Source: Sphingorhabdus sp. | GTDB taxonomy: Bacteria; Pseudomonadota; Alphaproteobacteria; Sphingomonadales; Sphingomonadaceae | Length of the DNA stretch: 64,000 nucleotides | Assembly (NCBI RefSeq): GCF_023910635.1 | Contig: NZ_JAAVVZ010000002.1 | Coordinates: 124,001 to 188,000 of the forward strand | Direction of reading: 5' to 3' | The notes under the pieces: generated by a model | Seen by the model: only the letters and a program-made list of their open reading frames with translations | Told to the model about the DNA's origin: nothing | The model's database searches: none | Program-made: the position numbers and the translations under genes | Shown: positions 1 through 64,000 of the stretch, in pieces | How the letters are laid out: every line of letters starts with the position of its first letter | Position numbering within the stretch: the stretch's first letter is position 1

Positions 1-558
1 TCGACCAAGCCGATCAAGCTGATCTCTGGCAACTCGCCTTTCTGCGAGACATTTTTCGACAATGTTGTTGTTCCCAAGCACCAGATTGTTGGCGAAATCA
101 ATCGCGGCTGGGATGTGGCGAAATATCTGCTTGGCCATGAACGCGAAATGATTTCGGGCATGGGCGGCGATGGCGGCGTGACCTCGATCGGCGCGGCGAT
201 GAAGGCGACCTTGTCGCAAGAACCAGTGCTGCGGGCGCAAATGGCATTGTTCGATGTCGATAACCTGACCTTCCGTGCCCATGGCGAACGTTTCATGGAC
301 GAATGGAAAACGGGTAAGGCGCACCCGGCTTATTCCAACCTGATGAAATATGTCGGCACCGAATTGAACAAAAAACGCAATGAATTGGTCATGTCAATTG
401 GCGGTTCTCAAGCGCTTGAGTGGGAAAGCGAACGCGCCAATGGCGGGTCGAAGGCGCGCAATTGGTTGCGGACCAAGGCGAACTCAATTGAGGGCGGCAC
501 CAGTGAAGTGATGCTGAACGTCGTGTCGAAGCGCATCCTTGAGATGCCGGGCGGTTAA
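1..558 (+). CDS. acyl-CoA dehydrogenase, C-terminal part (5' end outside window)
   Basis: The reading frame is open from the first base to TAA at 556-558 (185 residues visible), so the start lies upstream of the window. The sequence FCETFFDNVVVPKHQIVGEI followed by NRGWDVAKYLLGHER is the middle/C-terminal fold of FAD-dependent acyl-CoA dehydrogenases, and the end carries SIEGGTSEVMLNVVSKRIL, the segment around the flavin/CoA-binding helix. It probably oxidises an acyl-CoA to the enoyl-CoA. A second, different family member follows after one repeat, suggesting a two-subunit enzyme (inference). The substrate cannot be told from sequence. Confidence 0.93.
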   Translation, partial: STKPIKLISGNSPFCETFFDNVVVPKHQIVGEINRGWDVAKYLLGHEREMISGMGGDGGVTSIGAAMKATLSQEPVLRAQMALFDVDNLTFRAHGERFMDEWKTGKAHPAYSNLMKYVGTELNKKRNELVMSIGGSQALEWESERANGGSKARNWLRTKANSIEGGTSEVMLNVVSKRILEMPGG

Positions 559-565
559 CAGCAAC

Positions 566-651
566 CGTCACCCCCGCGCAGGCGGGGGCCCAACTCCTGA
601 CAGCTAAATTTACGGCGCAGGGGTTGGATTCCCGCCTGCGCGGGAATGACG
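566..651. repeat. dispersed inverted repeat, family B (GCGCAGGCGGG type)
   Basis: Two arms built on CCCGCGCAGGCGGG and CCCGCCTGCGCGGG, each next to CAACTCC/GGTTGGA-type sequence and bounded by GTCA/TGAC, surround about 30 bases. It sits between two co-directional acyl-CoA dehydrogenase genes, so it is transcribed through. A partial extra copy (GGAATGACGAGATA) follows at 665-676. Relatives occur at 31379-31487 and 45989-46094. Confidence 0.85.
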
Positions 652-696
652 AGATAAATCGTCGGAATGACGAGATAGATTTGGAGAGGCTTTAAC

Positions 697-1833
697 ATGG
701 CAATGACCTTAAACGATGACCAGAATATGCTGCGCGACACCGCGCGGGATTTCATGGCGAGCGAAGCGCCCGTCACCCATTTCCGCAAGTTCCGCGACAT
801 GGGGTGCAAAGACGGTTTCAGCCACGGCTTGTGGAAGCAATTTGCCGAAATGGGCTTTACTGGCATCCTCATCCCCGAAGCCGATGGTGGCATGGGCATG
901 GGCCAGATTGAGGCTGGCATACTGCTGGAAGAAATCGGCCGTAACCTGTCACCCTCGCCATTTTTGACAACGTCAGTTGCGGCGGTTGCGGCGTTGAAGC
1001 TGGCGGACAAGGCGACGCGTGACCGCTGGTTCCCTGGCATCTTGGCTGGCGAAACCGTGATCGGCATTGCGATTGAAGAAGGCGTCAAGCACCGGCCGGA
1101 GAAAATCGCCTGCGTTGCGGAACGCAGCGGCAATGGCTTTAAGCTGACGGGGCAAAAGCAATTTGTTGTGCAAGGCGCGTCATCGGACATGCTGATCGTT
1201 GCGGCGCGCACCGCTGGTGCGGCTGGCGAAACCGATGGCCTGACCTTGTTCGCGGTGGACAAGGACGCAGCTGGCCTGTCGATGGAGGCGGCGCGGCTTG
1301 TCGATTCCGCAGTTGCTGCGCATGTGAAACTTGACGGTGTTCAGGTGGATGCCGACGCTGTGATCGGCGATGTCGATGGCGGTTGGGCTGTGCTTTCCAA
1401 GATGCTCGACGCCGGACGGGTGGGTGCCGCTGCCGAAATGGTCGGCGTTGGCACAGGCGCGATGGACATGACTTTTGAATATCTCAAGACGCGCAAGCAA
1501 TTCGACCGTGTCATTGGCGAATTTCAGGCGCTCCAACACCGCGCCGCGCATCTTTATGGCGAAATGGAAGGCGCGCGTTCGATTGTGCTGAAGGCGCAAT
1601 CCTTAATGGATGAAGGCCATGCCAAGGCCGAACTTTATGTTGCGGCGGCCAAGGCGAAAGCCGGGCTTGCGTGCAATCTTTCGGTGCGGGAGGGCGTTCA
1701 AATGCATGGCGGTATCGGCATGACTGACGAATATGACATCGGCTTGTATATGAAGCGTGACCGCAGCTTGAACGAGTTTTTCGGCGACGCTTATTACCAC
1801 GCAGACCGCGTGGCGACGATGAACGGTTATTAA
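697..1833 (+). CDS. acyl-CoA dehydrogenase (second subunit-like)
   Basis: A 378-residue acyl-CoA dehydrogenase family protein preceded by a good ribosome-binding site (GGAGAGG). It shows the N-terminal helical domain, the beta domain (EKIACVAERSGNGFKLTGQKQFVVQG) and the C-terminal helical domain (ARKQFDR-like KTRKQFDRVIGEFQALQHR, then QMHGGIGMTDEYDIGLYMKRD). The end reads LNEFFGDAYYHADRVA and I see no glutamate in the usual catalytic IYEGT-like position. Such paralogues often pair with a catalytic partner in an alpha2-beta2 enzyme; the neighbour ending at 558 is the obvious candidate. The partner assignment is inference. Confidence 0.93.
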   Translation: MAMTLNDDQNMLRDTARDFMASEAPVTHFRKFRDMGCKDGFSHGLWKQFAEMGFTGILIPEADGGMGMGQIEAGILLEEIGRNLSPSPFLTTSVAAVAALKLADKATRDRWFPGILAGETVIGIAIEEGVKHRPEKIACVAERSGNGFKLTGQKQFVVQGASSDMLIVAARTAGAAGETDGLTLFAVDKDAAGLSMEAARLVDSAVAAHVKLDGVQVDADAVIGDVDGGWAVLSKMLDAGRVGAAAEMVGVGTGAMDMTFEYLKTRKQFDRVIGEFQALQHRAAHLYGEMEGARSIVLKAQSLMDEGHAKAELYVAAAKAKAGLACNLSVREGVQMHGGIGMTDEYDIGLYMKRDRSLNEFFGDAYYHADRVATMNGY

Positions 1834-1846
1834 AAGGACACCGCAA

Positions 1847-2641
1847 ATGGACATTCAAACCTTATTCAACCTCAATGGCCGCGTTGCCCTTGTCACCGGC
1901 GGTTCGCGCGGGATCGGCAAGATGATTGTCGAGGGCTATTTAAAGGCTGGCGCGGCGCGCGTGTATATCAGCGCGCGCAAGATCGACCAGATCGAAGAAA
2001 CCGTTGCCGAATTCGGTAATCAGGTCATTGGTCTGCCTTGCGACTTGTCGACCGTGGACGGTTGCCTGTCGCTTGCTGCGCAAATTGCCGAGCGTGAGGA
2101 AAAGGTGGATATTCTCGTGAACAATGCGGGCGCAGCATGGGGCGCGGATTTTGGCCAGTTCCCTGAAGCTGGCTGGGACCGTGTGATGGACCTGAACGTC
2201 AAATCCTTGTTCTTTTTGACGCAAGCCTTGCATCCGCAGTTGAAGGCAGCCGCCACATTTGATCGCCCCGGCAAGGTCATTAACATCGCATCGATTGATG
2301 GCCTGCGCATCAACCCTTGGCAAACCTATAGCTATCAGGCATCGAAAGCCGCCGTCATCCATTTGACGCGCCGTCTGGCGGCGGAGCTTGTTAAGGACAA
2401 TATTCTTGTGTCGGGCATTGCGCCGGGTGCATTCCAGTCGGACATGAACAAGGCTGCGCGCGACCATGCCGATGCCGTGGGCAAGAATATCCCGTTTCCA
2501 CGAATTGGAACGCCTGAAGATATGGCCGGCCTTGCGATCTTCCTCGCCGCGCGTGCTGGCGATTATATCGTGGGCGAAACCATCGCCTGCGACGGCGGCA
2601 TCGTTAACGCGTCGCTGCCGGGCAATGGAATCGCCCCTTAA
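1847..2641 (+). CDS. short-chain dehydrogenase/reductase (SDR)
   Basis: A 264-residue classical SDR. The cofactor loop TGGSRGIG is at residues 17-24, NNAGAAWG follows near 90, the active-site serine lies in INIASIDG and the Tyr/Lys pair in YSYQASKAA near residue 160. The C-terminus (GETIACDGGI) is typical of 3-oxoacyl-reductase-like and hydroxyacyl-CoA dehydrogenase SDRs. It starts 13 bases after the acyl-CoA dehydrogenase (RBS AAAGGAC), so the three genes likely form one operon for oxidation of an acyl-CoA. The exact substrate is unknown. Confidence 0.93.
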   Translation: MDIQTLFNLNGRVALVTGGSRGIGKMIVEGYLKAGAARVYISARKIDQIEETVAEFGNQVIGLPCDLSTVDGCLSLAAQIAEREEKVDILVNNAGAAWGADFGQFPEAGWDRVMDLNVKSLFFLTQALHPQLKAAATFDRPGKVINIASIDGLRINPWQTYSYQASKAAVIHLTRRLAAELVKDNILVSGIAPGAFQSDMNKAARDHADAVGKNIPFPRIGTPEDMAGLAIFLAARAGDYIVGETIACDGGIVNASLPGNGIAP

Positions 2642-2691
2642 CTGCTAATTTCATGATAATTTGGGAACGAAATTAACGCGTTTCCTGCGGA

Positions 2692-2733
2692 AATGGGGCT
2701 AGTTGCAAAACACGCAACTGGCCCCATTCTTTT
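2692..2733 (+). terminator. intrinsic terminator after the acyl-CoA dehydrogenase/SDR operon
   Basis: A 15-bp stem (AATGGGGCTAGTTGC with GCAACTGGCCCCATT, one G-T wobble) closes a 7-base loop and is followed by CTTTT. It begins 51 bases after the SDR stop codon. This separates the operon from the RNA candidate downstream. Confidence 0.88.
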
Positions 2734-2934
2734 CGCAATTGCAGCAAATTCATCGGCCCCCTATCTGGTTGTTAACGGCAAGCGATTGTCGAAACGCATA
2801 TTGACCGGGCGGCACCCTCCTCCTCTCCCCCTCGCCCCCGGACAATTTTTACGGCCTCCATGCACTGCGTGGGGGCCGTATCGTTTTGTGCTCCAAACTT
2901 GTCCTCCATTTTGTCCACCACGAAGTGCGCGCCC

Positions 2935-2943
2935 TGTGGATAA
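2935..2943 (-). promoter_or_regulatory. perfect DnaA-box match (TTATCCACA on minus strand)
   Basis: TGTGGATAA on the plus strand is the exact complement of the consensus DnaA box. It lies just before the candidate RNA gene and next to TTGTCC sequences (2899-2904, 2911-2916) that could be -35 elements. It is single, and one chance match in a window of this size is plausible, so function is uncertain. Confidence 0.3.
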
Positions 2944-2944
2944 C

Positions 2945-3332
2945 TCTGCAAAACATGCTTGGAGCGACTCGAAAGTTATGAGAACTTCAACTCATCAGGC
3001 AGGAACGCTACGAAGCAAAGCCGGACCGGAAACGGAAAAGCAGAGCGGATATAGAAGGAATGCAGGATCGCCAAACGGACAGGCAACCCGTCGCAAGACA
3101 GGAAATGCAGTCAAGATGGTGGGTACGAAGAAAACGAATATCGAGTGCGGCATCACGCAAGTGATGCAACGCCGGATAGGATACCCACGGTACCAAGGCG
3201 AACCAAGGAAACCTTCGGGTGACGTTGGGGAACCGGACGTCAGACAGAGGAAAAAATGGCCCTTGTGGTCACGAACTTCCAAACTCAGACGCAGTGGGCG
3301 CTGGTAGCGATGCCAGCGCCCATTTTATTTTG
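2945..3332 (+). ncRNA. candidate structured non-coding RNA, family not recognised
   Basis: No convincing protein is encoded here. The plus strand shows a series of compact hairpins: CCG-GAAA-CGG near 3025-3034; GACAGG-CAA-CCCGTC near 3078-3092; a long-range pair GTGGGTA (3119-3125) with TACCCAC (3182-3188) enclosing GCATCAC-GCAA-GTGATGC (3150-3167) extended by GCG/CGC; AAGG-AAA-CCTT (3205-3215); GACGT/ACGTC (3221-3241). Several have GNRA-type loops. The unit ends in a strong intrinsic terminator (3295-3332). The 5' end is a guess. It does not match tmRNA, RNase P, SRP RNA or 6S RNA motifs that I know. A 204-codon open frame (2693-3307) crosses it but starts inside the upstream terminator and looks unlike a protein. 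Confidence 0.55.
3295..3332 (+). terminator. intrinsic terminator of the structured RNA candidate
   Basis: TGGGCGCTGG and CCAGCGCCCA pair perfectly over 10 bp around the 8-base loop TAGCGATG, followed directly by TTTTATTTTG. It lies 80 bases before purL and has no protein gene immediately upstream, so it must end another transcript. Confidence 0.85.
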
Positions 3333-3411
3333 TGCCTGCCCCTTCCCAATTCGCGCTTAATCAAAACCAAACAGGCTGGATAAATACAGATGGTCTCGCT
3401 AAGGCCGTTCC

Positions 3412-5610
3412 ATGTCCGAAATCACGCCCCAAATCGTCGCCGACCATGGTCTAAATGAAGATGAATATGCGCGTATCTTGCACGCGATGGGGCGCGAACC
3501 CAACATCATCGAGCTTGGCATATTCTCGGTGATGTGGTCGGAGCATTGCTCTTATAAATCCTCACGCATCCATTTGAAGAAATTGCCGACGCAGGCCCCT
3601 TGGGTCATTTGCGGTCCCGGCGAAAATGCGGGCGTTATCGACATTGGCGAAGGTCCAAATGGCACCAAGCTCGCCGCAATCTTCAAAATGGAATCGCATA
3701 ATCACCCGTCGTACATCGAACCTTATCAGGGCGCGGCAACGGGCGTAGGCGGCATCTTGCGCGATGTGTTCACCATGGGCGCGCGGCCAGTGGCCAATAT
3801 GAACGCGCTGCGTTTCGGGCGGCCCGACCATCCGAAGATGAAGCATCTGGTGCAGGGCGTCGTTGCGGGCATTGGGGGCTATGGCAATTGTGTTGGCGTG
3901 CCGACCGTTGGCGGTGAGACCAATTTCCATCGGGCCTATGATGGCAATATCCTTGTGAACGCGATGACCGTTGGCGTCGCGGACCAAGACAAGATTTTCT
4001 ATTCCGCCGCGACTGGCCTTGGTAACCCCATCGTCTATGTCGGGTCAAAGACCGGCCGCGACGGTATTCATGGCGCGACGATGGCTTCGGCGGATTTCGG
4101 TGCGGATATTGAGGAGAAGCGCCCCACGGTTCAAGTGGGCGACCCGTTTACGGAAAAGCTGCTGATTGAGGCGTGCCTTGAACTGATGGCGTCGGATGCA
4201 ATTGTCGCGATTCAGGATATGGGCGCGGCGGGTTTGACCAGCTCCAGCGTCGAAATGGCGACCAATGGCAAGGCGGGTATCATCCTCGACATGGACAAGG
4301 TGCCATGCCGCGAGGAAGGCATGACGCCCTATGAAATGATGCTATCCGAAAGCCAGGAGCGCATGCTCATGGTCTTGAAGCCCGGCCGTGAGGAATTTGC
4401 CAAGGCGATTTTCGACAAATGGGAACTGGATTTTGCGGTGATCGGCGAAGTCACCGACACAGGCCATATGGTGCTGACGTGGAAGGGGGAAATTGTCTGC
4501 GACATCCCGCTTGGTCCGCTCGCCGAGGACGCGCCTTTGTATGACCGCCCAGCCGCGTCGAAGGATGAATATAAGGCATGGGCCAAGGTTCAGCCCTTGG
4601 GCGACGTGCCCGCCAGCCATGACCTTGGCGCGGATTTGCTGAAGCTGATGGCCTGCCCTGATCTCGCCAGCCGCGCCTGGATATGGCAGCAATATGATAG
4701 CCAAGTCGGCGGCGACACGGCGCAGCTTTCGGGCGGCGACGCAGCATTAGTCCGCATCCACGGCACCAACCGCGCGCTGGCGATGAGCACCGATTGCACC
4801 CCGCGTTATTGCTACGCCGACCCATATGAAGGCGGCAAGCAGGCGGTGGCCGAAACCTATCGCAACATCAGTGCGGTTGGCGCAACGCCATTGGCGATCA
4901 CCAACTGCCTGAACTTTGCTAACCCGCAGCGCCCCGAAATCATGGCGCAGATTGTCGGCTGTCTGGAGGGCATGGGCGACGCCTGCCGCGCGCTGGATTA
5001 CCCGATCGTGTCAGGCAATGTGTCGCTATATAATGAAAGCAAGGCAACCGGCGGCGGCAGCGCGATCTTGCCAACACCCGCCATTGGCGGCGTTGGTGTG
5101 CTTGAAGATATCAGTAAGATGGCGACCATTGCGTTCAAGGCAGACGGCGACGGCATTTTTGTCATTGGCGACAATGATGGACATCTGGGTCAGTCCTTGT
5201 GGCTGCGCGAATTACATGGCCGCGAAGACGGCGCGCCGCCGCCCGTCGACCTCGCCAAGGAGCGCGCGCATGCGGAATTTGTCCGTCAACTGATCCAAGA
5301 TATTAAGGTGAACGCCGTGCATGATGTTGCCGACGGCGGCTTGCTTGTTGCGCTAACCGAAATGGCGCTCGCCAGTAATATGGGATGTGCGCTCGAAGAA
5401 ATCGGCGACGCCTTCACAGCGTTTGGCGAAGATCAGGCGCGCTATGTTGTGACCAGCGCCGCTGCTGACCAAATTCAGGCCGCAGGCATTCCGATGACGC
5501 GGATAGGCACTGTTGGCGGGACATCGGTCGCAGGGCCGGGGTTTGACGTGCCCATTGCGACACTGCGCGCTGCGCATGACAGCTTCTTCAAGGACTGGAT
5601 GGAAGGCTAG
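3412..5610 (+). CDS. purL: phosphoribosylformylglycinamidine synthase subunit PurL
   Basis: PurL of the small (three-component PurLQS) type, 732 residues, the usual length. It makes FGAM from FGAR, ATP and ammonia delivered by PurQ, the fourth step of purine synthesis in the cytoplasm. Visible are the N-terminal [14 protein letters not shown] motif, the catalytic/nucleotide segment ESHNHPS (H96, H98) followed by [15 protein letters not shown], and the second AIRS-like half with [19 protein letters not shown] and the C-terminal [12 protein letters not shown]. The start is the first ATG after the 80-base leader beyond the RNA terminator. purQ and purS are not in the window. Confidence 0.98.
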
Positions 5611-5675
5611 GGGATTTTCGTCTTCGCCCGCGGCGAACGGGAAGGCGCACACCAGTGCACACCACCCCCATATTT

Positions 5676-5784
5676 GTCACCCTGAACTTGGTTCAGGGTC
5701 CATTTATTCTTTCTGGCTCTGGGTTTGATGCACGATGGACCCTGGAGCCGAAGGCGTGCAGAGCACAAACAAGTTCAGGGTGAC
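5676..5784. repeat. dispersed inverted repeat, family A (CACCCTGAAC type), degraded copy
   Basis: GTCACCCTGAACTTGGTTCA at the left and its approximate complement ending AAGTTCAGGGTGAC at the right enclose GGTCCAT/ATGGACC arms. The right half has been altered (CCTGGAGCCGAAGGCGTGCA). It lies in the 297-base convergent gap between purL and the Coq4 gene; the rest of that gap (5785-5907) holds no gene or clear signal. Other copies: 37654-37742, 38450-38538, 46237-46325. Confidence 0.8.
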
Positions 5785-5907
5785 GTTGGGGGGTCAGCGT
5801 AACGAAGCGTATACTCCACCCGTCCCTGCCGAACGAAGTCGAAATTCGTGTCGGCTGCTCCCGCCCTCAACCACGGTCGAGGCACAGCGAAAGAGCGTCT
5901 CGCGTTG

Positions 5908-6684
5908 TTAAGCAGTCGCAGCCAGCAAATTATACGGGTCAATACCTTCCGACCGCATCGCGGCATGGGCCGCTTTATAGCTCACTGGTTCGGCAATCCC
6001 CAAGCGCTTGCGGGCATCGACCAGCGGTTCGCGTAACAAGGCTGCGATATCTTCCTGCACGATGTTCTTCGCCGCTTTGCCGATACGATAGCCTTCGTGG
6101 ACCGCTTTCATAATCGGTGCCGATTTCGCGACCCGGTATTTCAACTCTAATCCGCCAGCGTACGCAATGAAGCCAACGCCAAGATTGTGGTTTTGCGCAT
6201 AGGTAAAGCCAAGCACGCATTGTTCACCCAGCGCGTCGCGGCCATAGCCGGTGAGGATGTGCAGCATGTCATGCGTATCGCGCAAGCGGTTGCCATAGCG
6301 TTCAACCACATCGCCGAACATGGGATATGTCGTCTGGAACTGGGCATATTCCGCCTCAAGACCCGCAGCGCTTAGACCTTCGCGTTCCATGAACTCGACA
6401 TAAAAGCGGCCAACGGTGCCCGCTGGAAGCTTCTTGATGCTGTCATGATCATCGAGCATGTCAATCAGGCGCTCATTGCTTTCAAGCAACGCCCTGCCCT
6501 TTGGTGTTTGCCAGAATTTCTGCGCCATCTTACCGAACTTGCTACCGCTTAAGGCCGCAATGATGTGAAAGACCTGCTCGGTGTCTTCTTTGTTGGCAAT
6601 CAGCTTGCGAAAATGATGCCACGCCTTCAGCGGCCGAATTTTAGCGGGCGGTCGGTCAGGGTGCGAAAAATAAAGTTCAGTCAT
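5908..6684 (-). CDS. Coq4-family protein (ubiquinone biosynthesis)
   Basis: About 258 residues with the Coq4 signature RDTHDMLHILTGYGRDALGE near residue 138: HDxxxH-like histidines and a downstream glutamate that bind metal in this family. Coq4 acts in the C1 decarboxylation/hydroxylation step or as scaffold of the ubiquinone biosynthetic complex. The start is the ATG at 6684 (MTELYFSHPD), which has a TAGGA site upstream; an upstream in-frame start at 6714 has no such site. It diverges from the DUF418 gene. A second ubiquinone gene, coq7, lies at 46.9 kb. Confidence 0.88.
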   Translation of the reverse strand: MTELYFSHPDRPPAKIRPLKAWHHFRKLIANKEDTEQVFHIIAALSGSKFGKMAQKFWQTPKGRALLESNERLIDMLDDHDSIKKLPAGTVGRFYVEFMEREGLSAAGLEAEYAQFQTTYPMFGDVVERYGNRLRDTHDMLHILTGYGRDALGEQCVLGFTYAQNHNLGVGFIAYAGGLELKYRVAKSAPIMKAVHEGYRIGKAAKNIVQEDIAALLREPLVDARKRLGIAEPVSYKAAHAAMRSEGIDPYNLLAATA

Positions 6685-6811
6685 GGCGAATCCTAAACAA
6701 TGTATATGCAACAATTAAAAACTACCTACATGAGTGTCAATAACAAATGTTAAACACACTGGACGCGCATGTAAGAGAACTATATTAATGTAATAATACA
6801 GGGGGTGAAGC

Positions 6812-8041
6812 ATGCAGAGCACCGAACAACGGCATATCAGCTTGGACGCGATGCGCGGCTTTGCGGTGATGGGCATATTGGCGATGAACATCATTGGCTT
6901 TGCCATGCCCGAATGGGCCTATGTCACGCCTGTGGCTTATGGCACCGACACGTTGGCTGACCAAATTGCATGGGCATTTTCCTTCATTTTCATTGATGGC
7001 AAAATGCGTGGACTATTCTCGCTTTTGTTTGGCGCGAGCATGATGCTGATCATCGACCGCGCCACGGCAAAGGGGGAAAGCGCAGCGCAGGTTCATTACC
7101 GCCGCATGGCGTGGCTCGCGATGTTTGGCCTCGCGCATTATTTCTTCATCTGGTTCGGTGATATCCTGTTTCCCTATGCGATTATCGGGATGATCGCCTT
7201 TTTGTTCCGTAATTGGCCGCCAGCGCGGTTAATCAAGGTCGCTTTAATCATTTTCGCGGTTGGCCTGGCGTTCTGGGGCGTGCAATTTGGCGGACTTCAG
7301 GTCTTTCAATATTTCGCAACCCAGCCAGACGCCAGCGCCGACACGGCCCGCCAGTTTCGCGAGCTGATGGCGAGTGCCGACTTTGCCTTTAACATTGCGC
7401 CGGACGTCGCCCTGCACAGGGGCAGCTATGCCGCGATTGTGATGGACAAAATCGACGAGTGGAACGCGCCACTTATCTTGGTGGGGCAGTCAATTAGTGA
7501 GACTTTGCCGCTGATGATGGTTGGCATGGCGATGCAAAAAAGCGGTTTCATCACAGGTGATTGGGGCGCGGCTGATTACCGTCGCTGGGTGAAGCGAATG
7601 CTGCCAGCCGGGTTGCTGCTAACCATGGTCTTGGCGGTTTGGATAGTCGCCGTTGATTTCGACCGGATCACCCCGCTTGCGGTTCTATACTTCTGGGGCG
7701 GAGTTCCGCGTATGATGCTGACGATTGGCTATGCTGCGCTCTTGATCATGCTCATTGGCCGTTATCGCAACCACCCGATGCTCGCGCGGGTCGCTGCGGC
7801 TGGACGGGCCGCGTTCAGCAACTATCTCGGCACGAGCATTGTCATGACGACGATTTTTTATGGCTACGGCTTTGGCTTGTTCGGGCATGTCGGCCGTGCC
7901 GGATTGTGGCTGTTTGTGCTGGGGGCGTGGGCGGTGATGCTGCTGTGGTCAAAGCCATGGCTGATGAAATTTCATTACGGGCCGCTGGAATGGCTGTGGC
8001 GCAGCTTGGCGCGCGGAAAAGTGCAAGCTATGCGTCGTTAA
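6812..8041 (+). CDS. DUF418 family membrane protein (YeiB-like)
   Basis: A 409-residue polytopic inner-membrane protein. The start RHISLDAMRGFAVMGILAMN and the C-terminal block with YFWGGVPRMMLTIGYAALLI, FSNYLGTSI and SKPWLMKFHYGPLEWLWRSL are the hallmarks of DUF418/YeiB proteins, which have an N-terminal heparan-alpha-glucosaminide-acetyltransferase-like half. About eight to ten membrane segments are apparent. The cellular role is not established for the family. A clear GGGGGTGAAG ribosome-binding site precedes the ATG. Confidence 0.92.
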   Translation: MQSTEQRHISLDAMRGFAVMGILAMNIIGFAMPEWAYVTPVAYGTDTLADQIAWAFSFIFIDGKMRGLFSLLFGASMMLIIDRATAKGESAAQVHYRRMAWLAMFGLAHYFFIWFGDILFPYAIIGMIAFLFRNWPPARLIKVALIIFAVGLAFWGVQFGGLQVFQYFATQPDASADTARQFRELMASADFAFNIAPDVALHRGSYAAIVMDKIDEWNAPLILVGQSISETLPLMMVGMAMQKSGFITGDWGAADYRRWVKRMLPAGLLLTMVLAVWIVAVDFDRITPLAVLYFWGGVPRMMLTIGYAALLIMLIGRYRNHPMLARVAAAGRAAFSNYLGTSIVMTTIFYGYGFGLFGHVGRAGLWLFVLGAWAVMLLWSKPWLMKFHYGPLEWLWRSLARGKVQAMRR

Positions 8042-8046
8042 TGCTA

Positions 8047-8064
8047 TTGCAATCAGTTCGCATT
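8047..8064. promoter_or_regulatory. possible iron-regulator (Fur/Irr-like) site upstream of bfd
   Basis: TTGCAATCAGTTCGCATT is an imperfect dyad (TGCAAT versus TGCGAA read from the other strand) located 32-49 bases before the bfd start. A site of this kind is expected because bfd and bfr are normally iron-controlled. This is inference from position and weak symmetry only. Confidence 0.25.
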
Positions 8065-8095
8065 AACGGTAAGTCGATTCCATAGGAGTTGATCC

Positions 8096-8266
8096 ATGGT
8101 CGTTTGCATCTGTAATGCCATCAAGGAAAAAGACCTGCGCGCTGCGGTGCGTTGTGCCTCGGAACGTCCTAATGACGTGTATGCGCGCCTTGGGCGTAAG
8201 CCAAAATGCGGCCAGTGCCTGTCGTTCGCGCGAAACATTATCAGCACCACAACTGCAACCGCTTAG
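8096..8266 (+). CDS. bfd: bacterioferritin-associated ferredoxin
   Basis: A 56-residue protein beginning MVVCICNAIKEKDLRAAV. The [2Fe-2S] ligands are C4, C6, C38 and C41, the exact Bfd spacing C-x-C-x31-C-x2-C. Bfd passes electrons to bacterioferritin so that stored ferric iron is reduced and released. It has a strong RBS (AGGAG) and lies 100 bases upstream of bfr in the same direction, the classic bfd-bfr arrangement. Confidence 0.95.
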   Translation: MVVCICNAIKEKDLRAAVRCASERPNDVYARLGRKPKCGQCLSFARNIISTTTATA

Positions 8267-8366
8267 CAATAGCGCCCTGAAAAAGGTAGCTTTTCTGCCA
8301 TTTTCCGGCTTCACGGCCATCAATTAACGCGCTAATATATTTGCAAATAACCTAAAGGAAATGGTG

Positions 8367-8846
8367 ATGAAGGGTGATGCAAAAGTCATAGAATTTTTGA
8401 ACGAGGCGCTCAAAAATGAACTGACTGCGGTCAATCAATATTGGCTGCATTACCGCATGCTCGACAATTGGGGCGTATCGCGTCTGGCACATTTTGAACG
8501 GCATGAATCGATTGACGAGATGAAGCATGCAGACAAACTGTCGGAGCGAATCTTGTTTCTGGACGGCCTCCCCAATTTCCAAATGCTTGGTCGCTTGCGT
8601 ATCGGCGAGACCGTTGAGGAAATCCTGAAAGCCGATCTTGAGCTCGAATATGAAGCGCTCCCGTTGTTGAAAGACGCCATCGCGCACAGCGAAAGTGTCC
8701 GCGACTATGTCAGCCGCGACCTGTTTGCATCGATCCTCGAAAGCGAAGAAGAACATGTCGATATGCTCGAAAAGCAATTCGACCTGATCGCGCGTATGGG
8801 CATGGAAAATTACGTCCAGTTGCAGTCAAAACCAATCGAGGACTGA
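8367..8846 (+). CDS. bfr: bacterioferritin
   Basis: Bacterioferritin, a haem-containing 24-subunit iron-storage ferritin with ferroxidase activity. MKGDAKVIEFLNEALKNELTAVNQYWLHYRM matches the family start; the ferroxidase glutamates lie in NELTAVNQY, ERHESIDEMKHAD and ESEEEHVDML, and the haem methionine in DEMKHADKL. The ATG at 8367 is chosen over the one at 8361 because AAAGGAA would abut the earlier codon and family members begin MKGDAK. The result is 159 residues, the usual size. Confidence 0.96.
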   Translation: MKGDAKVIEFLNEALKNELTAVNQYWLHYRMLDNWGVSRLAHFERHESIDEMKHADKLSERILFLDGLPNFQMLGRLRIGETVEEILKADLELEYEALPLLKDAIAHSESVRDYVSRDLFASILESEEEHVDMLEKQFDLIARMGMENYVQLQSKPIED

Positions 8847-8902
8847 TATCGCGCTGGCCAATCCTAAGCGTCAGGACAACTTGAATCCAAAGCGGGCCGG
8901 AG

Positions 8903-10306
8903 TTATCCGTTGTCCGCGAACGGGTTCTTCGACGAACGGAAGTTGATCCGCACGGGCACAGCGCCAAAATCCAGATCGCGGCGAATACCGTTGAGCAAAT
9001 AGCGCGCATAGCTGGCGGGCAACTCGTCAGTCCGGTTGCCAAAGATGACAAAGGTCGGCGGACGGTTACGCGCTTGAGTCATGTACCGCAGCTTAATCCG
9101 CTTGCCGCCTGGGGCAGGTGGCGGGTTCGCCGAAATCGCGGCTTCAAACCAGCGGTTGAGTATGCCCGTTGGTACGCGCTTGTTCCACGCTTCACGCGCT
9201 TCGAACGCGGCGGAAATCATCTGGTCAAGGCCCTTGCCGGTAAGCCCGGATACAGCGATCATCGGAACACCCTTCAACTGCGACAGGCCTTCTTCGAGCG
9301 CGGCACGAATGCCTCTGAACAGGCCAGCGCCGTCCACGGCTACGTCCCATTTGTTGATCCCGATGATCAGCGCCCGGCCCTCTTGAATGACATGATCGGC
9401 AATTTTCAGGTCCTGCACCTCAAGCCCCTTGGTCGCATCGAGCAGCAGCACGACAACTTCGGCAAAGTCGATCGCGTGGCGCGCGTCAGCGACCGAAAGC
9501 TTTTCCAACTTGTCCTGCACCTTGGCGCGCTTGCGCATTCCGGCGGTATCGATCAAGCGCACGCGGCGCTCGGTTAGTAACGGCGGGATGTTGCCGTCTT
9601 CATCGGGCTCGCCTTGTTTCGGGCTTGGGTCTGTCCAGATCCAGTCCACCGAAATACTGTCGCGGGTAATCCCGGCTTCAGGGCCCGTAATCAGGCGGTT
9701 TTCACCCAATAACTTGTTGATCAGCGTCGATTTACCGGCATTTGGACGCCCTACAATCGCAAGCTTCAATATCGCATCGGGCGCTTCGGGGTCAGGCACT
9801 TCAAACGCGCCGCCGTCAATATGCGGCAGCAAAGATTGAAACAGATCCGCCATGCCTTCGCCATGTTCGCCGCTGATTGCAATGGGGTCACCAAAGCCAA
9901 GCGCATAGCTTTCCAATATGCCATTATCGCCTTGCTTGCCCTCGGCCTTATTGACCGCAAGCACGACCGGCGTCGCACTGCTGCGCAGCCAGCGGGCAAT
10001 TTCTTCGTCAAGCGGGGTTACGCCAACGCGGCCATCGATCAGGAACAGGGCAACTTGCGCACCTGCAATCGCCGCCTCTGTTTGCATCCGCATTCTGCCG
10101 GGCAGGGTGTCGGGATCTTCATCCTCATAACCCGCCGTATCGACAATAGTGAATTCCAGGTCAAACAAGCGACCTTCGCCTTCACGGCGGTCACGCGTGA
10201 CGCCCGGCGTGTCGTCGACCAGCGCGAGTTTCTTGCCAACCAGCCTGTTGAACAAAGTGGACTTGCCGACATTGGGCCGACCGATAATGGCTACCGTCGG
10301 CAACAT
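8903..10306 (-). CDS. der: ribosome-assembly GTPase Der (EngA)
   Basis: A 467-residue protein with two tandem G domains, diagnostic of Der: GRPNVGKST at residues 9-17 with DTAGYEDED, and a second GRPNAGKST near 183 with DTAGMRKRAK and NKWD. The C-terminal KH-like domain ends FVIFGNRTDELPASYARYLL...FRSSKNPF. Der acts in late 50S subunit maturation. It is convergent with bfr and follows bamB on the minus strand with a 24-base gap, so der is probably the last gene of the YfgM-BamB-Der operon, a conserved order in proteobacteria. Confidence 0.97.
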   Translation of the reverse strand: MLPTVAIIGRPNVGKSTLFNRLVGKKLALVDDTPGVTRDRREGEGRLFDLEFTIVDTAGYEDEDPDTLPGRMRMQTEAAIAGAQVALFLIDGRVGVTPLDEEIARWLRSSATPVVLAVNKAEGKQGDNGILESYALGFGDPIAISGEHGEGMADLFQSLLPHIDGGAFEVPDPEAPDAILKLAIVGRPNAGKSTLINKLLGENRLITGPEAGITRDSISVDWIWTDPSPKQGEPDEDGNIPPLLTERRVRLIDTAGMRKRAKVQDKLEKLSVADARHAIDFAEVVVLLLDATKGLEVQDLKIADHVIQEGRALIIGINKWDVAVDGAGLFRGIRAALEEGLSQLKGVPMIAVSGLTGKGLDQMISAAFEAREAWNKRVPTGILNRWFEAAISANPPPAPGGKRIKLRYMTQARNRPPTFVIFGNRTDELPASYARYLLNGIRRDLDFGAVPVRINFRSSKNPFADNG

Positions 10307-10329
10307 GCCGGTACTTCTCCTTTTTAGGC

Positions 10330-11679
10330 CTAACCGCGGAAAGCGGAAATGCGGCCGGAATCATCCAGAATATATAAAGTGTTATTGGCGACAATCGGCG
10401 GAAGCGACAGTTCGGCTTTCAGGTCGGCAACCTCAGTCGCTGTGCCGTCTTCCGGCGCAACCGCCCAGATTGCACCGCGCGAATTGGCAATGATCAAGCG
10501 GCCACCGGCGAGTATCGGGCCATACCAGCTAATGGGGCCCTTTTTCTTCTTTTCATTATCGTAACGCTGCAGCTTTGAAATCCAGCGGATTTTGCCGCTT
10601 GAACGCGCAACGCTCAGCAACCGTGCTTCGTCGGTCATGACGAACACCCATTCGCCCGCCGTCACGGGTGTCGAAATACCCGCAATGTTGATTTCCCAAA
10701 TACGTTGGCCGGTCACGAGTTCATAAGACGCCATGCGTCCGCCTTTACCCAATGCGAAGACGCGGCCACGGTCGATGACCGGGTCGGCATCAATATCGGT
10801 CAGCGTCGAAACCGACGTCGACATCGCGGTGCGCGACAAGGTGTCGTTCCAAAGGCTGCGGCCATTTTCATAACGATAGGCGGCAAGCTCACCACTGGAA
10901 TAGCCAGCGATGACGGTGCCTTGCGCCGCAGCAGGCGCGCCAACGCCGAATATGCCCGACGCGGCAACTGGGCCAGCTTCTTTCCATTGCGGCTCCCCAT
11001 CGCTTTGGCGCAGCGCGTAAATCTGGTTGTCCTGCGTCATCACATATAGGTTGCCGTTGGACAATGTCGGGGCACCGCGCAATGGTCCGGCTGGACGCTT
11101 TTTCCAAACAAGCGCGCCAGTGTCCGCCGCAAGCGCGGCGACATCGCCGACGCCATTGGTGGCAAAAACATTGCTGCTGGTGGCGCTCACGCCGCCGCCA
11201 TAACGTGACGGCTTGCCATCGCTCTCAACCTCAAGCGCGTTCGACCAGATTTGTGCGCCCGTGTTCGCGTCAAATGCCGTAACGCGCGCCGTGGTGTCGA
11301 CGACATAGAGGCGGCCATCGCTCATCACTGGGCTGGCGGCAAGGCGGGCGCGCGGGTTGGCACCAGTTACATCTGCGGTCCAAATGCGTGTCAGGTTTTG
11401 ACCAAGCGCGGCATGACCGGGCGATTTCGACGCATTGCCGCCGGGTTGTGCCCATGCTTCGTTGACTGTCGCTGGCGGCAGGGTGACGGCTACGTCCGCC
11501 AAGGACGCATCGACCTCGGTGTCACGCTCTGTACCCAAAATGCTGACGCGTGCGCCGACGGTCGGCGTGTTGTTCTTCTTACCAGCATCACCGCGCACGC
11601 CATCAAGGACGGCGCAGCCACCAAGCGTCGTTGTCGCGGCGAGCGCCAAAAGCAATTTGGATAGGGTCTTCAATGTCAC
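10330..11679 (-). CDS. bamB: outer-membrane assembly lipoprotein BamB
   Basis: A 449-residue lipoprotein: hydrophobic signal with lipobox TLGGC (lipidated cysteine near residue 22) followed by PQQ-type beta-propeller repeats such as GRLYVVDTTARVTAFDANTG and GNLYVMTQDNQIYALRQSDG. BamB is the propeller accessory of the BAM complex that inserts beta-barrel proteins in the outer membrane. Its start overlaps the stop of the upstream TPR gene by 4 bases (ATGA), indicating translational coupling. Confidence 0.94.
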   Translation of the reverse strand: MTLKTLSKLLLALAATTTLGGCAVLDGVRGDAGKKNNTPTVGARVSILGTERDTEVDASLADVAVTLPPATVNEAWAQPGGNASKSPGHAALGQNLTRIWTADVTGANPRARLAASPVMSDGRLYVVDTTARVTAFDANTGAQIWSNALEVESDGKPSRYGGGVSATSSNVFATNGVGDVAALAADTGALVWKKRPAGPLRGAPTLSNGNLYVMTQDNQIYALRQSDGEPQWKEAGPVAASGIFGVGAPAAAQGTVIAGYSSGELAAYRYENGRSLWNDTLSRTAMSTSVSTLTDIDADPVIDRGRVFALGKGGRMASYELVTGQRIWEINIAGISTPVTAGEWVFVMTDEARLLSVARSSGKIRWISKLQRYDNEKKKKGPISWYGPILAGGRLIIANSRGAIWAVAPEDGTATEVADLKAELSLPPIVANNTLYILDDSGRISAFRG

Positions 11680-12440
11680 TCTCCTTTGGCGGCGGATTCG
11701 CCAGCCTTCGATGCCGCATTGCGGTTTGCCTCAAGCTGAACGGTATCAATACCAAGCGCACCTGCCATTTGCTGCGAACGGCTGCGCAAGGTCTGCGGCG
11801 CGTCATCCTGTTTCGCAATCTGCGCAAAAATGGGGCCTGCCAAATTGTCCTTACCCATTTTCATATAGGCTAAGGCCGTTAATTCGCCCGCGCTGCCGAA
11901 ATAGGGGTGGCCAGCGGTGGCCAGTGGTTTCAACCGGTCAATCACTTGCTGCGGCGGGATGGAGTCAAACTCTGCGCTTATTTGGCGGATCAGGGCCAGA
12001 TCGCGAAATGTCTGCGGCAGGCTGTCGTCGCCTGCAACCTTTGCATAAATGGCAATCGCCTTCTTGGTCTCCCCATCTTCGCCGAGCAGATTTGCCTCCA
12101 CCAATTGCGCCATGGCGCGATATCCGGGTTGATCGGCCTTGGCGAGCGTTGCCAATTTGGCGCGCGCCTCTTTTTCCTGCCCAGCGCGCAACTTGTCCAT
12201 TGCGTCGACAAATTCTTCGCTTTGCAGGTCTGCGGCGGCTTGCACCTGGTTGTTATAGACTATCCAGCCCGCAAAGGCCAAAAGCCCGGCCACGACAGCC
12301 GCCAAAAGCCAGCGGCCATAACGCGTCCAGAAACTGCTGAGATCGCTCGCGCGGACGGCATCGTCAACCTCACGCAAAAATGCCTCGTCGCTGCCGCTCC
12401 GGTCTTTGCCTGCGGGCTTTTCAGTCGGTGTCAAAGCCAA
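11676..12440 (-). CDS. YfgM-like tetratricopeptide membrane protein
   Basis: About 254 residues: a short cytoplasmic N-terminus (FLREVDDAVRASDLSSFWTRYGRW), one membrane helix (LLAAVVAGLLAFAGWIVY) and a periplasmic TPR-like domain, as in YfgM/PpiD-associated proteins encoded beside bamB. The chosen start is TTG at 12440 (MALTPTEKPAG), because GGAGG lies 7 bases upstream of it; longer in-frame starts have no such site. The family works with periplasmic chaperones near the Sec translocon. Confidence 0.88.
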   Translation of the reverse strand: MALTPTEKPAGKDRSGSDEAFLREVDDAVRASDLSSFWTRYGRWLLAAVVAGLLAFAGWIVYNNQVQAAADLQSEEFVDAMDKLRAGQEKEARAKLATLAKADQPGYRAMAQLVEANLLGEDGETKKAIAIYAKVAGDDSLPQTFRDLALIRQISAEFDSIPPQQVIDRLKPLATAGHPYFGSAGELTALAYMKMGKDNLAGPIFAQIAKQDDAPQTLRSRSQQMAGALGIDTVQLEANRNAASKAGESAAKGE

Positions 12441-12508
12441 AAAGGGCCTCCGAATTTGTTCAGTCAAAATTGGTCAGTGCCGTCCTTAGCCCGACTCGGC
12501 CCGATAGG

Positions 12509-12531
12509 CCAGCCTGCTTTATACAGGCTGG
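12509..12531. terminator. stem-loop at the end of panB
   Basis: CCAGCCTG and CAGGCTGG pair over 8 bp around a 7-base loop, overlapping the last codons and stop of panB on the minus strand. No T-run follows in that direction, so it may be a processing or stabilising hairpin rather than an intrinsic terminator. Confidence 0.4.
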
Positions 12532-13385
12532 TATAGCTGGTCGGGCCCCGGGAAGCTGCGGTCGCGGACGCCCGCGGCATAAGCGCGCACGGCGTCTTCG
12601 ACGCTAACACCCATTTCACCGAATTTCTTGACGAATTTCGGTACGCGGTCAAACAGGCCGAGCATGTCTTCGGCGACCAACACTTGGCCGTCGCATTGCG
12701 CAGACGCACCAATGCCGATGGTTGGACAGGCGATTTTCTGCGTGATTTCGATGGCGATATGTTCAAGCACGCCTTCAATCACCATGGCAAAAGCGCCCGC
12801 GTCCGACATCGCAACCGCATCATCGACAATTGATTTTGCTTCTTCCGGGCTTTTGCCGCGCACGCCATAGCCGCCAAGCATGTTCACCGCCTGCGGCGTC
12901 AATCCCACATGCGCCATGACCGGAATGCCGCGTGAGGTCAGGAATTCCACAGTAGGCGCGAGCACCTTGCCGCCTTCCAGCTTCACCGCCGCGGCGCCGG
13001 TTTCTTTCAACAGCCGCGATGCGTTGACAAACGCTTGTTCAGGCGACGCTTCATAGGAACCAAAGGGCATATCGACGATGACTGCGGCGTGATAGCTGCC
13101 GCGCACAACCGCCGCGCCATGCGCCGCCATCATTTCCATTGTCACGGCAACGGTGTGCGGCAGGCCGTAAATCACTTGCCCCAGCGAATCACCGACCAAC
13201 AGCATGTCGCAATGCGGGTCCATCAACTGCGCCATGCGGACGGTATATGCCGTCAACATCACCAGCGGCTCCTTACCCTTTTGCTGCCGGATGCGCGGCA
13301 CGGTCAGGCGTTTCATCGGCGACGGCGTCGGGTTCGCGCGGCTGGTTGAGGTGTCGAAGGTGAGCGTTTTTGAATGTGTGGACAT
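12519..13385 (-). CDS. panB: 3-methyl-2-oxobutanoate hydroxymethyltransferase
   Basis: PanB (288 residues) transfers a hydroxymethyl group from methylene-THF to ketoisovalerate, the first committed step of pantothenate/CoA synthesis. Family motifs: MLTAYTVRMAQLMDPHCDMLLVGDSLGQVIYG, KLEGG, MAHVGLTPQ and ACPTIGIGASAQCDGQVLVAEDMLG. The N-terminus has about 22 extra residues before MKRLTVPRIRQQKG, so an internal start near there is possible. It is divergent from the membrane protein at 13.5 kb. Confidence 0.96.
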   Translation of the reverse strand: MSTHSKTLTFDTSTSRANPTPSPMKRLTVPRIRQQKGKEPLVMLTAYTVRMAQLMDPHCDMLLVGDSLGQVIYGLPHTVAVTMEMMAAHGAAVVRGSYHAAVIVDMPFGSYEASPEQAFVNASRLLKETGAAAVKLEGGKVLAPTVEFLTSRGIPVMAHVGLTPQAVNMLGGYGVRGKSPEEAKSIVDDAVAMSDAGAFAMVIEGVLEHIAIEITQKIACPTIGIGASAQCDGQVLVAEDMLGLFDRVPKFVKKFGEMGVSVEDAVRAYAAGVRDRSFPGPDQLYQPV

Positions 13386-13450
13386 AAGGCGAGGGCCTAG
13401 CCGCTAAACGTGCTGCACGAAAGGAAGAACGGGCGATATGTTACTTAGAG

Positions 13451-13500
13451 TTGACTCAATGTTAAAAATAAATAACATTAAGTGCGAATCAGATAACATT
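13451..13500 (+). promoter_or_regulatory. promoter and probable Xre operator of the membrane protein-regulator pair
   Basis: A plausible promoter TTGACT (13451-13456), 16 bases, TAACAT (13473-13478). An inverted repeat AATGTTA/TAACATT (13458-13464 and 13473-13479) overlaps it and a third half-site TAACATT stands at 13494-13500, just before the ATG at 13512. The arrangement suits autorepression by the Xre protein encoded in the operon (inference). Confidence 0.5.
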
Positions 13501-13511
13501 GGGATTTGCTA

Positions 13512-13937
13512 ATGGCATTTCAGGAAAAGATTGAGTGGCTGACATTGTCGGCGATGGCGGTCGCCTATGGAATATATTTCAGCCTTGTGGCGGCCTATCC
13601 TGCTGGGCCAACGCTTATCGAAACATTGTGGCTTTTCGCTAAGATTTCCGGGGCGCAAATCATTGTCGTTACCTTTGGTGCGATCATCCTTGCCTTGGCC
13701 TTTCGCAAAGAAGGGCAAGCAAAGTCGGACGAGCGTGATCGCGCAATTTCTAGGCGGGGAGCTAGCATTGCTTATTATGTTTTGCTCATCGGGGTCATTC
13801 TCGTTGGCGTTGTCATGCCCTTCGAACAACCACCGGCTGCCAAAATGATAAACGCGACTTTATTTGTTTTGGTGATTGCCGAAGCCGTACGCCATGTGGT
13901 CATGCTGGTTAGTTACCGGAGGGGCTGGCATGGCTAA
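13512..13937 (+). CDS. small four-helix membrane protein
   Basis: A 141-residue protein with four hydrophobic segments (around residues 10-30, 40-62, 85-105 and 113-135) and a charged central loop (FRKEGQAKSDERDRAISRRG). The E-R-D-rich loop before the third helix resembles DUF2178-type proteins that are commonly encoded beside tiny Xre regulators; I do not know a function. The ATG at 13512 is used rather than a TTG two codons upstream. The stop overlaps the regulator start by 8 bases. Confidence 0.75.
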   Translation: MAFQEKIEWLTLSAMAVAYGIYFSLVAAYPAGPTLIETLWLFAKISGAQIIVVTFGAIILALAFRKEGQAKSDERDRAISRRGASIAYYVLLIGVILVGVVMPFEQPPAAKMINATLFVLVIAEAVRHVVMLVSYRRGWHG

Positions 13938-14145
13938 CCCACCATTCACCAACGACATCAGGACGCTTCGGTTCCTCGCTGGCGAAATGACGCAGGGCGA
14001 TCTGGGCGACACAGTGGGCGTCACGCGCCAGACGATTGCCGCAATCGAGCAAGGCAAATATTCCCCCTCGCTGGAGGTCGCGTTTCGCATTGCGCATGTC
14101 TTTGGCAAGCCATTGGAGGAGGTATTCCGCTGGCAGGCCGACTGA
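13930..14145 (+). CDS. Xre-family (YozG-like) transcriptional regulator
   Basis: A 71-residue protein that is essentially one helix-turn-helix: MTQGDLGDTVGVTRQTIAAIEQGKYSPSLEVAFRIAHVF then GKPLEEVFRWQ. The ATG at 13930 has a GGAGGGG site and lies inside the end of the preceding membrane-protein gene, so the two are translated together. Such pairs are usually autoregulated; candidate half-sites are present at 13458-13500. The ligand or signal is unknown. Confidence 0.93.
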   Translation: MANPPFTNDIRTLRFLAGEMTQGDLGDTVGVTRQTIAAIEQGKYSPSLEVAFRIAHVFGKPLEEVFRWQAD

Positions 14146-14155
14146 GGCGCGCGCC

Positions 14156-15226
14156 TTAATGCGAACGCGCCGCCACCGCTTCGGTCACATTGTCGCTGAA
14201 AATGCCGTCAATGCCGGTGGCGAGGAATGCTTTTATCTCTGCTTTCAAGTCACCATGCCCGCGTGGATCAATGCCGGATTTTTGCGCGAGCGGCAGGAAA
14301 TAATTTTCGCGGCGGAATGTCCAGGGGTGGACCGCAAGGCCGACCTTATGTGCGTCCGCGACAAGGGTCGTCGGAGTGCCCAGATTGCCCAGCAAAGTGC
14401 GTGGGATGATGAGCGCCTTATTGGGGCCAATACCATCGGCATAAGTTGCAACGATTTTCAGGCCTTGCGCGCTTGCCATTTGGGGATAGGTCAGGTCGCT
14501 GCGGTCGGGCGGGCTTCCCTTTTCATCCATCAACTGGATCAGGCGCAATTTCGTCTTGGGCCGCAAGGCCTTCAGATAATCAACCTCGAACGATTGAATG
14601 AACACAGGCGCGCTTTTTTCGACATGGCCAAATTTGGTCAGCGCCGCCAGCAACGGCCCCGCATGCGGCAGGCCAATCGCGGTGAAATAGCTTGGGTGCT
14701 TGGTTTCGGGATAGACGCCAATCGCCCGCCCCGTTGCCGCGCTTTGTGCCTTGGCCAGCGCGAGGATCTCGTCAAAGGTCGGGATTTCAAACTGCCCGTC
14801 ATAGGCCATATTGGCCTTGCGCAATTGCGGCAGGCGTTCTTTCGCGCGCAGGGTTTTAAGTTCGGCGAGCGTAAAATCCTCGGTAAACCAGCCCGTCATT
14901 TTCTCGCCATCGATGGTCTTGGTAGTTTTGCGGTCGGTAAATTCGGCCTTGTCCGCAACGTCGGTGGTTTCCGAAATCTCATTCTCATGCCGCGCGACCA
15001 AAATGCCATCCTTGGTCAGCACAAGGTCCGGCTCAATATAATCCGCACCTTGTTCAATCGCGAGGGTGTAGCTTGCCAGCGTATGTTCCGGCCGCTCGCC
15101 CGATGCGCCGCGATGGGCGATGACGATCACTTTGCCTTCAAGCGGTTGTTCCATGGCTTGGCTTTCCGAAATGGAGAAGGGCGACAATAAGAGGGTGGCG
15201 ATCAAGAGGGTGTGCAGGTGTTTCAT
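14156..15226 (-). CDS. glycerophosphodiester phosphodiesterase, exported
   Basis: A 356-residue periplasmic enzyme of the GlpQ type, hydrolysing glycerophosphodiesters to glycerol-3-phosphate and an alcohol. A signal peptide (MKHLHTLLIATLLLSPFSISESQA) precedes the TIM-barrel motif IAHRGASGERPEHTLASY and EPDLVLTKDGILVARHE, which supply the catalytic histidines and metal-binding glutamate/aspartate; the C-terminus has GIDGIFSDN. The ATG at 15226 is preceded by AGGAGG. It converges with the Xre gene. Confidence 0.95.
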   Translation of the reverse strand: MKHLHTLLIATLLLSPFSISESQAMEQPLEGKVIVIAHRGASGERPEHTLASYTLAIEQGADYIEPDLVLTKDGILVARHENEISETTDVADKAEFTDRKTTKTIDGEKMTGWFTEDFTLAELKTLRAKERLPQLRKANMAYDGQFEIPTFDEILALAKAQSAATGRAIGVYPETKHPSYFTAIGLPHAGPLLAALTKFGHVEKSAPVFIQSFEVDYLKALRPKTKLRLIQLMDEKGSPPDRSDLTYPQMASAQGLKIVATYADGIGPNKALIIPRTLLGNLGTPTTLVADAHKVGLAVHPWTFRRENYFLPLAQKSGIDPRGHGDLKAEIKAFLATGIDGIFSDNVTEAVAARSH

Positions 15227-15251
15227 AATGCCTCCTTGCCCCCGCGACGTT

Positions 15252-15608
15252 TCAATTCTGCGACAAAAGCGCGTCCCATTCGGTTGGATTAAAGCCGACG
15301 AGCAAAGCCCCGCCGCCTTCAACCAGTGGCCGTTTAATCATCGACGGGTTGGCAACCATCAACGCAATCGCCTTGGCTGCGTCTATATCGACCTTGTCGG
15401 CATCGGGCAGCTTCTTAAACGTAGTGCCCGCCTTGTTGAGCAGCCTTTCCCAACCAACAACCTCGCTCCACCGCCCCAAATCCGCCGCCGTCACACCCGC
15501 CTTTTTATAATCATGAAAATGATAGCCAAGCCCGCGCGCCTCAAGATAATTGCGTGCCTTTTTGACAGTGTCGCAATTTGGGATGCCGTAGAGGGTGAGG
15601 TTTGACAT
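15252..15608 (-). CDS. ArsC/Spx-family (YffB-like) thioredoxin-fold protein
   Basis: A 118-residue protein with the family start LTLYGIPNCDTVKKARNYL (single redox cysteine C12) and the later signature PSMIKRPLVEGGGALLVGF. These YffB-like members are not proven arsenate reductases. The ATG at 15608 follows AAGGAAAAC. It is 26 bases upstream of the glycerophosphodiesterase on the same strand and divergent from the methyltransferase. Confidence 0.92.
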   Translation of the reverse strand: MSNLTLYGIPNCDTVKKARNYLEARGLGYHFHDYKKAGVTAADLGRWSEVVGWERLLNKAGTTFKKLPDADKVDIDAAKAIALMVANPSMIKRPLVEGGGALLVGFNPTEWDALLSQN

Positions 15609-15721
15609 TGTTTTCCTTGTAGTTTGCCAATTGGCTATGGATAATGAGCAACAAATCATGTTGCTATTTTGTTCTTGAAATTGATTCATACTTTCGATAC
15701 GTCGCCATAGCTGAGAGGTCA

Positions 15722-16882
15722 ATGATGGCGGGAATAGGTTTCACCTTTTACGAGTTTTTTGCCGGCGGCGGCATGGTGCGTGCGGGGCTAGACAATGGCA
15801 ATTGGGACTGCCTATTTGCCAATGATTTTGATCGAAAAAAATGTGAGTCATATGCGCGCAACTGGGGCAGTGACACGTTGGTCTGCGACGATGTCGCGGC
15901 ATTACAGACTTTCGACTTACCGAGTAGGGCAAATTTGGTTTGGGCTTCGTTCCCTTGTCAGGATCTGTCCTTGGCTGGGGGTGGCGCAGGCCTCGGGGGT
16001 GATCGTTCAGGGACGTTCTGGCCATTCTGGCGATTGATGGATGCTTTGATTGCCGACGGTCGTGCACCGGACATATTAGCTCTTGAAAATGTTAGCGGGA
16101 CGCTGACCTCGCACGGCGGCAAAGATTTTGAGGCAATCTGCCGATCCTTCGTGAAGTCGGGGTATCGTGTCGGCGCGGTTGTGGTGGACGCAGCTCTTTT
16201 TGTGCCGCATTCGCGCCCGCGATTGTTTGTTGTCGGTGTCCGGGAAGGCGTTGCAATTCCACGAGGACTCATTGGCGATGGTGCCTCGGCGCAATGGCAC
16301 CCCAAGGCACTCCGCACCGCATATGATAGGCTGCCCAGTGCCTGCAAGGATTTTTGGCTGTGGTGGCGAATTGCACCTCCTGCTCTTTCGGACATACGCT
16401 TTGCTGATCTGATTGAAGAAACCCCAGTTAGCGTTAAGTGGCATTCTGAAATTGAGACGCAAAAGTTGCTTTCAATGATGAGTACCATCAATTTGGCGAA
16501 GGTGCACTATGCCCAACGCGCTGGCCTAAAAATGGTAGGCACTATCTACAAACGAACACGGCATGATGCGCTCGGCCAGAAAGTGCAGCGCGCCGAGGTG
16601 CGATTTGATGACATTGCCGGATGCCTCCGCACTCCTGGCGGCGGCTCTAGCAGGCAAACTATTCTTGTCGTTGACGGCAACACAGTGAAGTCGCGCTTGA
16701 TTTCAACGCGCGAAACGGCTCGTCTGATGGGCCTGCCCGAAGACTATTGCTTGCCTGAAAATTATAATGAGGCATATCACTTAACGGGAGATGGGGTCGT
16801 CGCGCCAGTTGTGCGCCATCTTGCAGAACAATTATTTGAACCACTTCTTCAGGCGACAAAGTGGCGACGGGCAGTGGCATGA
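15722..16882 (+). CDS. DNA (cytosine-5-)-methyltransferase
   Basis: A type II C5-cytosine methyltransferase of about 386 residues. Conserved motifs in order: I FYEFFAGGGMVRAGL (AdoMet), IV SFPCQDLSLAG with the catalytic cysteine near residue 79, VI LENV, VIII PHSRPRLFVVG and C-terminal X (TGDGVVAPVVRHLAEQL). Between VIII and IX lies the target-recognition region; the recognised DNA site cannot be read off. GAGAGG precedes ATG 15722 (ATG 15725 is an equally good alternative). It overlaps the endonuclease start by 4 bases. The partner endonuclease is broken, so this is now an orphan methylase. Confidence 0.95.
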   Translation: MMAGIGFTFYEFFAGGGMVRAGLDNGNWDCLFANDFDRKKCESYARNWGSDTLVCDDVAALQTFDLPSRANLVWASFPCQDLSLAGGGAGLGGDRSGTFWPFWRLMDALIADGRAPDILALENVSGTLTSHGGKDFEAICRSFVKSGYRVGAVVVDAALFVPHSRPRLFVVGVREGVAIPRGLIGDGASAQWHPKALRTAYDRLPSACKDFWLWWRIAPPALSDIRFADLIEETPVSVKWHSEIETQKLLSMMSTINLAKVHYAQRAGLKMVGTIYKRTRHDALGQKVQRAEVRFDDIAGCLRTPGGGSSRQTILVVDGNTVKSRLISTRETARLMGLPEDYCLPENYNEAYHLTGDGVVAPVVRHLAEQLFEPLLQATKWRRAVA

Positions 16883-17428
16883 CGATAATCCCTTGCGAAC
16901 AGAACGCGAAACTTCGCGAGCAAATCGAATCTTTTGCTGAAACCCTAAAGACTGAGGCGCACAGGCTAGGCGATCACGGTTTGGACGAAGCGGAGTTTTA
17001 CAACAGCGGTCTTTTCCGTGGTGCGGTTGAGCGTATTCGAGGACAGTTTTCAGCTACTATGCGCGAAAAGCGGCAATTTGTTTCGCATATTCTTAATTTT
17101 ATGACGGACGGCGGATATATTTCCGATTGGGCATCGGCTGGTGAAAATAATAGGCATGACTATTCGGTCCGTCTGAACTCCGGCAAGATTGCGGCCATTG
17201 AGCTCAAAGGCTGTCTTGATGGCAACAACACCAACATTTTCGAACGTCCTCCACACGCAAATGAGTTTGTGCTTTGGAGCGTTTGCACGAACCCGGGCGC
17301 CGATCCACGCCACAATGCATGGTCAGGAATTCACACCCGACTAAGCGCCGAAATCATTTCACGGTCACAACGTGTCGACGGGCTTATCATCTGGGACATG
17401 GTCTGCGGCACAATTGGGCGACCTTGCC

Positions 17429-18394
17429 CTAGGTGTTTAGTCCCGGCATTTGATGGGTTGGGTTTAGGCTAAATCTTTCTGGTTCGCTTGTCCATATTTT
17501 GCAGATGTATTCGAAGGGTGTTAGGCCCTTGAGTGTTTTCAGTCGCCGCCCGTAATTGTAGGCATCAATGAAGTCTTGGAGGTGGGTAGTCAGCTGGGCA
17601 TGGCTGTCATAGTGATAGCGTTTGACGGTGGCCTCCTTGATTGTCCGGTTCATCCGTTCGACCTGGCCATTGGTCCAGGGATGCTTGATTTTGGTAAGCC
17701 GGTGCTCGATCCCGTTCTCATCGCAGCGCAGATCGAACATGTGCGACATACAGGTCGCAGTCGGGCCCTTGGCGTATCGCGGCGGGAAGGTGAACTGGAT
17801 GCCATTGTCGGTCAGCACGGTGTGGATTTTGTAGGGCACGGCTTTGATCAGGGCGACCAGGAAGGCTGAGGCTGTCATCCTATTTGCCTTGGCGACGAGT
17901 TGGACGAAGACGAACTTGCTGGTGCGGTCGATTCCCACATACAAGTACAGCTTGCCTTCGGCAGTCCGCACTTCGGCGATGTCGATGTGGAAGTAGCCAA
18001 TGGGGTATGTCTTGAACTTCTTCTTCGGTTCCTTGTCTCCCGTCACTTCGGGCAATCGGCTGATCCCGTGGCGCTGCAAACAGCGGTGCAGAGATGAGCG
18101 CGTCAGGTTCGGGATCGTTGCCTGCAAGGCGTAGAGGCAATCATCCAGCGGCAGCAGCGTGTGCCGACGAAAGGCGACGACGATGGCTTCTTCCTCGATA
18201 GTCAGGACGGTGGACTTGGCATCCTTGGGGCCAGTAGGATGATCGGTGACAGACGTGCGCCGCTTCCATTTGGCTACCGTCTTGGGGTTAATGCTGTAAC
18301 GCTTCGAAAGCACAATCAGGCTCTCTTGACTATGTTGTATTGCTCGACGGACCGCCGCTGTCGTGCGGGCGCTCCCGTGTAGAATTTGTCCCAT
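17429..18394 (-). CDS. IS481-family transposase
   Basis: A 321-residue DDE transposase: N-terminal helix-turn-helix (SQESLIVLSKRYSINPKTVAKWKRR) and rve integrase core with catalytic residues in YFHIDIAEV (D), VLTDNGIQF (D) and NGQVERMNR (E). The ATG at 18394 has AAGGA six bases upstream. The frame runs through the left terminal repeat, and the stop TAG lies in the CCTAGG target duplication, so the host site provides the stop codon. It appears intact. Confidence 0.95.
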   Translation of the reverse strand: MGQILHGSARTTAAVRRAIQHSQESLIVLSKRYSINPKTVAKWKRRTSVTDHPTGPKDAKSTVLTIEEEAIVVAFRRHTLLPLDDCLYALQATIPNLTRSSLHRCLQRHGISRLPEVTGDKEPKKKFKTYPIGYFHIDIAEVRTAEGKLYLYVGIDRTSKFVFVQLVAKANRMTASAFLVALIKAVPYKIHTVLTDNGIQFTFPPRYAKGPTATCMSHMFDLRCDENGIEHRLTKIKHPWTNGQVERMNRTIKEATVKRYHYDSHAQLTTHLQDFIDAYNYGRRLKTLKGLTPFEYICKIWTSEPERFSLNPTHQMPGLNT

Positions 18395-18450
18395 AGCGAG
18401 TCCTTCCATTGATGGCTGAATAATACACCATCAAATGCCGGGACTAAACA
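17434..18450 (-). mobile_element. IS481-family insertion sequence, complete (1017 bp)
   Basis: Perfect 22-bp terminal inverted repeats starting TGTTTAGTCCCGGCATTTGA (17434-17455 and 18429-18450). It is flanked by the 6-bp direct repeat CCTAGG (17428-17433 and 18451-18456), matching the NCTAGN target duplication described for IS481. It sits at the very left edge of the IS5-family copy and thus inserted after it. Confidence 0.93.
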
Positions 18451-18454
18451 CCTA

Positions 18455-19296
18455 GGTCACATACTCATAAATTGGATTCCCAAAGTGATTGATATCTGAT
18501 TCAATGCTTTTTCTGGAAGGGAGAAGCTGATGGCACGGTTTGATTTGACAGATTTCGAGTGGTTGGTGATCCAGCCTTTGTTGCCGACCAAGGTGCGTGG
18601 CGTGAAGCGGGTTGATGATCGGCGGGTTTTGAACGGGATATTCTGGCGGTTACGCACTGGCGCGCCTTGGGCGGATATTCCGGCGCGATACGGTCCGTAT
18701 ACGACCTGTGTGAACCGGTTCAACCGCTGGCGCAGAGCCGGTGTGTGGAAGCATATATTGGATGCAGTTTCCGTGGCTTACGAAGGCAATATCCAGATGA
18801 TCGACTCGTCTTCGATCCGGGTTCATCAACATGGAGCCAATGGTAAAAAAAAGACCAGCGATCCCGTTGCATGGGTCACTCGCGTGGCGGCCTGACCACC
18901 AAGATACATGCACTGGTCGATGCGATGGGCATGCCGATCATGCTCAAGCTGACCGAAGGGCAAGCCGCCGATGGTCGCAGTGCAGCAGACATGTTCGATA
19001 CCGTCGGCAAAGGGGATATCCTGCTCGCCGACCGGGCTTATGACTCCGATGCGTTGCGCGCCGAAATGGAGGCGCGCGGTGCCAGGGCCAATATCCGCGC
19101 CATGCCGCAACGCGTGATCAAACCGGCATTTAGTCACTTCCTCTATAAGCAACGCAACCTCGTCGAGCGCTTCTTTAATAAACTCAAGCATTTCAGAGCA
19201 GTTGCCACGCGATACGATCAAAGAGACGATAATTATCTCGCCTCTGTCCAACTCGCATCAATCCGGATCTGGTTGAGACATAATGAGTCTGTGGCC
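18455..19296 (+). mobile_element. IS5-family (IS427-group-like) insertion sequence, 842 bp
   Basis: The ends GGTCACATACTCAT and (reverse complement of the right end) GGCCACAGACTCAT match at 12 of 14 positions. The flanking dinucleotide TA is duplicated (17430-17431, repeated at 18453-18454, and 19297-19298), as is usual for this group. It contains a two-frame transposase. Removing it restores the reading frame of the restriction endonuclease. Confidence 0.9.
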
Positions 19297-19299
19297 TAA
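18530..19299 (+). CDS. IS5-family transposase, made from two frames by -1 frameshift
   Basis: Frame one (18530-18895) begins MARFDLTDFEWLVIQPLLP and carries the first catalytic Asp (MIDSSSIRVHQH). Frame two (open from before 18871 to 19299) carries the second Asp (LLADRAYDSD) and the Glu (NLVERFFNKLKHFR). A run of eight A followed by G (18845-18853) lies where the frames meet; slipping back one base gives ...ANGKK then DQRSRCMGHSRGGLTTK, which is the continuous family sequence. This matches programmed frameshifting in this group rather than decay. Confidence 0.9.
18845..18853 (+). promoter_or_regulatory. slippery sequence A8G for -1 ribosomal frameshift
   Basis: AAAAAAAAG contains the classical A-AAA-AAG heptamer at the junction of the two transposase frames. 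Frame one would otherwise stop at 18895. Confidence 0.8.
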
Positions 19300-19764
19300 A
19301 GTGCTAGCGAATGAAGGGCGTTTGAACGAAGTCGGCCCCTATCGTCTTCCACCTCCTTGCATCTACCTGTTCCCGGCTACTATCCCTGCACCGCGCAATA
19401 ACCCGAACCCAAAAGCCCAGAGTTTAGATGCAGTTGAACTGCTAACCGCTTTTCATGCCTGTTTCGGCGGACAGGCAGACGAAATCAATTTGGTCGATTT
19501 TGATGTTGAAAATCGTGACGCAGACATGCTGCGGACCACGAGGGTTTCACGCGGAGGCTTGGTTGTTCAGGAGTCAGGTGCAACTGCTATCAGACGAACA
19601 TGATATAGAAGCATTGGAATTTAGATAGCGCAGTGAGGCTTTGATTGAAGCTCGCTAAGTACCATTTGGACGGCCAGTGTGGAAATTCCGGCCATTTCTA
19701 AAACATATCACTATTTCCGGCCTCTGGTCGCCCACCGTCAACGCCGCCCATCCTACCCTAACCC

Positions 19765-19992
19765 TCATTTATAATGCGCCCGCCGGTCCCCGAAATCGCG
19801 GACGCGCTTGCGCCATGCGCGATAGCTTCCGGGTTTTAACTCGGTGCGCATGATGACTTTGACCTCGTCGGGCGAGACCCCATGCTGCGCCGAAATCTGT
19901 GTGAAACTGACATGGTCGGACAGCGCCATTTCGACGATCTCGCTGATTTGCGCAGGCGATAGCGTTGTGGGCATCAATTCTGCGGCGGCCAT
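19765..19992 (-). CDS. DUF2805 / TIGR03643 family protein
   Basis: A 75-residue protein: LSPAQISEIVEMALSDHVSFTQISAQHGVSPDEVKVIMRTELKPGSYRAWRKRV. This is the whole small helical DUF2805 domain, likely a helix-turn-helix-like fold; no function is known. Its 5' end overlaps the 3' end of the GFA gene by 19 bases, so both are probably co-transcribed. The 160 bases between the endonuclease remnant and this gene hold nothing I recognise. Confidence 0.88.
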   Translation of the reverse strand: MAAAELMPTTLSPAQISEIVEMALSDHVSFTQISAQHGVSPDEVKVIMRTELKPGSYRAWRKRVRDFGDRRAHYK

Positions 19993-20465
19993 TGGTCGGT
20001 ATCATGGTCGGGGTGCTGATGGTTACTCAACTTGATGGCAGGGACGTGTTCGGCCATCGTTTCCTCGGTGGTGCCTTCGTCTGGAAGGCGGCAAATGTCG
20101 TCAAACCAGGGCATGCGCGCTTCCTTTCCAAATTGCACCTGCGGCGGAAATGCTGCCGGATTGTCAAGCGAACCAATGGTTACATTGAGATGCTTACTCG
20201 CGGTGTAATCATATAGCAGCGGGGTTCCGCAATCTCCGCAGAAACCGCGCAAGACGGGATCAGAGCTTTGGAACAAAGACGGCGTGCCGCGTGTCCAGCA
20301 AAAGGCGTCGCGCGGAATGCCAATCAAGGCGGCAAAGAGATTGCCCACGGCCTTTTGGCACATGCGGCAATGGCAGATATGCGCGCTGTCGAGCACGGTA
20401 TCCGCACGATAGCGCACCGCGCCGCATTGCCATCCACCCGTGATGATGACCGCTATTGCATCCAT
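19974..20465 (-). CDS. GFA/CENP-V family zinc-binding protein
   Basis: A 163-residue GFA-fold protein. Zinc-ligand cysteines are seen in GGWQCGAVRY, ICHCRMCQKAVGNLF and FCGDCGTPLLY, the order typical of the glutathione-dependent formaldehyde-activating family. Most members have no proven enzymatic role, so formaldehyde activity should not be assumed. A perfect 16-bp palindrome lies 30 bases upstream of its start. Confidence 0.93.
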   Translation of the reverse strand: MDAIAVIITGGWQCGAVRYRADTVLDSAHICHCRMCQKAVGNLFAALIGIPRDAFCWTRGTPSLFQSSDPVLRGFCGDCGTPLLYDYTASKHLNVTIGSLDNPAAFPPQVQFGKEARMPWFDDICRLPDEGTTEETMAEHVPAIKLSNHQHPDHDTDQWPPQN

Positions 20466-20494
20466 GCATTGACTTTGCCCTATTTCGTGAGCGG

Positions 20495-20510
20495 TGCAAT
20501 ATATATTGCA
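20495..20510. promoter_or_regulatory. 16-bp perfect palindrome upstream of the GFA gene
   Basis: TGCAATATATATTGCA is fully self-complementary and AT-rich in an otherwise GC-rich neighbourhood, 30-45 bases before the GFA start codon, where an operator would lie. The protein that reads it is unknown. Confidence 0.5.
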
Positions 20511-20598
20511 AATGTGGGCGGAACGCCCCTGCTCTGAACGGTTTTAGACCCCGAACAAATCCTGCTAGCGCGGGTCGGGTTGGTAAGAGATTGTCATG

Positions 20599-20994
20599 TC
20601 ACACCGCCGACATGATATCGGTATGGGCAAAATCATGCCCTTTGAACAGCAACGGTATGTCGCGTGATTTGGCCAGCGCATAAGCGAAGAGATCGCCAAA
20701 ATTGAGCTGCGCCCGATGACCGCTGCCTTTGCCGTAACGCACATTGGCGGCATGGGCATAATCCGCCTCGGGCAACCCCGGCGGCGCGATTTCAATGCCA
20801 TAAGCCACCACCAGCGCATTGACCTGGTCAACAAGCAATTCTTGTCCCCGCGCCCAGGCAACCAATCGAGTTTCGACCAATGAAGGCGCGCTCATCACGA
20901 TAGCAGGGGCGTTATCAAGGATATCCAAAAACGAAGCGCGCTCCGCCTCGTTCAACATGATCGCGATCAATGCCGACGAATCGACTGCGATCAT
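20599..20994 (-). CDS. vapC: VapC-type PIN-domain toxin
   Basis: A 131-residue PIN-domain ribonuclease. Acidic metal-binding residues appear in MIAVDSSALIAI (D5), the glutamate of SLVETRL, and the C-terminal FGDLFAYALAK and HDFAHTDI. VapC toxins cut RNA, often initiator tRNA or rRNA, when not held by the antitoxin. It overlaps the antitoxin stop by 4 bases (ATGA), giving tight coupling. Confidence 0.93.
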   Translation of the reverse strand: MIAVDSSALIAIMLNEAERASFLDILDNAPAIVMSAPSLVETRLVAWARGQELLVDQVNALVVAYGIEIAPPGLPEADYAHAANVRYGKGSGHRAQLNFGDLFAYALAKSRDIPLLFKGHDFAHTDIMSAV

Positions 20995-21251
20995 ATGGGC
21001 AGGCCGTTTTCATCCCATAACAGCGGATCGGCCATGTCCCTGTTGATCGGCAGCGCGTCGACCCGCGCCAAAATGGCATCAACGCGCTTGCGACGCTCCG
21101 CCCGGTCGACGTCCATGGCCAATTGCAGCGGGACAAGTTTCAGTTTCGGTACGCCGGCATTTTGCACAATCACCTCTTCCCCGCGCAGCGCAGCGGCGCA
21201 CAGTTCGGAAAAACGTGTTTTGGCTTCGCCAATGTTGACGTGAATGGTCAT
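20991..21251 (-). CDS. vapB: VapB/Phd-type antitoxin
   Basis: An 86-residue Phd/YefM-like antitoxin: MTIHVNIGEAKTRFSELCAAALRGEEVIVQNAGVPKLKLVPL is the DNA-binding and dimer domain; the acidic tail (RDMADPLLWDENGLPI) is the part that normally blocks the toxin. ATG 21251 is chosen over a TTG at 21290, which lies inside the operator. It is immediately upstream of vapC. Confidence 0.92.
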   Translation of the reverse strand: MTIHVNIGEAKTRFSELCAAALRGEEVIVQNAGVPKLKLVPLQLAMDVDRAERRKRVDAILARVDALPINRDMADPLLWDENGLPI

Positions 21252-21269
21252 AATAAAGGAAAGTTTAGC

Positions 21270-21290
21270 TTGACCAAGCGGGTTGGTCAA
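21270..21290. promoter_or_regulatory. vapBC operator/promoter palindrome
   Basis: TTGACCAA, 5 bases, TTGGTCAA: perfect 8-bp arms, and each arm contains TTGACC, a -35-like hexamer in this group. It starts 19 bases upstream of vapB, as expected for autorepression by the VapBC complex. Confidence 0.6.
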
Positions 21291-21320
21291 GGTCGCTGCT
21301 GCGCCCGATGGGGTGTCTTG

Positions 21321-22895
21321 TCACTCCCACTCAATCGTCCCTGGCGGTTTCGACGTATAGTCATAGACCACACGGTTAATGCCCTTCACCTCGTTGATGA
21401 TGCGCGTGGACACACGGCTGAGAAACGCGCTTTCGAAGGGATAAATATCCGCCGTCATGCCGTCGGTGGATGTCACTGCGCGCAAGGCGCAGACATTGTC
21501 ATAGGTGCGGCCATCGCCCATCACGCCCACGGTGCGGACGGGCAGGAGGACGGCGAACGCCTGCCAAATTGCGTCATAAAGTCCCGCATTGCGGATTTCT
21601 TCGAGGTAGACCGCGTCCGCCTTGCGCAGCACGTCGCAACGTTCCTTGGTCACTTCGCCCGGAATGCGGATCGCAAGGCCGGGGCCGGGGAAGGGGTGGC
21701 GACCCACAAATTGGTCGTTAAGGCCCAATTCACGGCCCAAAACGCGGACCTCATCCTTGAACAATTCGCGTAAAGGCTCAACCAATTGCATGTTCATCCG
21801 CGCGGGCAGGCCGCCGACATTATGGTGGCTTTTGATCGTGACCGATGGCCCGCCGGTGAAGCTGACGCTTTCGATCACATCGGGGTAGAGCGTTCCTTGT
21901 GCTAGGAAATCCGCGCCGCCAACTTTCTTGGCCTCTTCGTCGAAGACGTTGATGAATTCCGCGCCGATAAACTTGCGCTTCGCCTCCGGGTCCGTAACGC
22001 CGGACAGGCCGGCCATGAACCGTTCCTCGGCATCGACGACGACCAACGGGATATTATAATGGTCGCGGAACAGGGTTTCGACCTGTGCGCGTTCGTTCAT
22101 GCGCAGCAAGCCATGGTCGACAAACACGCAGGTAAGCTGATCGCCAATGGCTTCGTGAATCAAGATCGCGGCGACCGAGCTGTCCACGCCGCCCGAAAGC
22201 CCGCAAATGACGCGGCCGGAGCCGACCTGCGCGCGGATTTCGGCGATTTTGGTCGCACGAAACTCCGCCATGGTCCAATCACCCGATAGGCCGCAGACTG
22301 TGTGGACGAAGCTGGAGATCAGCTTTGCGCCATCGGGGGTATGCACAACTTCGGGGTGAAACTGGATGCCATAATATTGCCGCGCTTCGTCGGCGATGAA
22401 GGCATAAGGCGCACCATCGCTGGTGGCGACAACTTCAAAGCCCGGGGCAAGGCTGGTGACCTTGTCGCCATGGCTCATCCACACCTGATGCTTGTCGCCC
22501 GTCTGCCAAAGGCCATCGAAAAGCGCGCAAGGTTTGTTCACCTCGATAAAGGCACGGCCAAATTCGCCGCCTTCGCCTTCGCTGACATCGCCGCCAAGCT
22601 GCATCATCATCGTTTGCTGGCCATAGCAAATGCCAAGGATGGGTAAGCCGCTGTCGAACACAATTTGCGGCGCGCGCGGGGAATCGGCGTGCGTGGTGGA
22701 GGCTGGGCCGCCCGACAAGATGATGCCCTTTGGCTGCATCCGCGTAAACGCCGCCTCGGCATTGTTGAACGGGGCGATTTCGGAATAGACCCCCGCCTCA
22801 CGCACGCGGCGCGCAATAAGTTGCGTCACCTGCGATCCGAAATCGATGATGAGGATGGAGTCGGACGGTTCGCTATGTATTTTGGATTCTGGCAT
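21321..22895 (-). CDS. guaA: GMP synthase (glutamine-hydrolysing)
   Basis: GuaA, 524 residues, converts XMP to GMP using glutamine and ATP. The class I amidotransferase domain shows [12 protein letters not shown] (catalytic Cys) and [11 protein letters not shown] (His, Glu); the ATP-pyrophosphatase domain shows [15 protein letters not shown]; the dimerisation domain ends [17 protein letters not shown]. The start at 22895 ([10 protein letters not shown]) fits the family length; the open frame extends further upstream but would run into the membrane-protein gene ending at 22972. Confidence 0.97.
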
Positions 22896-22971
22896 GGTCC
22901 GCCGATAGGGGTTGCCGCTGTCGCTGTCCATATCGGTCCAGAGATAGCGGCAACTTATCTGTGAATGCCAC

Positions 22972-23406
22972 TTAGTCGAGCAGGCTGTCGTTCCGGGCCG
23001 GTTGAACGGTATGGGCCTGCACGCGTTCAGGCGCAGCCGCAGGCGCGGGTAACTGACCGTGCATCCAGTCTGCGACCTTGCGTCCATGCCGAGTCACCGC
23101 GCTCATGTTGAAGAAATGCATTGCACCCAAAACCAATGTTGCGACTCCGACATACCAGCCGAGGAAGCGCATAAGTTCGGCCGTTGTTTTGACCGTTCCG
23201 GCTGCGCTCAACGCCAAAGCGATGAAGCCGAAGTTTACAAGGTAGAAACCGACTACCAGCAAATGGTTCACTGATGTCGCCAGTTCGGCGTCGTGACCGA
23301 AACAGCGAATCAGATATATTTTTCCGTTGGTGCTGAGCGTCCACGCGACCCAGATAGTCATGCTGATCGCGATGAACAGGTAAAGGCTGTAAGCTAATAT
23401 GGTCAT
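22972..23406 (-). CDS. small polytopic membrane protein, probable GbsR-regulator target
   Basis: About 144 residues with three to four hydrophobic helices ([63 protein letters not shown]) and a proline/alanine-rich cytoplasmic tail. I do not recognise the family. The ATG at 23406 has AAGGGA upstream. It follows the MarR/GbsR-type regulator on the same strand, and a dyad resembling that regulator's own operator lies upstream at 23433-23455. Confidence 0.75.
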
Positions 23407-23432
23407 GATCAAGTCCCTTTCCGTGGGTTAGA

Positions 23433-23455
23433 ATTTTTGTATTTTCAGTAAAAAT
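23433..23455. promoter_or_regulatory. imperfect dyad upstream of the membrane protein
   Basis: ATTTTTGT and AGTAAAAAT flank a short AT-rich centre, 27-49 bases before the start codon. It resembles the perfect dyad ATTTCTGT-TTTT-ACAGAAAT in front of the regulator gene, suggesting that one protein controls both. Confidence 0.4.
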
Positions 23456-23509
23456 CGAAATTAATGGATACACGGTCGGTAGGGTGGCATTTTCTTTCTC
23501 CTTTTTGGA

Positions 23510-24052
23510 TCAGTCCTTGGCGTAGCCGGGGATGAAGCGGGCGACCTTGGCGCCCATTTTCATGAGTGAAATCAGCGTCGATTTTTTGAGGCCGCGCACC
23601 TGTTCGTACCAACTAGTCAACGTCGATATGAATTCATGCATCCGACCAATCCGGTCACGGACGTGTGCGGGTAAATCCGTGTTCGCGGCCATCCGGTCCT
23701 TGAGTTCGACGAGTTTTGCGATCGTTGGGTCGATCTCGCGCCGTTTGCGCTCTGCGGTTATGGCCATGAACAAATCCCATAACTCGGTTTCAGCGACAAA
23801 TTGGTCGCGCCGGTCGCCGGCGACATGAGTGCGTTTCACAATCCCATAGCTCTGCAATTCTTTCAGTGCATTAGAAACATTGGACCGAGCCAGATTGAGC
23901 GCTTCACAAATCGCTTCGGCATCAAGCGGCTTGTCGCTCAGGAACAGCAAGGCATGGACCTGCGCGACAGAACGGTTCGCGCCCCAATGGGTCCCCATTT
24001 CGCCCCAATGAAGAATGAACTCCAGTGCTTCGGGATATTTTTCAACGCCCAT
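23510..24052 (-). CDS. GbsR/MarR-family transcriptional regulator
   Basis: A 180-residue protein with a winged helix-turn-helix: SVAQVHALLFLSDKPLDAEAICEALNLARSNVSNALKELQSYGIVKRTHVAGDRRDQF, and a long helical C-terminus used for dimerisation. The domain is that of the GbsR branch of MarR-like regulators. AAAGGACG precedes the start. Divergent from the TetR gene, with an operator-like dyad between them (24073-24092). The effector is unknown. Confidence 0.9.
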   Translation of the reverse strand: MGVEKYPEALEFILHWGEMGTHWGANRSVAQVHALLFLSDKPLDAEAICEALNLARSNVSNALKELQSYGIVKRTHVAGDRRDQFVAETELWDLFMAITAERKRREIDPTIAKLVELKDRMAANTDLPAHVRDRIGRMHEFISTLTSWYEQVRGLKKSTLISLMKMGAKVARFIPGYAKD

Positions 24053-24072
24053 AACGATTCGTCCTTTTCGTT

Positions 24073-24092
24073 ATTTCTGTTTTTACAGAAAT
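24073..24092. promoter_or_regulatory. operator-like palindrome between the GbsR-type and TetR genes
   Basis: ATTTCTGT, TTTT, ACAGAAAT: perfect 8-bp arms 21-40 bases upstream of the GbsR-type gene, overlapping its expected promoter and facing the TetR gene on the other side. Confidence 0.6.
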
Positions 24093-24136
24093 TATATGAA
24101 TTGTCAAGACATCAGTTTTTGTGCGAAAGCTTCTCG

Positions 24137-24661
24137 GTGCAAAAAACCGACTCCCGCCGTGCTGAAATCATCCAGCGACTGACTGATTATGTTCTGGCGG
24201 AGGGGCTTTCGGCGGCGAGCCTGCGTCCATTGGCCAAGGCGGCGGGGACAAGCGACCGGATGCTGCTTTATTATTTTGCTGACAAACGCGCAATTATCAC
24301 GGCGGTGTTGGAACAGATTTCGGCGCGGTTGATGGGGCTGATTTCCGAACGGACCGCAACTGAGCCATTGCCCTTGGAGGAACTTCGCCGCCTGTTGGCA
24401 GAGCTTTTGTTTGAGGATGCGTTATGGCCTTATATGCGCATCTGGCTTCAGGTCGCGGCGCGTGCGGCGATGGGTGACGAACATTATCGCGGCGTCGGCG
24501 AACAGATTGGCCGTGGTTTTCTGGACTGGGGCAAAATGCAGTTGAAGGCGGACAGCGCGGCGCAGTTGGAGGTTGATGCCGCGCGCCTGCTGGTCAGCAT
24601 GGAAGGCATGCTGTTTCTGAAAAGCATTGGCCTTGATGACGTCAACGCCAAGGCGCTTTAA
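24137..24661 (+). CDS. TetR-family transcriptional regulator
   Basis: About 174 residues. The N-terminal DNA-binding part reads SRRAEIIQRLTDYVLAEGLSAASLRPLAKAAGTSDRMLLYYFADKRAIITAVLEQ, a clear TetR helix-turn-helix; the rest is the helical ligand domain (WLQVAARAAMGDEHYRGVGEQIGRGF). There is no in-frame ATG near the domain: GTG 24137 is used here, with TTG 24119 as alternative; neither has a strong RBS. It overlaps the convergent membrane-protein gene by 4 bases. Confidence 0.88.
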   Translation: MQKTDSRRAEIIQRLTDYVLAEGLSAASLRPLAKAAGTSDRMLLYYFADKRAIITAVLEQISARLMGLISERTATEPLPLEELRRLLAELLFEDALWPYMRIWLQVAARAAMGDEHYRGVGEQIGRGFLDWGKMQLKADSAAQLEVDAARLLVSMEGMLFLKSIGLDDVNAKAL

Positions 24662-25008
24662 CGCCGGTTTGCGGCCCGTGCTTTGCCCAACAATATGGCG
24701 GCGCTGTCGCCTTTATTCCGGACGCTTTCGACAAGCAGATAGGCCGCCAAAAACGGCGCGCCAAGGTTGAACGCCGCAAATCCCAAGATTAGCCCGCGCA
24801 CCGAAAATGCGTGTCGCCACGCGACCCAGACGCCAGACATTATAAGGAAGCACAAAAAGTCGAGATTAAACTGCCCGCGCCATGTCATATCGGCGATGTC
24901 GGCGAAAAAGATCGGATACAGCCCCATGCCATGGTTCGCGATCACAATGGCGGTGTAGACGCCGACAACGGCAATGATTGTGACGAGAAATATGCGGAAC
25001 AAGGTCAT
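24658..25008 (-). CDS. small membrane protein (DUF2834-like)
   Basis: A 116-residue protein with three hydrophobic segments (FRIFLVTIIAVVGVYTAIVIA; FNLDFLCFLIMSGVWVAW; GLILGFAAFNLGAPFLAAYLLV). The layout and the RGQFNLDFLCF stretch recall DUF2834 proteins, from memory only. AGGAGC precedes the ATG. Convergent with the TetR gene, which may be unrelated. Confidence 0.78.
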   Translation of the reverse strand: MTLFRIFLVTIIAVVGVYTAIVIANHGMGLYPIFFADIADMTWRGQFNLDFLCFLIMSGVWVAWRHAFSVRGLILGFAAFNLGAPFLAAYLLVESVRNKGDSAAILLGKARAANRR

Positions 25009-25071
25009 GGCTCGGCTCCTGAAACGGGAGCATTTTCATAACAAAATGTAGCGAGTGCTACAATGATTGTT

Positions 25072-25845
25072 TTAGTCCGTCAGCTCCACCCAAGTCGGCG
25101 CGTGGTCGCTGGCTTTTTCGCGGCCACGATGGTCCTTGTCGACGCCGCAACTATGGAGGCGGTCGGCGATGGCCGGGCTTAATAACAAATGGTCGATGCG
25201 AAAGCCATGGTCGCGTTGCCATGCGCCGGCTTGAAAATCCCAAAAGGTCCATACCCCGCCCTGCGGATAATGCGTGGCGAGCGCGTCGGTCCAGCCTTGG
25301 CCAAGCAATGCGCGATAGGCAGCAATGCTTTCGGGCTGACGCAACGCGTCATCCAACATCGCCGCCGGAGCCCAAATATCATGGGCATGCGGAATGACAT
25401 TATAATCGCCTGCTAACACCGCAGGGATTTCCGCCGTCAGTAACGCTGCCGCACGGGCGTATAGTCGTTGCATCCACGCCAGCTTATAGTCGAATTTTGG
25501 TCCCGGTTGCGGGTTGCCATTGGGCAAATAAATGCTCGCGATGCGGATGCCGAAAACATCGGCCTCCAAATAACGCGCATGTTCGTCCAACGGATCGCCG
25601 GGCAAAGTGCGCTGCGCCTCAATCGGCTGCGCGCCCTTGGCGAGGATGGCGACGCCATTGAATGACTTTTGCCCATGCCAGATCGCGCCATAGCCAGCGC
25701 GTTCAAAGTCCGCGACGGGGAAACCCTCATCCTGCGATTTGACCTCTTGCAAACAGGCAATGTCAGGCTGCGTTTCCTCCAGCCATTCCAGCAGACGGGG
25801 CAGGCGCGCCTTGACGCCGTTGATGTTGTAAGTCGTGATACGCAT
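25072..25845 (-). CDS. xthA: exodeoxyribonuclease III
   Basis: XthA, 257 residues, an AP endonuclease and 3'-5' exonuclease in base-excision repair. Motifs: MRITTYNINGVKARL, CLQEVKSQD (metal-binding Glu), RIASIYLPNG, AGDYNVIPHAHDIW, RIDHLLLSP and the C-terminal KASDHAPTWVEL (catalytic Asp-His). No close operon partner is evident; the tandem repeat array lies upstream of it. Confidence 0.96.
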   Translation of the reverse strand: MRITTYNINGVKARLPRLLEWLEETQPDIACLQEVKSQDEGFPVADFERAGYGAIWHGQKSFNGVAILAKGAQPIEAQRTLPGDPLDEHARYLEADVFGIRIASIYLPNGNPQPGPKFDYKLAWMQRLYARAAALLTAEIPAVLAGDYNVIPHAHDIWAPAAMLDDALRQPESIAAYRALLGQGWTDALATHYPQGGVWTFWDFQAGAWQRDHGFRIDHLLLSPAIADRLHSCGVDKDHRGREKASDHAPTWVELTD

Positions 25846-25912
25846 GATGGGGCTTTAGCCGGAAAACTGGAATAACGAACCTGTTTTTGGGACTGCGGAC
25901 GTTTCTAACTGG

Positions 25913-26650
25913 CTTCTTTACGTCTTCGTGTCTTTGTGCGAACCCAACAAGTTTGAAGGTTCGCACGAAGACACGAAGATACGAAGAAATGAAGAAAAGT
26001 TCAAAATCGTCATGCTGAACTTGGTTCAGCATCCATCGAGCAGCATAGGCCTCGCTTGAAGGGCAAAATGGACCTTGGAACGAAATGACCGCAGGTCAAA
26101 CGTGTTAAGGGTGACAGAGTTGGAGCACCGCTGTCGCACCGAACTGCCTCTTTGTGTCTTTGTGCGAACCAACCAAGTTTGAAGGTTCGCACAAAGACAC
26201 AAAGATACGAAGAAAAGTTCAAAATCGTCATGCTGAACTTGGTTCAGCATCCATCGAGCAGCATAGGCCTCGCTTGAAGGGCAAAATGGACCTTGGAACG
26301 AAATGACCGCAGGTCAAACGTGTTAAGGGTGACAGAGTTGGAGCACCGCTGTCGCACCGAACTGCCTCTTTGTGTCTTTGTGCGAACCAACCAAGTTTGA
26401 AGGTTCGCACAAAGACACAAAGATACGAAGAAAAGTTCAAAATCGTCATGCTGAACTTGGTTCAGCATCCATCGAGCAGCATAGGCCTCGCTTGAAGGGC
26501 AAAATGGACCTTGGAACGAAATGACCGCAGGTCAAACGTGTTAAGGGTGACAGAGTTGGAGCACCGCTGTCGCACCGAACTGCCTCTTTGTGTCTTTGTG
26601 CGAACCAGCCAAGTTTGAAGGTTCGCACGAAGACGGGAAGAAAAGAAGCC
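25913..26650. repeat. tandem array, 218-bp unit, about 3.4 copies
   Basis: The unit repeats with exact 218-base period (for example CCTCTTTGTG at 26147, 26365 and 26583). The two central copies are virtually identical; the first copy and the last partial copy differ at a few bases (GAACCCAACA, GAACCAGCCA). Each unit holds a hairpin with about 20-bp arms (TTTGTGTCTTTGTGCGAACC and its complement), a family-A-like dyad (CATGCTGAACTTGGTTCAGCA) and a spacer with CGAAATGACCGCAGG. Short open frames inside it repeat with the array and are not genes. It fills nearly all of the 811-base gap between xthA and the Fe-S carrier gene. Confidence 0.93.
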
Positions 26651-26656
26651 GCGCCC

Positions 26657-26992
26657 TCAAACCGAAAAGCTGGATCCACAGCCGCAACCGGCTTGCGCTT
26701 GCGGGTTTGTTACCTTGAAGCTTTTGCCGCCAAGCGATTCTACGAAGTCCACCGCAGAGCCGCGGACAAGATCAAGGCTCATGGGGTCAATGACCAGCGC
26801 CGCGCCGTCGCCCTGCGCCTGAATATCGTCGGCCTCAATCGAGTCGGCTAAGCCGAAGCGATATTGAAAGCCCGAACAACCGCCACCTTCAACCGACAGA
26901 CGCAGCACAGGGTCTTTGCCCAACTTCGTCGCGATTTCGGCCACGCGGCGCGCGGCGTTAGGTGTCATGAAAATGACTTCAGTTTCGGTCAT
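26657..26992 (-). CDS. erpA: iron-sulfur cluster insertion protein (ErpA/HesB family)
   Basis: About 111 residues of A-type Fe-S carrier: VLRLSVEGGGCSGFQYRFGLA and the C-terminal QAGCGCGSSFSV supply the three conserved cysteines that hold the cluster. It delivers clusters to apo-proteins. ATG 26992 (MTETEVIF) is used; an in-frame ATG at 27010 is possible and neither has a strong RBS. The symbol is by similarity; IscA-type cannot be excluded from sequence alone. Confidence 0.9.
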   Translation of the reverse strand: MTETEVIFMTPNAARRVAEIATKLGKDPVLRLSVEGGGCSGFQYRFGLADSIEADDIQAQGDGAALVIDPMSLDLVRGSAVDFVESLGGKSFKVTNPQAQAGCGCGSSFSV

Positions 26993-27116
26993 AGATTTTA
27001 TGTAGGCCATGCTAGGCCCAAAGGAAAGTAGTAGTAAAGAAAAGGGGCGGCAAAGTTTCCGATGCCAGCCCCCAAGATTACACCCTCTCCCAAAGGTGAT
27101 GCGTTAGCCTGTCCGC

Positions 27117-27857
27117 TTACTCGCCTTCAGCAGGACCGCCAAAGGCTTTGCTATCAGCAGTTTTCGAGGCAAGCAAGAATTTTGAGCCGCTTGGGTCTGA
27201 TTTCTGCGGGGCCAAGAAAGCAATCGGGTTGATCGCTTCACCGGCGATGCGCACTTCATAATGCAGATGGCTTCCGGTGGAGCGGCCAGTTGAGCCCATA
27301 TAGCCCAAAATGTCGCCCTTGCGGATGCGTTGGCCGGGTGTCACGTTCATCGCCGACAAATGGCCATAACGTGTCTGCACCGCGTTGCCGTGGTTGATTT
27401 CTACAAATTTGCCATAGCCACCAACCCATTCGGCGCGGCCAATCGTGCCGTCTGCAGTTGCGAAAATGGGTGTGCCCACTGGACCGGGAATGTCCAGGCC
27501 CTTGTGGTTACGGCTGGCGCCACGTGTGGGGGCATTGCGATATCCAAAACCGCTGGAGAATTTCATGATCTCGACAGGGTTGATGGAAGGAACGGCAACT
27601 TCGACCTTATGCACGGCGCCGTTGATGCGGCCCCAGCTGTCGTTCAAGGCGCGAAATTCAGGGTCGGAAACGCCAAGAGCGGTTTGGTTGGCCTTCAAAT
27701 CTTCGGGTGAAATGCGGAAAGTGTCAGATGAAGCGGCAGCTGAATTTGCGATAGCAGGTGTGGCGGCTGATACAGCGACCAAAATGCCAATCGCGGATGC
27801 AGCTTTCAGGATCAGTGATTGGCACGAAGCCAAAGCGCTGGATACCATGTGTGTCAT
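27117..27857 (-). CDS. M23-family (LytM) metallopeptidase, exported
   Basis: About 246 residues: signal peptide (ALASCQSLILKAASAIGILVAVSAATPAIA) then a LytM domain with intact zinc site NHKGLDIPGPVGTP (H-x3-D) and GSHLHYEVR (H-x-H). Probably a murein endopeptidase in the periplasm. ATG 27857 follows AACAAGGTA. The 317 bases upstream (27858-28174) hold no gene, only a short dyad (CTCAAACGCGTTGAG near 28009) and presumed promoter. Confidence 0.93.
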   Translation of the reverse strand: MTHMVSSALASCQSLILKAASAIGILVAVSAATPAIANSAAASSDTFRISPEDLKANQTALGVSDPEFRALNDSWGRINGAVHKVEVAVPSINPVEIMKFSSGFGYRNAPTRGASRNHKGLDIPGPVGTPIFATADGTIGRAEWVGGYGKFVEINHGNAVQTRYGHLSAMNVTPGQRIRKGDILGYMGSTGRSTGSHLHYEVRIAGEAINPIAFLAPQKSDPSGSKFLLASKTADSKAFGGPAEGE

Positions 27858-28174
27858 TACCTTGTTGTTGCGACCCGCACCGTTTCTGGCGCAGTACCGA
27901 AGTTTGACCAAGGCAGTTGATCTGCCCACCCCTTATGAAAAGGGTGGTGTCCGATGGCTCAAACGAATGCAACAACTGTGTAATAATCGCGGGACAAGCC
28001 GCCGCTCAAACGCGTTGAGTCGTTGAATCGAGGCTATAGCGACTGGCAAAATGACGGTTTACCGATGTTCTTAACGCAGTCAGCACCGATTTGTTCCGGT
28101 GGAAAGCCGCAGGTGATGAACAGGATTCGACGCGCGTTCAGCGCATGACGCAGGGGCCTTTTAGGGTCACGACT

Positions 28175-28633
28175 CTATAAAGCCTTCGCTGCTGCCAAAA
28201 CCTCGGCCGCATGCGCCTTGACCTTCACCTTGCGCCAGACCTGCGCCACCTTGCCGTCCTTGCCGATCAGATAGGTCGACCGGTCAATGCCCATATAGAG
28301 TTTGCCGTACATTGATTTTTCGACCCAGGCGCCCATTTGCTCGGTGGCATCGCTCGCTTCGTCGGATAGCAAATTGACGGTAAGCGCATATTTTGCGGCA
28401 AATTTTGCGAGCTTGGCGGGCTTGTCCTTCGACATGCCGTAAACCGGGCAATTCAGCGCCGCAAATTCGGCTGCCAATTCGGTAAAATCCTTCGCCTCAT
28501 TGGTGCAACCGGGCGTGTCGGCTTTGGGGTAAAAATACAGCACAAACGGGCCGGAAAGCGCCGCCAGATTGACCATATTGCCTGCGCTATCGGCGACGGT
28601 CACGTCGGGTAGCGTATCGTTGATATCGGTCAT
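28175..28633 (-). CDS. bcp: thioredoxin-dependent peroxiredoxin (Bcp/PrxQ)
   Basis: A 152-residue peroxiredoxin: LYFYPKADTPGCTNEAKDF contains the peroxidatic cysteine C43, and RSTYLIGKDGKVAQVWRKVKV the C-terminal strand. There is no cysteine five residues later as in classical PrxQ; another cysteine stands at ALNCPVYG. It detoxifies peroxides in the cytoplasm. ATG 28633 follows AAGGAACGAG, 14 bases after the glnE stop, so bcp is probably read with glnE. Confidence 0.95.
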   Translation of the reverse strand: MTDINDTLPDVTVADSAGNMVNLAALSGPFVLYFYPKADTPGCTNEAKDFTELAAEFAALNCPVYGMSKDKPAKLAKFAAKYALTVNLLSDEASDATEQMGAWVEKSMYGKLYMGIDRSTYLIGKDGKVAQVWRKVKVKAHAAEVLAAAKAL

Positions 28634-28647
28634 ATTCTCGTTCCTTT

Positions 28648-31332
28648 TCAAAAATCGCGTGGGCCAAATAAGCTGTGCCATTGGTGCATGACAACCCCGC
28701 GATAATCCCTAAGCGCGTGCGTTAATCCATCCCAACCGTCAAAACCTAAGCTGTGCGCAATCAGATATTGTGCCGCCTCGGGCGGGGCTGCGCAATCGGG
28801 CGCGATCAGGCGCACCATCACCAACAACCGCGCCATCAAGGCAAAGGCCTTGGCAAAATCAGCTTGCAGGTGCCCCGCCGCCACCAACGCGTCAATCGCC
28901 GGGCCAAGCTGCGGCCGCATGCCGTCATGCGTTTCCAACTGAAGCGCGTGAATGATGAACTCCATATCCACCAATCCGCCGGGCAGCAGCTTTACATCCA
29001 ATGCCCCCTTTGGCGGCTTATGCGCGGCCATGTCCTTGCGCATCGTCGCAATATCGTGGCGCAGCTTTGCGACATCGCGCTTTGTATGCAAAACATCGCG
29101 GATGATTTTGGCGACTTGGCCGCGCGCGCCTACTGATCCAAAAAGCACCCGCGCCCGTGTGAGCGCCATATGTTCCCACGTCCATGCATTTTCGCGCTGA
29201 TATTGGTCGAAGCTTTTTACAGACGCGCACAATAGCCCGTCCGCGCCCGATGGCCGAAGTCGTGTGTCAATTTCATACAAAGCGCCCGAGGCCGTTGCCA
29301 CGGACATTGCCGCAATCACCCGCTGCGCCAGTCGGTTAAAATATTGCGTTGCGCCAAGGCTGCGCGGTCCATCGGACTCCGCCAGATGGTCGCCAGAGAA
29401 TAGCAGGATGATGTCCAAGTCCGATGCATGTGTCAACGCCTCACCACCCAGCCTGCCCAAAGCCAAAATGATCAGCTCCCCGCCTGGAATCTTGCCGTGC
29501 GCCTTTTCAAATTCGGCCAATGTTGCCGTCGTCAGCGTCTCCAGTGACGCCTCCGCCAAATGCGCATAAGCCTGCGCGATGGCGAGCGCGTCGCTGCGCC
29601 CCTCAATCAACTGAACGCCTAAAGCAAAGCGTTTTTCGCCAACATAATCGCGCACAATGTCGAGGGTGGATTGATAATCGGCGTTGCCAATCCGGCGCTG
29701 CATCGCGTCCTGCAATGCCGACACGTCGCCGGGCAAATGCATGGCGCTGGTATCGATCAACGCATCGAGATAGCGGCTTTGGCGGCCCAGATCGTCGGCC
29801 AAAGTCGGCGCGTAGCTTAAAATATCGGCGACCAGTTGCACCAGGCCGGGACGCGCCTCCAGCAATCGGAAGACGTTAATCGCGCTGGGCATCGCCTCAA
29901 TCATATTGTCGAAACGGGCGATGGCGCGATCCGAATCGGGTGCTTGCGCCAGCGCCGCCATGATCGCGGGCAACACTGCCTCAAATGCATCACGCGCCGA
30001 TGGGCTGCGGATCGTGCGAATTTTGCCGCTACGCCAGCGGGCCAATCGCTGCATCACAGCAAAAGGGTCGGCATAGCCAAGATCGGTGAGCTGTTCCTCC
30101 AGCGGCAGACCTTCGTCCGCCAATCGCGGTCCTTCGCTGCCCCCTGCATCGACCATGCGGTCATAGATGGCCGCGACCACAGCGGTGATCGGCGCAATCG
30201 CCGCAATGAACGCGTCGGCATCGGTTAAGCCATGCAATCGCGCGACAGCATCGGCAGTGTCTCGATTGGCGGGTATCTCATGCGTTTGCCGGTCACTGTG
30301 CATTTGCAAGCGATGTTCGAATATCCGCAACTGCGTATAAGCCGACGATAAGGTCTCCGCCTCTTGCGCGCTGATCGGTCCAGCCGCCGCCAGCGCCTGT
30401 AATGCTGCGCGCGTGTCTGGCACGCGCAATGCCGGGTCGCGGCCGCCGTGGATAAGTTGATGCGCTTGGGCAAAAAATTCACATTCTCTTATGCCGCCAT
30501 GGCCACGCTTCAGATCAAACCCAAGGCCCATTTTCTGCCCCTTGGCATAATGGTCACGGATTTGCGCGGTCATCGCACTGATATTCTTCAACTGCCCGAA
30601 ATCGAGCGACTTGCGCCAGATGAACGGTACAATGGCATTCAGGAAATATTCGCCCAGCGCGCGGTCGCCTGAACTCACTCGTGATCGGATGAATGCGGCT
30701 TGCTCCCACGCCAAGGCGGACGATTCATAATAGCCGATAGCTGCCTCGACCGGCAGGACGATGGGGCTGACCTCTGGCGACGGACGCAACCGCATGTCGA
30801 CGCGAAAGACATAGCCGTCCCCGTCGAGCGCGGACAAAAGCTCAATGACGCGCCTACCATAACGCACCGCCGCCTCCGCCACATCATCACGTTCGCGGTG
30901 GGGCAGGGTTTTGGGATCGAACAGGAATATCGGGTCAATGTCGGACGAATAATTCAACTCCCGCCCGCCATGTTTGCCCAGCGCAATGACGGCAAAGCCC
31001 TGATTAGGCGCACCTGGCACGCGTTCTTCGATGGCGGCGGCGATAGCTTGATCCAGCGCGTGGTCGGCAAAGTCGGAGAGGATGCGCGTGACGCGCGTCA
31101 GGTCCCAGACATCGGATAGGTCCGCAATGGCGGTCACCAAAGCAACCCCTTGGCGCTGTTTACGCAATGCGGTGCCGACCGAATCTGCACTGCGGGCAAG
31201 GGCAGCGGCAAGCGCATCGTCGAAATCGCCTGCGTGGATCAGCGGCATCAGGTCGGCATTGCGGTCGATCAGGCCAGCGAGAAACGGGCTATACGCCTGC
31301 GCTCGGGCGATGGCATTTGCGATGGCGGTCAT
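28648..31332 (-). CDS. glnE: bifunctional glutamine synthetase adenylyltransferase/deadenylase
   Basis: GlnE, 894 residues. It adenylylates and deadenylylates glutamine synthetase in response to P-II. The two nucleotidyltransferase domains are evident: GKHGGRELNYSSDIDPIFLFD near residue 127 (deadenylase half) and ALGRLGGEALTHASDLDIILLF near 637 (adenylylase half), each with the G-G...D-x-D core, plus the regulatory linker. It is somewhat shorter than the enterobacterial protein, as in other alphaproteobacteria. It fits with glnK-amtB and gltBD in this window. Confidence 0.97.
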   Translation of the reverse strand: MTAIANAIARAQAYSPFLAGLIDRNADLMPLIHAGDFDDALAAALARSADSVGTALRKQRQGVALVTAIADLSDVWDLTRVTRILSDFADHALDQAIAAAIEERVPGAPNQGFAVIALGKHGGRELNYSSDIDPIFLFDPKTLPHRERDDVAEAAVRYGRRVIELLSALDGDGYVFRVDMRLRPSPEVSPIVLPVEAAIGYYESSALAWEQAAFIRSRVSSGDRALGEYFLNAIVPFIWRKSLDFGQLKNISAMTAQIRDHYAKGQKMGLGFDLKRGHGGIRECEFFAQAHQLIHGGRDPALRVPDTRAALQALAAAGPISAQEAETLSSAYTQLRIFEHRLQMHSDRQTHEIPANRDTADAVARLHGLTDADAFIAAIAPITAVVAAIYDRMVDAGGSEGPRLADEGLPLEEQLTDLGYADPFAVMQRLARWRSGKIRTIRSPSARDAFEAVLPAIMAALAQAPDSDRAIARFDNMIEAMPSAINVFRLLEARPGLVQLVADILSYAPTLADDLGRQSRYLDALIDTSAMHLPGDVSALQDAMQRRIGNADYQSTLDIVRDYVGEKRFALGVQLIEGRSDALAIAQAYAHLAEASLETLTTATLAEFEKAHGKIPGGELIILALGRLGGEALTHASDLDIILLFSGDHLAESDGPRSLGATQYFNRLAQRVIAAMSVATASGALYEIDTRLRPSGADGLLCASVKSFDQYQRENAWTWEHMALTRARVLFGSVGARGQVAKIIRDVLHTKRDVAKLRHDIATMRKDMAAHKPPKGALDVKLLPGGLVDMEFIIHALQLETHDGMRPQLGPAIDALVAAGHLQADFAKAFALMARLLVMVRLIAPDCAAPPEAAQYLIAHSLGFDGWDGLTHALRDYRGVVMHQWHSLFGPRDF

Positions 31333-31378
31333 GATTTAACCTCCACTACACACTCTTCATCATTCCAACCTTTCCCCT

Positions 31379-31487
31379 CGTCATTCCCGCGCAGGCGGGA
31401 ATCCAACTCCAAACCCTGTGGTTCTAAAGCGCTGGTCGCTGCAACGGTTAGGCTAGGAGTTGGATTCCCGCCTACGCGGGAATGACG
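31379..31487. repeat. dispersed inverted repeat, family B, near-perfect
   Basis: Two 32-base arms (left begins CGTCATTCCCGCGCAGGCGG, right ends CGGGAATGACG) differ by one base and enclose 45 bases. A lone half-copy (CTGCGCGGGAATGACGA) follows at 31537-31554. It lies between tgt and glnE on the minus strand and would form a long hairpin in any read-through transcript. Confidence 0.9.
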
Positions 31488-31576
31488 ATGGTGTGAGAGA
31501 CGAATCCACAGATTGGTTTTTGGCTGTCCGCTGCCTCCACCTGCGCGGGAATGACGATATGGGAGAAAAAACCCGC

Positions 31577-32713
<1,137 letters not shown>

Positions 32714-32786
32714 TTAGGGACGTAATGCGTTTGAGAAAACCAACTTTTCTGAACGTTCAATCACTGGGGACATCGTCTCTTCATAA

Positions 32787-32892
32787 ACCGCAGCCCTAAG
32801 CAGCAGGTGCGCAGCGCCTGCGACCGTCGAAGGGTGTCCAAAGTGAAGGCGCTTTGCCGATAGACGCCCTTCGACAGGCTCAGGGCTGCGGT
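32787..32892. repeat. inverted repeat, family C (ACCGCAGCCCT)
   Basis: ACCGCAGCCCT at the left and AGGGCTGCGGT at the right, with internal GTCGAAGGGTG and CCCTTCGACAGGCTC arms, within the 286-base divergent gap between tgt and tldD. The rest of the gap has no recognisable gene. Similar CCTTCGACAGGCTCAGG elements are common in sphingomonads (from memory). Confidence 0.7.
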
Positions 32893-32990
32893 GATGTTGA
32901 ATCTGTCAGCGCAGCCCCTCCACCCTTCGCTGCGGGAGGAATATACAAATTATCCTTTCAACCGCCGCCGCGCCGTCCCATATACGCAAC

Positions 32991-34418
32991 ATGACTTACA
33001 CTGATCCGCGCTCCTATCTCTACCAACCCGGCCTTCTTGACCCTGACGCCGCAATACGCATCACGCGGGACGCACTGCGCGCCTGCGATGACGGGGAACT
33101 ATATCTCCAATATAGCGCGACCGAGAGCTTCGGTTTCGACGATGGCCGCTTGAAAATGGCGGATTATTCGACGGGATCGGGCTTTGGCCTGCGCGGTGTT
33201 TCGGGCGAGATGACCGGGTTTAGCCACGCCAATGACATGAGCGAGACCGCGATTCGCCGGGCGGGGGAGACGCTGAAGCTGCTTGATCCTGCCAAGGATC
33301 AACCCGCGCCGCCACCGCGCCAGAACAACCGGCATTTATACACCGATGGCAACCCGTTGGAGCTGGTGCCCTTCGCGCAAAAGGTCGCTTTGTGTCAGCA
33401 AATCGACGCCGCCGCCCGCGCGCGTGATCCGCGCGTTGCCCAAGTCAGCGTCAGCCTGTCGGGTAGTTGGAGCGTGGTTGAAATCGTCCGCGCCGATGGC
33501 TTTGTCGCCACCGACGTCCGGCCTTTGGTCCGCCTCAATGTCGCTATCGTCGCGCAAGATGGCGAACGTCGCGAAACCGGAAGCTATGGTTTTGGCGGGC
33601 GCTATCTCTACGACAAATTATTTGCAGAACAGGAATGGGAACATGCGATTGACGTCGCCTTGGCGCAGGCGCTGACCAATTTGCGTTCGGTCGCCGCGCC
33701 CGCTGGCGAAATGACCGTGTTGCTTGGCCCCGGCTGGCCCGGCGTGTTGTTGCATGAGGCAGTTGGCCATGGCCTGGAAGGCGATTTCAACCGCAAGGGC
33801 AGCAGCGCCTTTTCCGGCAAAATCGGGCAGCGCGTTGCCGCGCCCGGCGTTACCGTGGTCGACGATGGCACGATGCAGAACCGGCGCGGGTCGCTCTCGA
33901 TTGATGATGAAGGCACGCCGACTCAGGAAAATGTCCTGATCGAAGACGGCATACTGCGCGCTTATATGCAGGACCGCATGAATGCCCGCCTGATGGGTGT
34001 GGAGCCCACCGGCAATGGCCGCCGCGAAAGCTTTGCCCATGCACCGATGCCGCGCATGACCAACACCTTCATGCGCAGCGGTAATGACGACCCTGCCGAA
34101 CTTTTAAGCCGCGTCAAAAACGGCATTTTCGCCAAAAGCTTTGGCGGCGGCCAAGTCGATATTGTGTCAGGCAAATTCGTGTTTAGCTGCACCGAGGCCT
34201 ATTTGGTCAAGAACGGCAAGCTTGGCGACCCGATCAAGGGTGCGACCCTGATCGGCGATGGTCCAACCGCGTTGAACAAGATCATTGGCCTTGGCAATGA
34301 CATGGCGCTCGATGAAGGCGTTGGCGTCTGCGGCAAGGCGGGGCAAAGTGTTCCCGCGGGCGTCGGGCAACCCACCACTTTGGTGAGCGCGCTGACAGTG
34401 GGCGGGACGGCGGGGTGA
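32991..34418 (+). CDS. tldD: metalloprotease TldD
   Basis: A 475-residue TldD/PmbA-family protein. The zinc motif HEAVGHGLEGDFNRKG (H-E-x3-H) lies near residue 254, and the C-terminal GKAGQSVPAGVGQPTTLVSALTVGGTAG is the TldD signature. TldD works with TldE to degrade unfolded peptides and process some modified peptides. The TldE partner is not in the window. Confidence 0.96.
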   Translation: MTYTDPRSYLYQPGLLDPDAAIRITRDALRACDDGELYLQYSATESFGFDDGRLKMADYSTGSGFGLRGVSGEMTGFSHANDMSETAIRRAGETLKLLDPAKDQPAPPPRQNNRHLYTDGNPLELVPFAQKVALCQQIDAAARARDPRVAQVSVSLSGSWSVVEIVRADGFVATDVRPLVRLNVAIVAQDGERRETGSYGFGGRYLYDKLFAEQEWEHAIDVALAQALTNLRSVAAPAGEMTVLLGPGWPGVLLHEAVGHGLEGDFNRKGSSAFSGKIGQRVAAPGVTVVDDGTMQNRRGSLSIDDEGTPTQENVLIEDGILRAYMQDRMNARLMGVEPTGNGRRESFAHAPMPRMTNTFMRSGNDDPAELLSRVKNGIFAKSFGGGQVDIVSGKFVFSCTEAYLVKNGKLGDPIKGATLIGDGPTALNKIIGLGNDMALDEGVGVCGKAGQSVPAGVGQPTTLVSALTVGGTAG

Positions 34419-34475
34419 TCTGCGCATATTTCGGTCAGAATGGCGCTATGTCCGAACTAACCGCATGATCCTGAT

Positions 34476-35180
34476 ATGAGCCTCGCGATCAAGGTTGCGA
34501 CCTATAATATCCGCAAGGCGGTGGGGCTTGATCAACGCCGCGATCCGGCGCGCATCCTGTCGGTGCTGAATGAAATTGATGCCGATATTGTGACGCTGCA
34601 AGAGGTGGACCGCCGCTTTGGCGCGCGGGTCAGTGCGATTCCCTTGGCGATGTTGGCGGCAGAGACGCCTTATGTGCCGGTGCCGTTAAACGCGCATCCG
34701 GCGGCGATTGGTTGGCATGGCAATGCGATTTTGGTGCGCAAGGGCATTGAGGTGCGCCATACCCAGCCGATCGACATGCCAACGCTGGAACCGCGCGGGG
34801 CGGTGATGGCGGAGCTGTCGGTGAACGGGCATAGCTTGCGCGTGATTGGCGTGCATCTCGATCTGTCGGGCCTGTGGCGGCGCAAGCAAATCCGCGCTTT
34901 GTTGGCTGCCGTTGACGCAAGCCCCCGATTTATGCCCACGGTGATGATGGGAGATTTCAATCAATGGTCGGACAAAGGCGCGCTGAGCGAGCTTGCCTTT
35001 CACCATCACCGGTTGGTGCAAACGCCCAAAAGCTTTCATACCTCGCGCCCCGTTGCCCGGCTTGACCGCATCATCGTCAGCCATGAGGTGAAAGTGCGCG
35101 CCGCCGATTGCCATATTTCGCCTTTGTCGAAACAGGCGTCGGATCATCTGCCCTTATGGGCAAACATGCAGATTGGTTAG
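34476..35180 (+). CDS. endonuclease/exonuclease/phosphatase family protein
   Basis: A 234-residue EEP-fold hydrolase: KVATYNIRKAVGLDQRRD, IVTLQEVDRRFG (metal Glu), RVIGVHLDLSG, MMGDFNQWSDKG, ARLDRIIVS and QASDHLPLWANM (catalytic Asp-His). The substrate may be nucleic acid, a phosphoinositide-like or other phosphodiester. It starts 57 bases after tldD. Its TAG stop lies inside the left arm of an inserted MITE-like element, so the original C-terminus may have been altered. Confidence 0.92.
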   Translation: MSLAIKVATYNIRKAVGLDQRRDPARILSVLNEIDADIVTLQEVDRRFGARVSAIPLAMLAAETPYVPVPLNAHPAAIGWHGNAILVRKGIEVRHTQPIDMPTLEPRGAVMAELSVNGHSLRVIGVHLDLSGLWRRKQIRALLAAVDASPRFMPTVMMGDFNQWSDKGALSELAFHHHRLVQTPKSFHTSRPVARLDRIIVSHEVKVRAADCHISPLSKQASDHLPLWANMQIG

Positions 35181-35385
35181 GGTCAGGACCACTTAAATCC
35201 ACCATCGCGGCGTCAAAATGGCTTTGAGATCAAAGCCATTTTGGCGTCCTTCGGATTTGACCCATATTGTCCATTGCCACGTTGGCAAGCTTGGACTTAG
35301 AACCACTAAGTCCTGCGCTTGCCGCCTTGCACTGAACAGTATGGCCTCAAACCGCGAAGGTGGATTTAAGTGGTCCTGACCCTAA
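35177..35385. mobile_element. MITE-like element, 209 bp, with 27-bp perfect terminal inverted repeats
   Basis: The left arm (35177-35203, beginning TTAGGGTCAGGACCACTTAA) and right arm (35359-35385) are exact reverse complements over 27 bases, continued inward by ATCGCGG/CCGCGA-like pairing. Inside is a second strong hairpin (GTCAAAATGGCTTTGA with TCAAAGCCATTTTGGC, about 35212-35246). It encodes no protein. It separates the EEP gene from the nitrogen-regulated glnK promoter and contributes the stop codon of the former. A short dyad TGCCTAAATATTAGGCA follows at 35386-35402. Confidence 0.85.
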
Positions 35386-35506
35386 TGCCTAAATATTAGG
35401 CAGCTAAATATGGCTGATTAAATAATAGGCATATACTGTCCCTGCGTCGCATGGCGTCAGGCCCCAAATATCCGAATACCGACGCTTTTGCGTGCTTTGT
35501 GCTTTC

Positions 35507-35522
35507 TGGCACGGCGTTTGCA
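35507..35522 (+). promoter_or_regulatory. sigma-54 promoter of glnK-amtB
   Basis: TGGCACGGCGTTTGCA matches the -24/-12 consensus TGGCACG-N4-TTGCA at every defined position, placing transcription start near 35534, about 20 bases before the glnK ATG. It implies control by RpoN with an NtrC-type activator under nitrogen limitation. I see no clear NtrC dyad between the MITE and the promoter. Confidence 0.93.
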
Positions 35523-35553
35523 TATTGCAGTGCACAACCATCGGGGGGTCTGC

Positions 35554-35892
35554 ATGAAATATATTATCGCCGTGATTAAACCGCACAAGCTGGATCCGGT
35601 GCGCGAGGCGCTGACCGCGCTGGGCGTGTCGGGCATGACTGTGACTGAGGTCAAAGGCTTTGGCCGGCAAAAGGGTCAAACCGAAATCTACCGTGGTGCT
35701 GAATATGCAACCAACATGGTGCCCAAGGTGAAAATCGAGATTGCTTGCGCGTCCGATCAAGCCCCTGCGGTCATTGAGGCCATTCAGCACGCCGCCGAAA
35801 CCGGTGCCATTGGCGATGGCAAAATTTTCGAATTCGAGCTCGCTGGTGCGTTACGCATCCGCACGGGCGACACCAACGAAACCGCGCTTTGA
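35554..35892 (+). CDS. glnK: P-II nitrogen regulatory protein GlnK
   Basis: A 112-residue P-II protein. MKYIIAVIKPHKLDPVREAL starts the fold; Tyr51 in EIYRGAEYATNMVPK is the uridylylation site on the T-loop, and GDGKIFEFELAGALRIRTGDTNETAL is the B/C-loop end. It senses 2-oxoglutarate, ATP/ADP and glutamine and plugs the AmtB channel. ATG 35554 has GGGGGG upstream. It is 31 bases before amtB, hence named glnK rather than glnB. Confidence 0.97.
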   Translation: MKYIIAVIKPHKLDPVREALTALGVSGMTVTEVKGFGRQKGQTEIYRGAEYATNMVPKVKIEIACASDQAPAVIEAIQHAAETGAIGDGKIFEFELAGALRIRTGDTNETAL

Positions 35893-35923
35893 CGCGGTAG
35901 TATTAAGCTAGGGGAACCAAATA

Positions 35924-37414
35924 ATGTCAAAGACACTGAAATTTTTGGGCGCGGCGGGGGCGATAGTGTTCGCCGCCTTGCCCGCCTTCGCGCAGGAGGC
36001 TGTGGAGAAAGCAGCCGACGGCGCAGCGGCGGCTGGCGCTGCTGTAGCCGAAGTTGCGGCCGCTGCCGCTGTTGCCGACGGCCCGATCAAGGCCCCAACG
36101 GTCGAACAAATGGCCGGCATGGTCGACAAGGGTGATACAAGTTGGATGCTGATTAGCTCGGCCTTGGTATTGCTGATGTCGATCCCGGCATTGGCATTAT
36201 TCTATGGTGGGCTTGTCCGCACAAAGAATATGCTGAGCCTGTTGATGCAGGTGTTCATGATCGTATCGGTCGCGGCGCTTGTCTGGGTCACTTATGGCTA
36301 CAGCCTGGCCTTCACCAGCGGCAACGCCTTCATCGGCGGCTTTTCCAAGATGTTCTTGGCCGGCGTTTCGACAACGACTTATGCTGCGACCTTTAGCAAC
36401 AACGTCTATATCCCCGAATATGCCTTTGTGGTGTTCCAGATGACCTTTGCCTGCATCACGCCGGCACTGATCGTCGGCGCGTTTGCAGAGCGGATCAAGT
36501 TTACGCCGTTGATAATTTTTACGGTATTGTGGCTGACCTACGCTTATTTCCCTATCGCGCACATGGTTTGGTATTGGCCAGGGCCAGATTTCCTCGTCGA
36601 TGCACCAAATGATGTCGGCTTCTTATGGGGCAAGGCAGCGCTCGATTTTGCGGGTGGCACCGTTGTGCACATCAACGCGGGTATCGCGGGCCTTGTCGGC
36701 TGTCTTATCATCGGCAAGCGCGTTGGCCATGGCAAGGAAGCCACCCCGCCACATTCGATGACCATGACGATGATCGGCGCGTCGCTTTTGTGGGTGGGCT
36801 GGTTCGGCTTTAACGCTGGCTCCAATTTGGAAGCCAATGGCCTTGCGGCTCTGGCGTTCATCAACACCTTTGTCGCGACGGCTGCTGCCGCAGTGGCATG
36901 GTGCCTGATTGAACAATTCCACCATGGAAAGCCTTCCTTGCTTGGTGCAGTTACTGGCGCGGTTGCTGGCCTTGTCGCCATTACGCCTGCCAGCGGCTTT
37001 GCCGCGCCGATGACCTCGATCCTGCTTGGCTTTGCGGCATCGGGCCTATGCTATGTCTTCGTCGCTTATGTGAAGAACAAACTTGGCTATGACGACACGC
37101 TTGACGTCTTTGGCGTCCACGGCGTTGGCGGCATCGTCGGCGCACTGGGCACCGCAGTTGTCGCCGACCCTGCGCTTGGTGGCCAAGGATGGGTTAATTA
37201 CACCGTTTTCCCTGCCATTCCGGGCGAATATGTTATGGCTGATCAGTTCGTCTCGCAGCTTTGGGCCGTGGGTACGACGGTATTGTGGACGGGCGTTGTT
37301 TCGGCCGTTTTGTTCTACGCACTGAAATTCACCACCGGCCTTCGTCCAACCGAAGACGCCGAGCGTGAAGGCCTTGACCTTACCGAACATGGCGAGCGTG
37401 CTTACAACTATTGA
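35924..37414 (+). CDS. amtB: ammonium transporter AmtB
   Basis: A 496-residue Amt-family channel with signal peptide (GAAGAIVFAALPAFA), an alanine-rich periplasmic linker and about eleven membrane helices. Landmarks: ALALFYGGLVRTKNMLSLLMQ, the pore histidine regions GTVVHINAGIAGLVG and DDTLDVFGVHGVGGIVGALG. It imports ammonium and is gated by GlnK. The gene is followed by a hairpin and an intrinsic terminator. Confidence 0.98.
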   Translation: MSKTLKFLGAAGAIVFAALPAFAQEAVEKAADGAAAAGAAVAEVAAAAAVADGPIKAPTVEQMAGMVDKGDTSWMLISSALVLLMSIPALALFYGGLVRTKNMLSLLMQVFMIVSVAALVWVTYGYSLAFTSGNAFIGGFSKMFLAGVSTTTYAATFSNNVYIPEYAFVVFQMTFACITPALIVGAFAERIKFTPLIIFTVLWLTYAYFPIAHMVWYWPGPDFLVDAPNDVGFLWGKAALDFAGGTVVHINAGIAGLVGCLIIGKRVGHGKEATPPHSMTMTMIGASLLWVGWFGFNAGSNLEANGLAALAFINTFVATAAAAVAWCLIEQFHHGKPSLLGAVTGAVAGLVAITPASGFAAPMTSILLGFAASGLCYVFVAYVKNKLGYDDTLDVFGVHGVGGIVGALGTAVVADPALGGQGWVNYTVFPAIPGEYVMADQFVSQLWAVGTTVLWTGVVSAVLFYALKFTTGLRPTEDAEREGLDLTEHGERAYNY

Positions 37415-37429
37415 GTTTTACGACTTGGC

Positions 37430-37465
37430 GGCGGGGCGTTCTCTCCTCTCCTTTTACGCCCCGCC
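37430..37465 (+). terminator. stem-loop after amtB
   Basis: GGCGGGGCGT and ACGCCCCGCC form a perfect 10-bp stem around 16 bases, 15 bases after the amtB stop. No T-run follows, so it may protect the 3' end or act with the next hairpin. Confidence 0.55.
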
Positions 37466-37501
37466 ACCTCCCGATGTTCCTCCCGCGAACATCCAACTCA
37501 T

Positions 37502-37533
37502 GGCCCGGACCCGCGATGGTCCGGGCCTTTTTT
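37502..37533 (+). terminator. intrinsic terminator of glnK-amtB
   Basis: GGCCCGGACC, loop CGCGAT, GGTCCGGGCC then TTTTTT: a perfect 10-bp stem with six T residues. Confidence 0.93.
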
Positions 37534-37653
37534 GTGCGGTGCGAACAGGTGCGGGCCGTCATCCTCCCACCTCGTCACCCTCTCCACCCCGTCCCCCACG
37601 TGACCCTCTCCCCCACGTCACCCTCCCCCATAACCGTCATCCTTCCCCCACAA

Positions 37654-37742
37654 CGTCACCCTGAACTTGTTTCAGGGTCTATCGTGCAGCAAGCCCAGAG
37701 CTAGAAAGGCTAAATGGACCCTGAAACAAGTTCAGGGTGACG
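37654..37742. repeat. dispersed inverted repeat, family A, intact copy
   Basis: Arms CGTCACCCTGAACTTGTTTC and its reverse complement, continued by AGGGTC/GACCCT, enclose about 35 bases containing GTGCAGCA. Lies in the 1.3-kb gene-poor stretch between amtB and the bactofilin gene. Confidence 0.9.
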
Positions 37743-37794
37743 TGGGGGAGAGGGTGACGTGGGTGGGGAATGTTTACCTTCCTTTCTTCCTTCT

Positions 37795-37861
37795 CTCTCT
37801 GCGCCCTCCGCGCCTCTGCGTGAGTCCATTTTGCACGCAAAGGCGCAGAGGACGCAGAGGG
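37795..37861. repeat. inverted repeat of GCGCCTCTGCG type
   Basis: Left arm GCGCCCTCCGCGCCTCTGCG and right arm CGCAAAGGCGCAGAGGACGC pair with few mismatches around GAGTCCATTTTGC. Its design resembles the hairpin part of the 218-bp array at 26 kb, though the bases differ. Confidence 0.7.
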
Positions 37862-37969
37862 TATGCACTTGGATAAAAGTCGTTCGTGTCGCGCGAAGAC
37901 GAGACAAGGTGTCGTCACAAAAATCTGCGTCGTACAAAAAACCGCTTTCCTACAAATAACCATATGGGT

Positions 37970-38321
37970 TATCTGATTCGCGTCAGCCAGGCCGCGGTCT
38001 AGAACGTGGGTCGGGATGATGGGAACGCTGGCGGGGGAACTCGCTGGCACGGCCGGCGCGATAGGGTGCTTGCTTCAGCCTTTAAAAGGGCCTGTTGCAT
38101 CAAGCTCTGAACAGCGCACAAGCGGCTGGGTGTGGCGGCGCGATCCGTCCCGTTCGTCATGGACGGCCTTGGGGGCTTTAGGAACCTTCATCCCAAGGAA
38201 AGCAGCCCAGCCAAGATAAGGCGGCTCCTAGAATAAGACTGATGGAACAAACGAGCCTTAATCACCCAACGCCATCAGCCGGAAGCAGCACCAGCGCTTC
38301 CGCGTCGGCCGTCCCTTTTTT
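37970..38321. other. unassigned stretch without a recognisable gene
   Basis: About 350 bases with no convincing reading frame on either strand and no repeat-family match. It contains GGGTGTGGCGGCGCGATCC-type GC-rich blocks and ends with a stem CGGAAGC/GCTTCCG (38280-38302) and a run of six T (38316-38321), which could be a weak intrinsic terminator. It may be a decayed gene or an untranslated transcript; I cannot decide. Confidence 0.35.
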
Positions 38322-38449
38322 CTATGCGTGCACACGCGCGACGAATTTGTAGGAAATAATATTGCGCGTGTTGGAAACTTTGTGTGTGAGTTCGCGGGAT
38401 ATCGAATATGCACGACACGAACGGATGTGGAGGGTGTTACTCTTCACTC

Positions 38450-38538
38450 CGTCACCCTGAACTTGTTTCAGGGTCCATTTACCCATTCTGGCTATGGGCG
38501 TGCTGCACAATGGACCCTGAAACAAGTTCAGGGTGACG
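38450..38538. repeat. dispersed inverted repeat, family A, intact copy
   Basis: The same arms as the copy at 37654-37742 (CGTCACCCTGAACTTGTTTC and complement), with a different central loop (CATTCTGGCTATGGGCGTGC). It lies about 700 bases from that copy in the same gene-free stretch. Confidence 0.9.
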
Positions 38539-38709
38539 GGAATTAGAGAAAGGCGGGCGCTCCTACCCGTTTATGTTGAGCCGTCCGACCGGCAGAGGGT
38601 TCGAGACATCCCTAAAGCACGCACCCCACACAAACGAAAGGGGCCGGAAGTTCCCCTCCAGCCCTCACGTAACTCCAACAGACCAGTTGGCATGTAGCGC
38701 AATCCCCGT

Positions 38710-39189
38710 TTACGCGACCTTCGAATCGGTTGTTAGGATAAAGGGATCACCACCGGTGCCGACATGCCCCGATGCGGCTGAAATGCTTGGCTTGGCCGTG
38801 GACTTGTGGCTGAACTTGCCTTCAATTTGCCCGCCGGGTGCGATGGTCAGGTTGCTGTAGACAACGTCGCCTTTGATACGCGCGGACGATTCGATGACGA
38901 GGTCATTGGCTTCAATCGAACCTTCGACATGGCCCGAAAGCTTGGCCGAATCGGCGGTGACTTTGCCCGCGATAAAGCTGCCTTCGCCCTGCACCAAATT
39001 GCCGCAGGTCACGTCGCCCTGCACCTTGCCGTCGATATGAAGGTCGACCCGCGCCGACAAATTGCCGACGATTTCGACGTCGGATGCAATGATCGAGAAT
39101 GTGTGACCTGAATTGTTGCGCACGCTTACATTATTCCTTTGCGGCAGAGTCGGCACGGTATTCGGCGACTGTTTGGACCTTGAGAACAT
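38710..39189 (-). CDS. bactofilin
   Basis: A 159-residue bactofilin: SIIASDVEIVGNLSARVDLHIDGKVQGDVTC begins the right-handed beta-helix of short repeats (V-x-G-x-I/V), ending GGQIEGKF, with disordered tails. Bactofilins polymerise without nucleotide and organise envelope growth. GGAGG lies 9 bases before ATG 39189. The gene start overlaps the end of the upstream M23 peptidase by 59 bases, a linkage known for bactofilin-LmdC pairs that control curvature or stalks. Confidence 0.93.
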   Translation of the reverse strand: MFSRSKQSPNTVPTLPQRNNVSVRNNSGHTFSIIASDVEIVGNLSARVDLHIDGKVQGDVTCGNLVQGEGSFIAGKVTADSAKLSGHVEGSIEANDLVIESSARIKGDVVYSNLTIAPGGQIEGKFSHKSTAKPSISAASGHVGTGGDPFILTTDSKVA

Positions 39190-40309
39190 CTGGATTTGCC
39201 TCCAAAAACTTACGCGGGTTAATCGCCTGACCGTTTAGGCGCACCTCGAAATGCAGATGGCTGCCGGTCGACCGACCCGTGCTGCCCATCCGTCCGATTT
39301 GAACGCCGCGTTCAACCATCTGACCCCGTCTGACATGTACGCCCGATAAATGCGCATAGCGTGTAACCAAGCCATTGGCATGTCTAATTTCGACGCTGTT
39401 GCCATAACCGCCATTAAAACCGGCCAACACGACCTTGCCTTTGGCTGCGGCAAGGATGGGGGTTCCAACGGGGCCTTTAAAATCGAGACCGGCGTGCATT
39501 GCGGCGGCGCCGGTGAATGGGTCGGCGCGATAGCCAAAGCCGCTCGACATCATCATCGATGCAGCAGGCATGGCGGTGGGGATTGCGGCCAGAGCGCGCT
39601 CCATCGCGTCCATGCGGCCAAGCGCGGCGGCCAGATTCAAGAAACGCGGGTCGCGCGCTTCCTTTTTCCCTTTGCCGAAAAAGGGTTCGAACAGGCCACC
39701 TTGCGCGTTGCGGGCTTGGCGGGCCAAGACTTCGGGGTTCAACCCGAATTGGCGGATTGCGGTTTCTGCCTGTAATGTTCGCGCTTGCGCCACTTTCGTC
39801 ATTTTTTCGGCGAAGCGAATTTGCCGCACCTCGATACGGGCAAGGCCAGCGGCTTCGGGCACCATCGCGCTAATCGTCTTCACGGCCTTTTCTTCCTCGC
39901 GCGAGTCGGCGGAGGCGGAGGGTGCTTGCGCTTCAGCCTCCGGTAAATCACCGAGATATTGGTCGCCCAGGCTTTCGAGCATTTCCTGTCGACGTTCCAA
40001 ATCCTGCGTCACTTCGTCGATAGAGCCACGATAGCTGGCCACGCGTTCTTCGGCGGATTCAACCTTTGCCTCTTGCTCGATCAACGCAAGGCGCTGTGCG
40101 GAGACGGTCACTTGATTGATGGCCATGCCAAAAGTGACCAACAACCAAACACCGATGACGGACGCGAAAGTAGCCGCGGCACGGCGTTGCAATTGCGCCG
40201 ATATTTTTAAAAACCGGACTTGGCCATTGGCCCGCATGAAAAATTCGCGGTCAATAAACCATCCAGCTATCCGGTTTTTCCAACCGGACATTCTGATTTT
40301 TAGCGACAC
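39131..40309 (-). CDS. M23-family peptidase with membrane anchor and coiled coil (LmdC-like)
   Basis: A 392-residue protein: short cytoplasmic N-terminus (WKNRIAGWFIDREFFMRANGQ), one membrane helix (FASVIGVWLLVTFGMAINQ), a coiled-coil region (VESAEERVASYRGSIDEVTQDLERRQEMLESLG), then a LytM domain with complete zinc site MHAGLDFKGPVGTP and GSHLHFEVR. Probably a murein endopeptidase recruited by the overlapping bactofilin. The start is GTG 40309 with GGGGTGGG upstream; an ATG six codons later is possible. The 289 bases to proA hold only presumed promoters. Confidence 0.92.
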   Translation of the reverse strand: MSLKIRMSGWKNRIAGWFIDREFFMRANGQVRFLKISAQLQRRAAATFASVIGVWLLVTFGMAINQVTVSAQRLALIEQEAKVESAEERVASYRGSIDEVTQDLERRQEMLESLGDQYLGDLPEAEAQAPSASADSREEEKAVKTISAMVPEAAGLARIEVRQIRFAEKMTKVAQARTLQAETAIRQFGLNPEVLARQARNAQGGLFEPFFGKGKKEARDPRFLNLAAALGRMDAMERALAAIPTAMPAASMMMSSGFGYRADPFTGAAAMHAGLDFKGPVGTPILAAAKGKVVLAGFNGGYGNSVEIRHANGLVTRYAHLSGVHVRRGQMVERGVQIGRMGSTGRSTGSHLHFEVRLNGQAINPRKFLEANPDVLKVQTVAEYRADSAAKE

Positions 40310-40598
40310 GACCCACCCCGTTATTTTGTAACAAGCCGCCTAGCAGAGGAGATGGGCCACGGCGAATCACGCAAAGCTGAACCGTGACGAGTCGGTTGAG
40401 TCGTGCGATGAGCTGTGGAAAACCCCTCAAATGCAGCTCCGGATAGGCCCGAATCGGCGCGCATTGTTTAAATCAAAGGTGTAAAACTACGTAAATTCAA
40501 ACATATATGGTCGATTCGCATTTGTTCCACATGCGATGAACGCGAAATGGGGACGATCGCTTTCCCTTTTGGCACCCTTTCTCTAATAGTATCAGGCA

Positions 40599-41852
40599 AT
40601 GACAGGCAGCAACATTTTGATAACCGATCTCACGGCCAAGGCGCGCACTGCGGCGCGGCATTTGGCTGGCGTCGATGATGCGGCGAAGACGGCTGCGTTA
40701 ACGCGCGCGGCGCAGGCATTGCGTGATGGCATGGCGGATATCCTCAGCGCCAATGCCAAAGATGTCGATGCTGCGGTGGCGGCCGGTATTTCGCCCGCGA
40801 TGCTAGACCGGCTGAAGCTGGATGAAGCCCGCGTCGCGTCGATGGCGTCTGCGGTCGAAGTGGTCGCAACGCTGGCAGACCCGGTGGGGCAAATCATCGA
40901 TACCCGCGCTCGTCCAAATGGCCTACTGATGGAGCGCGTCCGCGTGCCGGTCGGCGTGTTGGGCATCATTTATGAAAGTCGGCCTAATGTGACCGCCGAT
41001 GCGGCGGCCTTGGGGCTGCGGTCGGGTAATGCCGTTATCCTGCGCGGCGGTAGCGAGGCGGTATACAGCAACCGCGCCATTCATGCGGCGATGGTGCAGG
41101 GCATTACGCAAGCTGGCTTGCCCGCAGATGTTATTCAGCTTGTTCCGACGCAGGATCGTGCGTTGGTCGGTGACATGCTGCGCGCACAAGGGGCGATTGA
41201 CATGATCATCCCGCGTGGCGGAAAATCGCTTGTGGCGCGCGTTCAGGACGAAGCCCGCGTGCCCGTGCTCGCGCATCTCGACGGCATCTGCCATAGCTAT
41301 GTGCATAAGGACGCCGATCCCGACATGGCGCAAGCGATTGTGGTCAACGCCAAAATGCGGCGGACGGGCATTTGCGGTGCGACCGAGACGGTGCTGATTG
41401 ATCAGGATTATCCCGCGCCTGCCGCGTTGATTGCGGCGCTCATTGACGCAGGTTGCGAAGTGCGAGCGGACGATGTGCTGATGGAGCTGGATGCGCGGAC
41501 CGTCTCTGCCGATGCGCAGGATTGGGATACCGAATATCTCGACTCAGTCATTTCGGCCTGCGTCGTTTCCGGCCTTGATGCAGCCATGGACCATATCGCC
41601 CGCCATGGGTCGCACCATACCGACGCGATCATTACGCAAGATGCCGCCGCCGCTGCCCGTTTCTTGGCAGAGGTCGACAGCGCGATTGTCATGCACAATG
41701 CCTCCACCCAATTTGCCGATGGCGGCGAATTTGGCTTGGGCGCAGAGATTGGCATCGCTACGGGCCGCCTGCATGCCCGTGGCCCGGTCGCGCTGGAGGG
41801 GCTGACAACGTATAAATGGATCGTGCGCGGGCAGGGCCAAACTCGCCCTTGA
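40599..41852 (+). CDS. proA: gamma-glutamyl phosphate reductase
   Basis: ProA, 417 residues, reduces gamma-glutamyl phosphate to glutamate semialdehyde in proline synthesis. [38 protein letters not shown] is the nucleotide fold, and the catalytic cysteine lies in [11 protein letters not shown] near residue 257. The end [20 protein letters not shown] is typical. proB is not adjacent. It heads a run of plus-strand genes continuing to ctpA. Confidence 0.98.
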
Positions 41853-42496
41853 AAACAATCCCGCTCTTGAAAACTGTTGGCCTCATGGGTGGATCGTTCA
41901 ATCCCGCGCATAAAGGGCATCGCGCGATCAGCCTGTTCGCGATGGATTCGCTTGGCCTTGATGAATATTATTGGATGGTGTCCCCGGGCAACCCGTTAAA
42001 GCCCAAATCGGACATGGCCCCATTGCCCGCGCGCATGGCATCGGCAAAGGCGCAAGCCCGCCGCACCCCGATTAAGGTCACCGCCATCGAACGCGACCTT
42101 GGCACCGTCTACACCGCAGAAACCCTGACAAAACTGGTCGCACGTTATCCGAAAACCCGGTTCATCTGGATCATGGGGGCGGACAATTTGTTGCAATTTC
42201 AACATTGGCGGCGGTGGCGCGATATAGCGCGGTTGATGCCGATTGCAGTTATCGCCAGACCCGGCTATAAGGAGCGCGTCGTTGCGGGTCCCGTAATGGC
42301 CTGGTTCAGACGGTTTGTCCGGCGTCCGGAACAGCGTCATCACTGGACGAAATGGAGTACGCCAGCGCTTGTCTTTTTGCGCTTTCGTCCAGATCCGCGT
42401 TCGGCCACCGCTCTTCGGCGTGCCGACCCATATTGGTTTCACCGATATAAGGAACTTGGAACGCGTGACGGCGTTACCCGAAATATTGTGCTTTAA
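41849..42496 (+). CDS. nadD: nicotinate-nucleotide adenylyltransferase
   Basis: NadD, about 215 residues, forms deamido-NAD. The nucleotidyltransferase motif [19 protein letters not shown] lies at the start, with [16 protein letters not shown] later; the C-terminal SxTxxR signature is replaced by [13 protein letters not shown]. No ATG precedes the motif except one well inside proA (41816); a TTG at 41849 overlapping the proA stop (TTGA) is chosen, with another TTG at 41867 possible. Precedes rsfS and rlmH, a widely conserved order. Confidence 0.93.
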
Positions 42497-42505
42497 GGAG
42501 CCATC

Positions 42506-42904
42506 TTGATCGACACTGCTTCCGTTCCTGCGCCGACTGCAAAGTCCAAGGAACCCACATTGACCCCCGACGCGCTGCACGCGCTGATTCTCCAATCGCT
42601 CGACGATGATCAGGCGCAAGAGGTGGTCACCATCCCGCTTGAAGGGAAAAGCAACATTGCCGACCATATGGTCGTCGCATCTGGCCGTTCGTCGCGCCAA
42701 GTCGCGTCCATGGCGCAGAAACTTGCCGAGCGTATCAAAAAGGCCGGTCGTCATGCCCGCATTGAAGGTCTGCCATCGGCGGACTGGGTGCTGATTGATG
42801 CCGAAGATGTCATTGTGCATCTGTTCCGCCCCGAGGTCCGCAGTTTCTATAATCTGGAACGCATGTGGGCCTTTGGCGACGCGCCCGAAGTCGCGTCGCA
42901 ATAA
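42506..42904 (+). CDS. rsfS: ribosome silencing factor RsfS
   Basis: A 132-residue RsfS/Iojap protein: ALILQSLDDDQAQEVVTIPLEGKSNIADHMVVASGRSSRQVASMAQKL and the end LIDAEDVIVHLFRPEVRSFYNLERMW. It binds uL14 and blocks subunit joining when nutrients are scarce. The start is TTG with a perfect TAAGGAG site five bases upstream, so this start is well supported. Confidence 0.96.
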   Translation: MIDTASVPAPTAKSKEPTLTPDALHALILQSLDDDQAQEVVTIPLEGKSNIADHMVVASGRSSRQVASMAQKLAERIKKAGRHARIEGLPSADWVLIDAEDVIVHLFRPEVRSFYNLERMWAFGDAPEVASQ

Positions 42905-42922
42905 GACCGATTGCCCGCGCCG

Positions 42923-43351
42923 ATGGCGATGCGCCTGCACATCATCGCGCGCGGCAAGATTGGCCGTTCCCCCGAATCGGAACTGGTCGACCGGTATCTG
43001 AAACGGATTAGCTGGCCCACCAAGCATAGCGAACTGCCTGATCGGGGCGGGGAGCTTCCGGCGTCGGACAGCCCGCACAAAACCATCATTTTGGATGAAA
43101 AGGGCGCGCAGCTAAGCTCGGTTGAACTGGCGGGATTGTTGGAACGCTGGCGCGACGATGGCGTGCGCGAAGTGCGCTTTCTCATTGGTGCAGCCGACGG
43201 CTTTGATGATGCGGCGCGTGCCAGCGCAGACAGACTCATCGCTTTTGGCAAGGCAACCTGGCCGCATTTAATGGCACGCGCGATGCTCGCCGAACAATTG
43301 TTCCGCGCGACATCGATTATTGCCAACCACCCTTATCATCGTGAGGGATGA
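42923..43351 (+). CDS. rlmH: 23S rRNA (pseudouridine-1915-N3)-methyltransferase RlmH
   Basis: RlmH, a SPOUT methyltransferase, about 142 residues: MRLHIIARGKIGRSPESELVDRYLKR, ILDEKGAQLSSVELA, the knot region EVRFLIGAADGFDDAARASADRLIAFGKATWPHLMARAMLAEQLFRATSIIANHPYHREG. It methylates helix 69 of 23S rRNA. ATG 42923 or 42929 may start the protein; 42923 is given. The stop overlaps the next gene start (ATGA). Confidence 0.96.
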   Translation: MAMRLHIIARGKIGRSPESELVDRYLKRISWPTKHSELPDRGGELPASDSPHKTIILDEKGAQLSSVELAGLLERWRDDGVREVRFLIGAADGFDDAARASADRLIAFGKATWPHLMARAMLAEQLFRATSIIANHPYHREG

Positions 43352-44523
43352 GCGCCATGCGGTTCTGGCTTACCCTCGCGACGTTGACTTTGGCACCATT
43401 TGCCATTGCAGGTGGGTTAATGGCGCAGGCGTCGGTTTCGGACGATGCGCAGCAACGGGCATTCCGCGCCGCGAAACAAGGCGCGCTTGCCGCCGAACGA
43501 CGCAGCGAAACATTGCGGCAAGAGGCCGGCAATGCCGATAAAGCCACCGACCGCTTCTTGGCGCAGCGTGCAGTGCTATCCGCAGAAATTGACGCCGCCG
43601 AGGCGCAGATTGATTTAGCGGCCGCACGCTTCGCGATTATTTCGCGCCGTCAAAAGGCACAGCAATCGCAGTTGAATGCCCAAAGCGCGCCCGTCCTGCG
43701 CCTCAACGCTGCGCTTCAGCATATGGCCGGAAAGCCTAGTTATTTCCTGATGATGCAGCCGGGGCAGCGGGAGGATTATATGCACCTGCGCGCTATCATG
43801 GCGACATTGCAGCCAGCGATCATGCGCCAGACCAGCGCGCTGCGTCAGCAGATTGCCGCGCAAAATGAATTACAGGGTCAAGAAATATCCGCATTGAAAT
43901 CGCTCCGCGATGCCCGCCGCCAGTTGAAAAGCCGTCAAGCGGCATTGGCAAAGCTGGAGGGCGACGCGCGCGGCAATGCAGGTGCCTTGTCCGCAAATGC
44001 CGCCATCGCCTTTGAACAAGCCATTGCGCAAGGCGAACGGGCGCGGGACATTGTCGGGCGGATCGATAGCCAGCGATTAAGCGCGGCAAAGGCATCGGAA
44101 CTCGCTGCGCTGGATGGACCCTTCATTCGTCCCGGACGCGCCAATCCGCAACCTTCGGGTAAGCGCGCGTATATCCTGCCAGTGGCAGGCAGGCTATTGA
44201 CGGGCTTTGGTGAACTCAGCAACACGGGCTATCGCGAACGCGGCCTGCGGCTGGCAGTGACACAGGCAGCGCGCGTGATGGCACCAGCGGCGGGCACCGT
44301 GACCTTTGCCGGGCGCTATCGTAGCTATGGCCAGATTGTCATTATCGAACATGGCCAAGGGTGGGACAGCCTGATTACCCATCTCGATTCTGTCCAAGTC
44401 ATAAAGGGTCAGAAAGTGGACCAAGGCAGTCTGCTTGGTCGCGCCGGAAAATCTGCACCCGAAATTGGCGTCGAACTGCGCAAAAATGGTCGTTTCATGG
44501 ACATTGCCGCCTTATTGGGGTGA
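43348..44523 (+). CDS. EnvC-like murein hydrolase activator (degenerate M23 domain)
   Basis: A 391-residue exported protein: signal sequence (FWLTLATLTLAPFAIAGGLMA), long coiled coil (residues about 30-230, e.g. RFLAQRAVLSAEIDAAEAQIDLAAARFA) and a C-terminal LytM domain. The zinc ligands are missing: the usual H-x3-D block reads RERGLRLAVTQAARVMAP and the H-x-H block APEIGVELRKNG. Coiled coil plus dead LytM is the EnvC design, which activates amidases at the septum rather than cutting murein. Overlaps rlmH by 4 bases; followed by ctpA, the common envC-ctpA order. Confidence 0.92.
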   Translation: MSAMRFWLTLATLTLAPFAIAGGLMAQASVSDDAQQRAFRAAKQGALAAERRSETLRQEAGNADKATDRFLAQRAVLSAEIDAAEAQIDLAAARFAIISRRQKAQQSQLNAQSAPVLRLNAALQHMAGKPSYFLMMQPGQREDYMHLRAIMATLQPAIMRQTSALRQQIAAQNELQGQEISALKSLRDARRQLKSRQAALAKLEGDARGNAGALSANAAIAFEQAIAQGERARDIVGRIDSQRLSAAKASELAALDGPFIRPGRANPQPSGKRAYILPVAGRLLTGFGELSNTGYRERGLRLAVTQAARVMAPAAGTVTFAGRYRSYGQIVIIEHGQGWDSLITHLDSVQVIKGQKVDQGSLLGRAGKSAPEIGVELRKNGRFMDIAALLG

Positions 44524-44575
44524 CCCGCGTAAACACGCTTTCACACAAGGTTAAGGCAGGATATACGAAAACGAT

Positions 44576-45964
44576 ATGATGAAATGGAAATTGTCTATGA
44601 AGCACCGTTTGCTGCCCTCCACCCTTGCCATTGTCGTGGCAATCGCCGTGCCCGGCACGATGCTCGTTGCGCAAAATATGCAGCAACAACAATATCAGGC
44701 GCAGCAGATTGAGGATCTTGACCAATTCCTTGCTGTTTATCGCAAGGTCAAATCCAGCTATGTCGACAAGGTCGACGACAAAAAATTGATGGAAGGCGCA
44801 ATTCAGGGGATGTTGGCCAGCCTTGATCCGCATAGCGGCTTTCTGGATCAATCTGATTTTAGCGCACTCAATACCCAGATTAAGGGCGAATATGGCGGCC
44901 TTGGGCTTTCCGTAACGCTTGAGGATGAAGCGGTAAAAGTGATGACGCCGACCAAGGACACGCCCGCCGACAAGGCAGGCATTAAGTCCGGCGACTTCAT
45001 CACCCATCTGGACGGCAAGCTGATTGTGGGCGGCACCTTGGATGAAGCCGTTAAGGCCATGCGCGGCGCGCCGGGTACGACGATTAAGCTCACAATCTTC
45101 CGTCCTGGCCGCGATGCGCCATTTGACGTCACACTGACGCGCGCGATTATCGACCTGAAACCTGTGCAATGGGAAGTGAAAGACCGCATTGGCGTTATCT
45201 CCGTCACGGGCTTTTCCGAAAAGACCGGGGATGACGTTGTTGCAGCGGTCGCTGGCATAAAGAAGACGCTCGGCGGCAATCCTCTGGGTTACATCATTGA
45301 CATGCGGTCCAACCCCGGCGGTATCTTGGATGAGGCGGTGGCCGTGTCCGATGCGTTTTTGACCAAGGGTGAGATTGTGTCCGAACGGGGCCGCGACCCG
45401 CGCAATGTGGGCCGCTGGTGGGCGGAACGCGCCGTTCCCGGTGACGTGACCGGCGGCGCGCCGATCATTGTGTTGGTGGATGCCGGGTCGGCTTCGGCCT
45501 CTGAAATCGTTGCGGGCGCCTTGCAAGACCATCACCGCGCCTTGGTCATGGGGGAACGCAGCTTTGGCAAGGGGTCGGTGCAAGATGTGCTCCGTTTGCC
45601 TGGGGATACGGGTGTACGCCTCACCATTGCGCGTTACCATCTGCCATCGGGCCGTTCGGTGCAGGAAGGCGGTATCAAGCCTGACATTCGCGTGCCGCAG
45701 TTGACTGACCCTGATTATAAAAGCCGTGTGTCAATCCGCGAATCTGACCTGCGCCGTCATTTGGTTAATGAATTGAAAGACAACAATAAGGATCTGGAAC
45801 AAGACATCACCGACGATCCCCGCTTCGCCATGACCGCCGAACAGTTGAAGGCAAAGGGGATTGAGGATTTCCAACTCTATTACGCCATGGAAACGCTTCA
45901 GCGGCTTGGGCCCCGGACGATGAAACTGGCGGCAAAGCCGGTGAAGAGCAAAGCCAAGAATTGA
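44576..45964 (+). CDS. ctpA: S41-family carboxyl-terminal processing peptidase
   Basis: A 462-residue periplasmic protease: signal peptide (STLAIVVAIAVPGTMLVAQ), N-terminal helical part (LDPHSGFLDQSDF), PDZ domain (about residues 100-185, GEYGGLGLSVTLEDEAVKVMT) and the catalytic domain with Ser near 305 in DAGSASASEIVAGAL and Lys in MGERSFGKGSVQ. Trims C-terminal tails of envelope proteins such as murein hydrolases, which fits its place behind the EnvC-like gene. Confidence 0.96.
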   Translation: MMKWKLSMKHRLLPSTLAIVVAIAVPGTMLVAQNMQQQQYQAQQIEDLDQFLAVYRKVKSSYVDKVDDKKLMEGAIQGMLASLDPHSGFLDQSDFSALNTQIKGEYGGLGLSVTLEDEAVKVMTPTKDTPADKAGIKSGDFITHLDGKLIVGGTLDEAVKAMRGAPGTTIKLTIFRPGRDAPFDVTLTRAIIDLKPVQWEVKDRIGVISVTGFSEKTGDDVVAAVAGIKKTLGGNPLGYIIDMRSNPGGILDEAVAVSDAFLTKGEIVSERGRDPRNVGRWWAERAVPGDVTGGAPIIVLVDAGSASASEIVAGALQDHHRALVMGERSFGKGSVQDVLRLPGDTGVRLTIARYHLPSGRSVQEGGIKPDIRVPQLTDPDYKSRVSIRESDLRRHLVNELKDNNKDLEQDITDDPRFAMTAEQLKAKGIEDFQLYYAMETLQRLGPRTMKLAAKPVKSKAKN

Positions 45965-45988
45965 GGGCGACGGTGTAGGTGGTTTTTG

Positions 45989-46094
45989 GTCATCCCCGCG
46001 AAGGCGGGGATCCAACACCCACCCTCTCGTAAAACCACAGAGTCTTGGGCAAGATCATCACCGCGTGATGGATCCCCGCCTTCGCGGGGATGAC
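45989..46094. repeat. dispersed inverted repeat, family B variant
   Basis: Arms GTCATCCCCGCGAAGGCGGG and the matching reverse complement ending GCGGGGATGAC, extended by GATCC, flank about 56 bases. It begins 25 bases after the ctpA stop and could serve as its transcript-end hairpin. Confidence 0.88.
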
Positions 46095-46236
46095 GACCAA
46101 GGGGCATTGAGAATCCGTTATGCTGGAGCCAAAGAGAACTTAAACCCACGTCATGCTGAACTTGTCTGTGCGCTGCACGCCTTCGGCCCCAGGATGACGA
46201 GATTCGTTCAGGATGACGAATTTGCTTTTAACACCC

Positions 46237-46325
46237 CGTCATGCTGAACTTGTTTCAGCATCCATCGTGCAGCAAACCCAGACGATGCGAGGCGAAATGG
46301 ACCCTGAAACAAGTTCAGGGTGACG
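46237..46325. repeat. dispersed inverted repeat, family A, asymmetric copy
   Basis: The left half has CATGCTGAACTTGTTTCAGC (the variant found in the 26-kb tandem array) while the right half has ACCCTGAAACAAGTTCAGGG (the standard form). The halves thus come from two subtypes. The 505-base gap between ctpA and dsbB holds only this and the family-B repeat, with a fragment of the same kind (CATGCTGAACTTGT) at 46152. Confidence 0.85.
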
Positions 46326-46469
46326 GTTTTGGGGCCGTGGCACCGTTGAGTCATCTTGGAGCCAAAGGCGTGCAGCGCACATCTTGCTTCTCCATTTTAC
46401 TTTTGCTGCGACGCTGTAGTAAGATGCTCAAATACATTCATCATAACAGTTCTCTAGGTATCACCATAT

Positions 46470-46949
46470 ATGACACCAAAATTCGACAAGGCCCATATGC
46501 TGGCATTTTTGTTACCCGCTGCGTTGCTGGGGGGCGCTTATGGGTCGCAATATATTGGCGGGCTTTTCCCGTGCGAAATGTGCTGGTGGCAGCGTTATCC
46601 GCATTTTGCGGCCGTGGCGATTGCGCTGGTCGCCTTTGGCGTCAGCAACGCTGCCTATCGCAACGTCTTGGTCGCTTTGGCGGCATTGGCGATTGCCACC
46701 AGCGGCCTCATTGGCGGGTTTCATGCGGGCGTGGAATATGGCTATTGGGAAGGGCTGACGGCTTGCACCGCGACAATTTCGGGTAGCGGCGATGATCTGC
46801 TTAAGTCGATCATGAACGCCCCCTTGGTACGTTGTGACGTTGCCCCTTGGACCTTATTTGGCATTTCGCTTGCGGGGTATAATTTTCTCTTGTCGTTTGG
46901 CGGCGCAATGCTCATCTTGGCAATGATATGGCGCAGCAAGAAAATCTGA
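46470..46949 (+). CDS. dsbB: disulfide bond formation protein DsbB
   Basis: A 159-residue, four-helix inner-membrane protein. Redox cysteines: GLFPCEMCWWQRYPH (C-x2-C, quinone-linked) and the pair in LTACTATISG...APLVRCDVAPW. DsbB reoxidises DsbA and hands electrons to ubiquinone. Its end overlaps coq7 (ubiquinone synthesis) by 22 bases. No dsbA is in the window. Confidence 0.93.
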   Translation: MTPKFDKAHMLAFLLPAALLGGAYGSQYIGGLFPCEMCWWQRYPHFAAVAIALVAFGVSNAAYRNVLVALAALAIATSGLIGGFHAGVEYGYWEGLTACTATISGSGDDLLKSIMNAPLVRCDVAPWTLFGISLAGYNFLLSFGGAMLILAMIWRSKKI

Positions 46950-47476
46950 AAACCTCCGCACAGCGGACACGGGCAATGGAACGCATGATCCGCGTGAACC
47001 AAGCGGGCGAGTTTGGCGCGAAACGGATTTATGCGGGTCAGCTTGCGGTGATGGGCGACCGAACCCCTGCGGCGCGCAGCATTGCGCATATGGCCGAACA
47101 AGAGGAACGCCATCTGAACGCCTTTGACAAGATGATGGCGGAACGCGGCGTTCGCCCCACGGCCTTACACCCTATCTGGAATGTCGCGGGCTTTGCGCTT
47201 GGCGCTGTGTCTGCGGCAATCGGGCCGGAGGCGGCCATGGCGTGCACTGTCGCCGTCGAAACCGAAATCGACCGCCATTATAGCGAACAACTCGCCGAAA
47301 TTGGCGACAGTGACCCCGAACTATCGGCGATGATATTGGATTTCCAAGCCGATGAGTTGGAACATAAGGCCACAGCTTTGGCGCAAGGCGCGGAACGCGC
47401 GCCTGCCTATCCGTTGATGAGCGCGTTGGTCCGCATGGGTTGCCGCACCGCCATTGCCGTGTCGAAACATATATAA
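46928..47476 (+). CDS. coq7: demethoxyubiquinone hydroxylase Coq7
   Basis: A 182-residue di-iron hydroxylase catalysing the penultimate hydroxylation in ubiquinone synthesis. Iron ligands: NQAGEFGAKRIYAGQ (Glu), EQEERHLNAF (E-x-x-H), VETEIDRHY (Glu) and FQADELEHK (E-x2-H). Membrane-associated in this family. The start lies inside dsbB, so the two are translationally linked. Confidence 0.97.
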   Translation: MAQQENLKTSAQRTRAMERMIRVNQAGEFGAKRIYAGQLAVMGDRTPAARSIAHMAEQEERHLNAFDKMMAERGVRPTALHPIWNVAGFALGAVSAAIGPEAAMACTVAVETEIDRHYSEQLAEIGDSDPELSAMILDFQADELEHKATALAQGAERAPAYPLMSALVRMGCRTAIAVSKHI

Positions 47477-47539
47477 GCTTCATCGCGCATTCAGCCTGCG
47501 CCGTTCAAAACAGGCCGACACATTCTTGGAGATGATCCC

Positions 47540-48127
47540 GTGAAAGCAATGGCCAGAATATCGCTCGTGAGCATCGCCTTGATGCTATCGGTTCAGGCGT
47601 CGGCGCAAGATGCACCGACGGCGAAGCCTGGCGATGAAAAAATTAACCAGCTTATCATCTATGGCGACGACAAATGCCCCGAAAGCGTTGGCGATGAAAT
47701 CGTCGTCTGCGCGCGCATGGGCGAGGCGGACCGTTATCGCATTCCTTCATCCTTGCGCGGTAACCCCAATGACCCGCGCAACGAAGCGATGTCAGAGCGG
47801 ATTAAATCCTACGAATATGTCGCGGCAAGCGGCACGATGAGCTGCTCACCATCTGGCGCTGGCGGTTTTACCGGCTGCGGCTTGGCGGAGATTAACAAGG
47901 CTTATGCCGAAAAAGCACAAGACCCCGGCATCACTTTTGGCCGCTTGATTGCTGCCGAACGCGCCAAGCGCATGGCGGGCATTGATGCCGAAGCCGCCGA
48001 AGTTGAGGCGCGCGTTGTCGAATTTGAAAAAGGCCGCGCCGAACGGGAAGCCAAGTTGCAGGCTGAGTTAGATGCCAAAGAAGCGGCCAATGCAGAGGCC
48101 GATCCGCTTCCGCAGCCGAAAAGCTAA
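47540..48127 (+). CDS. exported protein of unknown function
   Basis: A 195-residue protein with a signal peptide (ARISLVSIALMLSVQASAQ) and a charged, alanine/glutamate-rich helical C-terminus (AEVEARVVEFEKGRAEREAKLQAELDAKEAANAEAD). Four cysteines (KCPESVGDEIVVCAR; MSCSPSGAGGFTGCGLA) could form two disulfides, fitting the upstream dsbB. The segment DEIVVCARMGEADRYRIPSSLRG recurs in sphingomonad periplasmic proteins, from memory. GTG 47540 with TTGGAGA upstream. Confidence 0.8.
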   Translation: MKAMARISLVSIALMLSVQASAQDAPTAKPGDEKINQLIIYGDDKCPESVGDEIVVCARMGEADRYRIPSSLRGNPNDPRNEAMSERIKSYEYVAASGTMSCSPSGAGGFTGCGLAEINKAYAEKAQDPGITFGRLIAAERAKRMAGIDAEAAEVEARVVEFEKGRAEREAKLQAELDAKEAANAEADPLPQPKS

Positions 48128-48129
48128 AA

Positions 48130-49881
48130 TTAGCGCGTCGCTTTTTCCGCCGCGACCCAGTCCTTAATCTGCTGCTCAAGCACGTCCAGTGGCACAGACC
48201 CTTGTCCAAGCACCGCATCATGGAACGCGGCCAGATCAAATTTCGGCCCGAGTTCCTTGTTCGCCATATTGCGCAATTCGCGGATTTTCAGCTCGCCCAA
48301 TTTGTACGCGAGCGCCTGACCGGGCCAGCTGATATACCGGTTTACCTCCGCCTCGATATTCGCGGCGGACAGGGCGCTGTTGTCGGTCATGAAGGCGATG
48401 GCCTGCTGTTTGCTCCAACCCTTGGCATGAATGCCGGTGTCAACCACCAGGCGGCATGCGCGCCACATTTCGTAGGACAGCCGGCCCATATCCTTGGCAG
48501 GCGTATCATATAGCCCCATTTCGATGCCAAGCCGTTCGGAATACAGCCCCCATCCTTCGGTGAACGCCGTGAACGATGCGCCATATTTGCGGAAATCGGA
48601 TAAGGGCAGCTCCTGCTGCAACGCGATTTGATGATGGTGCCCCGGGACCGCCTCATGCACAGAAAGCGCTGGAATCTCCCAGAACGGGCGCTGGTTCAAC
48701 TTCGACGTGTTGACAAAATAGGTGCCGGATATCCCAATTTCGGGCGACCCTGGATTATAATAAGCCGTCGTGGTTCCTTCAGCAGTCTCCGCCGGAATTT
48801 CCTTTATGCCATATGGCAAGCGGGGCAGGCGGCCGAACAGGCTGGGCATTTTGCCGTCGATGATCTTGGTCATGCGCGCGACCTTTTCCATCAACTCCTC
48901 TGGCGTTTTGGCATAATATTGCGGGTCGGTACGCAGATGTTTGATAAAGGCTTCGCGGCTGGGATAGCCTGCCTTTTTTGCGACATCGACCATTTCGGCG
49001 CGAATGCGTGATACTTCGCTCAGGCCAATTTGGTGGATTTGCTCTGCCGTCAGATTGGTGGTGGTTTCTTCGCGGATGCGAAAGGCATAATAAGCCGCGC
49101 CATCGGGCTGCGCTGACACGCCGGGGGCCTTGGCACAAGCGGGCTTGTAGCTTGCGGTGTACCACGCCAATTGTGTGTTGAGCGCCGGGTGGATGATATT
49201 GCGGATGGTTGCCTCGGCACTGGCCGCCAGCGCCGCAAAGTCACTTTCCGAAATGCTATCGGGGCGCTTGGCGGCATAAGGACCGTAGAAACGCGACCGG
49301 CGAATGTCCGACGCGATCAGGCCGCTAACGGTTCCTTCAAATCCGGTCAGTGTTTCGCACGGCTGCGTAAACCTGCCCTTGATCGCGACATTGGCGACCG
49401 CGATATTCTCGTCATTGACGCGACCATATTGCGCAAGCCGGGCATTGTAGCTTTCAAAATCTGTCTTGGTTTTGAACGGCAAGTTTCGCGACATGCTGGC
49501 GAGTTGTTGGTGCCAGCTCGAATAGGTCGTGAAGTTGATGGCGCGCTGGCCGAACTGATTGCCTTCGATCGTAGATACCAGCGACCGCCGTAATATGCCC
49601 GCCTCCACCTTCGACGCAGCGCTCAACGCATGTGCCGGAATGGCGTTCAGGCGGGTTAGAAACTTTGCCGCATCGGCGGCCCTGCGGTCCTGCGCCGCTA
49701 GGGTATAATCGCCAAGCTCATCGGCATAATCATTCACGCCGAGCGCGCTGGCGTAGACAGGCGCTTCTTTTAGCGTCGTCGCCCAGACGTCATCGACCAA
49801 AGCCGTGAGATCATCATTGGCATCGGCATAAGCAGGCGTTGAAAGCGCAAATAAGCACCCGGCGATGAATAGGCTACGCAT
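48130..49881 (-). CDS. DUF885 family exported metallopeptidase-like protein
   Basis: About 583 residues with a signal peptide (MRSLFIAGCLFALSTPAYA) and the DUF885 domain. A zinc-peptidase motif SVHEAVPGHHHQIALQQE (H-E-x3-H-like) lies near residue 410, followed by EGWGLYSERLGIEMGLYDTP, a likely third ligand region. Probably cuts peptides in the periplasm; substrates unknown. ATG 49881 is taken so that the signal peptide is at the N-terminus; GGAGAAG lies upstream. Confidence 0.92.
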   Translation of the reverse strand: MRSLFIAGCLFALSTPAYADANDDLTALVDDVWATTLKEAPVYASALGVNDYADELGDYTLAAQDRRAADAAKFLTRLNAIPAHALSAASKVEAGILRRSLVSTIEGNQFGQRAINFTTYSSWHQQLASMSRNLPFKTKTDFESYNARLAQYGRVNDENIAVANVAIKGRFTQPCETLTGFEGTVSGLIASDIRRSRFYGPYAAKRPDSISESDFAALAASAEATIRNIIHPALNTQLAWYTASYKPACAKAPGVSAQPDGAAYYAFRIREETTTNLTAEQIHQIGLSEVSRIRAEMVDVAKKAGYPSREAFIKHLRTDPQYYAKTPEELMEKVARMTKIIDGKMPSLFGRLPRLPYGIKEIPAETAEGTTTAYYNPGSPEIGISGTYFVNTSKLNQRPFWEIPALSVHEAVPGHHHQIALQQELPLSDFRKYGASFTAFTEGWGLYSERLGIEMGLYDTPAKDMGRLSYEMWRACRLVVDTGIHAKGWSKQQAIAFMTDNSALSAANIEAEVNRYISWPGQALAYKLGELKIRELRNMANKELGPKFDLAAFHDAVLGQGSVPLDVLEQQIKDWVAAEKATR

Positions 49882-50012
49882 GAATAAGGCTTCTCCGTCA
49901 CAAATTGAGGTGACGCATAAAGCAGGGAAAGCGGCAATTGGCCAGCGGCGATTCTTTGCGCGCATTGGCGCGGCGGGCTGAACAGCGATGCTCAGCCTGC
50001 CGCAGTTCTTTT

Positions 50013-53000
50013 TTACTCCGCCGCTTCCAATGCTTCATGGTCGGACAAAGGTTGGCTCAGGCGCGTGAGCATTTCCTTTGGACAAATCTGCCAAAATTCG
50101 CCGCGCCTGCGATCCCAATCTTCCATGATTGATTTCGACCAAGCGCTGTCGGTTTTTTCGGCATGCGCGGTGATCAGGGCTTTCAGCGCCTCTTCCCAAT
50201 AGACGCTTTCAAGGCGTTGCCATATGATGCTGTCCGGGTTCGCCATTTGGGTGAAGTCGCGTTCGGTATCGAGCACGAACGCCATGCCGCCGGTCATGCC
50301 AGCGCCAAAATTGCTTCCGACCTTGCCCAAGATAACTGCGATACCGCCGGTCATATATTCCAAACCATTGGACCCGCAGCCTTCAACCACGACATGCGCG
50401 CCCGAATTACGGACCGCAAAACGCTCCCCGGCTTGTCCTGCCGCGAACAAATGGCCGGATGTTGCGCCATACAGAACGGTGTTTCCGATGATGCTATTTT
50501 GCTGGCTCGCCAGCGGGCTGCTGACCGTCGGACGCAAGATGATTGTCCCGCCCGACAGGCCCTTGCCGACATAGTCATTGGCGTCGCCAAATACTTCGAG
50601 CGTAATGCCTTGGCACAAAAATGCGCCAAGCGATTGGCCAGCGGAACCACGCAAACGGACATGGACATGCCCTTCGGATAGGCCCTTCATACCATATAGC
50701 CGCGTGATTTCGGAGCTGAACCTTGTGCCCACCGCACGGTGCGTGTTGCGGACATTATAGGTTAGCTGCATCTTCTCACGCCGTTCAAACACGGGCCGCG
50801 CGTCATGGATCATCTGCGCGTCAAGGCTGTCGGGCACTTCATTGCGGAATGTCGGGATGTTGAAACGGCGCGCGCTGTCGGGCGCGTCCACCTTGGCCAA
50901 TATCGGGTTGAGATCGAGATCATCGAGATGCTCGGCACCCCGGCTGACCTGGCGCAGCAGCTCTGTGCGGCCAATGACTTCATCAAGGCTGCGATAGCCA
51001 AGCTTCGCCAGTATCTCGCGCACTTCCTCGGCAATGAAGGTCATCAGGTTGATGACTTTCTCCGGTGTGCCCGTGAATTTCTTGCGCAAGGCCTCATCCT
51101 GAACGCACACGCCAACAGGGCAAGTGTTTGAATGGCATTGCCGCACCATGATACAGCCCATGGCAACAAGGCTGAGCGTGCCGATGCCAAATTCCTCAGC
51201 GCCCAAAATCGCGGCGATGACGATATCGCGTCCGGTTTTCAAACCGCCATCGGTGCGCAACTTCACGCGGTGGCGAAGGCCGTTGAGCGTGAGCACTTGG
51301 TTCGCCTCGGACAGGCCCATTTCCCATGGCGTGCCCGCATATTTGATGCTGGTTTGCGGGCTTGCACCCGTGCCGCCGACATTGCCGGAGACCAGGATGA
51401 CATCGGCATGCGCCTTGGCCACACCTGCCGCAATCGTGCCAATGCCCGCCGCACTGACAAGCTTCACACAGACCCGCGCGCGCGGGTTGATCTGCTTAAG
51501 GTCGTAAATCAACTGCGCCAGATCTTCGATCGAATAAATGTCGTGATGCGGTGGCGGTGAAATCAGCGTCACGCCCGGCGTCGAGTGTCGCAGACGTGCG
51601 ATCATTTCTGTCACCTTAAAGCCCGGCAACTGCCCACCTTCACCCGGCTTTGCGCCCTGCGCGACCTTGATTTCGATTTCCTCGCACGCGCCCAGATATT
51701 CGGCGGTAACACCAAAGCGGCCGCTGGCAATCTGTTTGATAACGCTGTTGGCGTTGTCGCCATTTTCATAAGGCTTGAAACGCTTGCTATCCTCGCCGCC
51801 TTCACCCGAGACGGCCTTTGCGCCGATCCGGTTCATGGCAATGGCGAGCGTTTCATGCGCCTCTGGCGACAACGCGCCAAGCGACATTCCGGGCGTGACA
51901 AAGCGTTTGCGGATTTCGGTGATCGCCTCAACCTCGTCAATCGCGACGGGTTCTTTGGCGAAGTTGAATTCCAGCAAATCGCGCAAGTAAATCGGCGGCA
52001 ATTCCTTCACGCCTTGCGCAAATTGCGTGTAAGTCGAATAGCTGTCATTCGCGACGGAGCTTTGCAGCAAATGCATAAGGCCCGCAGAATAAGCATGTTC
52101 TTCGCCGCCGTCGCGTTGCTTGTAAAATCCGCCAACCGGCAGGCGCGCAACAGCCGCATCAAACGCGTCATTATGACGGTCGCGCGCGTTGACATATAAT
52201 GAGTGATAACCCTCGCCCGAAATCTTGTTCGGCATGCCGGGGAAGAAGTCGTTGACCAAAGCGCGTGACAGGCCAACCGCCTCAAAATTATAACCGCCAC
52301 GGTAGCTGGAGATGACCGCGATGCCCATTTTGGACATGATCTTCAACAGACCTTCGTTAATCGCTATGCGGTAATTTTCGACGGCTTGGGTCAGCGTATA
52401 GCCGCCAAGCAAGCCGCGAATATGCCGGTCGGCAATCACCGCTTCGGCAAGATAGGCGTTCACCGTGGTCGCGCCAACGCCGATGAGTACGGCGAAATAA
52501 TGCGTGTCCAAGCATTCGGCAGAACGGACATTGATCGACGAATAACTGCGCAGGCCATTGCGGACCAAATGCGTGTGCACAGCCGCCGCCGCGAGGATCA
52601 TCGCGATACCGACGCGGTCGGGACCGATATTTTGGTCGGTCAGGAACAGTTCGGATTTGCCCATCCGCACGGCGGCCACCGCTTCTTCGCGAATACGCGT
52701 AATGGCGGCGCGCAGGCCCTCTTGCCCGGTAGAGATATCATAAGTGCAATCAATCTCGGCACCCAATGGCCCGAACGCAGCCTTCAACCTGCGCCAATCG
52801 CGCGCCGTCAGGACTGGGCTATCCAGAACCAAGACATCGGCATTCTGGCTCTTTTCCTCCAGGATATTGGCGAGGTTCGAAAAACGCGTTTTTAGGCTCA
52901 TCACATGCCGTTCGCGCAAGCTGTCGATCGGCGGGTTGGTGACTTGGCTGAAATTCTGGCGGAAGAATTGGCTGATCAGGCGGGGTTTATCGCTGATGAC

Positions 53001-54539
53001 GGCCAGCGGGGTGTCGTCGCCCATGGACCCAATGGCTTCCTTGCCATCCTCGATCATCGGCGCGAGGATCATTTCGACATCTTCCAATGTCATGCCAGCG
53101 GCGATCTGGCGCTTCGTCAATTCCGCGCGCGACCAAGCGGGCGCGCTATCGTCGCCAGCCTCGGGCAAGTCGGTGATGCGGCGGAAACCGCCGACCAATG
53201 CGCCATAATCCTGCTCGGCAGAAATGCGGTCTTTTAATTCGCCGTCGCGGTATAATTTGCCTTCATCCAGATTGACGGCAATCATCTGCCCGGGACCAAG
53301 GCGGCCTTTTTCCAATATCGTCGTTTCGGGCAGGACAACCATTCCCGTTTCGGAGCCGATCACCAGCAAATTATCCGACGTCCGGCTGTAGCGCAACGGA
53401 CGTAGCGCGTTGCGATCAACGCCAGCAACGGCCCATTGTCCATCGGTCATCGCCAAAGCGGCAGGGCCATCCCATGGCTCCATGACGCTGGACATATATT
53501 CATACATGGCGCGGTGGTTGGCGGGCAAATTGGGGTTCGACTGCCATGCTTCAGGAATCAGCATAAGCTTTGCCGTCGGCGCTTCCTTGCCCGAACGGAC
53601 CAAGGTTTCGAACACCGCGTCCAATGCGGCAGTGTCCGATGATCCGGCTGGAATGACAGGCTTGATATCATCCGACTGCGCGCCAAAGGCGATGCTGGCC
53701 ATCTTGATCTCGTGGCTTTTCATCCAATTCTGGTTGCCACGAATGGTGTTAATCTCGCCATTATGCGCAAGGCCGCGAAATGGCTGCGCCAACCACCATT
53801 GCGGGAAAGTGTTGGTCGAATAACGCTGATGGAAAATCGCAACGCGGCTTTCAAAGCGGTCATCTTGCAGGTCGGGGTAAAATACCGACAGCGACTCCGC
53901 AAGGAACAGGCCCTTATAGACAATCGAGCGGCACGACAGCGAACATATATAAAAATCGCGGATTTGCGCAGCGATGATCTTCTTTTCGATCCGGCGGCGG
54001 ACGAGGTAGAGATTCTTTTCAAATTCGGTTGCGCCGACCTCTTCGGGCATTGGTCCGGCAATCATGATCTGCTCGATCTCGGGCCGCGTCGCTTGCGCTT
54101 TATCGCCGATCACGGAGACATCAACCGGAACCTGCCGCCAGCCATAAATGGTGTAGCCAGCGTCGATAATCTCCGCCTCAACAATCGTGCGGCAATTCTC
54201 TTGTGCGCTTAAATCGGTGCGCGGCAGGAACACCATGCCAACCGCCAACCGGTTGGGCATAGGGCGGTGGCCGCTGTCCGAAATGGCATCGTCAAAGAAA
54301 CGGACCGGCAAATCGATATGCAGGCCTGCGCCATCGCCGGTCTTGCCGTCGGCATCGACCGCGCCGCGATGCCATACGGCCTTCAACGCCTCAATCCCCG
54401 CCGCCACAACCCGCCGTGAAGGCTTGCCATCGGTCGCCGCAATCAACCCAACGCCGCAGGCATCGCCTTCGGACTCAGGATGATACATGCCTTCACGGGC
54501 AAGACGTTCATGTTCGGTTGTGGGGTAGAATATGGTCAC
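50013..54539 (-). CDS. gltB: glutamate synthase (NADPH) large subunit
   Basis: GltB, 1508 residues. The class II glutaminase domain has its nucleophile at C28 (GDACGVGLIA) after a propeptide to be removed; then the central domain, the FMN/synthase domain with the [3Fe-4S] ligands GCIMVRQCHSNTCPVGVC near residue 1130, and the C-terminal beta-helix (GASGHLFAAGQAGERFAVRNSGA). With GltD it converts glutamine and 2-oxoglutarate to two glutamates. The start is GTG 54539, which overlaps the stop of the DUF2059 gene (GTGA). Confidence 0.98.
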   Translation of the reverse strand: MTIFYPTTEHERLAREGMYHPESEGDACGVGLIAATDGKPSRRVVAAGIEALKAVWHRGAVDADGKTGDGAGLHIDLPVRFFDDAISDSGHRPMPNRLAVGMVFLPRTDLSAQENCRTIVEAEIIDAGYTIYGWRQVPVDVSVIGDKAQATRPEIEQIMIAGPMPEEVGATEFEKNLYLVRRRIEKKIIAAQIRDFYICSLSCRSIVYKGLFLAESLSVFYPDLQDDRFESRVAIFHQRYSTNTFPQWWLAQPFRGLAHNGEINTIRGNQNWMKSHEIKMASIAFGAQSDDIKPVIPAGSSDTAALDAVFETLVRSGKEAPTAKLMLIPEAWQSNPNLPANHRAMYEYMSSVMEPWDGPAALAMTDGQWAVAGVDRNALRPLRYSRTSDNLLVIGSETGMVVLPETTILEKGRLGPGQMIAVNLDEGKLYRDGELKDRISAEQDYGALVGGFRRITDLPEAGDDSAPAWSRAELTKRQIAAGMTLEDVEMILAPMIEDGKEAIGSMGDDTPLAVISDKPRLISQFFRQNFSQVTNPPIDSLRERHVMSLKTRFSNLANILEEKSQNADVLVLDSPVLTARDWRRLKAAFGPLGAEIDCTYDISTGQEGLRAAITRIREEAVAAVRMGKSELFLTDQNIGPDRVGIAMILAAAAVHTHLVRNGLRSYSSINVRSAECLDTHYFAVLIGVGATTVNAYLAEAVIADRHIRGLLGGYTLTQAVENYRIAINEGLLKIMSKMGIAVISSYRGGYNFEAVGLSRALVNDFFPGMPNKISGEGYHSLYVNARDRHNDAFDAAVARLPVGGFYKQRDGGEEHAYSAGLMHLLQSSVANDSYSTYTQFAQGVKELPPIYLRDLLEFNFAKEPVAIDEVEAITEIRKRFVTPGMSLGALSPEAHETLAIAMNRIGAKAVSGEGGEDSKRFKPYENGDNANSVIKQIASGRFGVTAEYLGACEEIEIKVAQGAKPGEGGQLPGFKVTEMIARLRHSTPGVTLISPPPHHDIYSIEDLAQLIYDLKQINPRARVCVKLVSAAGIGTIAAGVAKAHADVILVSGNVGGTGASPQTSIKYAGTPWEMGLSEANQVLTLNGLRHRVKLRTDGGLKTGRDIVIAAILGAEEFGIGTLSLVAMGCIMVRQCHSNTCPVGVCVQDEALRKKFTGTPEKVINLMTFIAEEVREILAKLGYRSLDEVIGRTELLRQVSRGAEHLDDLDLNPILAKVDAPDSARRFNIPTFRNEVPDSLDAQMIHDARPVFERREKMQLTYNVRNTHRAVGTRFSSEITRLYGMKGLSEGHVHVRLRGSAGQSLGAFLCQGITLEVFGDANDYVGKGLSGGTIILRPTVSSPLASQQNSIIGNTVLYGATSGHLFAAGQAGERFAVRNSGAHVVVEGCGSNGLEYMTGGIAVILGKVGSNFGAGMTGGMAFVLDTERDFTQMANPDSIIWQRLESVYWEEALKALITAHAEKTDSAWSKSIMEDWDRRRGEFWQICPKEMLTRLSQPLSDHEALEAAE

Positions 54540-55102
54540 TTGGGGGTTTCAAGGTGTTTCTGGGCTTCTACCATCAATTGCATCGCTGCTTGCACGCCCG
54601 CTTTTGCACCAACGCCTTGTCCAACGGTGGTTAATTTTTGCTGTATTTTGGGCTGTGCTGCGGTCATAGATTTGCCTGCGCTCGATTCCATAAATCGGCG
54701 CATCATAAGCAAATCCGCAGGTTGAATTTCCAACACATATTGCTGTGCCGTCTGCTCAATGATGTTGGGAATTTCTGCTCGAATGCTGGCCATCATGAGT
54801 TCGCCGAATCGCTTGCCAAATGCGGCCTGCCCGCCTGGATATTTCTCACTTACTTGCTTGAGTATCTCTGCGCCATCTTCCGTTTGCCCCAATTGGCCAA
54901 GATAGCTCGACTCCATCACCGGCAGCATCTGCGCAAACAACGCGTTCAGCATTTTTTCTGTATCGCTCGCTATGAGAATTGCACGCGCATCTTCCACCGG
55001 GGTTGATGCCGCCTTAGCTTCATTTGCCGTTGCCGCTTCTGGTATGGTTGCCAGAAATAGCAGCCCAAATGCTGCCTGCTGGACGCTTTTCACTAACTTC
55101 AT
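54536..55102 (-). CDS. DUF2059 family exported protein between gltD and gltB
   Basis: A 188-residue secreted protein: signal peptide (SVQQAAFGLLFLATIPEAATA) and DUF2059 (KMLNALFAQMLPVMESSYL ... IPNIIEQTAQQYVLEIQPADLLMMRRFMESSAGKSMTAAQPKIQQKL). Function unknown. Its ATG overlaps the gltD stop by 4 bases and its stop overlaps the gltB start by 4 bases, so it is coupled to both subunits of a cytoplasmic enzyme although it is itself exported. Confidence 0.93.
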   Translation of the reverse strand: MKLVKSVQQAAFGLLFLATIPEAATANEAKAASTPVEDARAILIASDTEKMLNALFAQMLPVMESSYLGQLGQTEDGAEILKQVSEKYPGGQAAFGKRFGELMMASIRAEIPNIIEQTAQQYVLEIQPADLLMMRRFMESSAGKSMTAAQPKIQQKLTTVGQGVGAKAGVQAAMQLMVEAQKHLETPK

Positions 55103-56541
55103 GCTGCAATCCTTTCATCACTGATTTTCGATTTCAAATAAGTGTGCATATGCTGCGTGACATCGCGCCCGTCAAGGATTGCCCAGACGACAAGGCTTGC
55201 GCCGCGCACGATGTCGCCAATGGCGAATACGCCGTCGAGGTTCGTCATCTGCGTATTATGGTCCACACGCACGGTGCCCCAGCGGGTGACGTTGAGGTCG
55301 GGTGCGTTGAATAACACGGGCAGGTCTTCGGCCTCAAAGCCCAAAGCCATAATCACCATATCGGCGTTCAATGTGAAGTCGCCTTCGGGGTCATTTTCCG
55401 GTGTGCGGCGGCCGGAGGCATCGGGGGCCGCAAGCCGCATCTTCGCCACATGCACGCGCTCGACTTTGCCATTGCCGTCAAAGCCCTTGGGACCCGACAG
55501 CCAGACAAATTCGACGCCTTCTTCTTCGGCATTGGTCACTTCGCGCTGTGAACCCGGCATATTCTCACGGTCGCGGCGGTAGAGGCATTTGACCGACTTT
55601 GCGCCTTGGCGGATCGCGGTGCGGACACAATCCATCGCGGTATCGCCGCCGCCAATGACGACTACGTCTTTGCCATGTGCGTTCATCGCGCCGCTTTCAA
55701 AAGCAGGCACAATGTCGCCAAAGCCCTTGCGGTTGGAGGTGGTGAGGAAATCCAGCGCCGGGACAATCCCCTCCAGCCCGATACCCGGCGTCGCAATTGC
55801 CCGCGCCTTATAGACGCCGGTCGCTATCAACACCGCGTCATGCTTTGCGCGCAAATCATCCAGCGATGCATCGCGGCCAACCTCAAAATTGGCGTGGAAG
55901 TGAATGCCTGCATCCTCCAACCGTTGGACACGGCGCATGACAATGTCTTTTTCCAGCTTGAAACCGGGGATGCCATAGGTCATCAACCCGCCCATGCGGT
56001 CATAGCGGTCATATACATGGACGTCATAACCCGCGACGCGCAGATATTCTGCGGTCGTCAGCCCGCCCGGTCCAGCGCCGATGATGCCAACCGATTGGCC
56101 GCGCGATGAACCAACTTCGACGGGTTCAACCCAGCCCTGCTCCCACGCGGTATCGGTGATGTATTTTTCAACCGAGCCAATGGTGACCGCGTCATGGCCC
56201 GAAAATTCAATAACGCAATTACCCTCGCACAAGCGATCCTGCGGGCAAATACGGCCGCAGATTTCAGGCATGGTGCTGGTCAGGCTGGACATCTCATAGG
56301 CTTCGCGCAAGCGCCCTTCGGCGGTCAGGCGTAACCAATCTGGAATATGGTTGTGCAGCGGGCAATGGACCGAGCAATAGGGCACGCCGCATTGCGAACA
56401 ACGCGACGCCTGATCCGCTGCTGCGGCGGGCGCATAGCGATCTGCGATTTCGGCGAAATCTTCGGCGCGCAATTCGGCTTCCCGCTTATGCGGATAAGCC
56501 TGCGGCTTCGAAACAAATTTCAGCATCGGATCTTTTGCCAC
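55099..56541 (-). CDS. gltD: glutamate synthase (NADPH) small subunit
   Basis: GltD, about 480 residues, brings electrons from NADPH through FAD and two [4Fe-4S] clusters. N-terminal cysteine sets: RCSQCGVPYCSVHCPLHNHIP and CGRICPQDRLCEGNCV; FAD site VGIIGAGPGGLTTAEYL; NADPH site VVIGGGDTAMDCVRTA. GTG 56541 is chosen because AAGGAG precedes it at the right distance; an upstream frame start at 56583 lacks one. First gene of gltD-DUF2059-gltB. Confidence 0.96.
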   Translation of the reverse strand: MAKDPMLKFVSKPQAYPHKREAELRAEDFAEIADRYAPAAAADQASRCSQCGVPYCSVHCPLHNHIPDWLRLTAEGRLREAYEMSSLTSTMPEICGRICPQDRLCEGNCVIEFSGHDAVTIGSVEKYITDTAWEQGWVEPVEVGSSRGQSVGIIGAGPGGLTTAEYLRVAGYDVHVYDRYDRMGGLMTYGIPGFKLEKDIVMRRVQRLEDAGIHFHANFEVGRDASLDDLRAKHDAVLIATGVYKARAIATPGIGLEGIVPALDFLTTSNRKGFGDIVPAFESGAMNAHGKDVVVIGGGDTAMDCVRTAIRQGAKSVKCLYRRDRENMPGSQREVTNAEEEGVEFVWLSGPKGFDGNGKVERVHVAKMRLAAPDASGRRTPENDPEGDFTLNADMVIMALGFEAEDLPVLFNAPDLNVTRWGTVRVDHNTQMTNLDGVFAIGDIVRGASLVVWAILDGRDVTQHMHTYLKSKISDERIAA

Positions 56542-56700
56542 AACACGCTCCTTCAGAAGCGCTGCGCGTAACGCGGCAAACATACGCTGTCACGTGAAAA
56601 TCCAATAATAGGGCAGCTTTGTTGACTAAACTAACTCATTTTGAGACGATAATTTACGCGCGCGCAATAATATTTCAAATTAATAGGTCCGTATCGGCAC

Positions 56701-57501
56701 CTACCGCATCGTCAGCCATAGCAACGCGGCTGTTCCAACGATGATTCGGTAATAAGCAAAAGGGGCAAATCCATATTTGCCGACAATGGCGACAAACGCC
56801 TTCACCACAACCACCGCGACCAGAAACGCCATGGTAAAGCCAATGGCGATCATCCCCATGTCGTCCGCGTTCAAAAGCGCCCTGTCTTTCCACAAAGCAT
56901 ATACCGTTGCGGCCATCATCGTGGGCACGGCCAAGAAGAAGGAAAATTCTGCGGCGGTCTTGCGTTCAACACCCATCATCAGCCCGCCCATGATTGTCGC
57001 GCCCGACCGGCTCACACCCGGCAACATCGCGGTGCACTGGACAAGGCCAATCGCCAAAGCCGTGCCAAAGGGGATTTCCTCAACCGTGTTAAAGCGCACC
57101 GTCTTCACCACGCGCTCCAGCAATAATAGGATGATGCCGCCTACGATCAACGCGATGGCAACAATCTGCGGTGTCTGCATCGCGGCGCGAATGGCATCAT
57201 AAGCCACCACGCCAATCACCACAGCAGGGGCAAAGCCCAAGAGGATGTTGCGCGTGAACGCAACGGGCCCAGCCTGCCGCTTCAACAGCCCCGTGCCCAC
57301 CGCCCAAAATCTGCGCCAATATACCAATAGCACCGCCAAGATCGCGCCGAGCTGGATCGCGATTTTAAAGGCGACTGAGCTATTATCGGTGAAACCAACC
57401 AGCTCGCCCGCCAAAATAAGATGCCCAGTCGATGACACCGGCAAAAACTCAGTCAGCCCCTCAATAAAGCCGAGGAGCAACGCGATCATCGTATCGCTCA
57501 T
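56701..57501 (-). CDS. uppP: undecaprenyl-diphosphate phosphatase
   Basis: UppP/BacA, 266 residues, about seven membrane helices. Signature blocks: LLGFIEGLTEFLPVSSTGHL and MLPGVSRSGATI hold the catalytic residues. It recycles the lipid carrier for murein and other envelope polymers. It overlaps the upstream NAD(P)-binding gene by 4 bases (ATGA). Confidence 0.97.
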   Translation of the reverse strand: MSDTMIALLLGFIEGLTEFLPVSSTGHLILAGELVGFTDNSSVAFKIAIQLGAILAVLLVYWRRFWAVGTGLLKRQAGPVAFTRNILLGFAPAVVIGVVAYDAIRAAMQTPQIVAIALIVGGIILLLLERVVKTVRFNTVEEIPFGTALAIGLVQCTAMLPGVSRSGATIMGGLMMGVERKTAAEFSFFLAVPTMMAATVYALWKDRALLNADDMGMIAIGFTMAFLVAVVVVKAFVAIVGKYGFAPFAYYRIIVGTAALLWLTMR

Positions 57502-58421
57502 GCTGTGGGGCTACTGCCAAAGCGGCCATGCTTGCGGTAAATGTTTAACCAATCGTCGGCAATGACATCCAACGGCGTCGGCACGATGCCATAAGCGGCA
57601 AGCCCGTCGGTGCCCGTCACCACATTGTCATGGCCCAGCATCTTAAACTGGTCATCGGTAATCGGCGCGCCGGGCATCCACCCTGTTCCCTTGGCGAGCA
57701 TCTTTGCAGCAATATCGGGCACTTCGATGAACAGGGGGTCCCGGCCAATCGCTTTGGCGATCCAGCGGTTCAGCTCCATCATGGAGAATATCTCCGGCCC
57801 GCCAAGCTCAAGCACGCGGCCATCCTGATGCACCAAAGCGGCGGCAACAGCTTTGGCAACGTCGCCTGCAAAGACAGGCTGGAACTTTGTGGCCGCACCG
57901 ATGACGGGCACAACAGGCAACATGCGGATCAGCCCGGCAAAGCGGTTGATGAACTGGTCTTCGCGGCCGAACACAATTGACGGCCGCAAGATGACGGCGG
58001 CGGGAAATGCCGCATGCACCGCCGCTTCGCCGCCCGCTTTGCTTTGGCCATATTCGGCGTCGCTTTGTGCGTCCGCACCAATTGCGGAGATGTGGACCAA
58101 AGCGCCAACGCCGGCGTCTGCGGCGGCCTGTGCCACGATGCCCGCGCCAATATTCTGAACCGCATCCATATCGGCAAAGCTGCCCACCAGATTGACGACA
58201 GCATCGGCATCCATCACCGCGCGTTGCACGCTGGCGGGTTTGCGGATGTCGGCTGCCATTAATTGCACCTGGCCCAAATTGCCCAGCGGCTTGATATGAT
58301 TGGCGCTATTGGCGTTGCGGCCCACAATACGCAGCCGCGCGCCTTGACCCAGCAGCGCCTGCGCGACGTAGCGGCCCAAAAACCCGCCGCCACCAAAAAC
58401 CGTTATCAACTTGCCCTGCAT
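57498..58421 (-). CDS. NAD(P)H-binding epimerase-like protein (complex I NDUFA9 family)
   Basis: A 307-residue atypical SDR: LITVFGGGGFLGRYVAQALLGQGARLRIVGRN is the Rossmann start, followed by VHISAIGADAQSDAEYGQSKAGGE (Tyr/Lys) and FQPVFAGDVAKAVAAAL. The order of motifs and length match the NDUFA9-like subunit family found beside uppP in sphingomonads and other alphaproteobacteria. Its substrate is unknown. Confidence 0.92.
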   Translation of the reverse strand: MQGKLITVFGGGGFLGRYVAQALLGQGARLRIVGRNANSANHIKPLGNLGQVQLMAADIRKPASVQRAVMDADAVVNLVGSFADMDAVQNIGAGIVAQAAADAGVGALVHISAIGADAQSDAEYGQSKAGGEAAVHAAFPAAVILRPSIVFGREDQFINRFAGLIRMLPVVPVIGAATKFQPVFAGDVAKAVAAALVHQDGRVLELGGPEIFSMMELNRWIAKAIGRDPLFIEVPDIAAKMLAKGTGWMPGAPITDDQFKMLGHDNVVTGTDGLAAYGIVPTPLDVIADDWLNIYRKHGRFGSSPTA

Positions 58422-58505
58422 ATATGCTCCGTCAGCCAGCGTGAAACCCTGCGCGCGCTTTGCACCACCGCTAAGCAGCTTTCAAGGCCGACCTGTGTAT
58501 GGCGG

Positions 58506-58540
58506 TCGCGGCGCGTGGATTTAATCCACCGCGCGCGCCG
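58506..58540. repeat. GC-rich inverted repeat upstream of tRNA-Leu
   Basis: GCGGCGCGTGGATT and AATCCACCGCGCGCGCCGC can form a long hairpin (with a small bulge) between the divergent NDUFA9-like gene and the tRNA gene. Confidence 0.5.
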
Positions 58541-58548
58541 CACAGCCG

Positions 58549-58576
58549 TTGACAATATCACCTAATCGCTTAAAGG
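58549..58576 (+). promoter_or_regulatory. probable promoter of tRNA-Leu
   Basis: TTGACA (58549-58554) is a consensus -35 element; the region 17 bases on (around TTAAAG, 58570-58575) would be a weak -10. Position is about 45 bases before the mature tRNA. Confidence 0.45.
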
Positions 58577-58618
58577 AGCGCGCCTACCCGACATGCGGAA
58601 ATTTCCTGCATGTCTTGT

Positions 58619-58705
58619 GCCCGGATGGCGGAATTGGTAGACGCACCAGCTTCAGGTGCTGGCGCTGGTAACGGCGTGGAGGTTCGAGTCCTCTTCCGGG
58701 CACCA
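58619..58705 (+). tRNA. tRNA-Leu (anticodon CAG)
   Basis: An 87-base class II tRNA. Acceptor GCCCGGA pairs with TCCGGGC, CCA is encoded. D-arm ATGGCGGAATTGGTAGACGC, anticodon stem-loop CCAGCTTCAGGTGCTGG with CAG, long variable arm (CGCTGGTAACGGCG), T-arm with GGTTCGAGTCC. Reads CUG codons. The 244 bases after it (58706-58949) show only a weak hairpin (AACCGGATATTCTGGTT) and no gene or integrase. Confidence 0.97.
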
Positions 58706-58949
58706 GAAATTCTGAACACATTGAACCGGATATTCTGGTTTCAGTTCAGAAACTGTCCCCGGGGCAACATCCGTTTGCATGGCAAGTTTTGGGGGAAAAT
58801 CTCGTGGCTGGGAATGACCTAATTTGGGTGGAAGGGGGACAGCGGACTGGCTTCGTTTTCCGGCTTGTTTTGGGCCAGAAACGGCGTGGCAGCTTTTGGG
58901 TGTACATGCGGTAAACCGACATTATCAAACAATCATAAGCAACAACCGT

Positions 58950-60458
58950 TTATCCTAACGGAATTTTTAGTGCCTGCTTGTGTGACGGAAACCTCGCCGC
59001 TTGACTGGCAATAAATGCATCTATTTCGGTAAGGTTCGCCAAATCCAGTCCCTCCAAAGACACCAAAAGTTTGTCATCTGATGGGAACGTGCCATAGCCT
59101 GCAAATAGGCAGTGCCAAGACAAAGCGCTGTAATAACGGCCAATGCCAAGGCTGTGAATTTCGGCAGTGAGATCGGCGCCTGTGAACCAAGCGGTCATCA
59201 GAGTTTTTAAATTGTCCGACAAGGCATAATTGCCGGCGTTGTCGCGCCAATAATCCGAGTCATGCCGTTGGTTCATGCGATAATGGGCAACAATGTAATC
59301 ACGGATGCCTTCCATGCGATCTGCCAATCCCCAATTCAGTTCGTTTGCATATTGGTTGGTTGCCCCACCTTTCTCAAAGGCTTCGATAAAGCCTTCTACT
59401 GTGGCTTGCACAATATGCAGCGCGGTCGCCTCAAGCGGCTCAATAAAACCTTGCGAAAGGCCAACAGCGAGGCAGTTGCCAACCCAGCACCGCTCCAGCC
59501 GACCAACGTTCATTTTCAGGTGTCGAGCCGGTGTTTCGCTGTCCAATAGTCCCAAATGACGCCTAAGCTCTGTTTCAGCCACGTCTGGGTCGATGTAGCG
59601 CGAGGAATACACATAACCATTACCCGCGCGGTTTGTCAGCGGAATGCGCCATGCCCAGCCTGTCGACAAGGCGGTTGCCTTTGTTTCGCTGGGAATGTCC
59701 CCAGCATCATTTGGCGTCGGCATGGCAATTGCGGAATCGTTGAATAGATTGTCGCCAAAGCTGATGAAACGTTCATTCAATGCCTTTTGAATAATCGTCC
59801 CGCCAAAGCCGCTGCAATCGACAAAGAAGTCGCCTTTTATCGCCTCATCATCCCCTATGTGCAGAGCCTTTACATGCCCTGTGTTGTCGATCTGTACATG
59901 GTTCACAGTGCGTGCGAGATGGGTGACACCAAGGACGCCAACAGCATGGTCACGCAATGTCCGCCCGACCAACGTGGCGTCAAAATGATAGCCATAGCCA
60001 ATTGCGTGCGGATAGTCCGTCGCAGCTACAGGGGCGCGGCGTTCGGCGGCTATCCGGGCGAGTAAGAAGAAACGGTCGGGATGTGCCTCGACATCGCGGC
60101 CAGTGCGGCGAGCGCGGGTTTGGAAGAAAAATTTATTATCCGTAAGGTGATCCAATGCCGAATGAAACGGATGAAAATATTTTTCGAAACCAGGGCGTTC
60201 GGACCAGTTTTGAAAGCTAATGCCGGCTTTGTAGGTCGCGTAGCACTTGGGCATCCAATCAGCTTCAGCGACGCCGAGCGTATCGAAAAATGCCTTCAAC
60301 TGCGGCGTTGAGCCTTCGCCCACGCCAATGATGCCAATGTCGGGCGATTCCACGACAACGATGTCATACTGCGGCCATTTCTGCGCCAGCAAGCATGCTG
60401 TCATCCAACCCGCAGTGCCGCCACCCAATATCACAAAGCGAAGCGGTGCGTCAGCCAT
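58950..60458 (-). CDS. flavin-dependent tryptophan halogenase family protein
   Basis: A 502-residue halogenase-fold flavoprotein. FAD site ILGGGTAGWMTACLLAQKW at the start, the conserved lysine in YATYKAGISFQNW near residue 82, and GWAWRIPL near 268, the W-x-W-x-I-P signature. True tryptophan halogenation is not implied: in sphingomonads and Caulobacter such genes are common in TonB-receptor/glycan loci (from memory). ATG overlaps the esterase stop (TAATG). Last gene of the visible operon. Confidence 0.93.
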   Translation of the reverse strand: MADAPLRFVILGGGTAGWMTACLLAQKWPQYDIVVVESPDIGIIGVGEGSTPQLKAFFDTLGVAEADWMPKCYATYKAGISFQNWSERPGFEKYFHPFHSALDHLTDNKFFFQTRARRTGRDVEAHPDRFFLLARIAAERRAPVAATDYPHAIGYGYHFDATLVGRTLRDHAVGVLGVTHLARTVNHVQIDNTGHVKALHIGDDEAIKGDFFVDCSGFGGTIIQKALNERFISFGDNLFNDSAIAMPTPNDAGDIPSETKATALSTGWAWRIPLTNRAGNGYVYSSRYIDPDVAETELRRHLGLLDSETPARHLKMNVGRLERCWVGNCLAVGLSQGFIEPLEATALHIVQATVEGFIEAFEKGGATNQYANELNWGLADRMEGIRDYIVAHYRMNQRHDSDYWRDNAGNYALSDNLKTLMTAWFTGADLTAEIHSLGIGRYYSALSWHCLFAGYGTFPSDDKLLVSLEGLDLANLTEIDAFIASQAARFPSHKQALKIPLG

Positions 60459-61399
60459 TAGCGCCCCTGAAGCATCCAGCCAAAGATATCATCCATACGC
60501 GCAGCCCACGCATTTTCCTCATGCGGTGTGCCGACATAGACTGTGCTTTGAAAATCCTTACCCTTCTTCCATCCATTGGCGACCAAAGCGGCGTCGAGAT
60601 TTTCTTGATAGGGCTGGTAAAAGGCATCCAGCGTTTCTGTGCCATGGTCAAACCAGATCCGGCGACTCTTTGGCTTGCCCAAGTCTTGCTTCACAAAGTG
60701 TCGCCATGCTGCAAAAATGTCCTGCCGCTCTGCCTGTGCCCAATTGGGATCGTCCAACGGCAAATGCGTCGAAACCGCGCCCGCCGTGCCAAACACATCG
60801 GGATATTTGCTGATCGCATAAAGCGAGATGAGACCACCCATGCTGGAGCCGATAATTCCAGTGTGCGACCGGTCTTTCTTGGTCCGAAACATCTGGTCGA
60901 TTTGGGGCTTAAGGTCGAACACAATAAACCGCAGATAAGCATCGGCAATTAATGACTTGCTATTGCCCCGTGCCTCTAGCTTTGCGCGCGTTTCTGGCGA
61001 GACATAATCGAGCATTGACCGAGGAAAATACTGCCGCCACCGGTCTTCGCCGGGTTGGTCAATGCCAACGATGATGAACGGCGCGACTTTATTGGATGCA
61101 ATCAGCCGCAAAGCCGATTTATCCGCTGCCCACACCTTGTTGAAGCTTGACCGCTTCGGATCGAACAGATTCTGGCCGTCATGCATATATACAACGCCAT
61201 AGCGGCCTTTGCTTGCGTCATAGCCTGGTGGAAGCCAGACAACGACCTTGGGCGGTGCGATCTGGCTGGTTGTGACGGGGCCCAAGTCAACAAAGCGTCC
61301 CTGATCCTGTGCCAAAAGTTGCGTCGAGGGCCCGAACGGCAGCGCTGCTACGAGCATGGCTGTCGCGGCTAACAAAGACCGACGGCGTAACCTAATCAT
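60458..61399 (-). CDS. exported alpha/beta-hydrolase (esterase D family)
   Basis: A 313-residue protein with a twin-arginine-like/Sec signal (MIRLRRRSLLAATAMLVAALPFG) and a putative-esterase domain (PF00756 type): VVWLPPGYDASKGRYGVVYMHDGQNLFDP, the nucleophile elbow GIIGSSMGGLISLYA, an acid in FDHGTETLD and the histidine in GTPHEENAW. Perhaps removes acyl groups from oligosaccharides. Its ATG overlaps the GH97 stop (TAATG) and its stop overlaps the halogenase start. Confidence 0.9.
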   Translation of the reverse strand: MIRLRRRSLLAATAMLVAALPFGPSTQLLAQDQGRFVDLGPVTTSQIAPPKVVVWLPPGYDASKGRYGVVYMHDGQNLFDPKRSSFNKVWAADKSALRLIASNKVAPFIIVGIDQPGEDRWRQYFPRSMLDYVSPETRAKLEARGNSKSLIADAYLRFIVFDLKPQIDQMFRTKKDRSHTGIIGSSMGGLISLYAISKYPDVFGTAGAVSTHLPLDDPNWAQAERQDIFAAWRHFVKQDLGKPKSRRIWFDHGTETLDAFYQPYQENLDAALVANGWKKGKDFQSTVYVGTPHEENAWAARMDDIFGWMLQGR

Positions 61400-63468
61400 T
61401 AACCCTCGACCAAGCGGATTGCAAACCCGCCGCCGGGTGCGATGCGCATGTTAAGGCTGTCAGCGCTCGTCAACGTGCGGCGTTCAATGGCTATCGAGTG
61501 GCGCTTTTCAGTGCGGTAATCCGCATCGTCGCCATCGCGGTAGATTTCCGCAGTGTATTTCTTGCCCGGCGTCAGGAAATTCAGGTTGAAGGTCACATTG
61601 CGTTCTTCCTCATCGCCCACGGCACCAACATACCAGTTTTTACCGCTACGTTCCTTGCGCGCAATAGTCACAAAATCGCCTATCTCACCATTGAGTACGC
61701 GGGTATCTTCCCAATCAGTGGGTACATCACGAATGAACTTCATGGCCTCGGGATATTTGGCGTAATTTTCGGGCGTATCGGCCACCATCTGCACGGGCGA
61801 GTAAATGACGACATATAGTGCCAACTGCTTCGCGATGGTCGACAATATGTCGCTGTCGCGTTCACCCTTCAAGCTCAAGATGCCCGGCGTGAAATCCATC
61901 GGCCCTTCAAGCATGCGCGTGAAAACAACATTTGCTTCATGCTCGGGCGGGTTTTTGCCGCCCCATGCGTTATATTCCATCCCACGCATGCCTTCGCGCG
62001 CCACCCAGTTTGGATACGTACGGTGCAGGCCAGTGCCTTTCACTGGCTCATGGCTGTCAATGCCGACCTTATATTTTGCTGCGGTCTGAACCACGCGAAT
62101 TTGGTGGTTCACCATCCACTGGCCCTGATGCCATTCGCGATATTGCTTGCCGTCCGCATCCTCGCGTTCCATTTGTCCAGCGTCGGTTACATAGCCTGTT
62201 TTAACGACCATGTAATTGTGGTCGGCAGCGAATTTGAACGCTTTGTCGAACTGGTTTTCATAATGCGTCGCAGCGCCGCCGGTTTCATGATGGCCAATCA
62301 GACGCACGCCCTTTTTCTTGCCATAAGCGACCAGCATATCTACATCGAAATCGTCTGTTGGTTGGGCAAAATCCATGTCATGGCCGTTACCAAACCAGTC
62401 GCCGTCCCACCCGACATTCCATCCCTCGACCAACACATGGGGAATGCTGTTCTCGGCCGCGAAGTCGATGTAGCGTTTGACATTCGCATTGGTCGCACCA
62501 TGCTTTGGACCTCGTGCCCAACTCCATTCGCCCTTGATCATGTTCCACCAGACGCCAGCAAATTTGCCTGGCTTAATCCAGCTAACATCGCCTAGCTTAT
62601 TGGGCTCATTCAGGTTGAGCATGAGATGGCTGTGGTAAACACCCGCTGCATCATCAGCGATGATGAGCGTGCGCCAAGGGGTATTCCATGCGCCTTTTTT
62701 TTGCACCTTGGGCTCGCCAGCGCCGGGATGGAGTGCCGCACGCAGCGTGTTGCCCTCCGTGCGGGCGACCGCCATGCCCGAATAATCTACCAACGCTGCC
62801 TCATGCAGTGCGACATGTGTGCCATCTTCGAACTTGATCGTGATTGGGGTGTCTGCATTCGCTACTGATGAAAGCGGTGTTTTATTGTAGAGATATTCTT
62901 CGCGGTTCCACAGGAAAGCTGGCTTCCACCATGCGGTTCCCGCACTCGCAAAGGAAAACTCCGTCAGTTCGTCCGCAATGTTTGCTTGTGCGAGATTGGG
63001 CTGATCGGGAAATTCGTAGCGAAAGCCAACGCCGTCGTTGTACAATCGAAAGTTGACCGTAAAGCCACGCGCCAGCGTCGTCGTCTCCTTCAGATGGACT
63101 TTTAACGCACGGTAATTGTTGCGGATGCTTTTCCATTCACCCCATGGCTGAGTCCAGCTGTCGTCATGGTCGTACGTTTCCTGTCCAGTTACGGAAAGCC
63201 TGCGGTCAATTTTTACAGCATCTGTGAAAAGGAAACCAAGCTTGGAAGGCGCGAGAACGGGCTTTCCCTTGCGGGTAATGGCGTAAGCTGCGCGGCCATC
63301 ACCATCTATTGTGACATCGACCTGAACAGTACCATCTGGCGATGTTGCTGATGCCACTGACTGTGCATGAGCGACCGCAGGCACCAACGATGCCCCAAGT
63401 GCAATAGCGATCATCAGTTCGAACCGACGGCCGCTGTGGCGCATTTGAGAGATGTCGTTACTTGTCAT
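61399..63468 (-). CDS. glycoside hydrolase family 97 (alpha-glucosidase-like)
   Basis: A 689-residue exported GH97 enzyme: signal peptide (LMIAIALGASLVPAVAHAQ), N-terminal beta-sandwich, catalytic barrel (VLVEGWNVGWDGDW; GVRLIGHHETGGA; KVGIDSHEPVKGTGLHRTYPNWV; EYNAWGGKNPPEHEANVVFTR) and C-terminal sandwich. The family includes inverting alpha-glucosidases and retaining alpha-galactosidases; the Glu-rich EHE segment favours the former (inference). It overlaps the upstream GH13 gene by 4 bases. Confidence 0.93.
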   Translation of the reverse strand: MTSNDISQMRHSGRRFELMIAIALGASLVPAVAHAQSVASATSPDGTVQVDVTIDGDGRAAYAITRKGKPVLAPSKLGFLFTDAVKIDRRLSVTGQETYDHDDSWTQPWGEWKSIRNNYRALKVHLKETTTLARGFTVNFRLYNDGVGFRYEFPDQPNLAQANIADELTEFSFASAGTAWWKPAFLWNREEYLYNKTPLSSVANADTPITIKFEDGTHVALHEAALVDYSGMAVARTEGNTLRAALHPGAGEPKVQKKGAWNTPWRTLIIADDAAGVYHSHLMLNLNEPNKLGDVSWIKPGKFAGVWWNMIKGEWSWARGPKHGATNANVKRYIDFAAENSIPHVLVEGWNVGWDGDWFGNGHDMDFAQPTDDFDVDMLVAYGKKKGVRLIGHHETGGAATHYENQFDKAFKFAADHNYMVVKTGYVTDAGQMEREDADGKQYREWHQGQWMVNHQIRVVQTAAKYKVGIDSHEPVKGTGLHRTYPNWVAREGMRGMEYNAWGGKNPPEHEANVVFTRMLEGPMDFTPGILSLKGERDSDILSTIAKQLALYVVIYSPVQMVADTPENYAKYPEAMKFIRDVPTDWEDTRVLNGEIGDFVTIARKERSGKNWYVGAVGDEEERNVTFNLNFLTPGKKYTAEIYRDGDDADYRTEKRHSIAIERRTLTSADSLNMRIAPGGGFAIRLVEG

Positions 63469-64000
63469 GCGATTTTCTCCAAAATCTTCGCGCCAAAGGC
63501 AGGCAGTCCTGACGGTGTTGTCTCATTCACAGCAGCTATCACGCGCCAGCGATCTGGCTGTGCTGGCTGCCACGCAATGTCTTTGCGGCCCATGTTAAAC
63601 GCGCAGATAAGGTGCTGCTGCGGACTGCGCCGTTCGAACACAAGCAAGTCACCAAGGGCTTCAACGATTTCGAGGTCGCCAATTTGCAGAGCGTCGTTAG
63701 CGGAGCGTGTCGCCAATAACTTTCTTGTCAATGCCAGCATCGATTGTGGGTCGGCTTCTTCCACATCTACCGACATGGCGCGGTGATCCACACCCAAAGG
63801 CAACCATGGCTCGACACTGCTAAAGCCGCATTGCGCTGCATCGGCCATCCACGGCATGGGCGTACGCGTACCGTCACGGCTTAACGTCAACGGCCAATTG
63901 GCAATTGCCTCCGGATCCTGAAGCTTTTCAAAGGGTATGTCGACTTGCGTGAGGCCAAGTTCTTCGCCCTGCCAAAGGATTACATTGCCGCGCAGCGAGA
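63465..64000 (-). CDS. GH13 alpha-glucosidase, C-terminal part (5' end outside window)
   Basis: The minus-strand frame is open to the window edge. It reads SLRGNVILWQGEELGLTQVD then IPFEKLQDPEAIANWP and RDGTRTPMPW, the region of GH13 oligo-1,6-/alpha-glucosidases after the catalytic barrel, followed by the beta-sandwich domain (LICAFNMGRKDIAW). It hydrolyses alpha-glucosides taken up by the cell. Stop overlaps the GH97 start (ATGA), so it is the upstream member of the operon. Confidence 0.93.
   Translation of the reverse strand, partial: SLRGNVILWQGEELGLTQVDIPFEKLQDPEAIANWPLTLSRDGTRTPMPWMADAAQCGFSSVEPWLPLGVDHRAMSVDVEEADPQSMLALTRKLLATRSANDALQIGDLEIVEALGDLLVFERRSPQQHLICAFNMGRKDIAWQPAQPDRWRVIAAVNETTPSGLPAFGAKILEKIA

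Follow-up and report, generated by a model that had tools for sequence, protein, structure and literature searches.

OLE, ROOL and GOLLD are stand-alone RNAs with many hairpins, and Rfam holds models for them as well as for tmRNA, RNase P RNA and SRP RNA. The first three are described in PMC12286853 as large ornate bacterial RNAs. CcnA, a cell-cycle non-coding RNA of Caulobacter crescentus, is proposed in PMC8959179 to act on the ctrA and gcrA mRNAs; according to the same source its gene lies at the replication origin and is presumably activated by CtrA. With regard to GANTC sites, PMC7987155 cites a YGAKTCK preference for Caulobacter and reports little preference beyond GANTC for Brevundimonas.

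The locus described here lies in a window (the whole stretch of Sphingorhabdus sp. DNA that was analysed) of 64,000 nucleotides. Most probably it is a gene whose product is a folded non-coding RNA common to many Sphingomonadaceae, and its existence as an RNA gene is almost certain. It can be classed with the large, stand-alone structured RNAs, in a family that appears to be new. As an earlier reading of the sequence alone had supposed, a search of Rfam 15 assigned the RNA to no known family at threshold. In the window no match at gathering was obtained over the RNA, and none up to an E value of 5 for positions 2650-3420; models for tmRNA, RNase P RNA and SRP RNA thus gave no match there. Neither the RNA in the window nor ten divergent loci matched OLE, ROOL or GOLLD. 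The only sub-threshold hit over the RNA at these ten loci was at L088, where BjrC68 (RF02353) matched positions 2153-2226, the 3' end of the RNA and its terminator, with 24.9 bits against a gathering score of 39; BjrC174 reached 17.9 bits against 45 at the same place. 6S RNA was also rejected, as the only RF00013 match in the genome of the window (G000) is located on contig C34 (43.2 bits, just below the cut-off of 46.4) and not here. No description of this RNA was found in the literature, most subscription journals being outside the coverage of the search.

Boundaries and predicted promoter of the RNA gene

The whole unit in the window comprises a promoter at about 2911-2987 and an RNA of about 338 nt at about 2994-3332. 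It is preceded by an SDR-type gene (1847-2641), which was hit by many SDR models, not one of the top 25 exceeding its cut-off, and followed on the same strand by purL (3412-5610; PurL equivalog match above cut-off). The sequence-only reading had placed a structured RNA gene here. The gene is almost certainly real, but its start, one stem and its surroundings needed correction. Its start had been set at 2945; the conserved promoter sets the 5' end at about 2994, so that positions 2945-2993 are promoter and not RNA. The strong intrinsic terminator described at the 3' end was confirmed (3293-3332, forward strand), with a stem at 3293-3324, a GNRA loop and a T-tract to 3332. Terminators had been claimed on both sides. 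The upstream one is present (stem 2850-2880), but it is not that of the SDR gene, whose own strong terminator lies at about 2692-2733 on the forward strand (fold z -7.2) and was not listed by the initial terminator scan. The claim of a functional RNA gene outside the known families was supported, and we infer transcription itself, together with the transcript start, from the conserved promoter architecture and the conserved terminator.

Between the terminator of the SDR gene and that at 2850-2880, a second conserved small RNA candidate was noted (2802-2880, forward strand). It is composed of a pyrimidine-loop hairpin (CCCUCCUCCUCUCCCCCUC, anti-Shine-Dalgarno-like) followed by its own terminator, the stem at 2850-2880, and it had no Rfam match at an E value of 5. 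A CU-rich run of this type was present upstream of the long RNA at all 27 loci of the genus that had the motif and enough flank. Separately, a suhB/mmgR small RNA (RF00519, 49.4 bits, above gathering) was observed in genome G001 at positions 2875-2952 of locus L025, about 1.3 kb downstream of the long RNA.

The promoter is very probably built as follows, the -10 and -35 elements being assigned by standard promoter rules. An inverted repeat is located about 50-85 bp upstream of the inferred start. Its left arm (TTGTCCAC, 2911-2918, forward strand) is DnaA-box-like and reads TTG-, TTA- or TTT-TCCAC among the genera, while its right arm (TTATCCACA, 2935-2943, reverse strand) is conserved in relatives. 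The consensus of the DnaA box is TTWTNCACA, and the general layout, TTNTCCAC-N17-GTGGATAA, resembles two inverted DnaA boxes. In a mismatch-tolerant search of the order the right arm was GTGGATAA in 61 of 69 hits and GTGGAAAA in five; among the eight right-arm variants, five correspond to TTTTCCAC on the other strand, three of these coming from one genus. While the right arm in the window is a perfect DnaA box, many genera have AGTGGATAA there, which falls short of a full box, position 9 not being A, and a factor other than DnaA could bind the repeat. The motif TTNTNCAC was no commoner in the window than expected by chance (22 seen, 28.2 expected).

The putative -35 element (2959-2965, forward strand) contains TTG; it reads TTGGAGC in the window and TTGNNC in most copies. 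Its surroundings were evaluated in 60 rows, found with a pattern that demanded GACTC and reduced to 41 non-redundant copies at 85% identity. TTG was present at the -35 place in 34 of these 41, and in 39 it stood there or was displaced by a single base. The spacer between the -35 and -10 elements opens with GACTC (2966-2970, forward strand), a GANTC site of the CcrM type. GANTC was kept in 67 of the 69 hits of the mismatch-tolerant search, as GACTC in 63 and as GAATC in four (from four genera), and was broken in two. The -10-like hexamer GAACTT (2982-2987, forward strand) has the consensus NANNNT, often CAGCTT or CATTCT, and thus agrees with the sigma70 consensus at two key bases only. These bases, A at position 2 and T at position 6, occurred with a spacer of 16-18 in 41 of 41 copies, compared with 0-9 of 41 at nine control offsets.

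A protein of the GcrA family (PF07750) was detected in all 21 genomes searched, with a profile that also matches 2 of 14 control genomes. The GANTC site extends to CGACTCG, on the other strand CGAGTCG, in agreement with the Caulobacter preference cited in PMC7987155. The motifs of the promoter appear to be signals often found at genes timed to replication. For control by GcrA/CcrM, perhaps together with DnaA, the chances appear about even.

Spread and genomic setting

A DNA search of 61 genomes detected the gene in 29 of the 37 genomes of its own genus (own genome included) and in none of the 24 others; the remaining eight genomes of the genus were negative by DNA. With R1, a covariance model built on the 3' domain, 69 of 296 genomes matched at E <= 0.001, other genera included. 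The inverted-repeat motif was present at 8 of the 30 R1 loci examined. Three of these are copies from the genus that the alignments already contained, a fourth comes from another of its genomes (G165), and four lie outside the genus. In genomes G174, G212, G101 and G234, which belong to three other genera, the 5' motif of the window occurs 320-740 nt upstream of the R1 match, and G001 carries the inverted repeat by a looser pattern. As the R1 signal is largely that of the terminator, the remaining R1 hits were treated as probable chance terminator matches and were not counted.

The exact pattern of the 5' motif was found in 63 of 396 genomes of the order and the reversed pattern in three. Two of the exact matches (G400 and G232) are oddly spaced and appear to be chance hits. 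When the spacing was fixed and as many as three mismatches were tolerated, the motif was found in 69 of the 396 genomes, in 21 of 84 genera, and the reversed pattern in none. This search missed G183 and G086, where a copy with a slightly changed motif follows argG. In the examined genomes of genera g23, g27, g33, g39 and g41 no copy was found after argG.

The strict geometry of the repeat could also suggest that the locus is mainly conserved DNA, a DnaA-titrating or origin-like site at which transcription is incidental. With 14-22 bp allowed between the arms, the overall length was 56-58 bp in 61 of the 63 exact-pattern matches, and TTATCCACA occurs as a perfect match nowhere else in the window (0.26 expected; weak alone, as 22 of 100 shuffles contain at least one). 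However, the compensatory base changes described below indicate an RNA. Furthermore, in two relatives assembled as single contigs the GC-skew minimum and the element are separated by about 160-340 kb, a coarse estimate from steps of 150-173 kb, so that the element is not at oriC in these two; the window's own genome is in 89 contigs. A DNA site of this kind is therefore very unlikely.

A scan of GTDB genomes yielded at least 120 matching stretches, and 80 loci were listed. By name, 78 of the 80 belong to Sphingomonadales, including Sphingorhabdus, Parasphingorhabdus, Novosphingobium, Blastomonas and genera of the Erythrobacteraceae. The list also includes L188, titled only Alphaproteobacteria, which has a terminator of the same type, and L218 from a Chloroflexi MAG, which is without a similar RNA and was taken as chance. 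A terminator signature, written after the terminators of relatives had been seen, was present within 900 nt in 64 of the 80 listed loci and in none of 58 control windows. Of the 69 listed loci with at least 880 nt downstream, nine (L218 included) lacked the signature; a terminator was found at L244 and L245 by a separate scan. In relatives the GACTC site and the terminator are about 320-745 nt apart (319-744 nt at the listed loci). From genus to genus the length of the RNA differs by a factor of about two, and much of its sequence changes as well. The gene was thus found well outside close strains when the conservation check proposed for other Sphingomonadales was carried out. Promoter, fold and terminator together delimit an RNA gene family across many genera of Sphingomonadaceae.

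In 54 of the 80 listed loci argG lies upstream on the same strand (ArgG equivalog match), and in 47 of these a gap of 33-123 bp separates the projected end of argG from the motif. Named isolates, e.g. Novosphingobium taihuense and Aurantiacibacter marinus, are among the argG-linked copies listed. In the window and some relatives the unit follows an SDR gene instead, with purL behind it or absent, and the argG gene of the window's genome, located elsewhere, has no copy behind it by the motif. The stretch common to both settings runs from the inverted repeat through the terminator. As the setting is argG elsewhere and SDR/purL in the window, promoter, RNA and terminator travel together as a unit. 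These comparisons showed that the predicted promoter and terminator form a conserved unit which is not bound to one neighbour.

Because the RNA in the window immediately precedes purL and shares its strand, a cis-acting leader or attenuator of that gene could be considered. However, the RNA ends in a strong terminator, with about 80 bp left before purL begins. The clade B flanks examined contained no PurL, and PurL-like ORFs were found behind the RNA in the window and in only seven of the 80 listed loci, compared with the 54 that have argG upstream. This makes a purL leader highly improbable.

Fold and coding potential

The predicted fold of positions 2945-3332 has a z score of -5.5 and that of the RNA as delimited here (2994-3331) one of -5.3; in both cases none of 100 shuffles was equally stable. 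Hairpins with GNRA loops, noticed before, were confirmed, and UUCG hairpins were found as well; CUUCGG was counted 40 times against 2.8 expected in 28 chosen representative copies.

Five domains precede the terminator, all on the forward strand. Domain 1 (2994-3068) is an irregular rod whose closing helix, AUC/GAU, starts at the inferred 5' end. Domain 2 (3069-3121) is made up of a closing helix, CRCC/GGUG, and a GUCGCAAGAC-type hairpin, with double changes at five pairs. Domain 3 (3122-3194) consists of a GGUAC/GURCC helix around the hairpin GCATCAC-GCAA-GTGATGC, which the sequence-only reading had described as perfect and enclosed by a long-range pair GTGGGTA/TACCCAC. In relatives the outer two and the inner two pairs of this hairpin are kept, but the pairs between them are frequently open (112 of the 140 cells pair overall). 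The long-range pair forms in 111 of 140 cells over 20 copies but not in the rest; the GGUAC/GURCC helix beside it (3122-3126 with 3190-3194) was paired in 100 of 100 cells and shows a U-A to C-G double change in four rows. Domain 4 (3197-3234) is a hairpin, commonly with a UUCG loop. Domain 5 (3236-3292), the most conserved one, contains the stacked helices CGUC/GACG, GGAA/UUCC and UGGCC/GGUCA.

An alignment of the 29 copies of the genus showed indels in loops and paired changes. In alignment A1 (3' domain and terminator, 28 copies) 98.9% of cells were paired, and 10 of 30 pairs were doubly changed, compared with a shuffle mean of 3.4 and 1-3 for slid structures. In alignment A2 (whole RNA of clade A, 20 copies) 97.8% of cells were paired over 90 pairs. 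Seventeen of these were doubly changed (shuffle mean 9.8, 0 of 500 shuffles as high, slid structures 2-5); the count of further pair types in A2 showed no excess over shuffles (211 of 500). Row L030, which repeats a locus of G017 at another contig end, was left out of all alignments, L002, which is cut at a contig end, out of A1 and A2, and L006, whose variant right arm was missed by the pattern, out of A2.

As the structure of clade A had been derived from its own alignment, an out-of-sample test was done on clade B. On six clade B copies 383 of 527 cells (72.7%) were paired, compared with 29-37% when the structure was slid by 1-4 columns. Domain 5 and the terminator were completely paired (96 of 96 and 84 of 84 cells), followed by domain 1 with 83 of 96 and domain 4 with 38 of 54 cells. 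Domains 2 (34 of 85) and 3 (48 of 112) were poorly paired and have thus been remodelled between clades A and B. On the single rows L027 and L029, 61 of 76 and 71 of 90 cells were paired. Fifteen copies from genera with terminators like those of named Erythrobacteraceae (alignment A3, without the near-duplicate L082 and the shorter L073) adopt their own predicted fold, in which 86.7% of cells are paired. Double changes affected 38 of its 88 pairs, a count attained by none of 500 shuffles (mean 24.9); slid structures gave 13-27. Compensatory changes of this kind, present in most domains apart from the remodelling of domains 2 and 3, showed support for the predicted fold of the RNA.

The gap pattern and the distribution of stop codons showed the predicted RNA to be non-coding. 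Over the RNA, alignment A2 contains 73 runs of gaps, each of 1 or 2 nt, and the three forward frames contain a stop in 16, 19 and 20 of the 20 copies. A short mRNA for a small protein might be suspected from a GGAAAGA-ATG in domain 5, open in some copies, and from long open runs in single copies. These runs reach at most 112 codons, and frames started by ATG at most 98 amino acids; none is shared, and gaps of 1 nt break the domain 5 frame in several copies, e.g. L004, L005 and L014. Together with the short gap runs and the stops in all three frames, this leaves a small mRNA scarcely credible. On the points raised by the sequence-only reading, conservation thus extended far beyond close strains, compensatory changes were found, and protein-like conservation was found in no frame.

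Motif counts and exposure were determined for 28 RNA bodies chosen from 54. CGGA (217 seen, 112 expected), GGAA, UUCG and GNRA loops were enriched, while the Shine-Dalgarno-like GGAG and GAGG, and also GGGG, were strongly depleted in an otherwise purine-rich RNA. The depletion of GGAG and GAGG is consistent with an RNA that avoids ribosomes, which is one guess. The purine-richness and the excess of CGGA could indicate a sponge for a GGA-binding or CU-rich partner, the possible partners being CsrA and the adjacent small RNA candidate rich in pyrimidines (2802-2880). The CsrA family, however, was detected in none of 21 genomes, with a profile that matches 3 of 14 control genomes. The number of CGGA ranges from 2 to 17 per RNA, and in the prediction its bases are 16-66% unpaired, no more than other GGA. 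As CGGA is not specially exposed, no role as a protein sponge is claimed. Complementarity to the pyrimidine loop of the neighbouring small RNA averaged no better than that of shuffles (mean z +0.85 over 25 copies, three below zero). A sponge is accordingly very improbable.

Possible role and related systems

The explanation we favour, with rather more confidence than doubt, is an autonomous, probably replication-timed, trans-acting structured RNA used as a scaffold. The gene's own sigma70-type promoter would start transcription and its own intrinsic terminator would end it. DnaA and GcrA/CcrM would time transcription to DNA replication through the inverted repeat and the GANTC site in the spacer; such timing is what the motifs most likely indicate. 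The folded RNA would then act in trans as a scaffold for a protein or ribonucleoprotein, a role that is a guess and should be taken as tentative.

A base-pairing regulatory RNA similar to CcnA has also to be considered. A small set of mRNAs, possibly those of cell-cycle regulators, would be bound at their 5' ends by its loops, which would open or block the ribosome-binding sites. CcnA itself, as described in PMC8959179, is a precedent in the same bacterial class, and domain 5 contains short conserved stretches that lie outside its helices. However, the roughly two-fold variation in length and the large variation in sequence among genera, as well as the depletion of GGAG and GAGG, argue against such pairing, which we consider unlikely.

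In its furthest form the favoured explanation, the scaffold RNA, extends to the whole family: a large structured RNA whose promoter would integrate DnaA signals with methylation-dependent GcrA signals, so that the RNA is made in a set window behind the replication fork. This extension is doubtful. If true, the RNA would be a cell-cycle component of the Sphingomonadaceae, in a combination found nowhere described. Since GANTC is conserved in the promoter, it can be tested directly whether transcription of a non-coding RNA is timed by methylation.

Among the known systems, 6S RNA is likewise a stand-alone, structured RNA of a few hundred nucleotides, but the present RNA has a multi-domain fold. 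OLE, ROOL and GOLLD share with it the character of large structured bacterial RNAs, whereas the listed loci of the present RNA are, with two of 80 excepted, Sphingomonadales by name. Alphaproteobacterial promoters controlled by GcrA/CcrM and the present promoter both contain GANTC; the targets treated in PMC7987155 are protein genes, while here the site belongs to a predicted RNA gene. The nearest functional analogue found is CcnA (PMC8959179). Both are alphaproteobacterial non-coding RNA genes whose promoters have sites, here putative ones, for cell-cycle regulators. CcnA is located at the origin, whereas the present RNA lies away from the skew minimum sampled in two relatives and has a promoter with GANTC and DnaA-like boxes.
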